Source: Nitrospirales bacterium (GTDB taxonomy: Bacteria > Nitrospirota > Nitrospiria > Nitrospirales > UBA8639). From it: a stretch of 61,307 bases of DNA. Shown here one piece after another: positions 1 to 61,307 of the stretch; position 1 is the first letter of the stretch; the number at the start of each line of letters is the position of its first letter. Position numbers and translations under genes: made by a program. The stretch is taken from positions 1 to 61,307 of the forward strand of contig JAJEJG010000016.1 in NCBI GenBank assembly GCA_022828225.1, read 5' to 3'. Below the pieces are notes generated by a model. That model did no database searches. It had not been told where the DNA came from and was given only the letters and a program-made list of their open reading frames with translations.

Positions 1-92
1 CTCAACCCTCACCTATCTCTCTGATAAGCCTCGGGTTTCGCTCCGGGACGCCTTGCCCTGCATCCCGCTATCACAAGAAATCAGAGGTTCCT
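1..92 (-). repeat. MITE-like element, copy A (cut by window edge)
   Basis: Partial copy of a ~144-bp interspersed element found four times here (also about 17478, 53771 and 59461). The visible right end carries the terminal inverted repeat AAATCAGAGGTTCCT at about 78-92, and the interior matches the other copies with few mismatches. Its orientation is opposite to the copies at 17478 and 59461. It holds no transposase, so a non-autonomous transposable element is the simplest reading (inference). Confidence 0.8.
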
Positions 93-265
93 CAAGTTGC
101 CATGCCGTCATTACATCTTCACGACATTGTCACGAAAGTCCCTTGAAACACGAAGCGCGGCTGGCTACACTCGGCTCCCAACAAGGAAATTCCTCGGAAA
201 AAGTCTGTCCAACCAGAGCCCAACCCCAACGCAGAGGGTATCGGGAAAATCGAAAGAGCGCGGTT

Positions 266-1630
266 ATGCTCACCCACGACCGACAATCCATCCACGGCCA
301 ATGGTCCTCTCGTTTGACCTTTATCATGGCGGCGACCGGCGCCGCCGTCGGACTCGGCAACATTTGGAAATTTCCTTACCTGACCGGCGTCCACGGCGGA
401 AGTGCCTTCGTGCTGGTATATATGCTCTGTGTGGCCGCCCTCGGCATTCCCATGATGATGGCCGAGGTCATGCTGGGTCGTCGCGGCCGGCAGACGCCGA
501 TCAACACCATGCGGACGCTGGCGGAGGAAAGCAACGCAGGCCAGGGCTGGCAACTCATCGGGTGGTCCGGCACCCTGGCCGGCATCCTGATCCTGTCCTA
601 TTACAGCGTCATCGGCGGGTGGACCATCGGGTACATATTCCACGCGGCCAGCGGTGATTTCTCGGGCCTCAGCGGAGCGGGGGCCTCAAGCCTCTTCGGA
701 GACTTTGTCGGCAATCCCTTGATACAAGTGGGTTGGCACACCGCTTTCATGTTCATCACCATGTTCATCGTGGCTCGAGGGGTACAAAGTGGACTGGAAA
801 AAGCCGTCACTTATCTGATGCCGACCCTCCTGATTCTCTTGTTGGTTCTCGTGGGCTACGCCATGACCACCGGCTACTTCATGAAAGGACTCGCCTTTCT
901 GTTTACGCCCGACTTCACCCATTTTTCGAATACCAGCATGCTCACGGCCATGGGCCAGGCGTTTTTCAGCATGAGCTTGGGCATGGGCACCATCATGATC
1001 TATGGCTCATATCTCCCCAAAGACGTCTCCATCACCGGCACCTCCGTCGCGGTGGCCCTCTCCGACACCATGGTGGCCCTCATCGCCGGCATGGCGATCT
1101 TTCCGATTGTCTTTGCGAATGCCCTCACACCCGGAGCCGGCCCCAGTCTCATTTTTGAAACTATTCCCGTCGCCTTCGGCCACATGGGTGGCGGGACATT
1201 TTTCGCAACCCTCTTTTTTGTCTTGCTCCTCATAGCCGCATGGACGTCGTCTATTTCTTTAATCGAACCGGCGGTGACCATGATGATCGAAAAGTTCAAC
1301 ATGACGCGCCCCACGGCCGCTACGTGGACCGGTCTGGTCACGTGGGTCCTGGGACTCGGCACGGCTTTTTCATTCAACGTCTGGGCGGACGTCAAGGTGC
1401 TGGGCCTGACCTTTTTCGAACAGATCGACTTCCTCACCTCAAATCTCATGCTGCCGATAGGCGCGATCTGCATGGCCGTCTTTGCGGGATGGGTGATGTC
1501 CAAACACGTAAGCCGGGAAGAACTGAACCCGAAAAGCGAAGTCGGCTATGCTCTCTGGCACGCCTTGATCCGCTTCATCGCCCCGATCGCGGTGGCGATT
1601 GTCCTCCTGCACGCCATCGGCCTGTTTTGA
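266..1630 (+). CDS. SNF-type sodium-dependent transporter
   Basis: A 454-residue inner-membrane protein of the neurotransmitter:sodium symporter family, which moves amino acids or similar solutes together with Na+. The first transmembrane segment carries the family signature AATGAAVGLGNIWKFPYL (about residues 21-38), whose unwound GLGN stretch binds Na+ and substrate in LeuT. Around a dozen hydrophobic segments follow, as expected. The ATG at 266 is chosen because the signature sits just after it and GAAAGAG lies upstream; the open frame before it (from 53) is MITE-derived sequence. Substrate cannot be told from sequence. The gene appears monocistronic. Confidence 0.9.
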   Translation: MLTHDRQSIHGQWSSRLTFIMAATGAAVGLGNIWKFPYLTGVHGGSAFVLVYMLCVAALGIPMMMAEVMLGRRGRQTPINTMRTLAEESNAGQGWQLIGWSGTLAGILILSYYSVIGGWTIGYIFHAASGDFSGLSGAGASSLFGDFVGNPLIQVGWHTAFMFITMFIVARGVQSGLEKAVTYLMPTLLILLLVLVGYAMTTGYFMKGLAFLFTPDFTHFSNTSMLTAMGQAFFSMSLGMGTIMIYGSYLPKDVSITGTSVAVALSDTMVALIAGMAIFPIVFANALTPGAGPSLIFETIPVAFGHMGGGTFFATLFFVLLLIAAWTSSISLIEPAVTMMIEKFNMTRPTAATWTGLVTWVLGLGTAFSFNVWADVKVLGLTFFEQIDFLTSNLMLPIGAICMAVFAGWVMSKHVSREELNPKSEVGYALWHALIRFIAPIAVAIVLLHAIGLF

Positions 1631-1640
1631 CAAGTAGGGT

Positions 1641-1690
1641 TGTGGGATGACGCCTGTCCTGAGCGAAGTCGAAGGACTCCGCTCATCCGA
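1641..1690. repeat. Short REP-like intergenic sequence
   Basis: The 165-bp gap between the transporter and lnt contains TGTCCTGAGCGAAGTCGAAGG, a sequence type seen scattered through many environmental bacterial genomes. It has partial self-complementarity. No gene or clear terminator is visible here. Confidence 0.4.
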
Positions 1691-1795
1691 CCTACGCTGC
1701 TGTTTTTGAGCGGACGGCCTGTGGACGATCAGTCTCGTGAAGCCCGAACCGGCCTTGCTTGCAACGACTGGTAGCTTCCCCTACTGTATCGGCTT

Positions 1796-3391
1796 ATGTC
1801 AAAAACGCGCATATGGTTCTATTGTTTGCTCACGGGTACGGCATATTCGCTTTCCGTTTCCAATCTGATTGACGGGATTCCCTGGGGTCTGTTCGCCTGG
1901 ATTGCCCTCCTGCCCCTCCACCGTGTGCTGATCGGCGCCACGACGGGTCAAGCCTTTTGGCGCGGCTGGCTGGCCGGCTTTCTGGCGTTTGCCGGCACGA
2001 TGTATTGGGTGGTGACCGCCATGCACCACTATGGCAAAGTCCCCCTGCCCATCAGCATCGTGCTCATGCTTGTCTTGGCGGGATATCTGGGCCTGTACGC
2101 CGGCCTGTATGCCTGGGGATTTGTCCGGCTGGAACAACGATGGCCTGCCTCGACTTGGCTCGCAGCCCCCTGTTTGTGGGTCTCCCTTGAGTACATGCGC
2201 ACCCACGCGTTCAGCGGATTGCCTTGGGGCCTGTTCGGGTACTCACAATTCCAATGGCTGCCGCTCATCCAGATCGCCAACATCACCGCCGTCTACGGCG
2301 TGTCATTTCTCATCGTGCTGGTGAACATCTCCGTATTTTTGCTCATCAGGCGGGTGTTGACCGAAAATCCGCAGCACATGCTTCGGCCCTGGCTCCCGCT
2401 TACCGTCACCGTTGCGGCCATCCTCGGGGTCTGGCTCTATGGGTTGAATCAACTGCACGTGTCTCCTGCGGACAGACTCACCGTCGGAATCGTTCAAGCC
2501 AATATCGACCAGGCACAGAAGTGGGACCAAGCCTATCGAGAGGAAACACTGGAACGATACCGGCGGCTCACCGAAACCGTCAGTCCCAAATCCGACCTGA
2601 TCCTTTGGCCTGAAGCGGCCACGCCTTTTATATTCGAACAGGAGCCGGACTATCGATTGCTCGTGACCGGGATGACGGCACACGCCGAGGTCCCGCTCGT
2701 GTTCGGAAGTCCGGCCCTCCGGCGTCAAGACGACGGTACTCCGTACCTGCTCAACAGCGCGTATCTGTTAAATCCCTCAGGGGCAATCTCCGGCCGGTAC
2801 GACAAGCAACATCTCGTGCCCTTCGGCGAATACATCCCGCTGCAACGGATGCTCTTTTTCCTGGACAAATTGGTCGTCGGCATCGGTGATTTTCAGCCGG
2901 GACCGGGGCCGACCCTGCTGGACTTTGAACGCGGACCGGACAGGCGGCAGACCCGGTTTGGGGTCGCCATTTGTTTCGAGGTCATCTTTCCGGATCTTGT
3001 GCGGCGACTCGCACTCGAAGGTGCGAATTTCCTGGTGACGATCACCAATGACGCCTGGTTCGGGAACACCGTGGCCCCGCATCAACATTTCGCCATGGTC
3101 GTCTTCCGCGCCGTGGAAAACCGCATGGCATTCGCCCGGGCCGCCAATACCGGCGTGTCCGGATTGATCGATCCGACCGGACGGATTCTCACGGCAACGC
3201 CCATTTTTGCCGAACACGCCGTGATCGGCTCGATCCCTCTGAGCGCACCCTCCACGGTCTATACCCGATTTGGCGATGTGTTTGCGTGGGCCTGTGTTAT
3301 AATGGCCTTGTTTTTGTTATTCTTCGCTCGTTTTATCGACGGACCATCCGCGGCTGACACCCGCTTTTCAACGCGACACAAAGGAGCATAG
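1796..3391 (+). CDS. lnt: apolipoprotein N-acyltransferase
   Basis: The 531-residue inner-membrane enzyme that adds the third acyl chain to the N-terminal cysteine of lipoproteins, the step before Lol sorting. The N-terminal ~220 residues are hydrophobic multi-pass membrane sequence and the rest is a nitrilase-fold periplasmic domain. The Glu-Lys-Cys triad is visible: Glu in WPEAATPF, Lys in [12 protein letters not shown], Cys in [11 protein letters not shown] final hydrophobic segment closes the protein. Length matches the family (about 500-530). It lies immediately upstream of prfB, and lolC/lolD, whose products act after it on the same lipoproteins, lie 2.6 kb downstream. Confidence 0.95.
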
Positions 3392-3392
3392 C

Positions 3393-4497
3393 ATGCTTGA
3401 GGACATTCGAACCCGTCTGCATACCACCGAAGACCATATCCAAGATTTACGGAGGCGTCTTTGACCTGCCTCGACTACAAAATGAACTCGAGGAACTCGC
3501 ACAGGAAAGTGCCCAACCCGATTTCTGGAAAAATACGCATGTCGCTACCAGGGTAGGACGACGTAAAGCCACCATTGAACGGGACCTCACCCGCCTCACC
3601 GATTTCGAGCAAAGGCAGGCTGATCTGGAAGCCACGCTCGAACTCATCGGGGCGGAAGATGATGCCGAACTCCACGCTGAATTGACCCAGGGCATAGAAG
3701 AGTTGGAAACGCTCCTGGAGCACATGCGCACGGAGCAGTTGCTGGCCGGCGAACATGATGGACGATCCGCCATTCTGGGGATCAATCCCGGCGCCGGCGG
3801 AACGGAATCGCAGGATTGGGCCCAAATGTTGATGCGGATGTTCGTACGATGGGCCGAGGAGAAGAAGTTCAAGGTCGGCAGCATCGACATCCAGCCCGGT
3901 GACGAAGCCGGCATCAAAAGCGCCACGTTGAGTATCGAGGGCCCGTATGCCTACGGCTACCTGAAATCGGAAGCCGGAGTGCACCGGTTGGTGCGGATTT
4001 CTCCATTCGACGCCAACAAACGCCGCCATACGTCGTTTGTCGCCGTGTCGGTCTATCCCGAACTGGATGACGACGTCGAAGTCGAGATCGACGACAAAGA
4101 TCTGAAGATCGACACGTTTCGCGCGGGCGGGGCCGGCGGGCAAAACGTCAATAAAGTCGAAACCGCCATTCGCATGACGCACATTCCCAGCGGGATCGTC
4201 GTGCAATGTCAGAACGAACGCTCGCAATTGCAAAACCGCATGGGCGCCATGCGCGTCCTGAAAGCGAAGATATACGAGTTGGAGCAACGCAAGAAGGAGT
4301 CCGAGTTTCAAACCATCGTCGGCGAAAAAAAAGACATCGCCTGGGGCAGCCAGATCCGGTCGTACGTATTCCAGCCGTATCAAATGGTCAAGGATCACAG
4401 GACGAATCACGAGTCCGGGAACATTGCCTCGGTCATGGATGGAGACCTCGACGCCTTCATCGAAGCCTATCTGAAACAAACCGCCGCGAGTGCATAA
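3393..4497 (+). CDS. prfB: peptide chain release factor 2, with programmed +1 frameshift
   Basis: RF2 recognises UGA and UAA stops and triggers peptide release in the ribosome. The ATG at 3393 (preceded by AAGGAG) opens 23 codons that end in CTT followed by an in-frame TGA at 3462-3464. A Shine-Dalgarno-like CGGAGG lies three nucleotides before CTT, matching the spacing of the classical E. coli prfB frameshift site. A +1 slip on CTT continues into the main frame from GAC at 3463, giving 367 residues. The peptidyl-hydrolysis GGQ motif is present in [15 protein letters not shown]. Expression should be autoregulated by RF2 level. lysS follows, a common arrangement. Confidence 0.97.
3450..3465 (+). 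promoter_or_regulatory. prfB programmed +1 frameshift site
   Basis: CGG-AGG-CGT-CTT-TGA-C. The internal SD-like GGAGG, the slippery CTT and the poor-context stop TGA-C reproduce the known RF2 autoregulatory element at the same spacing. The downstream frame encodes the conserved body of RF2. Confidence 0.95.
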
Positions 4498-4536
4498 CGA
4501 CGTTGGTTCTTTGACGCGGCGTATGGGAACAAGCTG

Positions 4537-6024
4537 ATGGATGAATCGAACGAACAGCGCGCACAGCGCATTCAAAAACTCGACGTGCTGACATCCATGG
4601 GTGTGCAACCCTACGGCACCCGCTTCGAGACGACGCACCGCGTCGTGCGCCTCCTGGAAGCGCACGGGACAACGGGCAAAGACGAACTCGATCAACGGGC
4701 AATCGACTGTCGGATCGCGGGACGAATCGTAGCCCTGCGCCGGTTCGGCAAGGCCGCGTTCGCCTCGCTCCAGGACGGCGCGCACCGGCTCCAGGTCTAT
4801 TTGAAGAAAGACGTGTTGGGCGACGACGCCTTTCGCCTGTCGCAGGAATTGGACCTGGGCGATTGGATCGGAGTGGAAGGCCGGCTGTTCCGCACGAAGA
4901 CCGACGAGTTGACCGTCGAAGTGCGCACGTTGACGTTTCTCTCGAAAGGGCTGCGTCCCCTTCCGGAAAAGTGGCACGGCTTGACGGACATTGAAACCCG
5001 ATACCGCCAACGCTACGTGGACTTGATCGCCAACCCGAACGTCCACGCCGTGTTTGAAACGCGTAGCCGGATCATCGCGGGCATCCGCACCTATCTAACG
5101 GAACACGGGTTCCTCGAAGTGGAAACGCCGATGATGCAACCCATCCCCGGCGGGGCCGCGGCCCGCCCGTTCGTGACGCACCACAACGCGCTCGATCGGG
5201 ATCTCTACCTGCGCGTCGCGCCGGAACTGTACCTCAAGCGATTGGTTGTGGGCGGATTCCAGCGCGTGTTTGAAATCAATCGGAACTTTCGCAATGAAGG
5301 CATCTCGACCATCCACAATCCGGAATTCACCATGCTCGAGTTTTACCAAGCCTATGCCGACTACCGGGACCTCATGGCGTTGACCGAAGACCTGTTCGGT
5401 GCGCTTGCACGGGATCTCCTCGGCGCCGATACACTGGAGTACCAGGGCGACTCCATCGATCTCACTCCCCCGTGGCGTCGACTTTCGTATTTCGAAGCCA
5501 TCATCGAATACAACGCCCTTGACCGCAACGTACTCGAAGATCAGGCCGCGGCAACGGCGGCAGCCCGGCGACTCGGGGTGGACGTTCCCAAGGATGCCTC
5601 ACTCGTCGGGATCCTGAACCTGATCTTTGAGGAAACCGTGGAACACCGGCTCACTCAACCTACGTTCATCACGGACTACCCGACGGAGATCTCGCCCCTC
5701 TCGCGCAGGAAGGACACGGACCCCCGACTCACCGATCGCTTTGAATTGTTTATTGCCGGACGCGAGTTGGCGAACGGGTTTTCCGAGTTGAACGATCCGC
5801 TCGATCAGCGTCAACGCTTCGAAGCCCAGGTCGCCCAACGGGAAGCCGGCGACGATGAAGCGCATTACTTCGATGAAGATTTCCTGCGCGCCCTGGAATA
5901 CGGGATGCCGCCGACCGCAGGCGAAGGGATCGGCATCGACCGGCTGGTGATGTTGTTCACGAACCAAGCCTCCATCCGCGACGTGATTCTCTTTCCCCAA
6001 CTTCGACCGGAGAAACCATCGTGA
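4537..6024 (+). CDS. lysS: lysyl-tRNA synthetase, class II
   Basis: Charges tRNA-Lys with lysine in the cytoplasm. The 495-residue protein has an N-terminal OB-fold anticodon-binding domain (about residues 55-150) and a class II catalytic core. Motif 2 is visible as [11 protein letters not shown] and motif 3 as [15 protein letters not shown] near the C-terminus; [17 protein letters not shown] is the typical LysRS core. The ATG at 4537 lies 39 bp after prfB. The stop overlaps the GTG start of lolC by 4 bp, so translational coupling is likely. Confidence 0.97.
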
Positions 6025-7265
6025 CCCTGCCGTATGAAATTTTCGTGGGGCTCCGGTATCTCCGGGCCAAACGGCGAACCCGGACCATATCGCTCAATAC
6101 CTTCATTTCGATCACCGGTATTACGTTGGGCGTCGCCGCGCTCATCGGGACACTCGGCATCATGACGGGGTTCAAGGAGGACATGCAGGCGAAGATTCTG
6201 GGGACAACCTCGCACGTCGTGGTCCAGCCACGAGGGAAACAAACCATGGCCGGCTATGCGGAGGTGATGCGGCAGGTCGAGGAAGTGCCTGGAGTTGTGG
6301 CCGCCACGCCCTACATTTACCAACAAGTGCTGCTCACTTCGAAAACCGGCGTGCGCGGGATAGTCCTGCGCGGTATCGATCCGGATAAAGAGCCCGAGGT
6401 CACGGAAATCACGAAGAACGTGAAATCCGGCTCTGTACAGGATCTGGCCGTTCCCGACGCCTCCGCTCAAACCGGTCCGAAACCCGGCATCATCCTCGGC
6501 AAGGAACTGGCCAGGCGTCTTGGGGTCGTCGTCGGTTCCCGGATCAACGTCGTCTCCCCAGTGGGCCCCATCAGCGCGTTGGGGATGACGCCGAAAATCC
6601 GCCCGTTTCAGGTCGTCGGCCTGTTCGAGTCGGGCATGTACGAATATGACGCCTCACTGGCCTACATCGCGTTGGAGGAAGCCCAGCGGTTCTTCAGCCT
6701 GGGCAGGGCCGTAACCGGAATTGAAGTGAAAGTGGAAGATGTGTTTGTCGCCGATGCCGTGGCCAAACGTATCGACGCACGACTCGGGACCGGGTACATG
6801 GCGAGAGACTGGATGCTCTTGAACCGCAACCTGTTTTCGGCCTTGCGCCTCGAAAAAACCATGATGTTCTTGTTGCTGGTCCTGATTACGCTCGTCGCGT
6901 CCTTCAACATCGTGGGCACGCTCACCATGATCGTCACCGAAAAGCAACGCGAGATCGCCATCCTGAAAGCCATGGGGGCCACGCCAGGCGCCATCATGCG
7001 GATCTTCATGCTGAACGGCGTGGTCATCGGCCTCACCGGCACGGCCATCGGCATCCCCCTGGGGTACACCTTTCTCTACCTCATCGAAAACTATTTCACC
7101 TTCGATCAAACCGTGTATTTTCTCTCGAGCATTCCGGTCCACGTGAAGGCTTTGGACGTGTTCATGGTTTCGTTTTCCGCCATTCTGATCAGTTTCGCCG
7201 CAACGCTGTATCCGTCTTGGCAGGCCGCCAAGCTCGCACCGGTCAGCGCCCTTCGATACGAGTAA
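6021..7265 (+). CDS. lolC: lipoprotein-releasing ABC transporter permease (LolC/LolE family)
   Basis: A 414-residue inner-membrane permease that, with LolD, extracts mature lipoproteins from the inner membrane and passes them to LolA. It has one N-terminal transmembrane segment (about residues 20-45), a long periplasmic MacB-like domain, then three C-terminal segments in an FtsX domain ([15 protein letters not shown] motif). The GTG start overlaps the lysS stop as GTGA, and lolD follows after 5 bp. Only one permease gene is present here, so a homodimeric LolC/E-like (LolF-type) arrangement is possible. Confidence 0.93.
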
Positions 7266-7270
7266 CGTCC

Positions 7271-7978
7271 ATGAGTCCTTCTTCCGATTCAGCACCACCT
7301 CTTCTTCAAGTGAACGATTTGTCCAAATCGTTCGTCCTGGGCAGTCAAACCATCGACGTGCTGAAAGGCATCAAGCTAGAAGTCCGGCAAGGCGAACTTC
7401 TGGCCATGCTTGGGGCGTCGGGAGCAGGGAAGAGTACCTTGCTCCATATTCTGGGAACCCTTGATCGACCGACGCGAGGCACCGTGTGCTATGAATCGCA
7501 GGATATTTTCCGTTTGTCGGAACACGAGCTTGCCCGGTTTCGAAACCGGCACATCGGGTTCGTGTTTCAATTTCATCACCTTCTGCCTGAATTCACGGCC
7601 CTCGAAAACACCTACCTGCCCAGTCTGATGCAAAAACGGCCAATCGCACAGTGTGTCGAAGAAGCCGGCGCGCTGCTGTCGCAAGTCGGCCTGGAACACC
7701 GCTTGCATCACAAACCCGGTGAGTTGTCCGGGGGTGAACAACAACGGGTGGCCGTCGCACGCGCGCTCATTCACAACCCGGATCTGGTCCTCGCGGACGA
7801 GCCGACGGGAAATCTGGACACGCATACCGGGGAAACCCTGTTCGCCCTGTTGAGAAAACTGAATCAGAAACGCAAGACCGCGTTCGTGATCGTCACCCAT
7901 AACGAACGCCTCGCTCAACAAGCCGATCGCGCGATACACATGGTGGACGGACGGATCGTGAACGGCCGCGGGGAGTAA
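7271..7978 (+). CDS. lolD: lipoprotein-releasing ABC transporter ATPase
   Basis: The 235-residue ATP-binding subunit that drives the Lol permease. Walker A is GASGAGKST, the ABC signature is LSGGEQQRVAVARAL, Walker B is LVLADEPTGNLD, and the switch histidine lies in VIVTHNE. The ATG at 7271, five bases after the lolC stop, is chosen over an upstream start inside lolC. It is the last gene of the prfB-lysS-lolC-lolD run. The neighbouring permease and the closeness to LolD/MacB-type ATPases support the assignment. Confidence 0.93.
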   Translation: MSPSSDSAPPLLQVNDLSKSFVLGSQTIDVLKGIKLEVRQGELLAMLGASGAGKSTLLHILGTLDRPTRGTVCYESQDIFRLSEHELARFRNRHIGFVFQFHHLLPEFTALENTYLPSLMQKRPIAQCVEEAGALLSQVGLEHRLHHKPGELSGGEQQRVAVARALIHNPDLVLADEPTGNLDTHTGETLFALLRKLNQKRKTAFVIVTHNERLAQQADRAIHMVDGRIVNGRGE

Positions 7979-8090
7979 AGCGGGCCCGGAACGATCGGCT
8001 TGTCACGCTGGAATCGTTTGACTATCCTAGAAACGGATTCACCCAGCCGCTACAGAAAACGAAGCAAGCGGGAAAAAGGAGGCCGCATCC

Positions 8091-8924
8091 ATGCGAAACG
8101 ATCGACACTGGATACCCAGTCCGTTCACCACCATAGCACTAGCCATGCTCTTGGCGCTCCCAGTCATAACGGCCCTGACAAATACGGCGTACGCCCACGA
8201 CGGGCGCTTCTACGTCGGAGTGCAGGTCCCGGTGGAACGGGTCGATGCCTCCTACGACAAGACCGTCGACAACACCAACTCAAGCAACCCGCGAAGAGGC
8301 CAGGTGTTTCACGACAATGATTCCGACGATACCTTCGCGTATGGCATCGGGTTGCTCGCCGGCTATCGGATCCCGCTGCATACCGAGAGCGGATTGTACG
8401 TGAGCGGGGAGGTGGACTTGGCGTTTCACGGCGGCCAGGCAAAGGGACAGCTTCCGGGAGTGGGAGACTCCCCCGGGCGCAATCAACCCGGCGAAAGCTG
8501 GCCGGACCGCTGGTCCTTTGAAAAAGACCGGAGCTACGGCTTCACGCTCAAGCTGGGCGGCAGCCCCGGCGTGCTGCGGTCATGGGACACGAGCGTCTAC
8601 GTCCTCGGCGGTATCCGCCTCATCCAGGCGCAGTTTACGAATCACTTTAGAGGCTGCCTGTCCGACATGAACTGTACCTCGACCACCCAGCCCGAGTTCG
8701 TCTCGGGAACGGACAGCCGCGACCTGAATTATACGGCCTGGACGTACGGCGTGGGCGTGGAAAAGATGCTGAGCGAAAACCTCGGGCTTCGCATCGAAAC
8801 GCGTCATACTCTGTATAACAGTGAGCGCTGGGTCGAACCATTCAGCGACGTGGGAGTCAGAGTCCCGACGCGTATTGATGCGAATGACGTCGGCCTCCTG
8901 ATGAGCTTGGCGTGGTATTTCTGA
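8091..8924 (+). CDS. outer-membrane beta-barrel protein
   Basis: A 277-residue secreted protein of unassigned role. A signal peptide is clear: a hydrophobic stretch at about residues 14-33 ending in TAYA before HDGRFYVGVQ. The mature part alternates short amphipathic strands and glycine-rich turns (GIGLLAGYRI, YVSGEVDLAF, GFTLKLGGSPG, YGVGVEKML, LRIETRHTLY) and ends in a terminal aromatic (AWYF), which is the usual beta-barrel assembly signal. The pattern fits an OmpW/OmpA-like or porin-family small barrel. The ATG at 8091 has AAAGGAGG nine bases upstream. Confidence 0.75.
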   Translation: MRNDRHWIPSPFTTIALAMLLALPVITALTNTAYAHDGRFYVGVQVPVERVDASYDKTVDNTNSSNPRRGQVFHDNDSDDTFAYGIGLLAGYRIPLHTESGLYVSGEVDLAFHGGQAKGQLPGVGDSPGRNQPGESWPDRWSFEKDRSYGFTLKLGGSPGVLRSWDTSVYVLGGIRLIQAQFTNHFRGCLSDMNCTSTTQPEFVSGTDSRDLNYTAWTYGVGVEKMLSENLGLRIETRHTLYNSERWVEPFSDVGVRVPTRIDANDVGLLMSLAWYF

Positions 8925-9010
8925 AGCACCAACCAAGTTGCCCGCTGCATGGGAAGGCCACGGCTCCTATACACGGCTTCCCCCTGTGCTCTGATGTAAG
9001 GCCGGATTGC

Positions 9011-9850
9011 TTATTGGGGTGCCGCCGTGATTCTGTCCTTGATCACGTCAAACGTGGCTTTGGGCACCACTCGTTTGGAGACCAGCTCTCCGCGAAGCCG
9101 ATAGGGACGATTCAACACGACCTTGTCGGCCTCTTCCTTGGTGAGCCCTAAAAACAACTCCAGGTCATTCGCAGAAGCCGTATTGATATTGACGGGTGTC
9201 ACCGTCTCATTTAACGGTACGGCGACCGGAGGGGGGGCCGGCTTGGACGTTGATGTCTTGGATGCCAGGGGTGGGGTCTCCGTGCCGAACTTTTTCGAGG
9301 CCCTGGAAGCCTTTGCCGCGCTTTTCGTCATGGCTTCGCGGGCGTCTTTAAGGTCTTTCTCATAGCGGCGCACCGCATCCCGCAACGTACGGTTCTGACT
9401 TTTCAACTGCTGGTGCACATGCTGAATGTCTCGTAGTTTGCTCGCCAATGCGGCACGGTCCCTTTGTAGCTGAGCCTCACGAGTGGCGAGCACGTCCCGT
9501 TCACTCCTTTGGTTTTCCTTGATCTCCTCAATTTCGGCACTCAGCATTTCCAGATCGAACGCCGCCTTCTCATGCTCGGCCAGTAATTTTTCATTTTCCT
9601 CTTCGAGGGCCTCATACTGCATCCGGCGTTTTTTCAGTTCCGTCTTGGTCACTTCCAAGGCCGCCACGGTTGTTTCATATTTGCCCTTGGGGACGACACA
9701 ACCTCCCAAAAACAGACCGGCACAGCAGAGAAGGCTCACTCCCCACATGCCGTATCGCCGACCCCACCCGGGGGCCTCGTCAGTTGTGCTCAGTATCGAA
9801 AGGGATTTTTCGTCAGACAGACAACGTGGTTGGCTTAGGCCTTTTGACAT
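9011..9850 (-). CDS. coiled-coil lipoprotein with helix-hairpin-helix C-terminus
   Basis: About 279 residues, role unknown. A lipobox (LFLGGC) follows a hydrophobic stretch near residue 50, so the protein is probably a lipid-anchored envelope protein. Next comes a long heptad-rich coiled coil (about residues 65-185), then a Ser/Ala/Pro linker and a C-terminal domain beginning NINTASANDLELFLGLTKEEADKVV, an HhH fold as in ComEA/PsbU-type proteins. The start is uncertain: ATG at 9850 gives an unusually long pre-signal tail, and ATG at 9748 would give a normal lipoprotein signal of about 20 residues. It is divergent from uppP. Confidence 0.7.
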   Translation of the reverse strand: MSKGLSQPRCLSDEKSLSILSTTDEAPGWGRRYGMWGVSLLCCAGLFLGGCVVPKGKYETTVAALEVTKTELKKRRMQYEALEEENEKLLAEHEKAAFDLEMLSAEIEEIKENQRSERDVLATREAQLQRDRAALASKLRDIQHVHQQLKSQNRTLRDAVRRYEKDLKDAREAMTKSAAKASRASKKFGTETPPLASKTSTSKPAPPPVAVPLNETVTPVNINTASANDLELFLGLTKEEADKVVLNRPYRLRGELVSKRVVPKATFDVIKDRITAAPQ

Positions 9851-9963
9851 GGCATTTACTATGAAACCCCTGATATGTTTTGTCAACAATTCGCACGACG
9901 AGGAATCGACCGTCATCAGCGCACTATTCGCACGGATTCACGCATAAGCCGCCGCCGTCACCC

Positions 9964-10833
9964 ATGGAACAATTCGGACCAGGTCTAGCCGTTTTGCTCG
10001 GTATTGTGGAGGGACTCACGGAGTATCTCCCCGTCTCGTCGACCGGTCATCTCATTCTTTTCGGACACTGGTTGGGATTTACGGGCCACGTGGCAATCAG
10101 CGTCGAAATCTGCATCCAGGCGGGAGCCGTGTTGGCCGTCGTGGCTTACGAACGTGTCAAAATCCGTTTGCTACTAAGTCATGCGAACCAAGAAGGACGC
10201 AACTTGCGACGCAACCTTGAAACCTCGACCTCTTCCCTCGTGGACTTGCTCAGAACTTCAATTGACATTCACAAGCATCTCTGGTTTCTCATTGGCTTAG
10301 TCGCGGCTTTTTTACCCGCGGCTCTGGTGGGCTTGCTGGCTCATGACTGGATTGAGGAACACTTCTTCTCTCCTCGAACCGTGGCCCTGAGTCTCATCAT
10401 GGGCGGGGTCGTGATTCTCATCGTGGAAACCTGGCCCAAACAGGCTCGTTGCACGTCATTGGAACGCATCGGCCTATCGAGGGCCGTAGGAGTCGGCTTC
10501 GCACAGTGTATGGCATTGATTCCCGGCATGTCTCGCTCGGGTTCGACTATTGTGGGAGGGCTGCTCCTGGGGTTGGAGCGCAAAGTCGCCACGGAATTTT
10601 CCTTCTTCCTGGCGCTTCCGACCATGTTCGCTGCCACCGGCTACAAATTCGTACAATCCTACCATCTCATCAATGCCCAAGATCTCCTGGCGCTGCTCAT
10701 AGGCCTGGTAGTGTCCTTTCTGGTGGCCTGGGCGGTGATTGCGGCGTTTCTCTCCTACGTCAAACGACACACGCTCAAGGTGTTCGGCTATTACCGCGTG
10801 GCCCTCGGGACAATCATTCTCTTCGTGATATAG
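9964..10833 (+). CDS. uppP: undecaprenyl-diphosphatase
   Basis: The 289-residue BacA/UppP-family integral membrane enzyme dephosphorylates undecaprenyl diphosphate, recycling the lipid carrier for peptidoglycan and polysaccharide synthesis. The conserved motifs are visible: GIVEGLTEYLPVSSTGHL near the N-terminus and IPGMSRSGSTIVGGLLLG in the second half. At least seven hydrophobic segments are present. The ATG at 9964 places the catalytic motif at residues 12-29, as in the family. Confidence 0.95.
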   Translation: MEQFGPGLAVLLGIVEGLTEYLPVSSTGHLILFGHWLGFTGHVAISVEICIQAGAVLAVVAYERVKIRLLLSHANQEGRNLRRNLETSTSSLVDLLRTSIDIHKHLWFLIGLVAAFLPAALVGLLAHDWIEEHFFSPRTVALSLIMGGVVILIVETWPKQARCTSLERIGLSRAVGVGFAQCMALIPGMSRSGSTIVGGLLLGLERKVATEFSFFLALPTMFAATGYKFVQSYHLINAQDLLALLIGLVVSFLVAWAVIAAFLSYVKRHTLKVFGYYRVALGTIILFVI

Positions 10834-10922
10834 TCGCCTGTTCATAGACATTGAACACACGAAGTGGGCATGGCGAATACGAACGTTTGACTCATGACGT
10901 CTGGACGTCTATTGTATGTCTC

Positions 10923-12104
10923 ATGGAACGGCGAGAGTCTCGAAATTACCCCGGGCAAATACGAGACGCCATCCTGCAAGTCTTGGCGTTGACTTCAAAA
11001 CCCTTACCTATCAAGGAAATCGAAAGCCGGGTGGAAAGAATCGCCGGGCCAACGCCGCCGTCGTCCATCAGATCCTATTTGAGACTCAATACGCCGGATA
11101 TGTTCGTTCGCGAGGAACGCGGCGTCTACAGTCTTCGGACGAATAATTCCGGAGGGATCCAGCGGGAACTGGCTTATCCACAACGATGGGAAGAACCGTT
11201 CGATTACGGAAAAACCACCCTGGTGAACGCCGATTGTTTTGATTGGCTAGAGACTCAGGACCCGAACAGTCTCCATGCGGTTGTCACCGATCCGCCTTAC
11301 GGTTTACATGAATACACGCCGGCGCAGCAGCAAAAACTGCGCAAGGGCAAGGGCGGCGTTTGGCGAATACCCCCGTCGTTCGATGGCAACAGGCGTTCAC
11401 CTGTTCCCCGCTTTACGACCTTGACGCAGCAACAATTGGAACAGCTAGGTTCGTTCTTCTTCGTATGGGGTAAATTGCTGCTTCCAAAACTCGTTCCGGG
11501 CGCACACGTCGTCGTTGCCTCCAACCCCCTTGTTTCCTACATCGTATCGAATGCCTTAGTGGAGGCCGGTTTGGAAAGAAGGGGAGAAATCGTACGCCTG
11601 ACCATGACCATGCGCGGGGGCGACCGCCCCAAGGGCGCTCACGAAAGATTCGGCGAAATCAGCGTTATGCCGCGCTCGATGTGGGAACCATGGATTGTGT
11701 GCAGAAAGCCCGTCGACGGCCGCGTGCAGGACAATCTAAAAAAATGGAAAACCGGCGGATTTCGACGACCCATGCCGGATAAACCTTTCGGCGACGTGAT
11801 CGCTTCGTCGCCTACGAGAAAGAATGAAAAACTACTTGCCTCTCATCCGAGTCTGAAGCCGCAAGCGTTCATGAGACAGGTTGTTCATGCTGCATTGCCC
11901 CTGGGGGAAGGTGTGATTCTCGACCCATTTGCTGGTGCCGGTTCCACGCTGGCTGCAGCGGAAGCTGTAGGCTATGCGAGCATCGGTGTAGAGAAGGACC
12001 CTGAATTTTTCGCCTTGGCCCGCAAGTCGATACCGAAACTTGCGGCACTCGAAACGAACGGGGGAACTAGAGCCTGTATATCCAGCTATCCCGAAGTTTC
12101 CTGA
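10923..12104 (+). CDS. DNA methyltransferase, beta class (probable N6-adenine), of a type II R-M system
   Basis: About 393 residues. The N-terminal ~75 residues resemble a winged-helix domain (QIRDAILQVLALTSKPLPIKEIE). Catalytic motif IV is DPPYG (residues 123-127), and the AdoMet-binding motif I, DPFAGAGST (about 334-342), is near the C-terminus. This order, IV before I, defines the beta group, and DPPY favours adenine-N6 modification (family knowledge). The 3' end overlaps the convergent restriction-enzyme gene by 38 bp. The ATG at 10851 is an alternative start. The target sequence cannot be told. Confidence 0.85.
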   Translation: MERRESRNYPGQIRDAILQVLALTSKPLPIKEIESRVERIAGPTPPSSIRSYLRLNTPDMFVREERGVYSLRTNNSGGIQRELAYPQRWEEPFDYGKTTLVNADCFDWLETQDPNSLHAVVTDPPYGLHEYTPAQQQKLRKGKGGVWRIPPSFDGNRRSPVPRFTTLTQQQLEQLGSFFFVWGKLLLPKLVPGAHVVVASNPLVSYIVSNALVEAGLERRGEIVRLTMTMRGGDRPKGAHERFGEISVMPRSMWEPWIVCRKPVDGRVQDNLKKWKTGGFRRPMPDKPFGDVIASSPTRKNEKLLASHPSLKPQAFMRQVVHAALPLGEGVILDPFAGAGSTLAAAEAVGYASIGVEKDPEFFALARKSIPKLAALETNGGTRACISSYPEVS

Positions 12105-12669
12105 TGCCGTCCTTGTGAAGCGTCGCGGTGCGAGTTCCCAGTTCCCCCCTCGGATTCTTTCTGAAGTCATTCATCGTAACCTTTCCCAGGTAGATTTCCG
12201 TGAAAGTCATCGGCGCTCGGTCCAGGGCTGGTTCCGAGTCGGTATCGACCATGTAGACAAACACACACATCCACTGTTCGCGCGCGCCGTGAGTATCGAC
12301 TGCGCCCCCGGCTTTTCTTGTCGTTTTGACTTCCACACCTTCCGTACCTGCCTTGACGGCGTTATCGGCATAGACTCCCTGCACGATGAGATCAGGATGA
12401 CCATTGAAGTACGCATTTTCAGTCAGGACGCGAGAGTGTTTGGCGAGACTTGCCGTCAACATATCGGAAAGCACACCGGACATGATTGCGGGACGAAGCG
12501 TGTCATCGAGCCGTTGCAGTCCCTTACCGGTAAGATGCGCATTGACGTCGTAAAAGAAATCATAGACGTCCTGCATTGCCATTTGAAAATCCTGCCGGCG
12601 CAATTCGTAGGGCAGTTGAGCTTTCTTGTTGAATTTTGAAATATCAACAATGTTGCGTTTGATGGGCAT
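12067..12669 (-). CDS. probable PD-(D/E)XK type II restriction endonuclease
   Basis: A 200-residue protein with the nuclease pattern P92-D93 followed by E113-V-K115 (HPDLIVQGVY, then GVEVKTTRK), which fits a Mg2+-dependent PD-(D/E)XK active site. Its 3' end overlaps the convergent DNA methyltransferase gene, the classic context of a type II restriction enzyme. It begins 20 bp after the nitrilase gene on the same strand, so it may be read from that promoter. I do not recognise a named endonuclease family. The function is inferred from motif plus context. Confidence 0.7.
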   Translation of the reverse strand: MPIKRNIVDISKFNKKAQLPYELRRQDFQMAMQDVYDFFYDVNAHLTGKGLQRLDDTLRPAIMSGVLSDMLTASLAKHSRVLTENAYFNGHPDLIVQGVYADNAVKAGTEGVEVKTTRKAGGAVDTHGAREQWMCVFVYMVDTDSEPALDRAPMTFTEIYLGKVTMNDFRKNPRGELGTRTATLHKDGIRKLRDSWIYRL

Positions 12670-12689
12670 AAAGGCTTCCGACCTGCTGC

Positions 12690-13481
12690 TCAGGATGCAT
12701 AATACCCGGGGCGGCGGTCTTTCAATAACTCATTGTAGGGATTGATCGACTTGTTGCGGGCTTCTTCCACGTCAATTTCGACCACCGTAAGTTCAGGAGC
12801 ATCGGCGGAGGCCCGGGAAAGAATTTGCCCTTTTGGTGAAACGATTTCGCTTTTCCCGATAAAGGTCAGGGGCGGTTTGCCTCCCCTGGCCTCCTGGCCG
12901 ATTCGATTGGCCGTAATACTGAAGACCCGGTTTTCGAGGGAACGCGTGACCATGGCATCGGGACAGTGAGGCAGGACCAGATTCGAGGGATGGCACACGA
13001 TCTCCGCGCCCTGCAGGACGAGGGTACGGGCGGATTCCGGGTAGTACCAATCGAAACAGATCATGACCCCGATACGAGCCTGGCCGATGTCCCAGACCTG
13101 AAACCCCGTATCACCCGGGCTGAAAAACAAAGTCTCCTCGCAAAACAAATGCGTCTTGCGATAGCACCCCAGGAATCCCGAAGGCCCTACGACAATTGCC
13201 GAATTGTAGCAGTGCTGTCCCGCCTGCTCAGGCAACCCCGCGACCACGTGCATCCGGTGCCGGCAGGCCAACTCGATACAGGCTTGGGTCGTCGGACCGT
13301 CCGGAACACGCTCCGATAACTCGAGGACTTCCTCCCGGCTGACGAATTGATACCCGGAAAAGGCAAATTCCGGGAGAACGAGCAGGTCGCAGTCCACCGA
13401 ACCCAGTTGAGAAGCCACCTGGTCGATATTGCGTTGCACTTCACCGAATTCAGGATGGGTTTGAAAATACCCGACTTTCAT
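12690..13481 (-). CDS. carbon-nitrogen hydrolase (nitrilase superfamily)
   Basis: A 263-residue cytoplasmic amidase-like enzyme. The Glu-Lys-Cys triad is visible: Glu in VLPEFAFSGY, Lys in YRKTHLFCEE, Cys in MICFDWYYPESAR. Length and motifs fit the predicted amidohydrolase/omega-amidase branch; the substrate is unknown. The ATG at 13481 opens directly into the conserved first strand (MKVGYFQTHPEFG), and longer starts run back through the terminator at 13517-13547. Only 20 bp separate it from the restriction-enzyme gene downstream. Confidence 0.85.
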   Translation of the reverse strand: MKVGYFQTHPEFGEVQRNIDQVASQLGSVDCDLLVLPEFAFSGYQFVSREEVLELSERVPDGPTTQACIELACRHRMHVVAGLPEQAGQHCYNSAIVVGPSGFLGCYRKTHLFCEETLFFSPGDTGFQVWDIGQARIGVMICFDWYYPESARTLVLQGAEIVCHPSNLVLPHCPDAMVTRSLENRVFSITANRIGQEARGGKPPLTFIGKSEIVSPKGQILSRASADAPELTVVEIDVEEARNKSINPYNELLKDRRPGYYAS

Positions 13482-13516
13482 CAGTTGTCTCTTTGAACGC
13501 GACCGGTCTCCAAAAC

Positions 13517-13547
13517 AAAAACGGGCAGGAACCTCCTGCCCGTTTTT
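13517..13547 (-). terminator. Rho-independent terminator after smbP-like gene
   Basis: Perfect 14-bp inverted repeat AAAAACGGGCAGGA / TCCTGCCCGTTTTT with a 3-base loop, ending in a T-run on both strands. It lies 28 bp after the SmbP-like stop and before the nitrilase start, so it closes the 17.2-13.6 kb operon. Confidence 0.9.
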
Positions 13548-13575
13548 GCAAACCATATTGACCTGATCGATTCGA

Positions 13576-13917
13576 TCAATGGACTTCCTTCAGATGCATG
13601 ACGGCGCTTTTAGCATGCTTTGTCGCGACTTCGGCATGCCCTTGGTTGCCATGCGCGATGGCTTCTTTCAATTCGCCCACGCCTTCATCGAGATGAGGGT
13701 TCTTGACTTCTTTCTGAGCCATTTCGGCATGGCTCAACGCTTCTTGCGCATGACCGACCACGGCATCGGCATGGCCCATGCCGCCATGTTTGGCCGCTTC
13801 TTCCGCGTGCGCAATCGCTTCGGCAACATGCGGATTCCCGTCGGCAAACGCCGGTGCCGCCGCCAATACGAACAACGCCGAAATCAACAATCCGGCGAGC
13901 AAAAGGTTCTTCGCCAT
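13576..13917 (-). CDS. smbP: SmbP-like small periplasmic metal-binding protein
   Basis: 113 residues: a signal peptide (LLLAGLLISALFVLAAAPAFA) followed by an Ala/His/Glu-rich helical mature protein with histidines spaced at seven-residue intervals (HVAEAIAHAEEAAKHG, HAEVATKHAKSAVMH). This matches SmbP of Nitrosomonas europaea, a four-helix periplasmic protein that binds Cu and other divalent metals (established for that protein). The ATG at 13917 has AGGAGG eight bases upstream. It is the last gene of a minus-strand block with a multihaem cytochrome, suggesting a role in copper or haem-protein homeostasis (inference). Confidence 0.85.
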   Translation of the reverse strand: MAKNLLLAGLLISALFVLAAAPAFADGNPHVAEAIAHAEEAAKHGGMGHADAVVGHAQEALSHAEMAQKEVKNPHLDEGVGELKEAIAHGNQGHAEVATKHAKSAVMHLKEVH

Positions 13918-14007
13918 TCCACACCTCCTCATTAAACGGTTAGAGAAATAATCGTTTCCTGGTTGCGTGCTTCTATTCTGATATCCTCGCATGCCATCGC
14001 GCTTTCT

Positions 14008-14877
14008 TCAAGACGCCTCTTCGTCGGCTTTACCCGTCACCTGGTAAAGCAATTGCATGTCTTTTTCGGCGGGGGCCGCAAAATCCCGGCTCCACTCCCA
14101 CCATGACCCCGGATAATTTCGTACGCGCTCATAACCCGCCAACTTCAGTAAAAAATACATCCATGCCGACCGAAGACCGCCCAAACAATATGTAATCACT
14201 TCCTGTTTTTCGTTCATGCCGAACGCATGAAACATTTCCCGAAGGGCAGATTCGGGTTTGACCGTGGCGTCCTGCCGGAGAAACCCGTTCCAGGGTATAT
14301 TGACCGCAGAAGGTATATGCCCGGGCCTCGGCAACCCATCGATTTCCTTCCCCGCATATTCCTCCACGCTTCGGGCATCCACGATCACCGTGTCCCGATG
14401 GGGACCTTTGACCAGTTTTTTCAATTCCTGTTTGTCGATCATCGCGTCCGGCTGAACCGACGCCGTAAAGTCGCCCGGCTTGAGACGAACCGGGTCATGT
14501 TCATAGCGTCGATGTTCGGACGTCCATTTGGGCCAGCCTCCGTCCAGGACCTTGACGCTCTTGTGTCCGAGATACTGCAACATCCAAAACATCCGGCCTT
14601 CGTCGCCCCAATTATCAAAGGGATTGGAGTACACCACGACGTCGCTCGAATTGTTCATGCCCAAGGCCTGCAACCGTTTCTCCAAACGAGCGACGTCGGG
14701 ATCCAGCAGGCCCTTGGCCGTCGCCTGCGGATCGCTGTATTCGTGCCAGGTACTATGCACGGCTCCGGGGATGTGCGAGGTGTACGCACCCTGGCCGCGC
14801 ACGTCAATGATCACCAAATCCTCCCGGCCAAGATTCAGGGCCAGGGTTTCCGTATCGATGAGGTACGTGCTCCACAT
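14008..14877 (-). CDS. two-domain rhodanese-type sulfurtransferase
   Basis: 289 residues with two tandem rhodanese domains (about 1-135 and 150-280). The N-terminal domain lacks the active cysteine, as is usual; the C-terminal active-site loop is present as YCLGGLRS after EVIT. It would move sulfane sulfur from thiosulfate or mercaptopyruvate to an acceptor. The CLGG loop is not the standard CRKGVT or CGSGVT, so the donor is uncertain. It lies three bases after the pentahaem cytochrome stop, so it is co-transcribed with it. Confidence 0.88.
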   Translation of the reverse strand: MWSTYLIDTETLALNLGREDLVIIDVRGQGAYTSHIPGAVHSTWHEYSDPQATAKGLLDPDVARLEKRLQALGMNNSSDVVVYSNPFDNWGDEGRMFWMLQYLGHKSVKVLDGGWPKWTSEHRRYEHDPVRLKPGDFTASVQPDAMIDKQELKKLVKGPHRDTVIVDARSVEEYAGKEIDGLPRPGHIPSAVNIPWNGFLRQDATVKPESALREMFHAFGMNEKQEVITYCLGGLRSAWMYFLLKLAGYERVRNYPGSWWEWSRDFAAPAEKDMQLLYQVTGKADEEAS

Positions 14878-14880
14878 AAA

Positions 14881-16236
14881 TCAACCTATGGTTAAAAGAT
14901 CATGATGCCCGCGCGCGGGGGCGGATTCCTCGGGATGAACCCCGTTCTCCGGAGCGGCGCATCCCAACCGTGTCTCGACCGGCGTTTGCGCATGCAACGC
15001 CGTTTTCAATGTGTCATTCAGCGGAAATTCACGCGTATAGATCGTATACCGGTACGGGTCATCCGACCGCAACCCATAGGTTTCCCGCAACATGGCATGC
15101 TGGCCGTCGGTCAAAATATGATACCGGACCCGGGCTTCCACCACCAGGTCCGCTCCATCTTCCGGAACGTCATAGGAAAACTCATAGTCTCGGCTGGCCA
15201 GCGGCAGAAGACGGTTGTCATAGACCTCCAGAATGACGGGCTGCCAGAGAATCCATCGCCCCATCGTGTCGGTTTGCTGATCGAGAATCCGGCCTTCCCG
15301 ATCCTTGACGTAGAATTCCACGGTAAAATGACGATCGGGGTCGCCCGTGGGAATCTTGTGCCCGGCCCCGGCATTGATCAGGGTCAAGGTCATCATAACG
15401 GTCTCGCCCGGCTTGGGGTTGGGTGGATCGGCCCGGACCTGGATCGCGACGGCCCGTTTGATCATGTCAGGATCATGCCCGCCGCGCCAGAGATGGCGGC
15501 GGCCCTGCCGAATGGGCCCGCCTTCGGCCACCGGCCGGGACACTTCCGGCATATGGCAATGCTGGCACGTGAATCCCTGTTCCTTCATGAAAAACTCACC
15601 TTCATATTCCGCGTAGGTCCCGCATGGACCCACGTTATAAAATTGAAAGGGCCCGGACACGACGTTGTGACAACGATAACAAATTGCCGTGGTACGAAAG
15701 GCCGGATCGTATTCCGTGGGGTGAGGAGCCGCCGAATCGTCAAACGGTCCCAGGATCTTGCCATCACGTACGTGACACGCCGCACAGGTGACGCCTTCCG
15801 CTTGATAGGCCATATCGTAGTTCGGGTTGTCGACCTCGACCGCCTTTTCGACCCGGTTGTTCGGGATCTCTTTGATCAGCGTGGGTTGCTGATTTTCCAA
15901 GGGCGTATGGCAGTTGAGGCAAACCCATACGTACCCGTCTTTTTTCCAATAGGCCTGGAAAAACGGGTCCCGATAGGCATGGGCATGAATGCTCGTTTTC
16001 CATTCTTCATAAATCGCCTGGTGGCATTGCCCGCATGACTCCGCGCTCAACGAGTCCAACCCCGCCGGAACATCCTGGAACGGAATGGCATGGGCATAGT
16101 CGTCGCGTAATCCGAAAATCACGGTGGGCCGGATCTCCGTATAAAAATAATAGAGCAAGCCGGGAACGGCCACCAACAGACCCAACAGGACAAACCACCG
16201 GCCTCTGCCCCGTCGTCTTCGTCGCGTGCTTGCCAT
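14881..16236 (-). CDS. membrane-anchored pentahaem c-type cytochrome
   Basis: 451 residues. An Arg-rich N-terminus and one transmembrane segment (about residues 14-32) anchor it, facing the periplasm. Five CXXCH haem sites are visible: CGQCH, CLNCH, CAACH, CYRCH and CQHCH, all in the first ~250 residues, followed by a beta-rich C-terminal domain without haem sites. The spacing resembles the cytochrome c554-like multihaem families. It probably relays electrons, but donor and acceptor are unknown. The gene sits between an HDAC-like gene and a sulfurtransferase with gaps of about three bases. Confidence 0.85.
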   Translation of the reverse strand: MASTRRRRRGRGRWFVLLGLLVAVPGLLYYFYTEIRPTVIFGLRDDYAHAIPFQDVPAGLDSLSAESCGQCHQAIYEEWKTSIHAHAYRDPFFQAYWKKDGYVWVCLNCHTPLENQQPTLIKEIPNNRVEKAVEVDNPNYDMAYQAEGVTCAACHVRDGKILGPFDDSAAPHPTEYDPAFRTTAICYRCHNVVSGPFQFYNVGPCGTYAEYEGEFFMKEQGFTCQHCHMPEVSRPVAEGGPIRQGRRHLWRGGHDPDMIKRAVAIQVRADPPNPKPGETVMMTLTLINAGAGHKIPTGDPDRHFTVEFYVKDREGRILDQQTDTMGRWILWQPVILEVYDNRLLPLASRDYEFSYDVPEDGADLVVEARVRYHILTDGQHAMLRETYGLRSDDPYRYTIYTREFPLNDTLKTALHAQTPVETRLGCAAPENGVHPEESAPARGHHDLLTIG

Positions 16237-16239
16237 GAG

Positions 16240-17184
16240 TTACGCGTCCATCAATGCCAGAATATGCTGTTCAACCGAAGCGGCAAGCGCCCTCAGGTCG
16301 TAGCCGCCTTCCAGGCAAGCCACGATGCGACCCTGACAATAGGTGTGAGCAATGGACCCCACGATACGAGTCAGTTCACCATACCCTTCATCCGTGATCG
16401 CCATACTCGCCAAAGGATCATCCCGGTGGGCATCGAATCCGGCCGAAATCAGCACGAACTGGGGCTGAAACGCGCCCGCCGCCGGAACCAGCACGTTGAG
16501 AAAAATTTCCCGGTACTCATCCGTCCCCTGGCCCCCGTACAGGGGCACGTTGATAGTCGTCCCTTCTCCATCGCCCCGGCCGCGCTCCGTTTCCGCGCCG
16601 GACCCGGGATAGTGGGGATACTGGTGCGTACTGAAAAAAAGAACCGATGGATCGTCTTCAAACGCGTGTTGCGTACCGTTCCCGTGATGGACGTCCCAGT
16701 CCACGATCAACACGCGCTGGAGACCATAGCGTTCCTGGATGTACCGCGCCGCAATCGCCACGTTATTATACAGGCAGAACCCCATGGCGCGATTGGCCTC
16801 GGCATGGTGCCCCGGCGGACGAACCGCGCAGAAAACCTGATCGACCTGGTTCGCCATAATGGCATCGACAGCCGCCATCGCTCCACCCGCGGCAAGATGC
16901 GCGGCAGGCAACGAGCCCGGCGACAGGGACGTGTCCAAATCGAGCGAGGCATAGCCCGTGCTCGGGGCCCTGTCTTCCAGCCGCCGCACGTAGGCCGGCT
17001 CATGAACACGGGTAATCCATTCCTCCTCGGCTTCGCGTGGAGGAATCCGGATCAACTTCGCCATCGTCCCGGTGGATTCGAGTCTCGCCAGGATGGCCCG
17101 CAGCCGCTCCGGCGACTCCGGATGCGAGTGGCCCATATCATGTTCCAGATACGCCGGATGCGTGACGATCCCTACGCGGCCCAT
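16240..17184 (-). CDS. histone-deacetylase-family hydrolase (AcuC/HDAC-like)
   Basis: 314 residues, length typical of bacterial class II HDAC-like amidohydrolases. Catalytic and Zn-binding motifs are intact: RPPGHHAE (paired histidines), DWDVHHGNGTQ (metal Asp and His), SAGFDAHRDDPL (metal Asp) and LEGGYDL (transition-state Tyr). It would deacetylate lysine side chains or small acetylated amines such as acetylpolyamines; the substrate is unknown. It heads the tight minus-strand block that runs into the cytochrome, rhodanese and SmbP genes. Confidence 0.92.
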   Translation of the reverse strand: MGRVGIVTHPAYLEHDMGHSHPESPERLRAILARLESTGTMAKLIRIPPREAEEEWITRVHEPAYVRRLEDRAPSTGYASLDLDTSLSPGSLPAAHLAAGGAMAAVDAIMANQVDQVFCAVRPPGHHAEANRAMGFCLYNNVAIAARYIQERYGLQRVLIVDWDVHHGNGTQHAFEDDPSVLFFSTHQYPHYPGSGAETERGRGDGEGTTINVPLYGGQGTDEYREIFLNVLVPAAGAFQPQFVLISAGFDAHRDDPLASMAITDEGYGELTRIVGSIAHTYCQGRIVACLEGGYDLRALAASVEQHILALMDA

Positions 17185-17239
17185 CGAATGATCCTTAGAT
17201 TATGAGGGAGAGGGGACTAGACTTCACCCTCACCTTAAT

Positions 17240-17342
17240 CCTCTCCCATCAAGGGAGAGGAAATTTTATCCACCCCCTCGCCCTTGAGGTCTTTCACCTT
17301 CTCCCCTTGCGCTCTTTTACCCTCTCCCCTTGAGGGAGAGGG
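17240..17342. repeat. Two REP-like hairpins (CTCTCCC...GGGAGAG type)
   Basis: Hairpins CCTCTCCC-ATCAA-GGGAGAGG (17240-17260) and CCCTCTCC-CCTTGA-GGAGAGGG (about 17320-17342) lie in the 450-bp gap upstream of the HDAC-like gene. They are palindromic intergenic repeats with no coding potential of their own. Nothing else is visible in 17343-17477. Confidence 0.6.
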
Positions 17343-17477
17343 AAGGGTGAGGGGTGAAGGATGAGAGAAGGAAAAACGGGAATCGGATGGTAGCACAGGG
17401 TCCGTGGTTAGACAACGCAAAGACCGCTCTGCTACAGTCCGCGAACGAAAAGGCATCAAGGACGTTTGTACACATTC

Positions 17478-17622
17478 AAGGAACCTCTGATTTATTGTGA
17501 TAGCGGGATGCAAGGCAAGGCGTCCCACAGCGAAACCCGAGGCTTATCATGGAGATAGGTGAGGGTTGAGCGAAGACACAACGCCGCCATGCACCCGATA
17601 GTGCCATAAATCAGAGGCTGCT
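17478..17622 (+). repeat. MITE-like element, copy B (complete)
   Basis: About 145 bp bounded by AAGGAACCTCTGATTTATT and its imperfect complement AAATCAGAGGCTGCT. The interior is shared with copies at 1, 53771 and 59461. The 2-bp flanks are CA on both sides. It lies just upstream of the TPR gene and could affect its promoter. Confidence 0.85.
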
Positions 17623-17636
17623 CAACAGGAAACACT

Positions 17637-17966
17637 ATGGCAGATCCCAAGATCGAGAAGTTCAAGAAAGTCCTGCAAATGGATCCCAATGACGAGACCC
17701 TCTGGTTCGGGCTGGGCAAGGCGTACATGGGGGACGAAAATTGGGAAGAAGCCGTCTCCGCCCTGGAAAGCTGCCTCAAGGTGAAACCCACCTACTCCGC
17801 AGCCGTCCTGGCGTTGGCGCAATCCCTCAAACAGGCCAACCAACCGGATCGCTGCCGCACGGTCTGCGCGCAAGGCATCGACGTCGCCACCGCCAACGGC
17901 GACCTGCTCGTCATCAAAAACCTGGAAGAACTCCGGGATTCGCTCCCTTCAGCCTCTTCTGACTAA
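17637..17966 (+). CDS. small TPR-repeat protein
   Basis: 109 residues, apparently soluble, with about two and a half tetratricopeptide repeats (DETLWFGLGKAYMGDENWEEAVSALE... then YSAAVLALAQSLKQANQPDRC). Such proteins are protein-interaction scaffolds and the partner is unknown. The start at 17637 is 14 bp after a MITE-like element, with AGGAAA upstream, so promoter or leader sequence may be element-derived. The gene is convergent with the dehydratase at 17972, with only 5 bp between stops. Confidence 0.75.
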   Translation: MADPKIEKFKKVLQMDPNDETLWFGLGKAYMGDENWEEAVSALESCLKVKPTYSAAVLALAQSLKQANQPDRCRTVCAQGIDVATANGDLLVIKNLEELRDSLPSASSD

Positions 17967-17971
17967 AAGGC

Positions 17972-18919
17972 TCAGGAGCCCAGCAGTCCGTCGAAGTATC
18001 GAGACAAATCGACGTTGCCGCCTGAGATGATCACGCCGACGCGTTTGCCTTGCAACGCGGGTTCCTGCCGGAGGAGCGGCGCCACGGCCACGGCGCTGGC
18101 CGGTTCGATCACCAGCTTCATGCGTTCGTAGACGAACCGCATGGCCGCGACGATTTCCTCTTCTTCCACCACGAAAAAGCCGGCCAGATGGTCCCGCAGG
18201 ATGGGCAGCGTGAGGGTTCCCAAGCTCGTCCGCAATCCTTCCGCGATGGTCTGCGGATACTCCTGCGGCACGATGCGATTTTCCAGCACGGAATACAGGG
18301 CATCCAACGCCCCGGCCGGCTCACACGCGTAAACCCGGATCTTGGGATTCAGGCCATGGGCCGCCAAACACGTGCCGGATAACAACCCCCCGCCGCCGAT
18401 GGGGCCGAGCAGCACGTCGAGAGCCGGCACGTAGCCCAATAATTCCAGGGCCGCGGTGCCCTGTCCCGCAATCACGTCGGGATCGTTAAAGGCTTCGACC
18501 CATTCCCCCTGAAGTTCCCGCACCAGATCTTGAGAAAACGATTCCGCATCCCGGGAACCGGAAGGCACGTGGACGATGCCCCCGTATTCTTGCACGGCCG
18601 CCCGCTTGATGGGGTTTACCGGTTCCGGCATGACCAGGTGTGCTTCTTTCCCCGACAACCGGCAGGCCAGCGCAATACCCTGGGCGTGATTCCCTGACGA
18701 CAGCGCCACCACGGGCTTCGAGGATGACCGTTGCGTCACGGCGTTGTACGCCCCTCGAAACTTGAACGTCCCCACGCGCTGAAAGTTCTCGCACTTCAGA
18801 AACACGGTGGCGTGCGAATGATCATCGAGCCGTCGAGAGGTCTGAATAGGCGTTTCACGGACGATGCCCTTTAAGCAAGCCGCCGCACGTTCCACATCAT
18901 GAAAATCGGGAAGAGCCAT
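17972..18919 (-). CDS. threonine/serine dehydratase (PLP-dependent)
   Basis: 315 residues of the fold-type II PLP family that deaminates threonine or serine to a 2-oxoacid; some members also racemise serine. The PLP lysine lies in FKFRGAYNA, the substrate-binding loop is SSGNHAQG, and the phosphate-binding glycine loop is GPIGGGGLLSG. There is no C-terminal ACT regulatory domain, so this is the short, catabolic or racemase-like form rather than biosynthetic IlvA. ilvE lies 10 kb away, so a link to isoleucine synthesis is possible but not shown. Confidence 0.88.
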   Translation of the reverse strand: MALPDFHDVERAAACLKGIVRETPIQTSRRLDDHSHATVFLKCENFQRVGTFKFRGAYNAVTQRSSSKPVVALSSGNHAQGIALACRLSGKEAHLVMPEPVNPIKRAAVQEYGGIVHVPSGSRDAESFSQDLVRELQGEWVEAFNDPDVIAGQGTAALELLGYVPALDVLLGPIGGGGLLSGTCLAAHGLNPKIRVYACEPAGALDALYSVLENRIVPQEYPQTIAEGLRTSLGTLTLPILRDHLAGFFVVEEEEIVAAMRFVYERMKLVIEPASAVAVAPLLRQEPALQGKRVGVIISGGNVDLSRYFDGLLGS

Positions 18920-18937
18920 GATCGGCCCGGACTCGAA

Positions 18938-19636
18938 TCACCGCGACTCGGGCGGGACGGACCGTTTCCGGTCGGGAGTCAGCTCCTCCAGGCGGAATTG
19001 CTTGGGGAGCAGGACGGGGACGACCATGGCCACGGGATCGCCGCGTTTGAGCGTCGTGGGTTTCTCCAATTGCAGGAGGACGTTGGCCACAAACGCGTCA
19101 TAGTCGGGAAGGAAGTCGTACAGATTGGGCGTGAGCTTGTATTCCTGTGACTTGATCCCTTCCCACACGGAAAACGTGCGTTCCGGATAGTGGTAAAAAT
19201 GGTTGGGAATGTCCTTCAGCATAATGCCGATTTGCTTGGGATAGTAAAACCGGATCCCGCAACAGAGTTTGGCATAGCCGCTGTTCAAAATCGTGTCCAC
19301 GTACATCCCGGAAAAAGATTTATAGCCAATCAGTCGTTCTTCGGGAAGTATTTCGGGAGCCTGCCATTTCAAACCATCCTTCGTCCTGCGGATCTTGCAA
19401 TCCACCGGACACCGGACCAGCCATCCGTACTGACCCACCATGCGCACCGGCCCGCAATCATCCGGCAGCACCTTGTAGCCACTGGCGGCCAATTTCCGCT
19501 GTTCGTGCAACGGCATGTTGGTCATCAACGGCCGGTGGGGATTGAAATCGAGTTTCAACCGTTCCGGCGCAATGGCGGTCGTGTACTCGCGCTCCCAATA
19601 CACCGTCCACTGAAAGTGATCAGGCAGTTCGGTCAT
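18938..19636 (-). CDS. conserved-looking hypothetical protein
   Basis: 232 residues, soluble, no signal peptide or membrane segment. I do not recognise the family with confidence; the middle section (MVGQYGWLVRCPVD) and overall length recall DUF6065-type proteins. It is rich in aromatic residues (WTVYWEREY, IRFYYPKQ, NHFYHYPERTFSVWEG) and ends in a charged tail. The ATG at 19636 is preferred to a GTG one codon upstream. The gene is 18 bp upstream of the dehydratase on the same strand, so co-transcription is likely. Confidence 0.6.
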   Translation of the reverse strand: MTELPDHFQWTVYWEREYTTAIAPERLKLDFNPHRPLMTNMPLHEQRKLAASGYKVLPDDCGPVRMVGQYGWLVRCPVDCKIRRTKDGLKWQAPEILPEERLIGYKSFSGMYVDTILNSGYAKLCCGIRFYYPKQIGIMLKDIPNHFYHYPERTFSVWEGIKSQEYKLTPNLYDFLPDYDAFVANVLLQLEKPTTLKRGDPVAMVVPVLLPKQFRLEELTPDRKRSVPPESR

Positions 19637-19829
19637 CACAGCAGATCCAATTTGTTTGCCTCCCGCTTAACCACATCTCGCGCCCGTAGGCTGAAACCCA
19701 TGAGAGCAAGAGGAGGGAGATAATTCGATGACGGATGGTGATAAAAACGGACATGGACGGATACGAAGACACGGGGAAGGAACGGCAAGAACCCGTACGC
19801 CACGAGGCGGCTGGCAGCCGTCTCGATCG

Positions 19830-20015
19830 TTACATGCGCTCGGTTTCTTCTTCCATGTGTTCTTCCACGGAAACATGGGTGAGGGTGCCGCGATAGTCAC
19901 AACGATGACAGCGCACGCGCCATTCTTCGACCCAGCGCTCCTGAACGAAAGTTTGATTGCACTGGGGACAGACAAAGACCCCTTTAACGTAATGGACTTG
20001 CCGCTTGAACTTCAT
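19830..20015 (-). CDS. small zinc-ribbon protein
   Basis: 61 residues with two CXXC knuckles, CPQC and CHRC (about residues 16-19 and 36-39), which would hold one zinc ion. The tail is acidic (EEHMEEETERM). GAAGGAGG lies seven bases before the ATG, a strong ribosome-binding site supporting translation. Such short zinc ribbons often bind nucleic acid or proteins; no function can be assigned. Confidence 0.7.
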   Translation of the reverse strand: MKFKRQVHYVKGVFVCPQCNQTFVQERWVEEWRVRCHRCDYRGTLTHVSVEEHMEEETERM

Positions 20016-20089
20016 GCTTTTCCTCCTTCAGCCATCAACGAATGCGACCGGCGACCAAGCCTGCCATAGGGGATTTCTCCTTTGCAACC

Positions 20090-20410
20090 GGCAAAAGGAT
20101 GCGGGGTGTCGCCCCCGCGCGACGAGGTCCTTTTGTTTCGGCAAAAGGACCCAAAACCATTGGTGCCCGGGCGTGGCCCTCCGGGTGCCTGGGACGCAGT
20201 CCCTCAAGTCAGGGCTGCGGAACTCGCTTCGCTCAGACAGTCCTCGCCCTCACATCAGCAGCGGGACTGCGGCACAGCCACGCCCGCAGGCACCGGGACG
20301 TGGCGCCATGGGATGACGCGCTACGAAGGCGAAAGAAAAACCCTGGATCCTCCTGGATTGTCTGGATCCCCGATCAAGTCGGGGACACGCGTCGAGGATG
20401 ACGGAAGGAG
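20090..20410. repeat. Palindrome-rich intergenic region
   Basis: A 400-bp gap between the zinc-ribbon gene and xerD. It holds a perfect 10-bp stem GGTCCTTTTG/CAAAAGGACC (20126-20151), a long-range inverted pair (about 20162-20177 with 20277-20294), and GGATCC-type repeats (about 20341-20403) that flank CCCCGATCAAGTCGGGG. Open frames through it look repeat-encoded rather than real. The structures suggest REP/BIME-like elements. Confidence 0.55.
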
Positions 20411-20420
20411 GCGGCAGAGT

Positions 20421-21377
20421 CTATTCCTGGGAAGCCGGTTTCGCGGGCGAGCCGCGTCGCTGTTTTCTGGGGAACCGCTCGTCATGGACCTGCTTGAGCC
20501 GCTTGTGTTCCACGTGCGTGTAAATTTGGGTGGTGGCGATGTTGACGTGGCCCAGCATCATCTGCACGGCGCGCAAATCGGCGCCGTGTTCCAGGAGATG
20601 CGTGGCGAACGAATGGCGCAACATGTGCGGGGAGATCGGCTTGTGAATGCCGGCTCGCACCGCCCGCCGCCGGAGAATGGTCCAAAAGCTTTGCCGCGTC
20701 ATGGCCGCTCCCCGCCTCGTCACGAACAACGCCGGTACCGTTCGACCTTTCAGCAGGACCGGTCGCACCTCCCGGCAATAGGCCACCAACTTTTGGCGCG
20801 CGATTTCGCCGATGGGAACCAGGCGTTGCTTGTCGCGTTTGCCGGTGGCCTGCACGTACCCGACTTCCACGTTCACCGCCGAGAGGGGCAACGAGATCAG
20901 TTCCGAGACCCGAAGGCCGGCCGCGTACATCAACTCCACCATGGCGGAATCCCGAATTTCTTCCAATCCTTGCCCGGCCGGCAACTCCAATAAGGCCGTC
21001 ACCTCGGATTCGGACAACGTCTTGGGCAATTTCGCCCATTGCTTGGGCGCCCCGGGCAGTTGGGACAGCACTTCCGGGGCTCCATGCTCCGTACTGAGAA
21101 ACCGGTAAAACCCGCGGATGGCCGCCAGACACCGGGACACCGAGGCCGGAGACAACTGTTGCGCACGCAAATGATTCAGAAACCCGGTCAGATGCGGTGG
21201 GACGTCCAGCGGATTGGTCATGCCCTCCAACGCCAGGTACGCGCGCAATTTTTCCAGATCGCGTCGATAGGCCTGGACGGTATTGTTGGCGACGCCGCCC
21301 TCGACTCGTAGATTGGTCAGGTATTGGTCGATCAGGTCTTCGATGCGCCACGGTTGCAGTGACGGCTCATCACTCAT
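20421..21377 (-). CDS. xerD: tyrosine recombinase XerC/XerD
   Basis: 318 residues, the size of chromosomal Xer recombinases that resolve chromosome dimers at dif. An N-terminal SAM-like core-binding domain (about 12-100) precedes the catalytic domain. The tyrosine-recombinase residues are visible: Arg in AAGLRVSEL, HxxR in [12 protein letters not shown], the second His in [10 protein letters not shown] and the nucleophile Tyr in IYTHV. The ATG at 21377 has AAGGTGAG upstream and gives the normal family N-terminus. Sequence and lack of phage genes nearby argue for a housekeeping Xer rather than a mobile integrase. XerC versus XerD is not certain. Confidence 0.88.
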
Positions 21378-21444
21378 ACGTGTCTCACCTTTCTTGACAG
21401 TCAGCAACCCTGGCTTTATATACCACAATGCGCAACAATGTCCC

Positions 21445-23415
21445 ATGATCATCGCCGGTTTCTCTTTTTCCTCCACACTTCTTTCGTTGCTTCTCATTAG
21501 TTCCGGTTTATGGCCGGGAGCGACGCTCGCACAGGTGTCGCCCGAGGAACTGACCGAGGAGCAGGGTCTCGCCCAAATCAAGGCCCAACTCGAACAGGAA
21601 CACACTGGAGAGGCGATTCGAGTGATCGAACGGTTTCTCGATCAATCCGACGCGCCCGTTTTCATAGAACAATTCTCTTTCTTGCACGCCATAGCCCTGG
21701 AAACCGAAGGACAATTCGACCAGGCCATTACCACCCTCGAACAATTCCTTGAAGAATTTCCGGGCTCAACGCTGGTCCACGATGCCCGGTTGAGGCTGGG
21801 AACCCTTTATACCGAAGTGCAACAGCCCAACCGGGCCGTTTCCATCCTGTCCCGGGTCCTGGACCTGAGTTCTGACGAAACCCTGCGCGCCGAGGCCGTC
21901 TATCGGTTATGCCTCGTATATGAGTCGAACGGTGAGTACCTTCGGGCGATTGAAACCGCATGGCATCACGCCGAACAATCGGGGGCGGGCCAACGACGGG
22001 ATCTCCTGGACTATGTGCAGCAGCTCATCCTGGAAAAGATGAACGAACCGGCGCTCGGTGAGGTCATCGATGCCTTTCCGGGCATGTCTCCCGGTGATCT
22101 GGCTTTAATCCGGCTCATTGAATTCCACAAGGCACGAGACGACGACACATTGGCCGAACGGGACATCCGCGCCTTTCTTCAACGCTTTCCCGACCATCCC
22201 TATGCCCGGACCGCGACCGCGCTTCTGCGGACGGTCACTGCCGGCATCAAAACCCATCGCCACGTGATTGCGGCGACGATGCCTTTCTCGGGAAAAATGA
22301 AACCGTTTGGAACCGAGACGTTCAACGGCATTCGATTGGCGCTGGAGGAGGAGGCCTTGGGGAGTTCCGGCACCGTCGGTCTGGTGGTCAAAGACAGCGC
22401 CCTTCCGACGGCCCGACTCCGTCGCGATGTGTCTCAACTACTCGACGAATTTGCCCCCATCGCCCTGATTGGTCCATTGTTGGCCCGAGAGGTTCAACTC
22501 CTGGCCGACACCCCGGACTTCGCATCCGTTCCCTTTATTACACCCACGGCGACCCTGCCCAACGTCAAGCAATACGGACGGTATTGGTTCAGCAGCGCCA
22601 TGACGCCTTCCCTCCAGATCAACCGGCTGGTGGACTACGTCATGCAACATTTCGGGTATACGCGTTTTTGTATCCTGGCCCCGCAGACGCCCCATGGGAA
22701 AAAGATGCTTCATATTTTTCAACAGGCCGCAGTTCAAAACGGAGGCGAGGTGATCGCCGCGGAGTGGTATCAGCCGGGAACGACCGATGCGTCGCGTCAA
22801 ATTATTCGCATGAAAGAGAAGGACTTGAGTCTCGATGGAGAAATGCTGCCCCTGGTACCCGAGGAGTCGATCGATCCGGAAAACGGCATGGTCACGAACA
22901 ATGAAGCACTTGAGGACGGAAACGAGGAAGACGCGCCGTTAGTATATACTCCCGGATTCGATGCCCTGTTTCTGCCGGGCCATCCGACGGACGTGGCGTT
23001 TCTGGCCGCTCAACTCGCCTTCTTCGACGTGAACGTCCCTTTGTTGGGAACGAACACCTGGAACCACCCCAATCTCCTGACATGGGGACGCAGTTCAATT
23101 GATGGGGGGCTGTTCGGCGACGCCCTGTTCCTTGAGACCACCGATCCGAAAACCCGGGGATTCATTACTGCCTATCGTGAACGGTTTCAGGCCGACCCTT
23201 CCATTTTTGCGCTACAGGCCTACGATGCCATGCACGTGGTCCTCGACACGATCCGCCGCGGGGCGACCACCGGCCCTGACGTCCGCATTCAACTCTTTGT
23301 CCGGCATGACCTTCCCACCCTGAGCGGTTTGGAAAAATTCGATGAGGGTGGCATCCTCACTCGTAAAGTGTATATGATCCAAATTCAGAATGGCCGGTTC
23401 GTTCAACTTGATTAA
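21445..23415 (+). CDS. TPR / periplasmic-binding-protein fusion (LpoA-like or orphan solute-binding)
   Basis: 656 residues. The signal peptide (about 1-30, ending GATLAQ) is followed by TPR-like helices (about 40-270: [19 protein letters not shown] and similar) and a type I periplasmic-binding fold (about 285-650: [65 protein letters not shown]). No ABC permease or ATPase is adjacent. The same architecture occurs in LpoA, which activates peptidoglycan synthases in gamma-proteobacteria. A cell-wall role is therefore possible, as is an orphan amino-acid-binding protein. The site-2 protease gene follows by 16 bp. Confidence 0.75.
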
Positions 23416-23431
23416 GTAGAATTAGTTATCC

Positions 23432-24148
23432 ATGGCCCAATTTTTTCATACCCTGTCCTATGTGATCCTTCCGCTCATGCTGGCCGTGGTCCTGCACGAG
23501 TATGCGCACGGGTGGGTCGCCAATTATTATGGAGACGCCACGGCGCGGGAGCACGGCCGGTTGACGCTCAATCCACTCGTCCACATCGACCGGTTCGGCA
23601 CGATTATCGTTCCCCTGCTCTGCCTGCTGATGCCGGGAGGTTTCCTGTTCGGTTGGGCGAAACCCGTTCCAGTGACGCCGGGACGATTGCGCAACCCCCG
23701 GCGCGACATGGCCCTCGTGGCGGCAGCCGGTCCGGCCATGAACTTCGTGCTGGCCATTCTGAGCGGTATCCTGTTGAACGTCCTGCTCACGATCGATCCC
23801 ACGCTGCAGGAGAATTGGCCTCCACAGCCGGGCGTCAACCCGAGAACCGACCTGTTGGGGATGCTCCTGTTGCCGTTGGTGGCCATGGCCCTGTTTTCGG
23901 TGATCATCAATACCTTGCTCTTTGCGTTTAATCTGCTTCCGATCCTCCCGCTCGACGGAGGCCGGATCCTCTTGAGCAGCCTGCCGCTCAAACCGGCTGC
24001 TCTGCTCAGCCGCCTGGAACCTTACGGAATGCTGGTGATCCTCGGCCTGATCTTTTTCGATTCACGGATTCACGTGGTGAGCGGCTTTATCGGGACGATC
24101 TTCCAATTCATGACCGGCAGTATTCTTTCGCGATTGGTGTTGTCATAG
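23432..24148 (+). CDS. site-2-protease-family membrane metalloprotease
   Basis: 238 residues with five or six hydrophobic segments. The zinc-binding HEXXH motif is in VVLHEYAHGW (first membrane segment, about residue 22) and the third ligand in LLPILPLDGGRIL (about residue 180). There is no PDZ domain, so it is the small M50B type found next to trpS in many bacteria rather than RseP. It would cleave membrane proteins within the bilayer; the substrate is unknown. It is followed by trpS after 18 bp. Confidence 0.9.
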   Translation: MAQFFHTLSYVILPLMLAVVLHEYAHGWVANYYGDATAREHGRLTLNPLVHIDRFGTIIVPLLCLLMPGGFLFGWAKPVPVTPGRLRNPRRDMALVAAAGPAMNFVLAILSGILLNVLLTIDPTLQENWPPQPGVNPRTDLLGMLLLPLVAMALFSVIINTLLFAFNLLPILPLDGGRILLSSLPLKPAALLSRLEPYGMLVILGLIFFDSRIHVVSGFIGTIFQFMTGSILSRLVLS

Positions 24149-24166
24149 CTTGTGAAGGAGTGAACG

Positions 24167-25141
24167 ATGCGCGTGTTAAGCGGTATGCAGCCCAGTGGGC
24201 GCCTGCACCTGGGAAATTATTTGGGAGCTCTCACGAATTGGAAAACACTTCAGGACAGCCATACGTGTTTCTTCTTCGTGGCGGATTGGCACGCGCTGTC
24301 CACCAATTACGAAGATACCGGTCACGTCAGGACCTACGTCCGTGAATTGCTGATCGACTGGCTCGCGGCGGGGATCGACCCCGAACGGTCCACGGTCTTT
24401 ATCCAATCCCACGTGCCGGAACATGCCGTGTTGCATTTGCTTCTCTCGATGCTGACCCCGGTCTCGTGGCTTGAACGGAATCCCACGTACAAGGAAAAGC
24501 AGGAACAACTCGAGGGGCGTGACCTCTCCACGCACGGGTTCTTGGGCTATCCCGTTCTGCAGGCCGCCGACATTCTGCTTTACAAAGCCGATGCCGTGCC
24601 GGTCGGCAAGGACCAACTCCCCCACCTGGAACTGACCCGCGAAATCGCGCGACGGTTCAACAGTCTCTATACCCCGGTGCTGGTGGAACCGCAGGAACTG
24701 CTCACGGAGTTTCCCAAAGTCGTCGGAACCGACGGTCGCAAAATGAGCAAAAGTTACCGGAATACGATCAACCTGTCGGACACCGAACCCACGGTCCGGC
24801 AAACCCTCAAAACCATGGTCACCGATCCGGCCCGGGTAAAACGAACCGACCCGGGGAACCCCGAGATCTGCCCGGTTTTCGAATTCCACAAGATCTATTC
24901 CGACGCCGCGGTCATTGAGCAGGTCAACCGGGAATGTCGCACGGCCAAAATCGGCTGCATCGACTGCAAGAAATTCGTGGCGGACCGCGTCGTGGCGCAA
25001 CTCTCGCCCATTTGGGAAGCTCGCGGCTCGCTCGAAGCCAACCCCGCGAGGCTCGACGAAGTAGCCAGGGCCGGGTGTGAGCGCGCGTCCGAGGTTTCCC
25101 GCCAAACGCTCGGAGAAGTCCAGGAAGCCATGAAGATTTGA
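24167..25141 (+). CDS. trpS: tryptophanyl-tRNA synthetase
   Basis: Charges tRNA-Trp. The 324-residue class I enzyme has the HIGH-like motif PSGRLHLGNYLGAL at residues 9-22 and the KMSKS loop KMSKSYRN at about 195. Length matches bacterial TrpRS (about 330). The start has GTGAAGGAGTG upstream. No T-box or trp-type leader is visible in the 18 bp before it, so it is read from the site-2-protease promoter. Confidence 0.97.
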   Translation: MRVLSGMQPSGRLHLGNYLGALTNWKTLQDSHTCFFFVADWHALSTNYEDTGHVRTYVRELLIDWLAAGIDPERSTVFIQSHVPEHAVLHLLLSMLTPVSWLERNPTYKEKQEQLEGRDLSTHGFLGYPVLQAADILLYKADAVPVGKDQLPHLELTREIARRFNSLYTPVLVEPQELLTEFPKVVGTDGRKMSKSYRNTINLSDTEPTVRQTLKTMVTDPARVKRTDPGNPEICPVFEFHKIYSDAAVIEQVNRECRTAKIGCIDCKKFVADRVVAQLSPIWEARGSLEANPARLDEVARAGCERASEVSRQTLGEVQEAMKI

Positions 25142-25186
25142 CTTCATTCACTCCCAAACGTATTATGTAGTTTTCCCCTCTCCTAA

Positions 25187-26227
<1,041 letters not shown>

Positions 26228-26276
26228 GCCTTCAGGCTTCATCCTCCTGCAACCCGCCGGGAGGAAAGGAAGTATC

Positions 26277-27470
26277 GTGCATATCACCAAACAAACCATT
26301 GATCAGGTCGACCTGCATGGGAAACGGGTCATTATCCGCGTGGACTTCAACGTTCCGCTCGATGAGGACCGGAAAATCACGGACGATTCGCGGATTCGTG
26401 CGGCGATTCCCACTATCAATCACGTGGTTGACGAAGGCGGGAGCGTGATTCTGTGTTCCCACCTGGGGCGTCCCAACGGAAAGGTCTGCCCGGAACTCAG
26501 CCTGGCGCCGGTGGCGAAACGCCTGAAACGCCTGTTGGGGAAGGAAGTGACGTTCGCCCCGGACTGTGCGGGCCCGCTCGTGAAAAACCTTGCGAGCCAA
26601 CTGCAACCCGGCGACGTCCTCTTGCTGGAAAATGTCCGGTTCCATCCGGGAGAGGAAGCCAATGACAAAGAGTTCGCATCGGAACTGGCTTCGTTGGGTG
26701 ACGTTTTCATCAATGACGCGTTCGGGACGGCACACCGGTCCCACGCTTCCACCGCGGGCATTCCCTTGTTCATCAAAGCCTCCGCAGCCGGCTATTTGAT
26801 GAAACGGGAAGTGGAGTACCTCGAAGGGGCCGTTGAAAATCCCGTCCGCCCCTTTGTGGCCCTGTTGGGAGGAGCCAAGGTGTCGGGGAAAATCGGAGTC
26901 ATTAAAAACCTCGAAAACAAAGTCGATAAGGTCGTGATCGGCGGGGGCATGGCGTTTACGTTCCTGAAAGCCATGAACCTTGAAATCGGCCGATCCCTGG
27001 TTGAAGACCAGATGCTGGATTTCGCCAAAGGCGTGTACGAACGATCCGTCGAACAGGGCATCAAATTTTATCTGCCGGTGGACTGCGTGGTGGCGGCCAG
27101 TCTGGACCCCGGCGCCGAAACGAAAATCGTGCCCACACAAGAGATTCCCGAAGGCTGGTATGGACTGGATATCGGACCGGCCTCCGTCAAACTCTTTACC
27201 GAGGCCGTAGAAAGTGCCAAGACCATCCTCTGGAACGGACCGATGGGCCTGTTCGAACGAGACGCCTTTGCCCGGGGCACCCAAGCCATGGCCCATGCCG
27301 TCGCCAATTCGTATGCCCTGACCATCGTCGGGGGTGGCTCGACCGCCTTGGCCATCCACCGCGCCGGCGAAACCGACAGCATGTCGTTCATTTCAACGGG
27401 CGGAGGAGCGGCCCTCACCTTGTTGGAAGGGGGAAACATGCCGGGGCTGGCGGCGCTGCCGGCTCGCTGA
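26277..27470 (+). CDS. pgk: phosphoglycerate kinase
   Basis: Transfers phosphate between 1,3-bisphosphoglycerate and ADP. 397 residues. The substrate-binding RVDFNVPL is near residue 20, the basic-patch HLGRP near residue 62, and the nucleotide-site glycine motifs (LLGGAKVSGKIGV and IVGGGSTAL) are intact. The start is GTG at 26277 with GGAGGAAAGGAAG upstream, and no in-frame ATG precedes the conserved N-terminus. It is 49 bp after gap. Confidence 0.97.
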   Translation: MHITKQTIDQVDLHGKRVIIRVDFNVPLDEDRKITDDSRIRAAIPTINHVVDEGGSVILCSHLGRPNGKVCPELSLAPVAKRLKRLLGKEVTFAPDCAGPLVKNLASQLQPGDVLLLENVRFHPGEEANDKEFASELASLGDVFINDAFGTAHRSHASTAGIPLFIKASAAGYLMKREVEYLEGAVENPVRPFVALLGGAKVSGKIGVIKNLENKVDKVVIGGGMAFTFLKAMNLEIGRSLVEDQMLDFAKGVYERSVEQGIKFYLPVDCVVAASLDPGAETKIVPTQEIPEGWYGLDIGPASVKLFTEAVESAKTILWNGPMGLFERDAFARGTQAMAHAVANSYALTIVGGGSTALAIHRAGETDSMSFISTGGGAALTLLEGGNMPGLAALPAR

Positions 27471-27519
27471 TGGGTCCGCCTCCTCCCTGTCACCCTGATC
27501 GCTTACGGTCACCACGTTC

Positions 27520-28275
27520 GTGAACCCCCGACTCATTGCAGGCAATTGGAAGATGCACAAAACGACAGCCGAGGCTGTCGAGTTTGTTCATCGGTTCCGG
27601 CAAGCCCTGGATCAGGACGTCCATGCGGAAATCCTGCTCATTCCCCCGTTTACCGCCCTTGACGGCATCCGGCAAATTCTCCGCGCCGGCGATCCGTTCA
27701 AACTGGGCGCGCAAGACCTGTCCTGGGAAGAAGAAGGAGCCTATACGGGTGAAGTTTCCGGTCGCATGCTGAAAGACGTGGGCTGCCAATCGGTTATCAT
27801 CGGGCATTCGGAACGCCGGCGACTCTTGGGAGAAACCGATGCTCACATCAACAAAAAACTGAAAGTCGCCTTGCAGAACGACCTCGCCCCCATTCTCTGC
27901 GTGGGGGAAACGCTGGAAGAACGACAGGCCGGTCATACTCAAGACGTGGTCAAAGAACAAGTGCTTCAAGCGTTACTCGATGTCCCGGCCGAAGGGATGA
28001 CCGGACTCGCCATTGCCTATGAACCGGTTTGGGCCATCGGGACCGGGTACGCCGCCACCGTCCCGCAAATTGAAGACGTGCATGCCTTTCTTCGCACCAT
28101 CCTGAAGAAGGAACAGCCGCAGATCGCAAACACCACGCGGATCCTCTATGGAGGAAGCGTTTCACCTGAAAACGCCCGTGAACTCTTCGGATCGGATGAG
28201 GTAAATGGGGCCCTGGTCGGAAAAGCTTGTCTTGATCCTGAAGGCTTTGCTAAGATCTGCCGGATAGCCTCTTAA
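27520..28275 (+). CDS. tpiA: triosephosphate isomerase
   Basis: Interconverts dihydroxyacetone phosphate and glyceraldehyde 3-phosphate. 251 residues. Asn and Lys of the active site are in IAGNWKMHK, the electrophilic His in IGHSERR, the base Glu in AYEPVWAIGTG, and the phosphate-binding loop in YGGSVSPEN. GTG at 27520 is the only start that keeps the N-terminal active-site strand. It follows pgk by 49 bp. Confidence 0.97.
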   Translation: MNPRLIAGNWKMHKTTAEAVEFVHRFRQALDQDVHAEILLIPPFTALDGIRQILRAGDPFKLGAQDLSWEEEGAYTGEVSGRMLKDVGCQSVIIGHSERRRLLGETDAHINKKLKVALQNDLAPILCVGETLEERQAGHTQDVVKEQVLQALLDVPAEGMTGLAIAYEPVWAIGTGYAATVPQIEDVHAFLRTILKKEQPQIANTTRILYGGSVSPENARELFGSDEVNGALVGKACLDPEGFAKICRIAS

Positions 28276-28307
28276 ATCCGTTACGAAATAAGAATCCGGA
28301 AACATCC

Positions 28308-28649
28308 ATGTATACTGCCACCGTCATTCTCCATCTCATCGTTTGTTTTTTGATGATCGCCGCGATTCTGCTTCAGGCCGGGAAGGGAGCCGAAATCGGT
28401 GCGGCGTTCGGCGGATCCAGTCAAACGGTATTCGGCAGTCGCGGTCCCGGAACGTTTCTCAGCAAAGTCACGGTGGCGGCGGCCGTTATTTTCATGCTGA
28501 CGTCGCTCGGGCTGGCGTTACTGTCCAAACAGGAAAACGTCGCGTCGGTGATTGACGTGCCCGCTACGTCAGGCGAACCAACCTCCTCCGCTCCCGACGC
28601 ATCGGGTACCCCCGCGGAATCCTCCGAGCCGCCCGCCTCGGCACATTGA
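28308..28649 (+). CDS. secG: SecG subunit of the Sec translocon
   Basis: 113 residues, two transmembrane segments (about 3-23 and 52-72) separated by a conserved short loop (GKGAEIGAAFGGSSQTVFGSRG), the SecG signature. It supports SecYEA-driven export at the inner membrane. A Ser/Pro/Ala-rich C-terminal tail follows. The tpiA-secG order is common in bacteria. Confidence 0.93.
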   Translation: MYTATVILHLIVCFLMIAAILLQAGKGAEIGAAFGGSSQTVFGSRGPGTFLSKVTVAAAVIFMLTSLGLALLSKQENVASVIDVPATSGEPTSSAPDASGTPAESSEPPASAH

Positions 28650-28678
28650 TTATTTCCTGAAGGCGAAGGAAACTTTTT

Positions 28679-28720
28679 CTCTACCCCACCTGACCTCCCC
28701 TTACAAAGGGGAGGGAAAAG
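28679..28720 (+). repeat. REP-like palindrome CCTCCCC-TTACAAA-GGGGAGG, copy 1
   Basis: CTCTACCCCACCTGACC followed by a 7-bp stem around TTACAAA. Related copies lie at 42642 and, inverted, at 42747. It is located just after secG, so it may also act as a transcript end. Confidence 0.65.
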
Positions 28721-28739
28721 GCCGTCATTCCCTTCCCTT

Positions 28740-28898
28740 TCTGTCATTCCCGACCCCGATCGGGAATCCAGGGGCTTTGCTTTTTCCTTTCATTGCGAAG
28801 AGAAAGACGCCGGATCCTCGCTTCCGCAAGGATGACAGAAAGAAAAAACGTAAGGATAAAGACTCTGGATTCCTGTGTGCGCAGGAATGACAGGAGAT
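28740..28898. repeat. Intergenic GGATTCC/GGAATGAC repeats
   Basis: The gap between convergent secG and ilvE contains GTCATTCCCGACCCCGATCGGG, CGGATCCTCGCTTCCGCAAGG and CTGGATTCCTGTGTGCGCAGG. These are short imperfect palindromes of a type widely dispersed in environmental genomes. No gene is visible in 28721-28898. Confidence 0.55.
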
Positions 28899-29813
28899 TT
28901 ACACGGGCGTCAGCCATTGGCCGTGGGACAGGTCTTCGCCCTTCACGATGTCGAAGAAGGCTTTTTGGAGAAGATCCGTGACGGGGCCGCGTTTCCCGGT
29001 TCCGATCTGACGGTCGTCGATTTCCCGAACCGGCGCCACTTCGGCGGCCGTTCCCGTAAGGAACACTTCCTCGGCCACGTACAAGGCATCCCGGGTAAAC
29101 CGTTCTTCCACCACCGGGATATTTTTCTCCCTGGCCAACTCCAGAATGGAATGACGAGTGATCCCTTCCAGGATGGAAGTCAAGGGTGTCGTTTTGAGCA
29201 CGCCCTTCGACACGATGAACACGTTTTCCCCGGTGCCCTCGGCCACGTAGCCTTCCGTATCCAGAAGAATGGCCTCGTCGTACCCCGCAGTTTTCGCCTC
29301 ACATTTGGCTAGAATGGAATTGACGTAATATCCGGAGACTTTTGCGCGGGTCATCGAGACGTTCACGTGGTGGCGGGTAAAGGACGACACCTTGGCCCGA
29401 ATCCCATGCACTAGGGCATCCTCCCCCAGATAGGTGCCCCAAGACCAGGCGGCAATGGCCAGCTTGACGGGATTGTTCCCGGGATACAGCCCCATTTCCC
29501 CATACCCCACGTACAGCAACGGACGGATATAACAGGACTCCAGTTTGTTGATCCTGACCGTTTCCAGGATGGCTTCCGCCACGTCCTTGCGACTGTAGGG
29601 AACGTTCATCGCCATAATGTGCGCCGACTCGAACAGCCGGTCCACGTGCTCGCGCAAGCGGAAAATTATCGACCCGGTTTTCCCCCGGTAGCAACGAATG
29701 CCTTCGAAAGCTCCCAGCCCGTAATGCAAGGAATGCGTCAACACGTGGACGGAGGCTTCGTCCCAATTCACGAAGGTTCCATCCATCCAAATTTTTTCAC
29801 TCGGCGTCACCAT
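28899..29813 (-). CDS. ilvE: branched-chain amino acid aminotransferase
   Basis: Transfers the amino group between glutamate and the keto acids of Leu, Ile and Val. 304 residues, fold-type IV PLP enzyme. The N-terminal LHYGLGAFEGIRCY, the PLP-lysine region AKVSGYYVNSILAKCEA and the phosphate-binding EGTGENVFIV are typical. The gene stands alone, convergent with secG and divergent from rplU. Confidence 0.95.
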   Translation of the reverse strand: MVTPSEKIWMDGTFVNWDEASVHVLTHSLHYGLGAFEGIRCYRGKTGSIIFRLREHVDRLFESAHIMAMNVPYSRKDVAEAILETVRINKLESCYIRPLLYVGYGEMGLYPGNNPVKLAIAAWSWGTYLGEDALVHGIRAKVSSFTRHHVNVSMTRAKVSGYYVNSILAKCEAKTAGYDEAILLDTEGYVAEGTGENVFIVSKGVLKTTPLTSILEGITRHSILELAREKNIPVVEERFTRDALYVAEEVFLTGTAAEVAPVREIDDRQIGTGKRGPVTDLLQKAFFDIVKGEDLSHGQWLTPV

Positions 29814-29925
29814 GACCGACCTTTCTGCTCTCGACTGTATTCCCGGAAATATAGGCTCATACTCTTAGCTTATAACGAGGCCGCCTCAGCCTGTCAATCC
29901 GGCTGTTTCGACCTCCCGGCACGCC

Positions 29926-29954
29926 TTGACACCCCTTTCGGGTGCATGATACAT
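29926..29954 (+). promoter_or_regulatory. Candidate promoter for rplU operon
   Basis: TTGACA (29926-29931), then 17 bp, then ATACAT (29949-29954), 29 bp before the rplU ATG. The spacer holds a small inverted repeat CACCC-CTTTC-GGGTG. It is the only sigma70-like pair seen in this divergent gap; not tested. Confidence 0.5.
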
Positions 29955-29982
29955 GTGCAGCCAATGAAAGGATGACGATCTT

Positions 29983-30297
29983 ATGTACGCGATCTTGGAA
30001 ACCGGTGGAAAACAATATCGGGTCGAACGTGGTTCGATCCTTCAGGTCGAAACGCTGCACGCCGAAGTCGGCCAAACCTTGGAGTTGAAGCCCGTTCGGT
30101 TCATTTCAACGGGTGAGGAACTCCTTCGCGGACAACCGGTGATCGAAGGGGCGCACGTGCAGGCCACGGTCATTCGGAACGGCCGAACCCGGTCGATCCT
30201 GGTGTTCAAAAAGAAACGCCGGAAGAATTACCGGAAGACCCGCGGGCATCGTCAATCATTCACCCAACTCCGCGTCGATGACATCGTCACGGGCTAG
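29983..30297 (+). CDS. rplU: 50S ribosomal protein L21
   Basis: 104 residues of the large ribosomal subunit. [17 protein letters not shown] at the N-terminus and the basic [16 protein letters not shown] segment near the C-terminus are diagnostic. It heads the rplU-rpmA-obgE-proB-nadD-rsfS-bioB run, 14 bp before rpmA. AAAGGATG lies upstream of the ATG. Confidence 0.97.
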
Positions 30298-30311
30298 GAA
30301 AAGGACCGGGC

Positions 30312-30569
30312 ATGGCACATAAAAAAGGTGGCGGTTCATCTCGCAACGGACGCGACAGCAACCCTCAATATCTCGGAGTCAAACGGTACGCCGACGAACG
30401 GGTACAACCGGGCAACATTCTCATTCGCCAGCGAGGCACCAAGTTTTATCCCGGCTATAACGTCGGGATGGGCAGAGATCATACCCTCTTTGCCAAAGTG
30501 GCCGGAATCGTGAAATTCGAGGGAGGCGAAGCGCGGCGTAAGATCAGCGTGTATCCCTCCTCTACATAA
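30312..30569 (+). CDS. rpmA: 50S ribosomal protein L27
   Basis: 85 residues. [19 protein letters not shown] is the conserved N-terminus that reaches the peptidyl-transferase centre. There is no N-terminal extension of the Firmicutes type. It lies between rplU and obgE, the usual position. Confidence 0.97.
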
Positions 30570-30632
30570 ACGACCCGTCTTCCTCCCCGGGCTCTTGCTC
30601 TCCCAACTTCTTTATGACAATCGTGGTGCCGC

Positions 30633-31640
30633 ATGTTTATCGACCACGCAAAAATTCTTGTCCGGTCCGGCAACGGCGGGAACGGCGGCTGTAGTTTCCG
30701 GCGGGAAAAATTCGTCCCGCACGGCGGCCCGGACGGCGGGGACGGCGGGAACGGCGGGGACGTCGTGGTCACGGCGTCGGCCCGCGTCACCACGTTACTC
30801 GATTTGAAGTACCAACGTCATTATGAAGCCGAATCCGGTACGCCCGGGCAAAAAGCCAATCGCCATGGCCGCACCGGCGCAGATGTCACGATCACGGTGC
30901 CGATCGGGACCGTCGTCCGGCACGCGGAAACGCACGATCTCCTGGTAGATCTGGTGACACCCGAACAGCGCGCGGTCGTGGCCAAGGGAGGAAAAGGCGG
31001 CAAAGGGAACGCCCGGTTCGCCACCTCCACGAACCGGGCGCCCCGGACGTTTGAAGAGGGGACACCCGGTGAAGAGTTGCACCTCGACCTGGAGTTGAAA
31101 CTCCTGGCCGACGTCGGACTCGTGGGGTTTCCCAATGCCGGCAAGTCCACGTTGATTTCCACGCTCTCGGCCGCTCGACCGGAAATTGCCGATTACCCCT
31201 TTACGACCCTGCAGCCGCATTTGGGAGTCGTTCCCCTGGGCGAATACGACAGTTTCGTTATGGCCGACATTCCGGGACTCATTGAAGGCGCACATCGGGG
31301 AAAGGGTCTGGGGCATCAATTTCTCAAACATATTCAACGGACGCGTTTCCTGTTGTACCTTATTGATATTTCCGAATGGACCATGGATGATCCCGTGAAC
31401 GCGTTACGCGTGTTGCAGGAAGAGTTGTCCGCCTTCGATCGCACCCTGGGGCAGCGTGCCTTCGCCGTGGTCGGGACCAAAGTCGACAGCCGGGGCAACA
31501 GCCAACGCCTCCGGGAGATCGAGCACTATTGCGAGGAACGCCAGATGACCTTTTTCCCGATCTCCTCGGCCACACGTGAAGGGCTCGACACCCTGCGCGC
31601 GTTCCTGGCACAACGCCTTCAGGAAATCGAAGCGGCATGA
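30633..31640 (+). CDS. obgE: GTPase ObgE/CgtA
   Basis: 335-residue ribosome-associated GTPase involved in 50S maturation and stress control. The glycine-rich Obg domain (about 1-157, RSGNGGNGGCSFRREKF) precedes the G domain, with Walker A GFPNAGKST, switch DIPGLIEGAHRGKGLG and guanine motif GTKVD. It lacks the optional C-terminal OCT domain. Its stop overlaps the proB start by 4 bp (ATGA). Confidence 0.97.
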   Translation: MFIDHAKILVRSGNGGNGGCSFRREKFVPHGGPDGGDGGNGGDVVVTASARVTTLLDLKYQRHYEAESGTPGQKANRHGRTGADVTITVPIGTVVRHAETHDLLVDLVTPEQRAVVAKGGKGGKGNARFATSTNRAPRTFEEGTPGEELHLDLELKLLADVGLVGFPNAGKSTLISTLSAARPEIADYPFTTLQPHLGVVPLGEYDSFVMADIPGLIEGAHRGKGLGHQFLKHIQRTRFLLYLIDISEWTMDDPVNALRVLQEELSAFDRTLGQRAFAVVGTKVDSRGNSQRLREIEHYCEERQMTFFPISSATREGLDTLRAFLAQRLQEIEAA

Positions 31641-32758
31641 GAGATCTCATCCTGTCACAGGCCAAACGGCTCGTCATTAAAATCGGCAGTAGCATACTGG
31701 CTGCCCCTGCGGGCTTGCGGCTCGACCACATTCAACGCCTTTCCGGTGAAATCGCCAAGCTCAAGCAGGAAGGCCGGGAAATCGTCCTGGTGTCGTCAGG
31801 CGCCATCGTGGCCGGCATCGGAAAACTCGGCCTCAAATCCTATCCGCAAACCCTCCCTTTGCAGCAGGCCGCGGCTTCGGCCGGACAAAGCCGTCTCATT
31901 CACGCGTATGAAACCTGTTTCCAGGAAACCGGGCAGCACATTGCCCAGGTATTGCTCACCCATGAAGACCTGGCCGATCGTAAACGCTTTCTCAATGCAC
32001 GGCACACGCTGACAACGTTGATCGAGTTGGAAAGTATTCCGATTGTCAATGAAAACGACGCCGTGTCGGTGGACGAAATCCGTTTCGGGGACAACGACAC
32101 CCTCGCGGCGCAGGCGGCTCACTTGGTCGATGCGGATCTGTTCATTATCCTCTCGGACGTCGACGGACTGTTCACCCGGGACCCGCGACGTGATCCGGAA
32201 GCCACGTTGATTTCGAACGTCACGGACATTACTCCGGAGATCGAACAAGGAGCGGGAACCTCGCAAAGCCGGGAAAGCCGCGGGGGCATGGTCACGAAAA
32301 TCCAGGCGGCCAAATTGGCCCGGCAATTCGGAGTCCCCACGTTGTTGCTCAATGGTGAAACCCCGGGCTTGCTGACCGGCGTCCTGACCGGCTCAGACCA
32401 CGGCACGCTGTTCTTTTCCCAAGGCCGGAAACTCCCCAGCCGGAAGCATTGGATCGCCTATACGCTCCGGTCGAAGGGACAACTCGTGCTGGATGCCGGC
32501 GCCGTCACGGCGCTCACCACCCGAGGGAAAAGCCTGTTGCCTTCCGGGATCGTGGAGGTGAACGGTACGTTCGCGGCGGGTGATCCCGTCTCTTGCGTGG
32601 ACACGGATGGCAAAGAGTTTGCCAAAGGATTGGTGAATTTTTCATCGGACGTCGTCGCCGGCATCAAGGGGCGTCGGACCAAAGAGATTCCCTACGAGGC
32701 AGGCACTCACGAATATGAAGAAGTCATCCACCGGGACAACCTTGCGCTCTTGGGCTGA
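31637..32758 (+). CDS. proB: glutamate 5-kinase
   Basis: First step of proline synthesis, phosphorylating glutamate. 373 residues: an amino-acid-kinase domain (about 8-260; KIGSSIL, LVSSGAIVAGIGKLG, VNENDAVSVDEIRFGDND) and a C-terminal PUA domain (about 280-365). It overlaps obgE by 4 bp. proA is not in the window; the obgE-proB linkage is common. Confidence 0.96.
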   Translation: MRDLILSQAKRLVIKIGSSILAAPAGLRLDHIQRLSGEIAKLKQEGREIVLVSSGAIVAGIGKLGLKSYPQTLPLQQAAASAGQSRLIHAYETCFQETGQHIAQVLLTHEDLADRKRFLNARHTLTTLIELESIPIVNENDAVSVDEIRFGDNDTLAAQAAHLVDADLFIILSDVDGLFTRDPRRDPEATLISNVTDITPEIEQGAGTSQSRESRGGMVTKIQAAKLARQFGVPTLLLNGETPGLLTGVLTGSDHGTLFFSQGRKLPSRKHWIAYTLRSKGQLVLDAGAVTALTTRGKSLLPSGIVEVNGTFAAGDPVSCVDTDGKEFAKGLVNFSSDVVAGIKGRRTKEIPYEAGTHEYEEVIHRDNLALLG

Positions 32759-32790
32759 CCGCCTCAATCCCGATCCTTCGTCGTGACGCG

Positions 32791-33471
32791 GTGAGCGATT
32801 CCCCCCTTACTCGAATTGGTTTGCTGGGCGGTACGTTCAACCCCGTACACAACTGCCACCTTTCGATTGCCGGACAGGCGCAACGGGCCTTGGCGCTCGA
32901 CCGGGTTATCTTCATCCCTTCGGGCGCCCCCCCGCACAAATCAGGCGAATCTTTGGCCCCGGCGCACCATCGATTGAGCATGGTGCAACGCGCCGTCGCA
33001 GATCTGCCGGACTTTACGGTTTCCGACATGGAAGCCAACGCGCCGGAGACCTCCTATACCATCGACACGGTCCGAACGCTTCGGGAAACCGTGCAGGGAG
33101 AGCTTTGGTTTATCATCGGTCTCGATGCGTTTCTCGAGATTGCAGAATGGAAATCGGCCGAGGCCTTATTGACCTCGACGAACTTTCTGGTACTGTCGCG
33201 CCCCCACGTTCCCTTTTTCCGGGTAGCCTCGCTGCCGCTGCTGCCTCCCCTGCCGTCCGGACAACTGGACCGTTTGGATGCCGGTGAACAACCTCGCCTG
33301 GATCTCCCCATCGGCTTGCAGGCCACGATCACGTTCCTGCGAACCGACCCGTGTGAAATATCCTCATCCGCGGTTCGAGAACGCATCCGGAACGGCGAGG
33401 ACGTCGCCGGCTGGTTGCCACCCCCCGTCCATTCTTATATAATTCAACATAACTTGTACGTCCCGCGTTAA
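32791..33471 (+). CDS. nadD: nicotinate-nucleotide adenylyltransferase
   Basis: Makes deamido-NAD from nicotinate mononucleotide and ATP. 226 residues. The nucleotidyltransferase motif is GGTFNPVHNCHLSIA (the usual GGTFDPIHxGHL with Asn and Cys variants) and the C-terminal motif is EISSSAVRERIRNG. The start is GTG at 32791. rsfS follows, as in many bacteria, 11 bp after the stop. Confidence 0.95.
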   Translation: MSDSPLTRIGLLGGTFNPVHNCHLSIAGQAQRALALDRVIFIPSGAPPHKSGESLAPAHHRLSMVQRAVADLPDFTVSDMEANAPETSYTIDTVRTLRETVQGELWFIIGLDAFLEIAEWKSAEALLTSTNFLVLSRPHVPFFRVASLPLLPPLPSGQLDRLDAGEQPRLDLPIGLQATITFLRTDPCEISSSAVRERIRNGEDVAGWLPPPVHSYIIQHNLYVPR

Positions 33472-33485
33472 GGAGCCGCCCTATT
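33470..33485 (+). promoter_or_regulatory. Ribosome-binding site and ATT initiation codon of rsfS
   Basis: AAGGAG-7 nt-ATT. The ribosome-binding site begins inside the nadD stop codon, suggesting translational coupling. ATT initiation is rare (known for infC) and usually lowers or regulates translation. Confidence 0.65.
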
Positions 33486-33902
33486 TCAGATATCAAACGC
33501 AAAGCCCTGCTCATCGGAGGAGTCGCCCTGGATAAACAAGCCTCCGACGTCATGGTCCTGCAAATAGGACACCTCACCTCGATTGCCGACTATTTTGTCA
33601 TTTGCTCCGGAAATTCAGGACGCCAGGTCAAAGCCATTGCCGAAGCCATCCGGCACGAAATGGCGCATCGCTTCGGAGACCACGGGACAATAGAGGGTGA
33701 AACCGCGGCGAACTGGGTCCTGCTCGATTATCAAGACGTCATCGTGCATATTTTCCGTGAAGAGCATCGCACATATTACGGCATCGAGAACATGTGGAGA
33801 GACGCCCCGCAAATCCCGTCAACGGAATATGATTCGCAAGCTCTCGGGCACCTGCTGTCTCAGCCTTCCGAATCTCCCAAAATGGTTCCTCAAGCAAGCT
33901 GA
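33483..33902 (+). CDS. rsfS: ribosomal silencing factor RsfS, apparent ATT start
   Basis: RsfS binds L14 and keeps ribosomal subunits apart when nutrients are scarce. The conserved core is present (IADYFVICSGNSGRQVKAIAEAI, then NWVLLDYQDVIVHIF). The first in-frame ATG (33552) would remove about 23 residues of the conserved N-terminal helix. Upstream the frame is open to a stop at 33450 with no ATG, GTG, TTG or CTG codon before 33483. AAGGAG at 33470-33475 stands seven bases before ATT at 33483. Starting there gives 139 residues, the right family length (inference). Confidence 0.9.
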   Translation: MSDIKRKALLIGGVALDKQASDVMVLQIGHLTSIADYFVICSGNSGRQVKAIAEAIRHEMAHRFGDHGTIEGETAANWVLLDYQDVIVHIFREEHRTYYGIENMWRDAPQIPSTEYDSQALGHLLSQPSESPKMVPQAS

Positions 33903-33935
33903 CACCCGTGTTTTTCCAACCGAGGGAGTAAGCGC

Positions 33936-34946
33936 ATGACTCGATTCGACGTGCTCGCGAAACAAGTGCTGCAAGGTCATCCCATCACGCGTGAGGAAGG
34001 CTTGGAACTCCTCCAAACCGACGACGCCCAACTCTTGCCCCTCGTCAACGCCGCGTATGCGATTCGCCACGCCTATTTCGGTCGAACCGTCACGATCCAA
34101 ATGTTGTTCAACGCCAAGAGCGGCGCCTGTCAGGAAGACTGCCATTATTGTTCGCAATCCAGCATTTCCACCGCTCCCATCGACCGCTATGCGTTGGTGT
34201 CACCCGAGGACATGCTCAAAGCCGCCCGCCGGGCTCATGAAGCCAAAGCGGAACGGTACTGCGTGGTCATCAGCGGAAGGAGCCCGCTCGAAAAGGAAGT
34301 GGACGACATCGCCTCCGCGGTGCGGCGGATCAAACAGGAACTTCCGATGCAGGTCTGCTGTTCCCTGGGCCTTCTCACCGAACCCCAGGCCAAGCGACTC
34401 AAGGCCGCGGGCGTCGATCGCATCAATCACAACCTGAACACCAGCGAGGCCTATCACTCCTCCATCTGCACGACCCATACCTACCAGGATCGGATGACCA
34501 CCCTGCAAAACGCGCGAGCCGCGGGCCTGGAATTGTGTTCGGGCGGCATCGTCGGCATGGGAGAATCCGACGAAGATCTGGTGGACCTGGCCTTCGCCCT
34601 GAAAGACCTCAACCCCGACTCGATCCCATTGAACATGCTGCATCCGATCCCGGGTACCCCATTGGCCGACGCCAAGCACCTGACCCCGCAACGATGCCTG
34701 AAAATCCTTTGCCTGTTCCGCTTTGTGCATCCGCAACGAGAACTACGCGCCGCGGGCGGGCGAGAGTTCAATCTCCGGTCCCTGCAACCCATGGCCCTGT
34801 ACGTGGCGGACTCGCTCTTCGTCAACGGCTACCTCACGACACCCGGCGACCCCGCCCGCGAAGTCCAACGAATGCTGACGGACATGGGCTTCGAAGTGGC
34901 AGGTAAAAAAACGACTCTCACTGACTCAGCCGTTCCGACTACCTAA
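33936..34946 (+). CDS. bioB: biotin synthase
   Basis: Radical-SAM enzyme that inserts sulfur into dethiobiotin. 336 residues. The 4Fe-4S CxxxCxxC motif is CQEDCHYC (about residues 67-74), followed by SQSS. Later motifs include INHNLNTS and GMGESDEDLVDLAF. No other bio genes are in the window. GAGGGAG lies eight bases before the ATG. Confidence 0.96.
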   Translation: MTRFDVLAKQVLQGHPITREEGLELLQTDDAQLLPLVNAAYAIRHAYFGRTVTIQMLFNAKSGACQEDCHYCSQSSISTAPIDRYALVSPEDMLKAARRAHEAKAERYCVVISGRSPLEKEVDDIASAVRRIKQELPMQVCCSLGLLTEPQAKRLKAAGVDRINHNLNTSEAYHSSICTTHTYQDRMTTLQNARAAGLELCSGGIVGMGESDEDLVDLAFALKDLNPDSIPLNMLHPIPGTPLADAKHLTPQRCLKILCLFRFVHPQRELRAAGGREFNLRSLQPMALYVADSLFVNGYLTTPGDPAREVQRMLTDMGFEVAGKKTTLTDSAVPTT

Positions 34947-34979
34947 AAGCAAATCAGGGCGGGCTTCGTAATCCGATCC

Positions 34980-37589
34980 TCATTCGTACCGTAACCCGTC
35001 GGCGATGGTGCCGTGGGTGGCCCAGCGGGACGGAAGATACCCGGCTAACAGCCCCGTCAATCCTGCGACCAGAAAGGCTTCCAGGATGGTCTTGGAGGGG
35101 ACGGTCATGTGAATGGTCCAGCCGAAGGACTGTTTGTTGATCACGCCGATCAAGAGGGTGGCGAGCAGGATCCCGGCGAGCAACCCGAGACCCAATCCCA
35201 GGAAACCCAGGCAGAGGGATTCGCGGACCACCAATCCCCGGACTTGCCTGCGACTGCCGCCGATCGCGCGAAACGTGGCAAACTCCCGTTGTCGTTCGAC
35301 CACGGTCGTCAGGAGCGTATTGATTATCCCCAACAGGCCGACGATCACCGTGACGAGTTCTAATCCATAGGTCAACCGGAAGGTGCGGTCGAAGATTTCG
35401 AGGATATGCGTCCTGAGTTCCTTGTTGCCGATGATCGACACCGGCACAAGCGGACCGAGCGCCTTTTTCAGATCGTCCCGCACCCGTTGGACGTTGGCGT
35501 TCGGATCGAGATAGACGGCCAACACCGTCGAGGTGCGATCACCCCACCATTGTTCGTAGAGCGCCCGGTCCAGCACGATCTTTCCGCCGTCCGTGGCATA
35601 ATCGTAAAAGACTCCGACCACGGGAAACTCTTTTTGCCCGTCACCGGTCGGCAACGACAGCATGTCACCCGCGTTGATTCCCAGCCGCCGGGCCAACACC
35701 TCCGACACCATCACACCCCGTTCGGCAATGGCTTGGCGGAGCCGGCGTGAAGAATCGCCGTCCACGAACAGGTATCGACTCCGTTCCGCGTGAAGGGTCA
35801 GATCCCGCGCCGCGAGGTAAGCCTGGGTGGACCCCACTTGAATGCGCACCTGACGGTAGGGGTCCACGGCTGCCACGCCCGGCACCTCCCCGGCAAGCCG
35901 GACCATTTCCGGGGAAATGCGAAAGACGTTCTCACGCGGGTCGGCATCCAATCCTTCCTCATGCGGCGTCACCACCAGGTCCGCTATCAGGGTCTGATCA
36001 ATCCATTGTTCAACGGTATCCCGGAAACTCTCGATCATCACCCCGACGCCCACGACAATCGCAATGCCGACCATAAACGCCGACAGCGTGACGCTGTTGC
36101 GACCGGAAGACCGGGCGATCTGATCCACGGCCAGGCGGGTCATGGACCCCGGATTGACGCCCGTCCCCGAACTCCGATTGAACATACCGAAGGCTGGCAT
36201 TTTGGCAGCCGCCAGACTCAGTAAGTGAATACCCAGAGGAGAGAGCAGCGTGCATCCCAGCAGAACGAAAAATGCCGCGGCATAGCCGAACACGGGAAGG
36301 CCGTTCACCGGACCCGGTAAGGAGAGAAACCCGGCCAAGCCCAACACGCCCACGGCCAAGACGGTCCATCGGCCGTGATGATGCCGCGTGGTTTCATATT
36401 GACCGGGCGCAATCGCCAGGGCCGGCGCGGTCCGGCTCGCCTCCAGACACGGGCCCAACGCCCCGATCACGGACAGGACCATGCCCAAGAGGCCTCCTCC
36501 CAACAGCACAGGCAAAGTAAACGGCAGTTCTCCAAGCGTCGCGATGCCGTAGAGTTCGGAAACCGTTTCCCGTTCGAGCCCCACGAGCCAATGCGCCAGC
36601 CCGCTCCCGAACACGGAACCCAGGCATCCTCCAACAATGCCCGTCATGATCGCCTCCCCCAGAAACAACAGGGCGATGTGTCGCCGGAACATACCGATCG
36701 CTCGCAGGATCCCGATCTCCCGTCGATATTGGACCACGGAAAATCCGACCGCGTTGTAGATCAAGAACGTTCCGACGAAGAGCCCGACCATACTGAGCGT
36801 GGTAAGGTTCAACTGAAAGGAGGTGAGCATCCGTTGCACCTGGGCGTCGCGTTGGGACGGACGATTGACCAGGACGGAAGGCCCCAGCTGCGCTTGCAGT
36901 TCCCGGATCACGCGATCCACGGAGACGCCGGGCGCAGACACGATATCCACCCCATCGAGTTGGCCGAGCCGGGCCAATTGCACCTGGGCGGCGGCAATAT
37001 CCATGATGACCATGGAATCCCATCGTGTTTCATCGTCGGAAAACGTCAAGATCCGGCTCACGGTGGCCCCGAATCGACGTGGCCCGACGTGGACTGTCAC
37101 GGGATCGCCTCTGGACACGCCCAGGCCGGTCGCCAACTCGCGATCCACAAAAATCGCGTCCGGGTTGAGCAAGGGATCCAGCGAGAATGCCTCGTCACCG
37201 GAAGCTTGCCGCATACCCGTCTCCCTACCGAGCACCTCCAACAAGTCCAGTCCCCATACCATACTGGCCCGGGTCTTCCCGTCAGCCGCTTCGAGTACGA
37301 CGGATCGTGAAAGATACGGATGGACGGCCTGGACGTCAGGATGCAGGCGAATCCGTTCGACCAGTGTTTCGTCGAGTCGACGTTCCGCCCCTGAGATATG
37401 AATCGTGGCCTCGCCGACAACCCGCGTAACGGCTCGCTGAAACGATTCGAAGACAGTTTGATTCGCCAGGTAGATGGCCAACACGGCCGCCACGCCAACG
37501 GCAACCCCGACTACCGTGAGCGTGCTTCTGAAAGGCCGGCTCGTCAAATGTTTGAAAGCCAACGTGCTTAATAGGAATATCCGTTCCAA
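34980..37589 (-). CDS. large FtsX-like ABC transporter permease
   Basis: 869 residues with two FtsX permease domains. An N-terminal membrane segment (about 17-40) is followed by a periplasmic MacB-like domain, a membrane block (about 260-460), a second single segment (about 505-530), a second periplasmic domain and three final segments (about 740-860). The repeated YRREIGILRAIGMFRR and RQREFATFRAIGGSRR motifs mark the couplings to an ATPase. The start appears to be TTG at 37589 with TAGGAG upstream. The likely ATPase partner is at 39857. Such pairs export lipids, lipoproteins or peptides; the substrate is unknown. Confidence 0.85.
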   Translation of the reverse strand: MERIFLLSTLAFKHLTSRPFRSTLTVVGVAVGVAAVLAIYLANQTVFESFQRAVTRVVGEATIHISGAERRLDETLVERIRLHPDVQAVHPYLSRSVVLEAADGKTRASMVWGLDLLEVLGRETGMRQASGDEAFSLDPLLNPDAIFVDRELATGLGVSRGDPVTVHVGPRRFGATVSRILTFSDDETRWDSMVIMDIAAAQVQLARLGQLDGVDIVSAPGVSVDRVIRELQAQLGPSVLVNRPSQRDAQVQRMLTSFQLNLTTLSMVGLFVGTFLIYNAVGFSVVQYRREIGILRAIGMFRRHIALLFLGEAIMTGIVGGCLGSVFGSGLAHWLVGLERETVSELYGIATLGELPFTLPVLLGGGLLGMVLSVIGALGPCLEASRTAPALAIAPGQYETTRHHHGRWTVLAVGVLGLAGFLSLPGPVNGLPVFGYAAAFFVLLGCTLLSPLGIHLLSLAAAKMPAFGMFNRSSGTGVNPGSMTRLAVDQIARSSGRNSVTLSAFMVGIAIVVGVGVMIESFRDTVEQWIDQTLIADLVVTPHEEGLDADPRENVFRISPEMVRLAGEVPGVAAVDPYRQVRIQVGSTQAYLAARDLTLHAERSRYLFVDGDSSRRLRQAIAERGVMVSEVLARRLGINAGDMLSLPTGDGQKEFPVVGVFYDYATDGGKIVLDRALYEQWWGDRTSTVLAVYLDPNANVQRVRDDLKKALGPLVPVSIIGNKELRTHILEIFDRTFRLTYGLELVTVIVGLLGIINTLLTTVVERQREFATFRAIGGSRRQVRGLVVRESLCLGFLGLGLGLLAGILLATLLIGVINKQSFGWTIHMTVPSKTILEAFLVAGLTGLLAGYLPSRWATHGTIADGLRYE

Positions 37590-37660
37590 AAAATGTTGTC
37601 TCCTAAAATCCAGTTGTGGTAACGTATAGGAAATTCCGTCACAACATGCGCGAGTCTCTT

Positions 37661-37951
37661 ATGGCCAAAGTCAAATCGGCTTCTCGAGAGAACAAGAGCA
37701 ATGCCAAGGAAAAGGCTGGCGAAGTGCTCTCGCTGACTGCCCGTCAAAAGGAAATCCTTCGTCTCGTGGCCCAAGGGCACACGAACCGGGAAATTGGCGA
37801 ACAGCTGAATATCAGCGTTCGGACGGTTGAAGTCCACCGGTTTAACCTGATGCGACGACTCCGCGTGCGAAACGTGGCCCAACTTCTCCGGCAAGCCATG
37901 ACCCTACGGCTTATCCCGAAGAATACCATCCCCACCGGCAAAGCCCACTGA
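37661..37951 (+). CDS. LuxR-type (GerE) DNA-binding protein without receiver domain
   Basis: 96 residues. A basic N-terminus precedes a complete GerE helix-turn-helix (LTARQKEILRLVAQGHTNREIGEQLNISVRTVEVHRFNLMRRL; recognition helix about residues 56-70). There is no receiver or sensor domain, so it resembles a free-standing output domain. It is divergent from the FtsX-like permease with a 71-bp gap and convergent with dmeF, and may regulate either. The start at ATG 37661 is chosen; upstream ATGs at 37616 and 37646 are possible. Confidence 0.8.
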   Translation: MAKVKSASRENKSNAKEKAGEVLSLTARQKEILRLVAQGHTNREIGEQLNISVRTVEVHRFNLMRRLRVRNVAQLLRQAMTLRLIPKNTIPTGKAH

Positions 37952-37953
37952 AT

Positions 37954-38904
37954 TCAATTTCCGTCCATTTGACCGCCTGACGGGCATGCATGAACCTCGA
38001 TGGCGATGTGGACAAGCCCGAGATTTTTGGGAATACGTTCCTTGTATTGCGCGGGAGTGGCGGGATCGTGGGCCACAATGGCGATGACCACGGCATAGAT
38101 ACTCGGACCGATAGACCACAGGTGAAGGTCGGTGACTTTACTGTCTTCATCCTGTTCGATACTGTTCCTGATTCTGTCCCGGATGCTTTCCGGCCCTTGC
38201 TTGTCGAGCAAAATTCCGCTGGTGGTTCGCAGCAAGCCGAGCGACCAACTGGACACGAGGATGGCCCCAATAATGCCAACCACCGGGTCCATCCACGTCA
38301 AGCCCAGATATTTCGCGGAGAGCAGGGCCACGATGGCCAAAAGGGACGTGAGCGCATCAGCCAACACGTGCAGATAGGCGGCCTTCAGGTTGTGGTCATG
38401 GTGGTGCGTGTGATGGGAGTCGTCGAGACCATGGTGATCATGGTGGTCGTCCACTCGAAGGATAAAGACGCTGGCTCCGTTGACCGCCAACCCGAGAACG
38501 GCCACGAGAAGGGCTTGATCGACGATGATGGGCACCGGGTGAAGAAGCCGGCCGACACTCGCCCAGGCCATCAACAGCGCGAACAAGGCCAGCAGGACCG
38601 CACCAGTGAACCCGCCCAGGGCGTTGACCTTGCCGGCGCCGAAACTGAAATCTTCGTCGTGTGCGTGGCGTCGCGCATAGACGTACGCGAAAGCGTTCAG
38701 GCTCAAGGCCCCGGCGTGCGACGCCATGTGCAGGCCGTCGGCCAATAGCGCCATGGATCCCGTCAGGACTCCCGCGACGATTTCCACGACCATCATGGCG
38801 CCGGTGACGGCAATGACGATCAGTGTCCGCCGCTCCCCCGGACGCTTCATATCCTGTCCGAAGGTATGGCTGTGCTGCCAGACATGAAGGTCGTCGGTAT
38901 GCAT
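37954..38904 (-). CDS. dmeF: cation diffusion facilitator, DmeF type (Co/Ni efflux)
   Basis: 316 residues, six membrane segments and a cytoplasmic C-terminal domain. The N-terminal HVWQHSHTFG, the second-segment ADGLHMASHAGAL (HxxxH rather than the usual DxxxD) and RRHAHDEDFSFGAGK match my memory of DmeF, a Co2+/Ni2+ exporter. A His-rich loop (DDHHDHHGLDDSHHTHHHDHN region) would bind metal, and HVLAD supplies the second transport site. It lies 24 bp after the dihydroorotate dehydrogenase on the same strand. Metal preference is inferred. Confidence 0.85.
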   Translation of the reverse strand: MHTDDLHVWQHSHTFGQDMKRPGERRTLIVIAVTGAMMVVEIVAGVLTGSMALLADGLHMASHAGALSLNAFAYVYARRHAHDEDFSFGAGKVNALGGFTGAVLLALFALLMAWASVGRLLHPVPIIVDQALLVAVLGLAVNGASVFILRVDDHHDHHGLDDSHHTHHHDHNLKAAYLHVLADALTSLLAIVALLSAKYLGLTWMDPVVGIIGAILVSSWSLGLLRTTSGILLDKQGPESIRDRIRNSIEQDEDSKVTDLHLWSIGPSIYAVVIAIVAHDPATPAQYKERIPKNLGLVHIAIEVHACPSGGQMDGN

Positions 38905-38928
38905 GCTTCCGTCTTACCCGAGGCCGAC

Positions 38929-39855
38929 TCAGAGTTCCTGCAACCTGCCGCGACAGTCCGAGAGGGAGGCGTAGCCTTTCCGTTGCAAGAGTTCGCCGAG
39001 CTCCTTTTCCAGCCGTTGAAACACGCCGACCCCCTCGTCAACGAGGGCCGTTCCGATTTGCACGGCTTTTGCCCCGCATAAAATATGTTCGAACATGTCC
39101 GTGCCCGAGACGACCCCCCCGGTCCCGATAATGGGTATACTGTCGCCAATCAACTTCCAGAACGCCCGCACGTTAGCCAAGGCCACGGGCTTGATCATGG
39201 CGCCGCCGAGCCCCCCGAATCCGTACCTGGGCTTGATCACCACGCGTTCCTCCTCCGGATCGACCACCAACCCGTTTCCCACCGAATTGATGACCGTCAT
39301 AAAATCAACCTTGACGTCTAGTAACATCCGGGCCGTGATCTCATAGTGCACCGGATCGAAATACGGGGGCAGCTTGACGCCCATCGGTACGGTGACGATT
39401 TTCTTCAATTCCAGGAGTAACGCGCGGGAGGCCTCCACGTCATAGCCGATCTGCGGCTTTCCCGCAATATTCGGACAGGAGAGATTGACCTCGATAAGAT
39501 CGGGAGAAACGGCCGTGATCGCCCGGGCCGCTTCGAGAAAATCAGGGGGGCTAAGCCCGGCAATGCTCGCAATGACGGGTTTCCCGAAGGTCTGAAGGGT
39601 GGGAATGATGTCAGCGTAGGCCGGGTAGCCGAGATTGGGCAGCCCCATGGAATTGATGGAGCCCCCGGGAAAACTGTAATACCGGGGCTCCGGGTTACCC
39701 TGCCGGAACGCCGGCGTCATGGACTTGGTCACGATCGCCCCGCTCCGGCTCTGACCCAATGCTTCCAGTTCTGCCTTGGTCACGCACAGGGCCCCTGAGG
39801 CATTCATCAGGCAGGTTGGAAAACGGACGCCGGCAATCGTGGTCGAAAGATCCAT
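38929..39855 (-). CDS. pyrD: dihydroorotate dehydrogenase, class 1A-like
   Basis: 308 residues with an FMN-binding TIM barrel. The class 1 catalytic cysteine is in EVNLSCPNIAGKPQ, and the FMN-site lysine lies in TKSMT. Length and absence of an adjacent pyrK point to class 1A (fumarate-linked), though 'DHODH-like' proteins of other roles exist. The ATG at 39855 begins one base after the stop of the ABC ATPase gene (TGAAATG), so the two are translationally coupled. Confidence 0.8.
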   Translation of the reverse strand: MDLSTTIAGVRFPTCLMNASGALCVTKAELEALGQSRSGAIVTKSMTPAFRQGNPEPRYYSFPGGSINSMGLPNLGYPAYADIIPTLQTFGKPVIASIAGLSPPDFLEAARAITAVSPDLIEVNLSCPNIAGKPQIGYDVEASRALLLELKKIVTVPMGVKLPPYFDPVHYEITARMLLDVKVDFMTVINSVGNGLVVDPEEERVVIKPRYGFGGLGGAMIKPVALANVRAFWKLIGDSIPIIGTGGVVSGTDMFEHILCGAKAVQIGTALVDEGVGVFQRLEKELGELLQRKGYASLSDCRGRLQEL

Positions 39856-39856
39856 T

Positions 39857-40570
39857 TCACGTCGTTCCGGGGACATGGGACATCGGATACAATTGTCCGC
39901 CTTCCAGTTCGTACACGTGATCCCCGACCCGTGCGGCCGATTCCGAGTGGGTGACGAATACGACGGTCTGGCCGGCTTCTTGGGATACGCGCCTAATCAG
40001 CGCCACGATCTCTTTGGCAGTCCGGGAGTCGAGATTTCCGGTGGGTTCGTCCGCCAGCAGGATGCGCGGTCGGTGGACGAGGGCGCGGGCTAAGGCCACG
40101 CGTTGTTGTTCTCCACCGGATAATTCCCAGGGCCGATGACCGGCCCGATGGGAAACCCCCACCTGGTCGAGCGTCTCTGCAACGCGTTCTCGAATGACCG
40201 CCGATGACGTCTTTTGAAGCCGTAAGGGCAACCCGACGTTTTCGGCGGCCGTCAACCCGGGAACCAGATGGAACGCCTGAAAGACCATACCGATCATCTC
40301 CCGTCGATACCGGGTCCACTCCGCATCGGAAAACCCGTGCGTGGGTTGGTCATCAAGGAAAATGGCGCCGGAAGTCACGGTGTCGAGACCCGCAACCAGA
40401 TTCAGAAGCGTGCTTTTCCCGCTTCCACTCGGACCCATGATCACACAAAATTCTCTGGAGGCAACGTGAAGGTCCGCGTCCCGAAGCACGGAGACCGTGA
40501 CGCTGCCCCGTTCATAGACTTTGCAGACGCGATCTAAGGTGATCGTAGACACCGATACCTCTCTCGACAC
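39857..40570 (-). CDS. ABC transporter ATPase (LolD/MacB family)
   Basis: 237 residues. Walker A is GPSGSGKST, the signature is LSGGEQQRVALARAL, Walker B is ILLADEPTGNLD, and the H-switch is FVTHSE. This subfamily pairs with FtsX-like permeases, and the 869-residue permease at 34980 is the only unpaired candidate in the window. The two genes are separated by pyrD, dmeF and a luxR-type gene, so the pairing is inference. The first codon may instead be a GTG a few residues in. Confidence 0.9.
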   Translation of the reverse strand: MSREVSVSTITLDRVCKVYERGSVTVSVLRDADLHVASREFCVIMGPSGSGKSTLLNLVAGLDTVTSGAIFLDDQPTHGFSDAEWTRYRREMIGMVFQAFHLVPGLTAAENVGLPLRLQKTSSAVIRERVAETLDQVGVSHRAGHRPWELSGGEQQRVALARALVHRPRILLADEPTGNLDSRTAKEIVALIRRVSQEAGQTVVFVTHSESAARVGDHVYELEGGQLYPMSHVPGTT

Positions 40571-40710
40571 TGCGAGCGTGTGACGGCGGCCTTGTCATCA
40601 CGATTCCGTATAGCACATGATGGAAACGTCCAACAACACGAGCTGACGGGACGTGCGGAATGTCGGAGGTGATCGTGAGATTGCCGCTCACGTCCCGGAC
40701 CGGGAAAAAC

Positions 40711-41448
40711 ATGACCGCCCGATTGCTTCGCCGATTCCTCCACGTAGTGTTTCCCATGAATTGCCGGACATGCGACAATGCCCTGGAGGACGACCCTGTT
40801 CCTTTTTTTTGCCAACGCTGCTGGAACCATATTACCCCGATACTCTCGCCGAGTTGCCCTCGCTGTGCGCATCCCTTTCCTTCTCCGCACGCGCTGGCTC
40901 ATAGTCCAGGACACCTGTGCGGACGGTGTCGAAAACACCCGCCGGCCTATTACCGGGCCTGGACGCCGTATGCCTACCAATCCCCCTTGAAGGAAGCCAT
41001 CGGGCTCTTGAAGTACCGGGGCAAGACTCAGTTGGCCCCGGCCCTTGCTCGTCTGATCGCCCAAACCCACCCTGCCCCCGCGAACGTCGATGTCCTCGTC
41101 GCCGTCCCGTTACACCCCAACCGCCTGCGGGAACGTGAATATAATCAAGCGCTCCTGTTGGCCCACCATTTGGGCCGACAATGGAATCTTCCCGTGCTCA
41201 TCGACGTGCTCAGGCGGACGAAGCCCACCCCTCCCCAAACGTCCCTCACGCGAAGGGAGCGGCTGAAGAATCTTCGAAGATGCTTTGCCGTGGCGGCCCC
41301 GTCCGCGGTTGAGGGAAAAACCGCGCTGCTCGTGGACGACGTGTTCACCACGGGTACCACGGTCAATGAATGCGCCAAGGCGCTCAGAAAAGCCGGCGCG
41401 GAGGCCGTCTACGTTCAGACCCTGGCCAGGATGAGCGCCCATGAATAG
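40711..41448 (+). CDS. comF: ComF-family phosphoribosyltransferase-like protein
   Basis: About 245 residues. An N-terminal four-cysteine zinc finger (CRTC...CQRC, then CPRCAHPF and CGRC) is followed by a phosphoribosyltransferase domain with the PRPP motif LLVDDVFTTGTTVNE. ComF proteins take part in natural DNA uptake in several bacteria, but the orthologues are widespread and often of unknown role. An ATG at 40660 would add 17 residues. It is followed by mraZ 109 bp downstream. Confidence 0.87.
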   Translation: MTARLLRRFLHVVFPMNCRTCDNALEDDPVPFFCQRCWNHITPILSPSCPRCAHPFPSPHALAHSPGHLCGRCRKHPPAYYRAWTPYAYQSPLKEAIGLLKYRGKTQLAPALARLIAQTHPAPANVDVLVAVPLHPNRLREREYNQALLLAHHLGRQWNLPVLIDVLRRTKPTPPQTSLTRRERLKNLRRCFAVAAPSAVEGKTALLVDDVFTTGTTVNECAKALRKAGAEAVYVQTLARMSAHE

Positions 41449-41557
41449 TGGGCCACACGCAAAGAACTTCTTGACTTTGTAGATGGTTTTATCTAGTCTA
41501 AATACCTGAGGATGCGTACGCATCTCGCTCCCACGACTGTTGGAAAGGAAACGCACC

Positions 41558-41992
41558 ATGTTTGCCGGACAGTATCACTGCAAACTCGACGAGAAAGGTC
41601 GCTTCATTTTCCCGACCCCTTTGCGCGAGCAGGTCGAGGGAGACCGCGTGATTTTCGTCAAGGGGCAGGACCTTCCGTTGTCGGCCTATTCGGTGCAAGA
41701 GTGGGAAAAAGTCCTTGCACGCGTCAAAGAGACGTTTGACGAGGATCAAAGCCGGCTCTTCATGCACTACGTCGTGGCTGAAGCCGCGTCGTCCGAAATC
41801 GACAAGACGGGCCGGGTCCTCATCCCAGGACGGCTGAGAAAAGTCATCCCGCTTGAAGACGACCTGGAAATCGTAGTCGTGGGCATGTTTCACCGGTTGG
41901 AAATCTGGAATCCTTCCGAATGGCGTCGCTATCTCATGCAGCATGATGAGCAATTGGAAGAAAACCTCGGCAAAATGCTCAACCTGCTTTAG
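41558..41992 (+). CDS. mraZ: MraZ transcriptional regulator
   Basis: 144 residues with two SpoVT/AbrB-like domains (MFAGQYHCKLDEKGRFIFP and EIDKTGRVLIPGRLRK). MraZ binds repeats upstream of itself and represses the division and cell-wall cluster. GGAAAGGA lies eight bases before the ATG. Here it is followed by a RusA-like gene, not by rsmH/mraW, so it is detached from the dcw cluster. No clear set of TGGGN direct repeats is seen upstream. Confidence 0.92.
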   Translation: MFAGQYHCKLDEKGRFIFPTPLREQVEGDRVIFVKGQDLPLSAYSVQEWEKVLARVKETFDEDQSRLFMHYVVAEAASSEIDKTGRVLIPGRLRKVIPLEDDLEIVVVGMFHRLEIWNPSEWRRYLMQHDEQLEENLGKMLNLL

Positions 41993-42163
41993 GCCACCGG
42001 CATCCGCATATTCCAGGCGCCCGTTGGCATTTCTTGACACGCCCTGCAAACCAAACCCGTGCTTCCATCGGATCGACCGATTCATTTGCCTCAATACGTG
42101 ATAAAAAACAGCCGAGGAGGCCAGGTCGGCGACTCCATCACCCATCTTCTACGGGACACGGCC

Positions 42164-42712
42164 ATGAACGCTTCCTCACGACCCCGCAAGAAACCCGGAC
42201 GGCCGCGTCTCTCCGCCGAAGCCGTCTTGCAGGCCACGCATTTCTCCCTGACCGGCAACGCCCTTTCGCTAACCCTGCCCCTTCCCCCCAGCATCAACCG
42301 GCAATATGCCACGGTCAACGGCCGCCGCGTGTTGTCGGCAACGGGACGTCGCTACAAGGTCACGGTTGGCCAATTGCTCATGACGGCCCCCTCTTCATCC
42401 GAATGGACCGCTTTTTTGCAGAAGGCCCAGGAACATTTCCTGACACTGACCATTCACTTTTACTTTCCGACACTGTTAAGACGGGATATCGACGGTGGGC
42501 TGAAAATCGCTCAGGACGCGCTCTGTGAAGCCATGAGCCTTAATGACAATCGGATCATGGAAATCCACCTGTATAAAGCCCTGGATCGCGACAAGCCGCG
42601 ACTCGAATGCACGCTGGCCCTGGCGAGTCCCTTGAGCAAGTCCTCTACCCCACCTAACCTCCCCTTACAAAGGGGAGGAACCAGAGGGCGATCCCGGAGC
42701 AGCCGGCGTTAA
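42164..42712 (+). CDS. RusA-family Holliday-junction resolvase-like protein
   Basis: 182 residues. The RusA pattern is present: LPLPPSINRQY near residue 45, RRDIDGGLKIAQDALCEAM (catalytic acidic cluster) and NDNRIMEI. RusA enzymes cut four-way junctions and are often phage-derived. The basic N-terminus (RPRKKPGRPRLS) resembles an AT-hook. The last ~22 residues (STPPNLPLQRGG and on) are encoded by a REP-like palindrome, so the gene appears to have been extended into a repeat. The start at 42164 follows a poor ribosome-binding site. Confidence 0.7.
   Translation: MNASSRPRKKPGRPRLSAEAVLQATHFSLTGNALSLTLPLPPSINRQYATVNGRRVLSATGRRYKVTVGQLLMTAPSSSEWTAFLQKAQEHFLTLTIHFYFPTLLRRDIDGGLKIAQDALCEAMSLNDNRIMEIHLYKALDRDKPRLECTLALASPLSKSSTPPNLPLQRGGTRGRSRSSRR
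42642..42680 (+). repeat. REP-like palindrome, copy 2 (inside RusA-like 3' end)
   Basis: CCTCTACCCCACCTAACC followed by CTCCCC-TTACAAA-GGGGAG. It encodes the C-terminal residues of the RusA-like protein. It is in inverted orientation to copy 3, 67 bp away. Confidence 0.7.
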
Positions 42713-42746
42713 TCCCCTCCATTTCCCCTCCCTTGTATTCCACTTT

Positions 42747-42788
42747 CTTTTCCCCTCCTTTGTAAGGAGGGGCTAGGGGAGGTAGAGG
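42747..42788 (-). repeat. REP-like palindrome, copy 3 (inverted)
   Basis: CCCCTCC-TTTGTAA-GGAGGGG then CTAGGGGAGGTAGAGG, the reverse complement of the repeat at 42642. Together they can form a large cruciform between the RusA-like and HEAT-repeat genes. The rest of 42713-42890 is pyrimidine-rich with no gene seen. Confidence 0.7.
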
Positions 42789-42890
42789 CATTCATTCCCC
42801 TCCCTTGCTTTTCATCCATTCTCCTTGGTATGCAGATGACCTAACTGTATGGACAGTCCGTCCTGAATTTCAAAACGGAGCATACCAAGC

Positions 42891-43970
42891 ATGCGTATAA
42901 AGTTTTTCTGGCTTATCGGTCTCTTGCTGTTAGGAACGGGGTACGTTGCGCCGCACGTTTCAGCCGAACGTATACTCTTCAACCCCCAGCAGAAATCTCA
43001 ACTTCAACAAGTCAAGACCATTTTCGTGAAGGCGGTCGCGCTCACGGAAAAGGGATTGGTTGATCCGACCCTTATCGGGACGGCAGTAGCCGAACGGTTG
43101 ACCGCAACCGGGTTCACGGTCATCACGGCTGAGAGCAAGCCGCATGATGTCGTGCTGAAAGTGAAGTGCGATGAGCGAAAGCCGTGGGGGGGAGTCAGGA
43201 AATCCGACGGAGAGATCCAGCAACCGGGAGCGCCTTCTCGAAATTGGAAAGGACCGGCCTGCCAGCTGAGTTACTTTTTCGACGGCCAAAAAGGACCTTG
43301 GCAATATGAGATCAGGACGACTTTCGATAATGCATGGGAGGCGGCCAAAGCAGCCGGACACGGTGATGCAGGCCAGTTCGCGTTGCAGCACCTCAGCCAA
43401 GCGCTACGAGACAGTGACTTCCCGCTTGATCTGGCAGCGGAATGGAAACAAGCCAAGCGGCTGTCTTCCCTTTTGGTCGATCCCCAAACCGACCAAGCCA
43501 CCAAGTTTAAAATACTTTCGCTCGCCGGCCACGTGCCGGGAGACACCATGCTGCAGGCCCTGCAACAGATCCGGACCGAGGCCGTCTTCGCCGTCCCCGC
43601 CACGATCGCCTTAGGGGCTATGGGCGAACCTGCCATTCCAACATTGTTGGACCTTTTATCCGATCCATCGGTGGACATTCAGGCCGCTGCGGCGGAAGCG
43701 CTCGGGGAAATCGGCACGCACAGCGGCAACATCGAAATCCTGCCGCCTCTCCTGGCCAAGATGGAGGCGCCCGACGTTCATCTTCGCGTTCAGACGGAAA
43801 TCGTCAGAGCCATCGGGAAAACGCCGGACCTGCGGTCACTTGAACCGCTTGAACAGTTCGCCTTGAAAGTCTGGACCGCCCGTTCAAACGATCCGCTCAT
43901 GCAGGAACTCAGAGAAGCCGTGGATTGGAGCATGTGGCAGATCAACCCCACCGCTCACACCGACGAGTAG
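42891..43970 (+). CDS. secreted HEAT-repeat protein
   Basis: 359 residues. A signal peptide (about 1-26, hydrophobic FFWLIGLLLLGTGYVAPHVSA) directs export. The middle part (about 30-180) is of unknown fold, with a CDERKPWGG stretch and one Cys pair. The C-terminal ~150 residues are HEAT/armadillo-like helical pairs (PAIPTLLDLLSDPSVDIQAAAAEALGEIG). It is probably a periplasmic interaction scaffold. I do not recognise a named family. It has GGAG ten bases before the ATG. Confidence 0.7.
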   Translation: MRIKFFWLIGLLLLGTGYVAPHVSAERILFNPQQKSQLQQVKTIFVKAVALTEKGLVDPTLIGTAVAERLTATGFTVITAESKPHDVVLKVKCDERKPWGGVRKSDGEIQQPGAPSRNWKGPACQLSYFFDGQKGPWQYEIRTTFDNAWEAAKAAGHGDAGQFALQHLSQALRDSDFPLDLAAEWKQAKRLSSLLVDPQTDQATKFKILSLAGHVPGDTMLQALQQIRTEAVFAVPATIALGAMGEPAIPTLLDLLSDPSVDIQAAAAEALGEIGTHSGNIEILPPLLAKMEAPDVHLRVQTEIVRAIGKTPDLRSLEPLEQFALKVWTARSNDPLMQELREAVDWSMWQINPTAHTDE

Positions 43971-44020
43971 CCCCGGGCTTCGTTGTACTCCTTTTCATGA
44001 TGCTTCCTCCTTCTCTTAAT

Positions 44021-44533
44021 CTATGCCGCCACCCGCCATTGATTTTTGATGAGTTGAAAGGTGGGCTTTCTCTTCCCCTTGGGCTGTTTCGCCATCATGA
44101 GTCGCTTCGCAAAGTCGAGCAGGGCTTCCTTGTCAAGCTCGCCTGCATTTGCTTCTCGAATGAGCACACGCGCTAAGGTATCGCCGGTTTCACCAAGATT
44201 TTTATATTTCCCATTTTCGAACCGTGAGAGATGGGCGGGGTTAATCCGCAAAAGTGCCGCTAATTCTTGCGCCTGGAATCCGGCATGCTTGCGGAGATAG
44301 CGCAATTCTTGACCAGTTAAAAGCCCTGGTTTGCGCAACAAGTTCCCGGCAATGACATCCATCAAAAGCCCAAGCTTGGGAATCTCCACGTCATATTCAC
44401 GGCAAGACGCACAATGATGTAACGTGACACCGGCTAGATAGATATTGCTCAACCCACTTTCCACGAAACGATAAGGCTTCTCAATCGTTGTGCGTTCCGA
44501 CAGCAAGGCGCCTCCGCATTTTGGACATTTCAT
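44021..44533 (-). CDS. MqsA-like antitoxin: zinc finger plus XRE helix-turn-helix
   Basis: 170 residues. The N-terminal YgiT-type zinc finger (CPKC at 3-6 and CASC at about 41-44) is followed by an XRE helix-turn-helix (about 72-125: LTGQELRYLRKHAGFQAQELAALLRINPAHLSRFENG) and a basic tail. This is the architecture of MqsA, which neutralises its toxin with the zinc domain and represses the operon with the HTH. AGGAGG lies five bases before the ATG. It follows the DUF4258 gene by 12 bp, toxin first as in mqsRA. Confidence 0.85.
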   Translation of the reverse strand: MKCPKCGGALLSERTTIEKPYRFVESGLSNIYLAGVTLHHCASCREYDVEIPKLGLLMDVIAGNLLRKPGLLTGQELRYLRKHAGFQAQELAALLRINPAHLSRFENGKYKNLGETGDTLARVLIREANAGELDKEALLDFAKRLMMAKQPKGKRKPTFQLIKNQWRVAA

Positions 44534-44545
44534 GAGATCCTCCTT

Positions 44546-44836
44546 TCACCCAATGACCGTAACGATGATGAGTGCGTCTTCGATTTCAACCACACAGGAC
44601 CCTTGTTTGTTATTCAGGGTGTGCCCCTCGATTTTATAACGCCAAGTCCCCTCTGGCATGGAACGATCAACTAACCGGCCATACCATAAAATATTTTTCA
44701 TATCTTGGACTGTGATGTTCCGTTCAGCCATACGTTTGCGAGCATGTTGCCGAATGATGACGGCGTTGTTATTCCAGCGTTCCTTGAGCACCGCCTTAAG
44801 TCGTCGTTCTCCTAATGGCTTAGCATGATAACTCAT
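44546..44836 (-). CDS. DUF4258 protein, probable toxin of a TA pair
   Basis: 96 residues. The DUF4258 pattern is clear: QHARKRMAERNITVQDMKNILWYG, then WRYKIEGHTLNN and VVEIEDALIIVTVIG, a small RelE/MqsR-like fold predicted to be an RNase toxin. It is paired with the MqsA-like antitoxin downstream. The start is uncertain: ATG at 44836 is only about four bases after the predicted transcription start, so the mRNA would be almost leaderless. A TTG at 44875 lies upstream of the predicted -10 element and is unlikely. Confidence 0.75.
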   Translation of the reverse strand: MSYHAKPLGERRLKAVLKERWNNNAVIIRQHARKRMAERNITVQDMKNILWYGRLVDRSMPEGTWRYKIEGHTLNNKQGSCVVEIEDALIIVTVIG

Positions 44837-44846
44837 CAAGTTTAGA

Positions 44847-44875
44847 ATTATAGAAAAATCTTGATAATTTATCAA
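44847..44875 (-). promoter_or_regulatory. Promoter of the DUF4258/MqsA-like pair with overlapping palindrome
   Basis: On the minus strand TTGATA (44875-44870), 17 bp, TATAAT (44852-44847). The perfect palindrome TTGATAA-A-TTATCAA (44861-44875) covers the -35 box, a natural operator position for the antitoxin (inference). Confidence 0.75.
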
Positions 44876-44892
44876 ATAACATCTACTCCTCT

Positions 44893-44921
44893 TTGATTGT
44901 ATAAGTATTTACTTATATAAT
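44893..44921 (+). promoter_or_regulatory. Promoter of the XRE-SPARTA operon with operator-like palindrome
   Basis: TTGATT (44893-44898), 17 bp, TATAAT (44916-44921). The 18-bp inverted repeat TATAAGTA-TT-TACTTATA (44900-44917) fills the spacer and runs into the -10 box. A protein bound here would block RNA polymerase. The likely binder is the XRE protein encoded just downstream (inference). Confidence 0.78.
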
Positions 44922-44966
44922 TGCAAAAGGCTATGAAGCACAAAGAACGGAAGCCTGTTATTTGTC

Positions 44967-45296
44967 ATGAAAAAGAACCCCCACATCGAGTTTGAAGACA
45001 GCTCGGGGAACGTCTTTGCCGATCTGGGTCTGGACCATCACGAAGAGCTACTCACCCGAGCCCAGCTTAGGCATTCGGTGAGAATGATCCTTGAAAAACG
45101 GAATCTGAAACAAAGGGAAATCGGAAAACTGCTGGGAATCAAGCAGCCTGAAGTGTCCAACCTGATGAATGGACGCTACACGCTCTTTTCCCAGGAACGG
45201 TTGTTTGGCTTTCTCAATAAGTTGGACCGCAAAGTCACGGTGAAAGTCACTCCCCGCCGCAACGGAGAAAAACCGCAAGAGGTCGTCTTTGCCTAA
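44967..45296 (+). CDS. XRE-family helix-turn-helix regulator heading the SPARTA operon
   Basis: 109 residues of the HTH_37/HigA-like type. The DNA-binding motif is LKQREIGKLLGIKQPEVSNLMNGRY (about residues 47-71), followed by LFSQERLFGFLNKLDRKVTVKV, typical of antitoxins encoded with RelE/HigB toxins. No such toxin is beside it. Its last codons overlap the TTG start of the TIR-APAZ gene by 8 bp, so the two are translationally coupled. It most likely represses its own promoter and the SPARTA genes, or is a captured antitoxin remnant. Confidence 0.85.
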   Translation: MKKNPHIEFEDSSGNVFADLGLDHHEELLTRAQLRHSVRMILEKRNLKQREIGKLLGIKQPEVSNLMNGRYTLFSQERLFGFLNKLDRKVTVKVTPRRNGEKPQEVVFA

Positions 45297-46794
45297 AACA
45301 TGTCTGCCAATTGATAAAGAAAAAGAGGATACTTGCCATGTACCAGCACCTGCCCAGCGGCAGGCCTTATTCATCAGTCACGCAAATCCTGAAGATAATG
45401 AATTTACGATTTGGCTAGGATCCCATCTCAGTGGAGCAGGCTATGAAGTATGGGCTGATGTCTTAAGGGTTCGCGGGGGTGAAGACTGGGCAAGAAAACT
45501 GGAGCAGGCACTTCGTGAACGAGCTTGTAAGGTTTTGTTGGTCGGAACACCATCGGGGGTCGAGAAACAGGGAGTTCGAAATGAAATTCAAATCGCTTCC
45601 GAAGTAGCCCAAAGAATCGACGACAAAGAGTTCATCATCCCTCTTCGACTACAGCATTATGACTCGCCTTTCCAAATTGCGCAGGCACACTATATCGATT
45701 TTCTGAATGGATGGGGCCAGGGTCTTGCCGACTTGCTAGAGACCTTAGAGGGCTATGAACTGCCCCGCCTACAATCATTTCATGCCGAAAGCATTGAAAA
45801 TTGGCGGGCTGCCCAGTTGGTTAAAACTCACGTAGTCCAACCGAAACCCGAGAAACTGGTTTCTAACTGGCTTCGGATTATTGAGTGGCCAAATTCCATA
45901 AAATATTTTGAGTTTAGAGTTGGAATTTCGGAGGAACGAGTCAAGGCGATAGTGCATAGTTGTAAGTGGCCAGTCTACCCTATTGCTCGTGGATTTTGGA
46001 CATGCGCAGAGAAAAATGATTTCCATACGGACCAGGGTGAATCTTTTCCGATTCTACTTCAGAGGGAATTAGATTTTTCGCACTTTCTCGAGACAGGAAG
46101 ACGTGCTTGCTCAGTTAATCTCCAGGAAGCTAGAAACATCGTTAGTCATCTAACAAGGTGCGCTTTAGAGAACAAATTTCGCGATTGTAATTTATCTTCC
46201 TATGATTACGCCAATGGGATCCTAGGATGGTGGGTCCAATCAAAGTTAATCCCGGGCGATAAAATAAGCTTCAAATGGAAAGAACGGACATCTGGAAGGA
46301 GGCAGTTAGTTGGAGAAACGACTTCTGGACAAACAAGAATTAAATGGCATTTTGGAATATCCGGCAAACCCTGGATGTCACCCGAACCTCATATTCGAAT
46401 TCTGCCACGCATTCTTTTCACAGAAGATGGCTTTCATGCTATCGAAGATGCCAAACGCATGCATCGTTTGCGACGATCTGTACCCAAATCATGGAGAAAT
46501 GAACGTTGGAGAGACATGCTGCTTGCGTTTTTATTCTGGCTTTCGAATGGAGAAGACCATGTTTCCCTCAAAGCAGGATCATCTTCGGGAATAAAGATCG
46601 AAGTACCCCCTATCACGATGATTTCCCCGGTCTCGGTCAGTCATGACAAAAGCGAAGAGCCAGAAGAGATTGAGGTTGATGATCCTGTCTTTGAAGGAAA
46701 CTTTGACGAGTTTATCGAAGAAGATTATGAAGAGGACAACGAATCTCAACCTGACGAAGAAAAACCATCTATACAAAGGCAAAAGGAAGATTAA
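45289..46794 (+). CDS. TIR-APAZ effector of a SPARTA-type short Argonaute system
   Basis: 501 residues. The N-terminal TIR domain (about 25-160; ALFISHANPEDNEF, GYEVWADV, GVEKQGVRNEIQIA) has a candidate NADase glutamate at E99. The remainder fits an APAZ domain that docks on short Argonaute. The C-terminal ~55 residues are strongly acidic. In known SPARTA systems guide-directed sensing of invader DNA activates the TIR domain to deplete NAD+ and kill or arrest the cell. TTG at 45289 is chosen, with AGAGG six bases upstream; an ATG at 45338 is out of frame. The pAgo gene begins five bases after the stop. Confidence 0.88.
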   Translation: MPKTCLPIDKEKEDTCHVPAPAQRQALFISHANPEDNEFTIWLGSHLSGAGYEVWADVLRVRGGEDWARKLEQALRERACKVLLVGTPSGVEKQGVRNEIQIASEVAQRIDDKEFIIPLRLQHYDSPFQIAQAHYIDFLNGWGQGLADLLETLEGYELPRLQSFHAESIENWRAAQLVKTHVVQPKPEKLVSNWLRIIEWPNSIKYFEFRVGISEERVKAIVHSCKWPVYPIARGFWTCAEKNDFHTDQGESFPILLQRELDFSHFLETGRRACSVNLQEARNIVSHLTRCALENKFRDCNLSSYDYANGILGWWVQSKLIPGDKISFKWKERTSGRRQLVGETTSGQTRIKWHFGISGKPWMSPEPHIRILPRILFTEDGFHAIEDAKRMHRLRRSVPKSWRNERWRDMLLAFLFWLSNGEDHVSLKAGSSSGIKIEVPPITMISPVSVSHDKSEEPEEIEVDDPVFEGNFDEFIEEDYEEDNESQPDEEKPSIQRQKED

Positions 46795-46799
46795 ACATC

Positions 46800-48329
46800 G
46801 TGGAATTGGATTTTGTTGAAGAGCCCAAACTGGAATTTGCATTTGAGCAAAACGAAGAATATCCCCGTGACGGGCTTTTTCTTTTTGGCCCCATAAAAGA
46901 TGAGGCAGCACCAGAAACCCTACGGTATGGGGTCATTGGAACATCCGATGGGATTAAACGCTTTAAGCGGTGGGCTCAAACAATTGGAGGTTATATCAAA
47001 CGATTCGAACCTCGTTTAAACCCAGAAGCCCAACACCATACTTCGTTTCCAGGATTTGAGAGCGTGTTTCGGTCCAAATGTCCCACAGAACCCTTGGCCA
47101 CGATAAAAGTTTCCGAAACGGAGTTGAAGAAAGCCCTTGGAATAGAAAATCGTTTTGAGGCTATCAAAAGTGCTGTTGACCTATACGTTGATCCTCTTAT
47201 TGATTTTTCAAAGAGGGAAGAAGCAGAACCTGACTTTTGGTTTGTGGTGATTCCCGAGTTTGTGTATCTACTTGGCAGACCGACATCCAAAGTCCCCAGA
47301 AATGAAAGAACGCCAGGCAAAGTCACCATATCACGAGCCAGAGCTCGACATATAAAAACGGCACCCACCTTATTTGGATATGAGGAAGAAGAAGCTGAAG
47401 TTTATAGATACTCAAAGCATTTCCGCAGGCAACTTAAAGCAAGACTGCTTAAAGATAAAATTGTGACGCAGATTGTCCGGGAAACAACATTGACTCCTGA
47501 TGATTTCAAAACAAGTTTTGGAAGTCTTATTCGTAAGGTAGAAGACCCGGCCACAATTGCATGGAAACTTTGTACAACAGCTTATTATAAGGCAGGGGGC
47601 AAACCCTGGAGACTGTCTGGAGTACGACCGGGTGTGTGTTATGTGGGATTAGTCTATAAACAGACTGATCCCGATTCAGATGACCCCAATGCCTGCTGTG
47701 CCGCGCAGATGTTTCTATCCTCTGGCGATGGCCTCGTATTCAGAGGAGCCGCCGGTCCTTGGTATACCCCATCAAACAAAGAATATCACCTAGAAAAGAA
47801 ACCCGCCGCAGAACTGATGTCATTGGTAGTATCGGAATATAAGAGACTGCATGATAACCAAGACCCGTCCGAGCTTTTTATTCATGGCCGCACGAAATTC
47901 GACGACCAAGAGTGGGAGGGGTTTCAGTCCGCTGTACCATCTTCAACAAATTTGGTTGGTGTTCAAATTCGGGATGCCAAATCAGAACTAAAGCTTTTCA
48001 GCCCAAGGAAATACCCGGTCATAAGAGGAACTACACTAAAATTATCAGAACGGACCGCATATTTATGGACAAGTGGCTATATACCCAGATTAAACACCTA
48101 CCTAGGTCCTGAAACACCAAATCCTATTTTCGTTCATGTCCAAAAAGGGGATTGTCCCATGGATATGGTCTTAGCGGATGTAATGCGCCTGACTAAACTT
48201 AATTACAATACATGCCTGTTTAATGACCGGCTTCCCGTAACCATCAAATTCGCCAATGCCGTGGGAGAAGTCCTTATATCTGCCCCCCAGACTGAGGAGC
48301 CGAAGCTTCCTTTTAAATTTTACATTTAG
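46800..48329 (+). CDS. short prokaryotic Argonaute (MID-PIWI), catalytically inactive
   Basis: 509 residues, MID (about 30-260) and PIWI (about 260-509) domains without PAZ or N domains. The MID 5'-phosphate pocket is marked by YSKHFRRQLKARLLKDKI (about 204-221). PIWI begins at GGKPWRLSGVRPGVCYVGLVY, where the first catalytic Asp is absent, so target cleavage is not expected. Paired with the upstream TIR-APAZ protein it forms the SPARTA heterodimer; short pAgo binds a small guide and recognises complementary DNA. The start is GTG at 46800 with AGGAAG upstream. Composition is clearly AT-richer than the flanks. Confidence 0.88.
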   Translation: MELDFVEEPKLEFAFEQNEEYPRDGLFLFGPIKDEAAPETLRYGVIGTSDGIKRFKRWAQTIGGYIKRFEPRLNPEAQHHTSFPGFESVFRSKCPTEPLATIKVSETELKKALGIENRFEAIKSAVDLYVDPLIDFSKREEAEPDFWFVVIPEFVYLLGRPTSKVPRNERTPGKVTISRARARHIKTAPTLFGYEEEEAEVYRYSKHFRRQLKARLLKDKIVTQIVRETTLTPDDFKTSFGSLIRKVEDPATIAWKLCTTAYYKAGGKPWRLSGVRPGVCYVGLVYKQTDPDSDDPNACCAAQMFLSSGDGLVFRGAAGPWYTPSNKEYHLEKKPAAELMSLVVSEYKRLHDNQDPSELFIHGRTKFDDQEWEGFQSAVPSSTNLVGVQIRDAKSELKLFSPRKYPVIRGTTLKLSERTAYLWTSGYIPRLNTYLGPETPNPIFVHVQKGDCPMDMVLADVMRLTKLNYNTCLFNDRLPVTIKFANAVGEVLISAPQTEEPKLPFKFYI

Positions 48330-48425
48330 CCGAAGTGCTACACGGGGACAAGGCGACTAAGGAGATCGAGACCAAGCACAGGCGGCATCCGAATTTAGAG
48401 AATTAGAAGGCAGGTCAGTCTGAAA

Positions 48426-48501
48426 TGGCGCGCCCGAGAGGAGTCGAACCTCTAACCTTTTGATCCGTAGTCAAATGCTCTATCCATTGAGCTACGGGCG
48501 C
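48426..48501 (-). tRNA. tRNA-Arg (anticodon ACG)
   Basis: 76 nt including encoded CCA. Acceptor GCGCCCG/CGGGCGC, D arm GCTC/GAGC, anticodon stem TTTGA/TCAAA with loop CTACGGA (anticodon ACG), T arm AGAGG-TTCGACT-CCTCT. Its 3' end faces the SPARTA genes 97 bp away. Confidence 0.97.
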
Positions 48502-48635
48502 GAACGTTTGTTTGACGGAAGTGGGCCTTGGAAAGGCGCATTTCAAGGGAGCCCATTATATACAAGGCCCGGCGAAGCCGGGTCAACTCGGCGTTCACGC
48601 AAGAACCCTGTGTCTCTTGGGACAGCCGGATGCTT

Positions 48636-49964
48636 TCAGCCGACGGAGGCGAGTGAGGAAACGGGGCTCCCGAAAAGCGTGGAGGCCGAGGCGTCCTCCA
48701 CCTTGATCGTGGTCCGGTCTCCGAGGGAGAGGGGAAGCGCGTCCTTGTCCCAGACCACGGTCACGTTACTCTCCGTGTGCCCCATCCATTGCCGGGACGA
48801 TTTTTTCGCGTTGCCTTCCACCAACACTTCCACGTCCGTTCCGATCACCTGCCGGTTCTTCCCCGCGGAAATCGTTCTCTGGAGGTCGACCAATTGCGTG
48901 ACCCGTTCCGATTTGACGGATTCCGGAACGTCATCGGGGAATTTTCGATAGGCAATGGTGTTCTTTCGTTCCGAGTACATGAATATATAGGCCGATTGAA
49001 ATTCGATCTCCCGCACCAACTCATAGGTCTCGAGAAATTCCTCGTGGCTCTCGGTGCAAAAACCCGCAATGATGTCCGTGCTGAGGGTAATGTCGCCCTG
49101 CCTCCGGATTTCAGCCACCAAGGCCCGATACTCCGCCCGCGTATACGACCGTCCCATCAGGTCCAGGATGCGATCGCTTCCCGCTTGAAGGGGAAGATGA
49201 ATTTGCCGGCACACGTTCGGGTGATGCGCCACCACCTCGATCAGGTCAGGGGGAAAGTCCTTGGGATGCGGGGACGTGAAGCGGACGCGTTCGATGCCGG
49301 GCACGTCGGCCACGTCAGAAAGAAGCTTGGCAAACGTGACCTCGTCACTCCGATACGAATTGACGTTCTGTCCCAGAAGCGTGACCTGTTTGTACCCTTG
49401 GGCCACGAGGGCATGCGTTTCTTCCAGAATCCCCTGCGCGGGGCGAGACCGTTCTCTCCCACGAGTGTAGGGCACTACGCAGAAACTACAGAAATTATCG
49501 CAGCCCCGCATGATCGCGATCCAGGCGTTGACCCCGGGTTTCCGCTCCGGAAGAATCGCTTCGTAGGTTTCGTATTCCGACAGATCCACGGCCATGGACG
49601 GTTCACGATGTTCCAGAGCCTTCGTCAACAGGTCCGGCAATTGTCGATAGGAATCCGGTCCCGCGAGCACGTCGATGACGGGTTGCGACTCCATCAATTC
49701 TTTTTTGAGATTCTGGGCCATGCACCCGAGAACGCCGATCACCACCTGCCGTGATTGCTTCATCGCTTTCCACTCGGCCAGATGACCGTAGACCCGGTTA
49801 TGCGCGTTTTCCCGGATCGCGCAGGTATTCATCAGCACCACGTCGGCCTGTTCCGGATGCTCCGTAAACGCGAACCCTTTATCTTTCAACAACGACCGCA
49901 CCAATTCGGTGTCATATTCATTCATCTGACAGCCGAACGTTTGAACGTAGACGCGATAAGACAC
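48636..49964 (-). CDS. miaB: tRNA-2-methylthio-N6-dimethylallyladenosine synthase
   Basis: Radical-SAM methylthiotransferase that modifies A37 of tRNAs reading UNN codons. 442 residues. The UPF0004 domain begins VYVQTFGCQMNEYDTE, with further cysteines in NTCAIRE and GCMAQ; the radical-SAM cluster is CDNFCSFCVVPYTRGRERSR; a TRAM domain closes the protein. The GTG at 49964 with AGAGG seven bases upstream keeps the normal N-terminus. mtaB, its paralogue, is immediately upstream. Confidence 0.95.
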   Translation of the reverse strand: MSYRVYVQTFGCQMNEYDTELVRSLLKDKGFAFTEHPEQADVVLMNTCAIRENAHNRVYGHLAEWKAMKQSRQVVIGVLGCMAQNLKKELMESQPVIDVLAGPDSYRQLPDLLTKALEHREPSMAVDLSEYETYEAILPERKPGVNAWIAIMRGCDNFCSFCVVPYTRGRERSRPAQGILEETHALVAQGYKQVTLLGQNVNSYRSDEVTFAKLLSDVADVPGIERVRFTSPHPKDFPPDLIEVVAHHPNVCRQIHLPLQAGSDRILDLMGRSYTRAEYRALVAEIRRQGDITLSTDIIAGFCTESHEEFLETYELVREIEFQSAYIFMYSERKNTIAYRKFPDDVPESVKSERVTQLVDLQRTISAGKNRQVIGTDVEVLVEGNAKKSSRQWMGHTESNVTVVWDKDALPLSLGDRTTIKVEDASASTLFGSPVSSLASVG

Positions 49965-49998
49965 TTGGGAACCTCTTGAACCGTTGTCCGGGACTGTG

Positions 49999-51375
49999 CT
50001 ACGCCGGTAACGCAGCTTCCTTTTCAAAGGACTGAAACACCGGAATCGGGAATCTCTTGGGCCGCGGCGGCTCCTCGTCCGCCAATTTCCCCAAGGCCGC
50101 ATGTTCCATGACCCCTGTCAACCTGACCCGCCGTATCTGATTGGCCAACGAGCCGGAACCGGCCACGCTCACCCGAATAAAATTATCCGTCAGGCCGGTC
50201 CATAATCCGTCTTTGCCGACGGACTCGAACAACACCAGGCAATCCCTGTCGAGAAATTGCTGGTAGAACTGCGCCCGTTTCGTCGCAGACAGCCGCGAAA
50301 GCAACCGGCTCCGGGGCTTGATCACTGCCGAAGGCACGGGATTGCCCGAACGAGCGGCCGAGGTCCCCGGTCGAGCGGAATAGCTGAACACGTGAGCATA
50401 GGCCAACGGCAGATCACGGACCACATCGTAGGTCGCCGAAAACTCGCGATCGGATTCTCCGGGAAACCCGACGAGCACGTCGGTGCCCACACAGACGTCG
50501 GGGATCGTTTGCACGACGTGTTCCACCCAAGCCCGAAACTCGCTCACGGTGTACCGACGGTTCATCGCCGACAGAATCCCGTCATGCCCGCTCTGCAAGG
50601 GCACGTGTAAAAACCGGCACAACTTCCTCGAGGTGCCCATATACTCGAGGAGCGCGTCGGGGATGGTCGTGGGTTCGATGGAGGAAATGCGGATGCGGGC
50701 CAATCCTGGGATGCGTTCCAACCGCTGGATCAGGTCGAGTAACCCTTCCGACCCATTCGCGAATCGCCCGATATTTACACCGGTCAGAACCAGTTCCCGA
50801 TGGCCCCGTTCCACCAGTTGTTCAGCCTCTCGCACCGCGTCATCGGACAACCGGCTGCGTTCCCGGCCCCTGGCGAACGGGATCAGACAAAAGGAACACA
50901 TAAAATTGCAGCCGTCCTGGATTTTCAAGTTGGCTCGCGTCGTCGCGTATTCTCCTACCCCCTCCTGAACAAAATCCTCCCGGCTTATCGATCCCGAATG
51001 CCGGACAAACGTCGACGCGCGTTTTTGCACGTGAGGCATCTCTTGCAGATAGTCCGGCAGTAACATTTTGTGTTGGTTGCCCAAGACCAGGTCCACTCCG
51101 GGAAGATGCTGCAAGGTGTTGAGCCCGGTCTGCGCATAGCATCCGGTCACTGCGACGAACGCCCGAGGTGAATGGCGTAACGTCCGGCGAATGACCCGGC
51201 GGCAATCGGCCTCCGCGTTTTCCGTCACGCTGCACGTATTCAACACGAGCACGTCGGTCGGCTCGCCAAAGGGTACCTGTTCGTAACCCATGTTCGTAAA
51301 CCGGTCGGTCAGCACCGCGGTCTCCGATTGATTGAGGCGACACCCCGCCGTGTAAAAAGCGACTTTTTTCTTCAT
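49999..51375 (-). CDS. mtaB: tRNA t6A37 methylthiotransferase
   Basis: 458 residues. The N-terminus VAFYTAGCRLNQSET and the radical-SAM motif CNFMCSFCLIPFARGRERSR place it in the MtaB branch, which adds a methylthio group to t6A37 in tRNAs reading ANN codons. The GCRLNQ (rather than GCQMN) signature separates it from MiaB. It is 34 bp upstream of miaB on the same strand, so both tRNA thiolation enzymes are probably co-expressed. Confidence 0.93.
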   Translation of the reverse strand: MKKKVAFYTAGCRLNQSETAVLTDRFTNMGYEQVPFGEPTDVLVLNTCSVTENAEADCRRVIRRTLRHSPRAFVAVTGCYAQTGLNTLQHLPGVDLVLGNQHKMLLPDYLQEMPHVQKRASTFVRHSGSISREDFVQEGVGEYATTRANLKIQDGCNFMCSFCLIPFARGRERSRLSDDAVREAEQLVERGHRELVLTGVNIGRFANGSEGLLDLIQRLERIPGLARIRISSIEPTTIPDALLEYMGTSRKLCRFLHVPLQSGHDGILSAMNRRYTVSEFRAWVEHVVQTIPDVCVGTDVLVGFPGESDREFSATYDVVRDLPLAYAHVFSYSARPGTSAARSGNPVPSAVIKPRSRLLSRLSATKRAQFYQQFLDRDCLVLFESVGKDGLWTGLTDNFIRVSVAGSGSLANQIRRVRLTGVMEHAALGKLADEEPPRPKRFPIPVFQSFEKEAALPA

Positions 51376-51565
51376 GAGTCCGGATCTCGTTTAAAGAGAA
51401 ATATTATAGAGAACCTGCCCTCACGCCCACAACCGTTCGCGACTAAAGGGCATATTCAGCGTCAGTCACAAAAACGAATTGCCGAAGGAAATCGTTAGGA
51501 GTAGAATGAACGGGAGTTGCCGAAGAAATGGCTGTTCAACGTCTCTTCTTGCCGGAAGGTGCCGT

Positions 51566-51970
51566 ATGACCCACCCGTTTCCGATTGCACCGGTTGTCCT
51601 CGCATTGCTGCTTGCCCTGCAGGGCTTGAGCGCAGCGCAGCCTACCCTGCCCGTGGAGCCGGACGAAGAAACCAGGCTGGATGAAATATACGATCATGAA
51701 TCGCGCATGGTCATCTTTTTGTATTCATTGAAAGGGACGGAAGAAGTCGATTACGTGGTCGGGCGCAAAGTCTGGAAGCACCAGAGAAGCGTGTATGGCA
51801 ATCCCGTGTACTATTTTGAATCCTATCCCCTGTTTTACTGGTGGAATCACACGATGTGGAATGATCCCGAACAGGATGGAGTCAATGGGAACGAACTCGT
51901 CTATAAAGAAGACGTTGATTTTGACGCGACCCGCTACAAACCCTGCCTTTTTAACGGGCAACGCTGCTGA
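51566..51970 (+). CDS. secreted hypothetical protein
   Basis: 134 residues. A signal peptide (about 1-24, hydrophobic APVVLALLLALQGLSAA) precedes an aromatic-rich acidic mature part (RKVWKHQRSVYGNPVYYFESYPLFYWWN). Two cysteines near the C-terminus (KPCLFNGQRC) could pair. I do not recognise the family. The ATG at 51566 is preferred over an upstream start at 51479, which would bury the signal peptide. The ktrB-like gene follows 90 bp later. Confidence 0.6.
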   Translation: MTHPFPIAPVVLALLLALQGLSAAQPTLPVEPDEETRLDEIYDHESRMVIFLYSLKGTEEVDYVVGRKVWKHQRSVYGNPVYYFESYPLFYWWNHTMWNDPEQDGVNGNELVYKEDVDFDATRYKPCLFNGQRC

Positions 51971-52059
51971 ACGCTTCCGGCCCCCGCATACCCTTCAGGG
52001 GATAGCGGCACTCTCCCGGATGCGAACAGCCGCCCTCAGACTCACGCGATACCGGCCCC

Positions 52060-53454
52060 ATGTCACTTCTTGAACAGTCCCAGACAGCCCCATCTTCTTT
52101 TCGTAGCCGGCTGGCGTCCATTCGCCTCTTGCCCGGTCAGGTCGTCGCGTTAGCCGCCGCGGCTCTGATTTTCATCGGCGCGGCCCTCCTCATGCTCCCG
52201 TTCGCCACCCCGGACGGGATAGAATTGCGGTTCATCGACGCCCTGTTTACCGCAACATCAGCGGTGTGCGTCACGGGGCTGATCGTGATGGACACCCCGC
52301 ATGAATTCACCACCTTCGGGCAACTCATCATCTTGTTGCTCATTCAGATCGGCGGGCTGGGGTACGCCTTGCTGGCGACGATCATCCTCTTGGCCCTGGG
52401 ACATCGCATCGGGCTCCGGGACCGGATGATGCTGGCCGAAACGCTGAGCACGTTCGACATGGCCGGATCGATTCGCTACGTCAAAATCGTGGCCATCGCC
52501 ACCGTGGCATTGGAAGGATTGGGGTTTCTCTTCCTGGCCTTACGCTTTTCACAAGACATGCCTTGGGGAGAAGCCCTCTACTCCGGGCTCTTTCATTCCA
52601 TCTCGGCCTTCAACAACGCGGGGTTCTCCCTGTTCTCCGACAGCCTGATCTCCTATCGAACCGACGTGTCCATCAATCTGATCGTGACCATCCTGGTCAT
52701 TCTGGGAAGCATCGGATTTCTTGTTTTTCAGGACGGGTGGGACAATTTCAAGGGCCGACGCTTTCGGCTCCAAACGCATACCAAACTCGTGGTCGTCGTC
52801 ACCCTGATCATCCTCGTGACAGGCACGCTCGGTATTACCATTCTCGAATGGAACAATCCACAGACGTTTCAACCCTTGAGTATCGGCGAACGCCTGGCCA
52901 CGGCGCATTTCCACGCGATGTCCCGGACCGCGGGTTTTACCACCATGGATATCAGCGCGATGAACGACGCCACCCTGTATTTTCTACTGCTGTTGATGAC
53001 CATCGGCGGCTCGCCCGGCAGTATGTCGGGGGGAATCAAGACCACGACGTTCGCCATCATCTGGGTGACTATCTGGGCGGTCCTTCGACGACGGCAGGAC
53101 ATTGAAATCTTTCACCGGCGAATACCCAGGGAATTGGTGGTCCGCGCGTTTTGCCTTGCGATCCTGGCCTTCACGGCCATCACCGTGTTCACCCTGGCCC
53201 TCGCCTTTACGGAAGAACGCCCGTTTTTGAGCATCATGTTCGAGGTCACCTCGGCCATGGGCATCGTGGGTATGTCCCTGGGCGACGGGGATGGACGAAG
53301 CTTCTCCGCCCTGTTCACCGACTTCGGCAAGCTGGTGATCATCGCCTCGATGCTGATCGGTCGTTTCGGGCCTCTCCTTATCGGCCTTTTTGCCGTGTAC
53401 ACCACCACCACTCCCCGGTATCGTTTCCCGGAATCCAGGGTCATGATCGGATAA
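52060..53454 (+). CDS. ktrB: TrkH/KtrB-family K+ transporter membrane subunit
   Basis: 464 residues with about ten hydrophobic segments and four channel-like repeats. Filter-type segments are visible: ATSAVCVTGLIVMDT, ISAFNNAGFSLF, MSRTAGFTTMD and VTSAMGIVGMSLG. The length fits KtrB (about 450) rather than TrkH (about 480). It takes up K+, driven by Na+ or H+. No KtrA/TrkA regulatory gene is adjacent, so the partner is elsewhere. The start is ATG 52060. Confidence 0.9.
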   Translation: MSLLEQSQTAPSSFRSRLASIRLLPGQVVALAAAALIFIGAALLMLPFATPDGIELRFIDALFTATSAVCVTGLIVMDTPHEFTTFGQLIILLLIQIGGLGYALLATIILLALGHRIGLRDRMMLAETLSTFDMAGSIRYVKIVAIATVALEGLGFLFLALRFSQDMPWGEALYSGLFHSISAFNNAGFSLFSDSLISYRTDVSINLIVTILVILGSIGFLVFQDGWDNFKGRRFRLQTHTKLVVVVTLIILVTGTLGITILEWNNPQTFQPLSIGERLATAHFHAMSRTAGFTTMDISAMNDATLYFLLLLMTIGGSPGSMSGGIKTTTFAIIWVTIWAVLRRRQDIEIFHRRIPRELVVRAFCLAILAFTAITVFTLALAFTEERPFLSIMFEVTSAMGIVGMSLGDGDGRSFSALFTDFGKLVIIASMLIGRFGPLLIGLFAVYTTTTPRYRFPESRVMIG

Positions 53455-53466
53455 GAGCAATCTCCG

Positions 53467-53757
53467 CTATTTCAGACGTCGCTGCAGGATCAGGACGAAT
53501 GCCATGAGGGTGGGCAACGGGGCAACCAGCAGGGGAAGCAGCCAGACCCACGCGTTCTTCCCACGGACCCGCGCCTGGTCGAATATCCAGACGAACACCC
53601 ACACGACCAGCAAGAAATAGTTGATTCCCAGCCAGTGCGTAGCGCGTGTCGTGAGGACACTGGTGCTGTCACCCGTAGCAGTGCTCCAAAAGACCATTTG
53701 CAGGACGCCGAACGTCACCAACAGGGTGATCACAATCCGTTTGCTCCATACGTACAT
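53467..53757 (-). CDS. small two-segment membrane protein
   Basis: 96 residues. Three hydrophobic stretches are likely (about 9-25, 40-58 and 68-92) with a short polar linker of Asp/Arg residues; no known domain recognised. It is convergent with ktrB, with 12 bp between stops. Part of its C-terminus resembles PLDc_N/phospholipase-D N-terminal-like short membrane proteins (LLVVWVFVWIF, VWLLPLLVAPLP), but the resemblance is weak. Upstream of it lies a MITE-like element, which may have replaced its promoter. Confidence 0.6.
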   Translation of the reverse strand: MYVWSKRIVITLLVTFGVLQMVFWSTATGDSTSVLTTRATHWLGINYFLLVVWVFVWIFDQARVRGKNAWVWLLPLLVAPLPTLMAFVLILQRRLK

Positions 53758-53770
53758 GAGGCACGCCTCC

Positions 53771-53913
53771 TTTTCCTCTGATTTATTGCACTATCAGGCG
53801 TATGGCTGCGTTGTGTCCTCGCTCAACCCTCACCTATCTCTATGATAAGCCTCGGGTTTCGCTCCGGGACGCCTTGCCCTACATCCCGCTATCACAACAA
53901 ATCAGAGGTTCCT
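53771..53913 (-). repeat. MITE-like element, copy C
   Basis: About 143 bp, same family as copies at 1, 17478 and 59461, in the orientation of copy A. The end at 53913 has the good terminal repeat AAATCAGAGGTTCCT; the end at 53771 is degenerate (TTTTCCTCTGATTTATT). Confidence 0.85.
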
Positions 53914-53982
53914 ATAATGAATCAAGGTTCAATTGTGATTCTTGGTCGAAGCACTGTCACCTTGCGCAACGGGTAGAATAGT

Positions 53983-54126
53983 ATGGATGCCGGCAAAAAT
54001 CGAGATTCAATGACGAGCAAGGCCCACTTCTTCATCGACCTGGAAGACGGCAGAACCCTGTGGATGGCTGAAAAACACCTTTCTCGTCCTGTGTATAACA
54101 TAAAATATTTTCTCATAAATTTATGA
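53983..54126 (+). CDS. possible 47-residue ORF, unassigned
   Basis: An AT-rich stretch between the MITE and nrdJ holds an open frame starting MDAGKNRDSMTSKAHFF and continuing IDLEDGRTLWMAEKHL. There is no strong ribosome-binding site. It could be a gene fragment left by a rearrangement or a small real gene. An opposite-strand frame (54161-53922) looks less plausible. Confidence 0.3.
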   Translation: MDAGKNRDSMTSKAHFFIDLEDGRTLWMAEKHLSRPVYNIKYFLINL

Positions 54127-54173
54127 ATATCAAGCGTTTTGGTTATTCCCAGGCTATTCATTGTATTCCAGTC

Positions 54174-54202
54174 TTGACAACAAGAAGCACAATATTTAGT
54201 AT
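54174..54202 (+). promoter_or_regulatory. Candidate promoter of nrdJ
   Basis: TTGACA (54174-54179), 17 bp, TAGTAT (54197-54202), about 94 bp before the GTG. The -10 region lies within ACAATATTTAGTATT (54189-54203), which weakly resembles an NrdR box. No cobalamin riboswitch consensus was recognised in the leader. Confidence 0.5.
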
Positions 54203-54295
54203 TGGCGACTCAGATCAGACTCTAAGGGTAGTATAATCATACGTAAGTAGATCCCAACTAAAAGGTACAAATAAAACTCTGGAGGTTATTGGACG

Positions 54296-57200
54296 GTGAA
54301 AATCGAACGCCGTTTCACCCGAGTCGAAGAATCTCCATACGAAGGGATTCCTTTTTCCACGCGGTCTTCAGAAATCAGGAATCCGGACGGTTCCGTTGTA
54401 TTCCATCTCGATGACATACAGGTCCCGGATCAGTGGTCACAACTGGCCGTGGACATTCTGGCCCAAAAATATTTCCGGAAAGCCGGCGTGCCGCAGGTCG
54501 ATGCTGATGGGCACCCCATCAAGGATGAACAAGGGAACCCCGTCACGGGCGGCGAACGTGATGCCCGGCAGGTGTTTCATCGCTTGGCGGGCTGCTGGAC
54601 ACAATGGGGCGAGACCCACGGGTATTTCGACACGGACCAGGATGCCCGGACCTTTTATGCCGAACTGTGTTACATGCTGGCCAGACAAATGGCCGCCCCC
54701 AATTCACCGCAATGGTTCAATACGGGCCTGCATTATGCCTACGGCATCAGCGGCCCCTCGCAAGGGCATTTTTTCGTCGATCCCCGCACCCGGAAACTAA
54801 AACAGTCCAAAAACGCCTACGAACGGCCTCAAGTTCACGCCTGCTTCATCCAATCCGTAGGTGACGACCTCGTCAACGACGGAGGAATTATGGACCTGTG
54901 GGTCCGCGAGGCCCGCTTGTTCAAATACGGGTCCGGCACGGGCACCAACTTTTCCCGGCTCAGAGGAGAAAACGAGCCGTTGTCGGGTGGAGGAAAATCC
55001 TCCGGGCTGATGTCCTTCCTACGGATCGGAGACCGGGCGGCGGGTGCGATCAAATCGGGCGGCACCACCCGGCGGGCCGCCAAAATGGTGTGCCTGGATC
55101 TGGACCATCCCGATATCGAAGAGTTCATCGACTGGAAGGTGATCGAAGAACAGAAGGTAGCCGCCATGGTGACCGGATCCAAGATCTGCGCCGGTCAGTT
55201 GAACGCCGTCCTGAAAGCCTGCCATCAAAAAAATGTCGACGGTCCCGATACGGTCGAAATCGACCCCGAACGCAACCGTCCGCTCAAGGAGGCCGTCCGC
55301 GCGGCTCGTCAAGCCAGTGTGCCCGAGGCCTATATCCAACGGGTCTTTGCCTATGCCCAGGAAGGCTATACCCATTTCGTGTTTCATGAATATGATACGA
55401 ACTGGGACAGCAAAGCCTACCAAACGGTATCCGGACAAAACTCCAACAACAGCATTCGCGTGCCCAACGGATTTTTTGATGCGCTCCGGCAGGACGGCGA
55501 ATGGCAACTCACCCGCCGGACGGACGGAGCCGTAGCCAAAACGCTCAAGGCCAAGGATCTGTGGGATCGCATCTGTTGGGCGGCCTGGATGTGTGCCGAC
55601 CCGGGCATTCAATACGATACCACGATCAATGAATGGCACACGTGCCCGGAGGACGGGCGCATCAACGCCTCCAATCCGTGCAGCGAATACATGTTCCTGG
55701 ATGATACCGCGTGCAACCTCGCGTCTCTGAACCTGGGCGCCTTCATGACGCCGGACGGTGAATTCGACGTTTCGGCGTATCGACACGCCATCCGGCTCTG
55801 GACGATCGTCCTGGAAATCAGCGTACTCATGGCGGGGTTCCCGAGCAGACCCATCGCCGAAAAGAGTTTTCACTTCAGAACGCTGGGGCTGGGATATGCC
55901 AATCTCGGATCCCTGCTCATGCGCAAGGGTATTGCCTACGATTCTCCCAAGGCATTGGCGATCTGCGGGGCCCTGACCGCGATCCTGACCGGCGAAGCCT
56001 ATGCTGCTTCAGCGGAGATGGCGGCGGAACTCGGCCCGTTCCCCGGGTTTAAGAAAAACCGCGAGCCGATGCTGCGAGTCATGCGAAACCATCGAAGGGC
56101 CGCGTATCAGGCCAAACCTGACGATTATGAAGGCCTGACGATTGCGCCGAACGGCATTGACTCGGCTACCGCTCCCGCCGCACTGGTCCGGGCCGCGCAG
56201 GAGACCTGGGACCGCGCCATCGAATTGGGCGAAGCCCACGGATTCAGAAACGCGCAGGCCACGGTGATCGCCCCCACGGGCACCATCGGGTTAGTCATGG
56301 ACTGTGATACGACGGGGATCGAACCCGACTTTGCGCTCGTCAAATTCAAGAAACTGGCCGGCGGCGGTTATTTCAAGATCATTAATCAAAGCCTGCCCCC
56401 GGCGTTAAAGGGACTGGGCTATTCCCAGCAGCAGATCAACGACATCATCACCTATGCCACGGGCACCCGGACCCTGAAACAGGCTCCGTTCCTGAATCAT
56501 GAATCACTCCGCGCCAAGGGGTTTACCCCGGAAGTGCTCGATCGCCTGGAAGCGACGTTGGACGAGGTTTTTGAAATTCAATTCGCTTTCAATAAATGGA
56601 CGTTGGGTGAGGAGTTCTGCCGTGACGTCCTCGGCTTCTCCGACGACCAACTCAACGATCCCCAGTTCACGATTCTCAACGCGTTGGGCTTTACCCAGGA
56701 AGAAATTCTCGCGGCCAATGACTTTTGCTGCGGGACCATGACGATAGAAAAGGCGCCGCACCTCAAAGACGAACACCTTCCGATTTTCGACTGCGCCAAC
56801 CGGTGCGGTCGCATCGGGAAACGGTTCATCTCCACGCAGGCGCACATCCGGATGATGGCCGCGGCCCAGCCGTTCATCAGCGGAGCCATCAGCAAGACCA
56901 TCAACATGCCTTCGGATTCCACGGTCAGGGACGCGGAAGACGCGTACCTCATGGGATGGCAGCAGATGCTCAAGGCCGTGGCCTTGTATCGGGACGGGTC
57001 CAAACTGAGCCAGCCCCTCAACGCCTCGACGGACCCGGTCGAAAAATCCGAACGTCATGACGACGTCATGAAGGCGGCCCAGCAGGTGACGGAACGGGTG
57101 ATGGTCCGGTATCTCGCCAAACGTCGCCCGCTTCCCTCACGACGCGGGGGATATACGCAAAAGGCCATGATCGGCGGCCACAAGATCTATCTCCGCACCG

Positions 57201-57829
57201 GGGAATACGAGGATGGGACGCTCGGGGAAATCTTTCTGGACATGCACAAGGAAGGCGCGGCGTTTCGCAGCCTGATGAACTGTTTTGCCATTGCCATATC
57301 CTTGGGCCTCCAACACGGCGTACCCCTCGAAGAATTCGTCGAGGCCTTCCTGTTCACTCGCTTCGAACCCAACGGCCCGGTCAACCTCAACGACCACATC
57401 AAAATGTCGACCTCGATCATCGACTACATCTTCCGTGAATTGGCGATTACCTATCTGGACAAGAAGGAACTCGCGCAGGTCAACCAGGACGACCTGCGCG
57501 GGGATTCGGTCAAACAGGACCCCGAATGCACCGACGACGAACCGGCCGATCCCCGGACCATCACGACGACGGCCATCGATCCGGAACTGTTTCCCGCAAG
57601 GCAACGCATTCAAGGAGACGGCGGGAACGGCAACGGCCAGGGCAACGGAAAAGTCGCACACAAAATCGAGTTGAAACGGGAAACACTCACCTATGCGACT
57701 GAGATAGAGACGGCGTTTCAAAAAGGGTTTGAAGGCGACCCGTGCCCCAATTGCAAACAATTCAAATTAGTCCGCAACGGGATGTGCCTGGTCTGCAGAA
57801 ACTGTGGTGAAACCACGGGGTGTTCGTAA
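54296..57829 (+). CDS. nrdJ: adenosylcobalamin-dependent (class II) ribonucleotide reductase
   Basis: 1177 residues, the long form of NrdJ. It reduces ribonucleotides to deoxyribonucleotides using adenosylcobalamin in place of a tyrosyl or glycyl radical. Core motifs are present: [21 protein letters not shown] (about 459-479, active-site Cys and Glu region), [21 protein letters not shown] (about 660) and the substrate/effector-loop sequence [12 protein letters not shown] (about 217). A C-terminal four-Cys zinc ribbon (CPNC, then CLVCRNC) closes the protein. GTG at 54296 with GGAGG ten bases upstream. It makes the cell's DNA precursors dependent on B12. Confidence 0.95.
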
Positions 57830-57847
57830 ACCAAGGAGGTTCCAACA

Positions 57848-58222
57848 GTGTTCCAATTTGGTATGCAATCGATGCATGACCGCGTTGTTGCTATTGCGGC
57901 ACAGCAATGGAGTGATCCGGCGCGACACGCAATTACGACGAACCCGGGAGGACAAAAAAACCTTTCAGTGGGTTCAGAAAAACTTTATCCCGACATTATC
58001 GGTTGGAAGCGAGATTTAGGTCGTGAAGTTGCTCTATGGATTGCTGAAGTCGAAACGACAGATTCCATTGCTTCGGAAGACGCATGGAACCAATGGAAGA
58101 AATATTCGAACCTCAAGATTCCCTTTTATCTCATTGTCCCCAAAGGATACCTGAGATACGCCAAAACTCTTACCACGATGGCGAACATCTATGTTTCGGG
58201 AATCTACGAATATCAATTATAA
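57848..58222 (+). CDS. unassigned protein downstream of nrdJ (possible PD-(D/E)XK relic)
   Basis: 124 residues, soluble. GTG at 57848 has AAGGAGG eight bases upstream, a very strong ribosome-binding site, so translation is likely. It lies 18 bp after nrdJ, possibly in the same operon. The segment YPDIIGWKRDLGREVALWIAEVET has a P48-D49 then E67-x-E69 arrangement, similar to nuclease active sites but with Glu in place of the usual Lys. No named family recognised. Confidence 0.6.
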   Translation: MFQFGMQSMHDRVVAIAAQQWSDPARHAITTNPGGQKNLSVGSEKLYPDIIGWKRDLGREVALWIAEVETTDSIASEDAWNQWKKYSNLKIPFYLIVPKGYLRYAKTLTTMANIYVSGIYEYQL

Positions 58223-58248
58223 TTGGAATCTCTTATGATTGACGGACC

Positions 58249-59145
58249 TTACTTCACGTCCATCGCACAACGAAATCCGATCGTCAGGTCATTCGCGTCA
58301 ATGGGGAAATTGGGTTCGGCGCTCCGCCTCGCCGTCACTTTCAGCCACTTCGGCGGATCTTCCCACGACCCGCCTCGATAGATTTTCCGCTCACCCTCAG
58401 CGGGTCCGGGCGGGTTTTTCTCCGGGCTCTCTTCGTAATACGTTCGGTCATACCAATCCGCCACCCATTCCGACGCATTCCCCGCCATGTGGTATAGCCC
58501 ATAGGGACTCTTCGTCCCCTCCTTCAATCCGTGGCGGATACTCATACCGGTCACCCCGCTTTTCACGGGCGCCAAGGTCGTTTCATAGCTGACCCATCCG
58601 GTCGTGCCGAAGTTGTACCGGGCAATATCCACAAACGGCTGCATGTGCCCCCAAGGGTACCGGCGGCCGTCGGTACCACGGGCAGCCTTCTCCCATTCGG
58701 CTTCGGTCGGCAGCCTCTTGCCCGCCCATTCGCAATAGGCTTTCGCGCTGTCCCACGCCATGCCCACGGCCGGACGATCTTTCGCCTCTTCAAGAGCCGC
58801 ATAGTCATCCCACAAGGGAGGCAAATCGTGGTTGGTCTCATCCAGAAACTTCTGATAGCGCTCCATCGTCAGTTCAAATTGATCGATATAATAACTGTCC
58901 AGCAGGACCGTATGTTCAGGACGTTCATTCCTCGACCCGTCATTGGCCCCCATCAGAAACTCCCCTTCGGGAATCTTGATCATCGGAGCCCCATCCTTCC
59001 CCTCGATTATCTCGAAGTTGGATTCGATCGGAGGTTCACCTGACTCATATTTCCATTCGGCTTCTGCCGGATGCCATCCCAGGACCATCCCCGTCAGTCC
59101 GATGACCACGGTCAACCATGCTCCACGCTGTTTGTGCCGATTCAT
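58249..59145 (-). CDS. SUMF1/FGE-sulfatase-domain protein, exported
   Basis: 298 residues. Signal peptide (about 1-29, ending AEAEW), then a formylglycine-generating-enzyme-like domain (about 50-295). Family motifs include KIPEGEFLMGAND, RLPTEAEWEKAARG, YPWG, GLYHMAGNASEWVADWY and YRGGSWED. No cysteine is placed as in true FGE, so it is probably a non-enzymatic or ergothioneine-like relative in the periplasm rather than a sulfatase maturase. No sulfatase gene is near. tRNA-Glu lies just upstream. Confidence 0.85.
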   Translation of the reverse strand: MNRHKQRGAWLTVVIGLTGMVLGWHPAEAEWKYESGEPPIESNFEIIEGKDGAPMIKIPEGEFLMGANDGSRNERPEHTVLLDSYYIDQFELTMERYQKFLDETNHDLPPLWDDYAALEEAKDRPAVGMAWDSAKAYCEWAGKRLPTEAEWEKAARGTDGRRYPWGHMQPFVDIARYNFGTTGWVSYETTLAPVKSGVTGMSIRHGLKEGTKSPYGLYHMAGNASEWVADWYDRTYYEESPEKNPPGPAEGERKIYRGGSWEDPPKWLKVTARRSAEPNFPIDANDLTIGFRCAMDVK

Positions 59146-59212
59146 GATGTTCCTCCGTCCCCGGCTCCACGACGAAGAGCCGCTGAAACAGGGTCCAGCG
59201 GCTGCTCTATAG

Positions 59213-59290
59213 TGGCGTCCCCAACGGGATTTGAACCCGTGTTGCCGGCTTGAAAGGCCGGCGTCCTAGGCCAGACTAGACGATGGGGAC
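59213..59290 (-). tRNA. tRNA-Glu (anticodon TTC)
   Basis: 78 nt including encoded CCA. Acceptor GTCCCCA/TGGGGAC, anticodon loop CTTTCAA in a GCCGG/CCGGC stem, T arm ACGGG-TTCAAAT-CCCGT. Confidence 0.97.
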
Positions 59291-59460
59291 ACGAAACGAA
59301 TGCTCGGAAAGAACGCATGGTAACAGGGGGGATCGGATCGAGTCAAACGACACCTTTGTTGATCGTGTTTCGGTTTCAAAGACGTTTCCAGCCCGACACG
59401 ATCACTCCCCCCTTAATGGGGAGTCGCAGAAACCAAGCCGGGAGGCGCAGGCTGAGGTTA

Positions 59461-59604
59461 AAGAACCTCTGATTTATTGTGATAGCGGGATGTAGGGCAA
59501 GACGTCCCGGAGCGAAACCCGAGGCTTATCAGAGAGATAGGTGAGGGTTGAGCGAGGACACAACGCAGCCATACGCCCGATAGTGCAAGAAATCAGAGGT
59601 TCCT
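59461..59604 (+). repeat. MITE-like element, copy D (complete)
   Basis: About 144 bp with ends AAGAACCTCTGATTT and AAATCAGAGGTTCCT, flanked by TA on both sides. It sits 13 bp from the predicted 3' end of rnpB. The rest of the 59291-59616 gap shows no gene. Confidence 0.87.
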
Positions 59605-59616
59605 TATTAAAAAGGT

Positions 59617-60060
59617 ACGGGGGTCGGTCGATAAGCCGGATTCTGTTCCGTATCGATCGTGCATACGGCGGTGACCATGTCTCTACGGCTCATGTTGCCA
59701 TAAGCCTCCAGCGACCTACCCGAGAACTTCGGCCGGGCCGGCCTCTCCCGAACGTCCTGACTCATCCTTGCACGCGACGTTTGCCGTGCGAAGGCAAGCA
59801 GGCCGTTCGGCGCGTCCTCCTATTTGGTCTTGCTCCGGGTGATGCTTGCCCTGCCATCCACGTCGCCGCGGACGCGGTGGGCTCTTACCCCACCATTTCA
59901 CCCTTACCCCGGGACCGATCCGAGGATGGTCCGGGGCGGTATATTTTCTGTGGCGCTCATGTCGGATTGCTCCGCCTGGGCGTTACCCAGCACCCTGCCC
60001 TGTGGAGTCCGGACTTTCCTCTCGCCCGGGACGGGCGAGCGGCCACCTGACCCACCCCCA
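59617..60060 (-). ncRNA. rnpB: RNase P RNA, bacterial type A
   Basis: The catalytic RNA that trims tRNA 5' leaders. On the minus strand the 5' part has GAGGAAAGTCCGGACTCC (the CR-I/P4 strand) and the 3' part has ACAGAATCCGGCTTATCGACC (the CR-V/P4 strand), both diagnostic. P1 can pair the first and last ~11 bases (GGGGG...CCCCC). The predicted length is about 440 nt, a little longer than E. coli M1 RNA (377). Ends are placed by P1 pairing and are approximate. Confidence 0.95.
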
Positions 60061-60129
60061 TACCGGGAACCATGATACGCAATGCCTGTGTCGGAAACAA
60101 GAGACCGGGAGAGAACGGGCAGGGAACGC

Positions 60130-60900
60130 TCACCCATCCATCTGTTCTTGAGCCACGGGTTCTTCGGTGCCCACGTCTTCAGGCGTGTCATGAAGCGCGG
60201 CTTCATAATACAAGATGCGATAGCAGTAGGGGCAAGTCAACAGGTCGTCGGCCCGCTTTACACTGGCGACCAACTGGGGAGGTATTTGTAATTGACACCC
60301 CTGGCAGGTTTCACCTTGGACGGTGGCCACCACCACGAGCTTCATGGAAGACTTGAGCATGGAGTATCGATGATGGACCCGTTTTTCCAGCGAGACGATC
60401 AGGCCTTGCTTTTGTCGCTCGATCTCTGCGACCTCATCAGCCAGTTTCGCCGATAAGACCTCCAGCTCACCCTTTTCCCGTTCCAGGGTCTGGGTAAGTT
60501 CCTGAAGCAGGGTTTCGACTTCGTCCAATTCCTTCCGCTTCTCTTCCCCCCGCTCCATGGCCATGAGGACCCGTTCTTCCAGGCCATCCTTTTTCTTGTT
60601 GGCCAGTTCAAGTTCAAACAAATGGGCCTGATATTCTTTGTTCGTCTTCAACTCGTTCAACCGCCCACGCATTTTCTGGACGTGACTCTCGTGCGCGCTC
60701 AAGTCATCTTCGCTGCTGCGCCGCTCCGCCGCAATGGTCTCCAGCATGGCCTTCAGGTCTTCCGCGCGCTTCCGCGCCCGGTCGACCGGCGATTGGGCCG
60801 CGTGAAGCCGTTCGGGAATCTGTTGTTGTTGTTTTTCGAGATCATGCAGCTTCAGATCAAGCTGCTGGAGTTGTACCAGGAGGGAAAGTTGAAAATTCAA
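60130..60900 (-). CDS. C4-type zinc-ribbon coiled-coil protein (COG1579 family)
   Basis: 256 residues. A long coiled coil (about 5-175, rich in Glu/Leu/Lys/Gln heptads) precedes a C-terminal zinc ribbon with CQGCQLQI and CPYCYRILY. The family is described as possibly nucleic-acid binding, and its chlamydial member is a flexible coiled-coil/zinc protein; function is not established. It starts at ATG 60900 and runs towards rnpB. Confidence 0.82.
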   Translation of the reverse strand: MNFQLSLLVQLQQLDLKLHDLEKQQQQIPERLHAAQSPVDRARKRAEDLKAMLETIAAERRSSEDDLSAHESHVQKMRGRLNELKTNKEYQAHLFELELANKKKDGLEERVLMAMERGEEKRKELDEVETLLQELTQTLEREKGELEVLSAKLADEVAEIERQKQGLIVSLEKRVHHRYSMLKSSMKLVVVATVQGETCQGCQLQIPPQLVASVKRADDLLTCPYCYRILYYEAALHDTPEDVGTEEPVAQEQMDG

Positions 60901-60979
60901 AAACGCCTCTGCGCGCGAGAAAGAAATGAACGATTCATGAGGAAATACTCTACCGTATCTATCCTGAAAATAGCAAAGT

Positions 60980-61056
60980 TGGTGGGCCCACCAGGACTTG
61001 AACCTGGGACCAACTGATTATGAGTCAGCCGCTCTGACCAACTGAGCTATGGGCCC
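60980..61056 (-). tRNA. tRNA with CAT anticodon, probably tRNA-Ile2
   Basis: 77 nt with encoded CCA. Acceptor GGGCCCA/TGGGCCC, anticodon stem CTGA/TCAG with loop CTCATAA (anticodon CAT). C4-G69 and C5-G68 pairs fit TilS-modified tRNA-Ile2; elongator tRNA-Met cannot be fully excluded from sequence alone. Confidence 0.85.
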
Positions 61057-61071
61057 ACGTTCGGTCACGCG

Positions 61072-61307
61072 TTAAAAGCCTTCGGCGAAACTGCGCAGTT
61101 TCTTGCTCCGGGTCGGGTGGCGGAGTTTGCGCAAGGCCTTCGCTTCGATCTGCCGGATCCGTTCCCGCGTCACCTCGAAGTCCTGCCCCACTTCCTCCAA
61201 CGTGTGGTCCGTCGCCTCCCCGATCCCGAACCGTTTCCGCAGCACCTTCTCCTCCCGCGCCGTCAACGATTCCAAGGATTTCCCGATGTGCCGCTGCAGG
61301 TCGTACC
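61072..61307 (-). CDS. rpoD: RNA polymerase primary sigma factor, C-terminus (partial)
   Basis: The 3' 78 codons of an rpoD-type gene that continues beyond the window. Region 4 is visible: [16 protein letters not shown] then [30 protein letters not shown], the -35-binding helix-turn-helix, and the tail SKKLRSF. The residues match primary sigma-70 rather than alternative factors. The start is outside the window. Confidence 0.95.

Follow-up and report, generated by a model that had tools for sequence, protein, structure and literature searches.

The window, by which we mean the whole 61,307-nucleotide stretch of Nitrospirales DNA that was analysed, carries a SPARTA operon in which an old toxin–antitoxin switch has probably been reused to hold a suicidal defence in check. 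SPARTA kills its host by NAD depletion. Directly ahead of its two genes lies an XRE gene of the HigA antitoxin type, preceded by a promoter that is overlapped by an 18-bp palindrome. On the evidence laid out below it is likely that XRE is a HigA-type autorepressor, that the palindrome is its operator and that, the toxin gene having been deleted, the pair now governs SPARTA at a low, self-limiting level of expression.

A HigA-type antitoxin ahead of SPARTA

The XRE gene (44967..45296, forward strand) encodes a protein of 109 aa. It matches the HTH_37 profile, which describes HigA-type antitoxins and repressors, with 76 bits against a cut-off of 27 (E 1.5e-21), and its domain matches are to HTH families only. 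The recognition helix lies around QPEVSNLMNGR, residues 60-70. In 49 genomes of the family and 296 of the phylum the homologs are mostly HigA antitoxins with a HigB-type toxin gene just 5', and those of 57-94% identity sit, in most loci, directly downstream of higB. Three features by which a HigA-type regulator can be recognized are thus found together: the HTH_37 domain, orthologs directly 3' of a HigB-type toxin gene, and a palindromic operator in the protein's own promoter, here predicted from sequence conservation. Profile comparison with solved HigA structures gave weak matches (HigA3, E 0.014; HigA2, E 0.016), the structural-genomics entries 2o38 and 2a6c matched well, and a structure predicted from three sequences was of low confidence (pLDDT 64.5). 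Against orthologs the dN/dS of XRE is about 0.1 (0.08-0.15), which indicates purifying selection, though much of it may date from the time before higB was lost.

The promoter and its palindrome

The promoter consists of a -35 element TTGATT (44893..44898, forward strand) and, 17 bp further on, a -10 element TATAAT (44916..44921, forward strand). The TTG is invariant across ten aligned promoters; the -10 is the full consensus in the window and TATCAT, TAGAAT or similar in relatives. For the window a transcription start at about 44928 is predicted. The palindrome, TATAAGTA-TT-TACTTATA, occupies positions 44900..44917 on no particular strand, exactly as the original prediction had it when we re-read the sequence. 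It was also said to fill the promoter's spacer, which is right as far as its place between the two elements goes, except that its last two bases (44916-44917) are those with which the -10 hexamer begins.

Neither element is striking when taken alone. The promoter matches the consensus at 10/12 positions, and the region holds 6 promoter-like sites where 5.9 are expected, so that this match by itself is not special. A perfect inverted repeat (arms of at least 8, loop of at most 4) turns up in the 132-bp gap in about 3% of first-order shuffles, and by the same measure the whole window has 12 such repeats where 4.6 are expected. A palindrome in an AT-rich gap is therefore only mildly improbable, and the single sequence alone would not prove function. 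These figures are what could be said for a chance, functionless palindrome, a reading to which we give almost no credence and which is ruled out by the conservation described below: the site is kept at one specific position across genera and in a second phylum, and XREs with another recognition helix have another site there.

The genome has the 18-mer a single time, even with up to three mismatches allowed. A search for TTGNNNN followed by the palindrome, with the middle base left free, hit 3 of the 296 phylum genomes, and every hit lies at an XRE/higBA promoter. In IMG/VR, XRE had five relatives, of which three matched only in part, and the palindrome by itself turned up on ten contigs. There are two copies of a different sequence, CTCCCCTTACAAAGGGGAG, in the window, and a related inverted repeat lies close by (42659-42677, 28695-28713, 42753-42771); the sequence resembles an intergenic repeat element.

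A probable operator inherited from higBA

In the relatives of the window the palindrome fills the equivalent -35/-10 spacer ahead of an intact higB. Nine aligned loci from three genera have a palindrome 83-100% identical to that of the window, while their 40-bp upstream flanks are only 12-35% identical to it. The form TATAAGTATTTACTTATA is found in this spacer in G077 and G298, TATAAGTAATTGCTTATA in G277 and G304a, TATAAGTAATTACTTATA in G204 and G304b, TATTAGTAATTACTTATA in G309 and TATAAGCAAGTACTTATA in G314; the ninth locus, copy b of G227, has TATAAGCATTTACTTATA ahead of an xre that has no higB. The most distant case is a plasmid of Stanieria cyanosphaera (Cyanobacteriota), where a palindrome identical at 18/18 positions precedes an internally shortened higB (43 aa). 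The XRE encoded there is 66% identical to that of the window and has the helix IKQPEVSNLM, and none of 20,000 shuffles yielded the Stanieria 18-mer. At this locus (L216:1326-1815), which combines the palindrome with an in-frame-shortened higB and a HigA-type XRE, the toxin core appears to have been lost independently. Three further relatives on cyanobacterial plasmids (L213, L214 and L215) had no clear palindrome; in the first of these the start of higB appears to be disrupted by a transposase-like gene.

Site and protein also vary together. XREs of 74-100% identity (group A) have the helix IKQPEVSNLMNGRYTLF in common, the sole departure being a decaying XRE in G227, and a TATAAGTA site is found wherever their promoter has been retained. 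XREs of 57-62% identity have IGQAEVSxLMNAR or a helix near it, and in six loci of this kind that position is taken by a TATTACAA-type palindrome. The recognition helices of the two groups differ at residues 59, 61, 65 and 69. Such a pattern would be expected of a protein that reads the palindrome; the sequences show it as a contrast between two clades and not as a series of many independent changes. Taken with the intact higBA loci, the comparison indicates that the palindrome is an inherited higBA operator which did not evolve with SPARTA.

Deletion of higB and the history of the slot

What is left of the toxin gene can still be read. A 20-codon relic ORF, MKHKERKPVICHEKEPPHRV (44933..44995, forward strand), consists of the first ~11 codons of higB, which align with the higB starts of G298 and G077, followed by out-of-frame XRE sequence. 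Relative to G298 the window is missing 325 bp, with the junction at about 44964/44965. An intact higB beside higA, as in a complete HigBA module, is thus absent from the window. The scar, CCTGTTATTTG|TCATGAA, is identical in the window and in copy b of G227, which indicates that the deletion is common to both. As the deletion took the 3' end of higB with its AAGGAG-like Shine-Dalgarno sequence, translation of XRE may be weaker than before.

The slot flanked by the HEAT gene and miaB records the alternatives. Seven members of the genus have none of these modules in it; G077, G277 and G298 have intact higBA with the palindrome; G296 has only a MqsA/DUF4258 pair; the window has MqsA/DUF4258 followed by scar-XRE-SPARTA; and in G227 the island is larger, comprising XRE'-SPARTA as well as MqsA/DUF4258-scar-XRE. 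In that genome an insert of ~200 bp with inverted-repeat content, which looks MITE-like, separates the DUF4258 promoter of copy b from its XRE promoter (L013:10030-10270). We also considered whether the window XRE arose by simple recombination of the two XRE copies of G227, and saw no clear breakpoint.

This distribution bears on the divergent neighbours as well. On the reverse strand lie a MqsA-type antitoxin gene with zinc ribbon and HTH (44021..44533) and a DUF4258 gene (44546..44875, start codon uncertain) that encodes its putative toxin partner. The palindrome is in the intergenic region that this pair shares with xre, and MqsA too has an HTH, so that the palindrome might belong to the divergent module and be bound by MqsA. 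We regard this as highly improbable, and dropped it on presence and absence across the genus: G077, G277 and G298 have the palindrome with no adjoining MqsA/DUF4258, G296 has MqsA/DUF4258 with no palindrome, and the divergent promoter (TTGATA-17-TATAAT, 44847..44875, reverse strand) carries an inverted repeat of its own, TTGATA-ATT-TATCAA, over its -35. G227 has this repeat intact and G296 has kept part of it, which makes it a candidate MqsA operator.

HigA-type genes with no intact higB are also found elsewhere in the family, at L022, L023 and L064 (G177, G123 and G227a), and loss of the toxin with retention of the antitoxin appears from these sequences to be a repeated event. One may ask, then, whether the promoter, operator and XRE of the window are simply left over from a decayed higBA, the orphan antitoxin being kept, if at all, against related HigB toxins (anti-addiction) and any effect on SPARTA being incidental. 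The recurrence of higB loss with XRE kept (in the window and G227b, which share the scar, and in G227a, G123, G177a and Stanieria) fits this account, as do the orphan XRE of G227b, which drives no SPARTA and whose -10 has decayed to TAGCCT, and the SPARTA systems elsewhere that manage with no XRE of the HTH_37 type. We nevertheless consider it unlikely. The palindrome of the window is perfect and its -10 is the consensus, unlike those of G227b, and the overlap of xre with TIR-APAZ, with no further promoter-like site found from the palindrome to TIR-APAZ, means that XRE would control SPARTA even if by accident.

The SPARTA genes and the sister genome

Both effector genes are intact, with TIR-APAZ (45289..46794, forward strand; PADLOC Aga_TIR, E 6e-149) directly 5' of the short pAgo (46800..48329, forward strand; pAgo_I, E 1e-207), as is characteristic of SPARTA. 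Promoter scoring picked out a single candidate just 5' of xre and the two effector genes, the promoter overlapped by the palindrome, and detected no other between the palindrome and TIR-APAZ. TIR-APAZ starts with TTG at 45289 and so shares 8 nt with the end of xre, stop included, and there is no in-frame ATG ahead of the TIR domain. This junction is conserved in G227, which argues for translational coupling of TIR-APAZ to higA, and such coupling is probable.

The same overlap, which joins xre to the effector genes as in many toxin–antitoxin operons, together with XRE's membership of an antitoxin family, could suggest that XRE is also a protein-level antitoxin that binds the complex of TIR-APAZ and pAgo in the way that HigA binds HigB. 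This seems to us very unlikely: the SPARTA that has been studied is a two-protein system triggered by guide RNA and target DNA (PMC11156904), and most of the SPARTA loci compared have no such gene.

The combination of palindrome, XRE and SPARTA is found in this single genome. The original prediction proposed to look for conservation of the palindrome across XRE-SPARTA loci, and there it finds no support, because the only other such locus, that of G227, has no palindrome; G227 does have a palindrome with XRE, separately and with no SPARTA. This counts against the HigA-operator reading. The SPARTA-linked XRE' of G227 is 77% identical to XRE; E is replaced by K in its recognition helix, and its dN/dS of 0.26-0.38 looks relaxed. 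In the pAgo beside it one extra base at a short A/G run shifts the reading frame (L013:7660-7750), which could be decay into a pseudogene or an assembly error.

Discussion

We propose the following history and mechanism for the HigA-type repressor and its operator. An ordinary higBA promoter would have stood in the slot between the HEAT and miaB genes; 325 bp of higB would then have been deleted in the lineage of the window, with promoter, operator and higA remaining; and SPARTA would have come to adjoin the 3' end of higA, with the start codon of TIR-APAZ inside the higA stop region. From the sequence and by analogy we infer that XRE binds its operator, represses the operon and is coupled to TIR-APAZ, with a consequence for defence. 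A HigA/XRE dimer would sit on the palindrome, a recognition helix in each TATAAGTA half-site, between the -35 and the -10 and overlapping the latter, where it would exclude RNA polymerase. An autorepressing antitoxin that has no toxin would thereby keep the expression of a suicidal NADase defence low and self-limiting, and derepression might follow degradation of the repressor or shut-off of host gene expression.

The closest precedent is HigA2 of Vibrio cholerae, a dimer of which binds a single inverted repeat that begins after the -35 and covers the -10; its recognition helix contacts bases, and it represses (PMC11006873). By this analogy the XRE dimer of the window should exclude polymerase. 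The idea that a dimer bound here would block polymerase is well supported as an inference, given conservation across genera and in a second phylum, a site that differs with the helix, and an overlap with the polymerase site like that in the HigA2 footprint; what the original prediction did not include is the origin of the site, which belonged to higBA. HigA of Pseudomonas aeruginosa likewise binds palindromes in its own promoter (PMC6987408). It needs two cooperating dimers, however, and a single palindrome might therefore not suffice in the window. That XRE switches SPARTA on and off is more than the evidence can carry. The deletion of higB has removed the toxin's input to regulation, and steady negative autoregulation, as of a thermostat, is favoured over a sharp switch.

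It is less probable, though far from remote, that the module has become a dedicated immune regulator, with SPARTA in the toxin's place under the HigA autorepressor, the operator inherited, translational coupling gained, and SPARTA regulated like the toxin of such a module and set free when infection deprives the cell of the labile antitoxin. The complete arrangement may have been selected for SPARTA control specifically.

The locus shares with HigBA autoregulation (PMC11006873, PMC6987408) an HTH antitoxin and an inverted-repeat operator in its own promoter. It differs in that the toxin gene is deleted, the effector of the operon is now SPARTA, and the half-site is the TATAAGTA of this particular HTH_37 subfamily. 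As in other SPARTA systems (PMC11156904, PMC10474274), both effector genes are intact and adjacent in a single operon, whereas the HigA-type gene in front, overlapping the TIR-APAZ start, is found only in the window and G227. The regulators CapW/BrxR (WYL), CapH+CapP and CapK+CapS (PMC9122601, PMC13373217) are also DNA-binding repressors encoded first in a defence operon and expected to limit a suicidal effector. XRE, in contrast, is derived from an antitoxin and has neither a sensor domain nor an adjoining peptidase or kinase, its neighbours being the DUF4258, MqsA-type and SPARTA genes.

HTH_3-type (PF01381) and other HTH genes have been reported to adjoin pAgos, including in 13% of short-pAgo operons without APAZ-SIR2; the available part of that account gives no operator, origin or history of toxin loss (PMC6299218). 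XRE is not a general component of SPARTA, as no clear HTH_37 gene was found near the other SPARTA loci examined; a marginal match at L141 (E 0.034) is to an HTH_3 protein. That protein, of the Cro/CI type, is encoded before SPARTA (L141:3267-3593), with a similar one at L142 (Bacteroidota: Euzebyella, Maribacter). WYL-domain regulators lie directly 5' of TIR-APAZ at L098, L104, L113 and L116, with similar sequence at L100, and one scanned locus has an IclR gene in the upstream slot. The WYL-SPARTA loci, from Burkholderiales and related genomes, resemble the CapW/BrxR arrangement. The WYL, HTH_3 and IclR genes of the sampled loci suggest that regulators have been recruited ahead of SPARTA repeatedly and independently, and their variety is consistent with the HTH genes described in pAgo operons (PMC6299218).

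The transcriptional control of SPARTA has been little studied, and our searches of an open-access library brought up no description of a SPARTA repressor. The locus described here offers a concrete, testable operator-repressor pair for SPARTA, and it shows a possible route to defence regulators, in which an antitoxin and its operator are captured and the toxin is lost.

Follow-up and report, generated by a model that had tools for sequence, protein, structure and literature searches.

Gene organization of the locus

The window, a 61,307-nucleotide stretch of a Nitrospirales bacterium contig, contains three genes in the order HTH, TIR-APAZ and short Argonaute (pAgo) on the forward strand, next to a tRNA-Arg gene (Table 1). 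The HTH and TIR-APAZ genes overlap by 8 bp and a gap of 5 bp separates TIR-APAZ from the pAgo gene; these distances, the coordinates and the reading frames agree with those of a first-pass annotation of the same DNA. The TTG and GTG start codons are predictions; in the TIR-APAZ frame, the TTG is the one start codon listed ahead of the domain.

Table 1. Features of the HTH-SPARTA locus, in positions of the window
Feature	Position	Strand	Basis
Promoter TTGATT-17-TATAAT, from the higBA-like operon	44893..44921	+	Consensus match; alignment with G077, G276, G386 and G227 copy 2
18-bp palindrome within the promoter spacer, putative HTH operator	44900..44917		8-bp arms; genus distribution
Remnant of the first higB codons, now a short leader frame overlapping the HTH start	44933..44995	+	Junction alignment with intact copies
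Orphan HigA-like antitoxin of family HTH_37; candidate repressor	44967..45296	+	Pfam; genus comparison; dN/dS
AAGAGG, ribosome-binding-like; within the antitoxin gene and 6 nt ahead of the TIR-APAZ TTG	45277..45282	+	Read from the sequence
TIR-APAZ with an acidic C-terminal tail; its TTG start lies within the antitoxin gene	45289..46794	+	Pfam, PADLOC and PDB matches
Short pAgo (MID-PIWI), catalytically inactive tetrad	46800..48329	+	PADLOC and PDB matches
tRNA-Arg (ACG), right border of the insertion site	48426..48501	-	Genus comparison

The SPARTA core

Judged by its domains and key residues, the core of the locus is an ordinary SPARTA, a defence system by which bacteria are known to destroy themselves. 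The middle gene encodes a TIR domain and APAZ in a single protein, with matches to Pfam TIR_2 (3.8e-21), to PADLOC Aga_TIR-PNTD1-PNTD2 (6e-149, residues 23-463 of 501) and to the TIR-APAZ chains of solved SPARTA structures in the PDB (best 4.3e-57). The adjoining third gene encodes a short pAgo with MID-PIWI, matching PADLOC pAgo_I (1.1e-207) and the solved SPARTA Ago chain PDB 8ifk_B (4.2e-132, residues 2-509). It had no match to any Pfam family up to E 1, Piwi included; Pfam Piwi fails for this pAgo family and was dropped as a test, and PADLOC and PDB were therefore used. Both proteins are thus what the first-pass annotation had taken them for.

Alignment, with positions counted by hand, placed the TIR catalytic glutamate at E99 of the middle protein (E77 in the described SPARTA TIR; PMC10474274). 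The PIWI tetrad positions of the pAgo are V285, Y329, R364 and N486, the same non-catalytic residues as those listed in PMC11156904 (Val284, Tyr328, Arg362, Asn484), so that the missing first catalytic aspartate, correctly noticed before, is normal for SPARTA. The MID tyrosine that contacts the guide, Tyr148 in the papers, corresponds to Y156.

Relatives of the pAgo were taken from the best 80 of 472 matches. No pAgo match was found in phages at 1e-5; two relatives were detected among 44 pattern matches in viral contigs, and the window HTH was absent from both.

The HTH gene is an antitoxin that has lost its toxin

The HTH protein matches Pfam HTH_37 (1.5e-21), only HTH_37 and HTH_3 exceed the curated Pfam cut-offs, and its fold is antitoxin-like. 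By comparison with its relatives in the genus, it is the antitoxin of a higBA-like Gp49-HTH_37 toxin-antitoxin pair that no longer has its toxin, and the earlier HigA-like assignment was right. The intact pair, without SPARTA, occupies the same tRNA-Arg site in three genomes of the genus (G077, G276 and G386), and the HTH shares 92-94% identity with the antitoxins of intact pairs in the genus, being identical to that of G077 over residues 37-98. In G077 and G276 the antitoxin stop lies 13 bp from the tRNA-Arg gene. Alignment of the junction with the intact copies revealed that the toxin gene, which lay between promoter and antitoxin gene, has been deleted, and no Gp49 toxin adjoins the antitoxin here. 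The deletion also took an AAGGAG-like stretch before the antitoxin start, suggesting that translation of the antitoxin may be weak.

Gp49 matches are present in 13 of the 14 genomes of the genus. The window's own genome has four, two of them weak, all located elsewhere and none on this contig. An orphan antitoxin could have been kept against Gp49 toxins arriving on plasmids or phages and stand in front of SPARTA only incidentally, and the persistence of an orphan copy in another genome of the genus (G227) would fit. This explanation is very improbable: it does not account for the TIR-APAZ start codon inside the antitoxin gene, and the own genome contains no second relative of the HTH at 1e-5, indicating that its remaining Gp49 genes are paired with something else or unpaired.

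Promoter, palindrome and junction

The promoter has 10 of 12 consensus matches and aligns with those of the intact pairs in G077, G276 and G386 and with that of the second HTH copy of G227. Its weight rests on this conservation, since promoter-like sites are no more frequent in the region than in its shuffles. It is nonetheless, as predicted by consensus, the best-placed promoter-like site for HTH-SPARTA, and no plus-strand site matching a simple consensus was found from 44921 to 48600.

The palindrome, TATAAGTATTTACTTATA, occurs at one place per genome in 5 of the 14 genomes of the genus, each time before this HTH, and these are exactly the five genomes with an HTH of at least 92% identity. 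The reversed-pattern control gave 0, and the chance expectation in the window is 0.01; the pattern was picked from these same alignments, so its weight lies in its absence elsewhere. It is a candidate operator for the HTH. In E. coli K-12, HigA and HigBA are described as autoregulating through palindromes in their promoters (PMC11980606).

The sequence common with the SPARTA-free copies stops 3 bp past the antitoxin stop. Both the TTG of TIR-APAZ and the preceding AAGAGG lie inside the antitoxin gene, and the AAGAGG is also found in the SPARTA-free copies of that gene.

Distribution and exchange history

In 101 sources that have a TIR-APAZ match, this HTH accompanies TIR-APAZ in only two genomes, that of the window and G227. 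The three-gene arrangement is unusual, as had been thought. Four genomes of the genus (G077, G276, G386 and G177, the copies of the last at 75%) carry the HTH and no pAgo match. The idea that the HTH is a conserved third gene of SPARTA, the general component that had been considered, was rejected, its synteny with TIR-APAZ being confined to one genus among these sources. The contents of the site vary between genomes and include MqsA/DUF4258, Gp49-HTH, another HigBA, SPARTA or a methylase cluster.

The SPARTA-linked HTH copy of G227 has no palindrome within the 260 bp before it and carries changed residues in the helix-turn-helix stretch; its dN/dS against close copies is higher (0.26-0.36), and the pAgo of this locus is broken by a frameshift. 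The second copy of G227 has the same toxin deletion with no SPARTA behind it, indicating that a toxin-less antitoxin persists where no SPARTA is regulated.

Pairwise dN/dS between the window HTH and the resident copies was 0.08-0.15, a measure that does not isolate the toxin-free period. The dS was 0.25 against the HTH of G077, where the toxin is still present, and 0.52 against G227 copy 2; the comparison with G386 gave dN 0.045 and dS 0.393. Judged by dS, the HTH is native and SPARTA is newly exchanged. The toxin deletion was probably exchanged as well, because the window HTH is nearer to toxin-bearing G077 than to G227 copy 2, and the time without toxin may be short.

These observations bear on whether the HTH is a resident gene of a tRNA hot spot whose transcript SPARTA borrows without meaningful regulation by the HTH. 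Gene turnover at the site, synteny in a single genus, the SPARTA-free orphan of G227 and a possibly recent toxin loss all favour such a bystander, and we hold this to be a serious, if doubtful, possibility. It is opposed by the retention of promoter and palindrome in front of the HTH, by the identity to an intact-pair antitoxin over residues 37-98, and by the position of the TIR-APAZ start codon within the antitoxin gene. The first-pass annotation had reasoned that, if no other SPARTA locus had the HTH in synteny, the third component would likely be incidental; synteny is indeed limited to this genus, but promoter, palindrome, TTG start and a fusion elsewhere mean that incidental presence is not the sole outcome.

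Toxin-antitoxin genes beside other SPARTA loci

Three Latescibacterota contigs carry that fusion: a HigA antitoxin, of an HTH family other than that of the window, forms one protein with TIR-APAZ, and a gene weakly resembling HigB precedes it. Among the matches listed, toxin-antitoxin genes lie just upstream of SPARTA (same strand, about 450 bp) in 11/85 loci with enough upstream sequence and just downstream in 1/82 (DarT, L062). The 11 loci represent nine unrelated cases (L018, L025, L046, L062, L070, L072/L075/L079, L078, L083 and L121). Fisher's test gave p = 0.005 by locus and 0.018 for 9/83 cases, values that are exploratory only; the two sides were examined with unequal care. The count drew on Pfam tallies (best 25 of 54 and best 25 of 46 families), the rest being assigned by eye and spot-tested; NCBIfam neighbour tallies were not selective (best 25 of 267 and of 135 rows). 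Excluded before counting began were the window, L054, which was treated as a copy of L018, and loci that were partial or duplicates of others; a nucleotidyltransferase-like gene in L102 (no Pfam match) and L115 was not counted. Two members are weak: L062 has a toxin remnant without Pfam match, with the end of the antitoxin gene about 500 bp away, and in L072 the HigB does not reach the cut-off of its Pfam family.

Tentatively, type II toxin-antitoxin loci could repeatedly serve SPARTA as a landing site and a platform for its regulation, in which the antitoxin is captured by overlap (this genus) or in-frame fusion (Latescibacterota), the toxin decays and SPARTA replaces it under antitoxin control; we consider this conceivable rather than likely.

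The fusion and the antitoxin-like fold of the HTH also agree with a third-subunit role, in which the HTH would bind TIR-APAZ or pAgo and keep the complex inactive, making SPARTA the toxin of a new toxin-antitoxin-like module. This is very improbable, since the SPARTA heterodimer is described as already inactive without any HTH (PMC11156904).

Proposed mechanism

The reading that we favour, with slightly better than even confidence, is that SPARTA is transcribed from a promoter which the orphaned antitoxin represses, following the entry of SPARTA into a higBA-like locus. The gene structure and overlap, the SPARTA and antitoxin identities, the toxin loss and the retention of promoter and palindrome are read from the sequence; the regulatory steps would be as follows. 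A SPARTA operon would have entered a resident higBA-like locus beside tRNA-Arg, with the toxin gene deleted and the promoter and antitoxin gene retained. Translation of TIR-APAZ would begin at the TTG in the last part of the antitoxin gene. The toxin-free antitoxin would bind the promoter palindrome and repress antitoxin, TIR-APAZ and pAgo as one transcription unit. Type II antitoxins usually fall by proteolysis or stress, and such a drop could open the promoter and allow SPARTA to be made. SPARTA would then act as known, guide RNA and target DNA leading to tetramer formation and destruction of NAD(P)+.

The earlier proposal that the HTH provides the system with its own repressor is still the best reading, because promoter and palindrome are kept, TIR-APAZ starts inside the antitoxin gene and a fusion exists elsewhere; the route, toxin loss and antitoxin capture, had not been proposed. 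The locus suggests that antitoxins can become regulators of immune genes. For the silencing of suicidal immune operons this locus offers a testable candidate with a named operator and a possible route from toxin-antitoxin module to defence regulator: toxin lost, antitoxin and promoter kept, immune operon gained. The separate HigA::TIR-APAZ fusion suggests more than one accident.

Comparison with known systems

No SPARTA regulator was named, and no report of an antitoxin-SPARTA arrangement found, in the literature searched. CapW/BrxR carry a WYL domain, and CapH has a partner protease, CapP. Neither WYL nor CapP was found among the Pfam matches of the HTH above cut-offs and the neighbours scanned (MqsA-like, DUF4258, HEAT and SPARTA). 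Like the HTH, CapW/BrxR, CapH+CapP and CapK+CapS include a DNA-binding protein encoded beside an immune operon (PMC13373217). Their ssDNA sensing is either direct or relies on a partner protease or kinase, whereas the candidate here is a bare type II antitoxin with no sensing partner recognised beside it. DNA-binding genes in pAgo operons were already known: Ryazansky et al. (2018; PMC6299218) counted DNA-binding proteins in 13% of the operons whose short pAgo lacks a fused SIR2-APAZ, but the section of that paper on these operons does not describe an identity as antitoxin, the loss of a toxin, an operator or a HigA::TIR-APAZ fusion.

With solved SPARTA systems (PDB 8ifk, 8fex) the locus shares both core proteins nearly end to end, the catalytic glutamate, the inactive PIWI tetrad, the MID tyrosine and the order TIR-APAZ to pAgo; it differs in the overlapping antitoxin gene in front, within which TIR-APAZ starts. 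With Gp49-HTH (HigB-HigA-like) type II modules it shares the HTH_37 antitoxin, the promoter and the palindrome, but here the toxin gene is deleted and a SPARTA operon lies behind the antitoxin.

The SPARTA core

The first-pass annotation placed an HTH gene, a TIR-APAZ gene and a short pAgo gene in one operon, and this layout was recovered at the same coordinates, with an overlap of 8 bp between the first two genes and a gap of 5 bp between the last two. In PADLOC, the TIR-APAZ profile matched the middle protein at 6e-149 and the profile for class I short pAgo matched the third at 1.1e-207, each over nearly the full length; solved SPARTA chains matched the two proteins at 4.3e-57 and 4.2e-132, respectively, in agreement with the claimed identities. 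Alignment to solved SPARTA structures showed that E99 is the TIR catalytic Glu (PMC10474274, as far as its available text goes). The PIWI domain, described as missing its first catalytic Asp, carries V285, Y329, R364 and N486 at four positions, the same substitutes that the available part of PMC11156904 names as non-catalytic in SPARTA. Judged by these matches, the TIR-APAZ and pAgo core is as good as certainly an ordinary SPARTA. Its GC content is 43-48%; with the MqsA/DUF4258-HTH stretch set aside, the flanking sequence has 51-61%.

Features of the SPARTA locus and its upstream neighbours
Feature	Position	Strand	Remarks
MqsA-like antitoxin and DUF4258 pair	44021-44875	-	divergent from HTH; MqsA-like match below curated cut-offs
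HTH gene, HTH_37	44967-45296		HTH_37 at 1.5e-21
TIR-APAZ gene	45289-46794		TIR_2 at N-terminal start of protein, 3.8e-21
Short pAgo gene	46800-48329		PADLOC class I short pAgo match

A resident toxin-antitoxin pair at the tRNA-Arg site

HTH matches at 1e-5 were found in 11/14 genomes of the genus, and four besides the window's own (G077, G227, G276 and G386) carry the gene at 92-94% identity. In G077, G276 and G386, where the profile search of phylum genomes gave no pAgo_I match, a Gp49 toxin gene (9.5e-22 and 1e-20; 3e-20 in G386) is directly followed by the HTH gene, at a site flanked by a HEAT-repeat gene on one side and tRNA-Arg/miaB on the other; in G077 and G276 the tRNA-Arg lies 13 bp past the stop codon of the HTH gene. 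Since intact Gp49-HTH pairs occupy the same site in these three genomes, the HTH is regarded as the antitoxin of a resident toxin-antitoxin module, and the window copy is very likely an orphaned antitoxin. Both Gp49-HTH and DUF4258-MqsA are listed as toxin-antitoxin families in the accessible text of PMC11980606. Two further HTH copies, at 75%, were located elsewhere in the genome of G177. The structure model of the HTH (pLDDT 66, floppy ends) was closest to the XRE regulator 2o38, followed by 2a6c and then M. tuberculosis HigA2 (E 0.02).

The MqsA/DUF4258 pair had no match at the site in G077, G276 and G386 and is 92-93% identical between the window and G227, suggesting that it is probably mobile. 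At the same tRNA-Arg hot spot in G227 (L046), positions 365-3942 encode an N6/N4 DNA methylase together with a HEAT-repeat protein and what looks by eye like a small HTH frame, possibly a further defence cluster. The tRNA-Arg 3' end is repeated at ~10260, directly after the resident antitoxin gene, and a HigB-HigA pair lies between this repeat, which looks like an attachment-site duplication, and the full tRNA (11040-11115).

Junctions and putative operator

The window junction alignment showed that the promoter and first higB codons are kept, followed by a deletion reaching to just before the antitoxin start, with the antitoxin gene whole. The same higB deletion is found in G227 copy 2, which has no SPARTA behind it. 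Copies with and without SPARTA have only GCCTRAAAC in common 3' of the antitoxin gene, and this stops 3 bp past the antitoxin stop, where SPARTA sequence starts. The right-hand end of pAgo is at 48329, and from ~48423, beside tRNA-Arg, the chromosome is shared again. The predicted TTG start of TIR-APAZ and the AAGAGG six bases upstream are antitoxin-gene sequence, present in SPARTA-free copies. In the nearest HTH-free relatives (pAgo identity 80-81%, same order, with Nitrospira sp. UBA2083 among them), an ATG lies three residues ahead of the aligned TIR-APAZ domain start.

The palindrome TATAAGTATTTACTTATA, a putative operator, lies at 44900-44917 inside a promoter-like TTGATT-17-TATAAT. With up to two mismatches it occurred at one place each in 5/14 genomes of the genus; the other 9 had no match, and this absence is the informative part, since the pattern was taken from these same alignments. 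The reversed-pattern control gave 0 matches. The five genomes are exactly those with a close HTH, and each site is upstream of that HTH, which in G227 is copy 2 and not the SPARTA-linked copy. A similar imperfect palindrome precedes higB in one G177 copy. Among the readings considered, the most likely, with somewhat better than even chances, is that the antitoxin would repress SPARTA.

Age and probable exchange between lineages

Between the window and G227, dS was high for mtaB (0.635, 232 codons), the HEAT gene (0.614), the resident HTH (0.52) and mraZ (0.41), and low for TIR-APAZ (0.24), the first 410 codons of pAgo (0.15), MqsA (0.19) and DUF4258 (0.25). Therefore, SPARTA and the MqsA/DUF4258 pair probably moved between the lineages after their split, while the HTH was probably inherited. 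The pAgo of G227 is frameshifted, and its SPARTA-linked HTH has a looser dN/dS (0.26-0.36 against close copies).

The window HTH gave dN/dS of 0.15, 0.10 and 0.08 against G077, G276 and G227 copy 2, respectively, values that are not specific to the time since toxin loss because the HTH is closer to G077 (dS 0.25), which still has the toxin, than to G227 copy 2, which has the same deletion. The deletion was probably exchanged between lineages and may be recent in the window lineage. Such a recent loss would suit an antitoxin merely resident before SPARTA, without meaningful regulation of it, a reading we consider plausible and less probable than repression.

HTH frequency beside SPARTA

In the phylum, 14/395 genomes had a pAgo_I match, the window's own included. 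A pAgo profile from a 14-sequence alignment retrieved 472 relatives from the species-genome collection (84,980 genomes per the tool description). The best 80 of these 472, together with 12 plasmid regions drawn from 101 matching plasmid records, 15 stretches from the phylum sample, 2 viral contigs and the window, formed 110 sources searched with the three window proteins; the list has some duplicates, with G227 (Nitrospirales Plut_88904) in it twice, as L035 and L046. TIR-APAZ matched in 101/110 sources. The proposed synteny of an HTH gene before TIR-APAZ does recur, but only in the window and same-genus G227 among the 110 sources (E up to 1e-3), in a search that covered the flanks present, six sources starting inside TIR-APAZ.

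Toxin-antitoxin genes beside other SPARTA loci

In Latescibacterota contigs L072, L075 and L079, the TIR-APAZ frame has ~89 additional N-terminal residues; the fusion is absent from the relatives L078 and L069. The L072 extension matched HTH_3 (2.7e-8), HigA structures (2icp, 2.8e-8) and, slightly below cut-off, the TIGR02607 HigA antitoxin (8.3e-12), and its model (pLDDT 75) has five helices ahead of the first TIR strand. The gene upstream is weakly HigB-like (Pfam 8.7e-4, below cut-off), with no match in the NCBIfam search, and is split into two frames in L079. The fused HigA and the window HTH belong to different HTH families, so we take the two antitoxin captures to be independent. In an exploratory count, toxin-antitoxin genes were directly upstream of SPARTA in several further loci. 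That such loci are a recurrent platform for SPARTA, with the antitoxin captured while the toxin decays, is a tentative proposal.

In an Indioceanicola plasmid (L018, 2087-4972), AbiEi-AbiEii toxin-antitoxin genes overlap the TIR-APAZ start; L054, filed as an Acidimicrobiaceae MAG, has identical scores and is possibly a binning error. In L070, a RelB/DinJ antitoxin (4155-4421) lies ~100 bp upstream of TIR-APAZ; the interval holds no recognised toxin gene, and a YafQ-like frame (named by eye) lies 1 kb off on the opposite strand. About 200 additional N-terminal TIR-APAZ residues were seen in L026, L027, L028, L029, L085, L092, L110, L112 and L117, mainly from rhizobia, roseobacter-like bacteria and sphingomonads.

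Comparison with known systems

Antitoxin-controlled or antitoxin-fused SPARTA was not named in the titles and abstract openings covered, a scope outside which most subscription papers and all preprints fall. Among operons of short pAgos that lack a fused SIR2-APAZ, 13% have DNA-binding proteins according to the available text of Ryazansky et al. 2018 (PMC6299218). By the texts available, both repressors encoded beside immune operons (PMC13373217) and partner swapping among toxin-antitoxin systems (PMC10440598) are already known. SPARTA itself is likewise known, and the window locus is a new variant of it.
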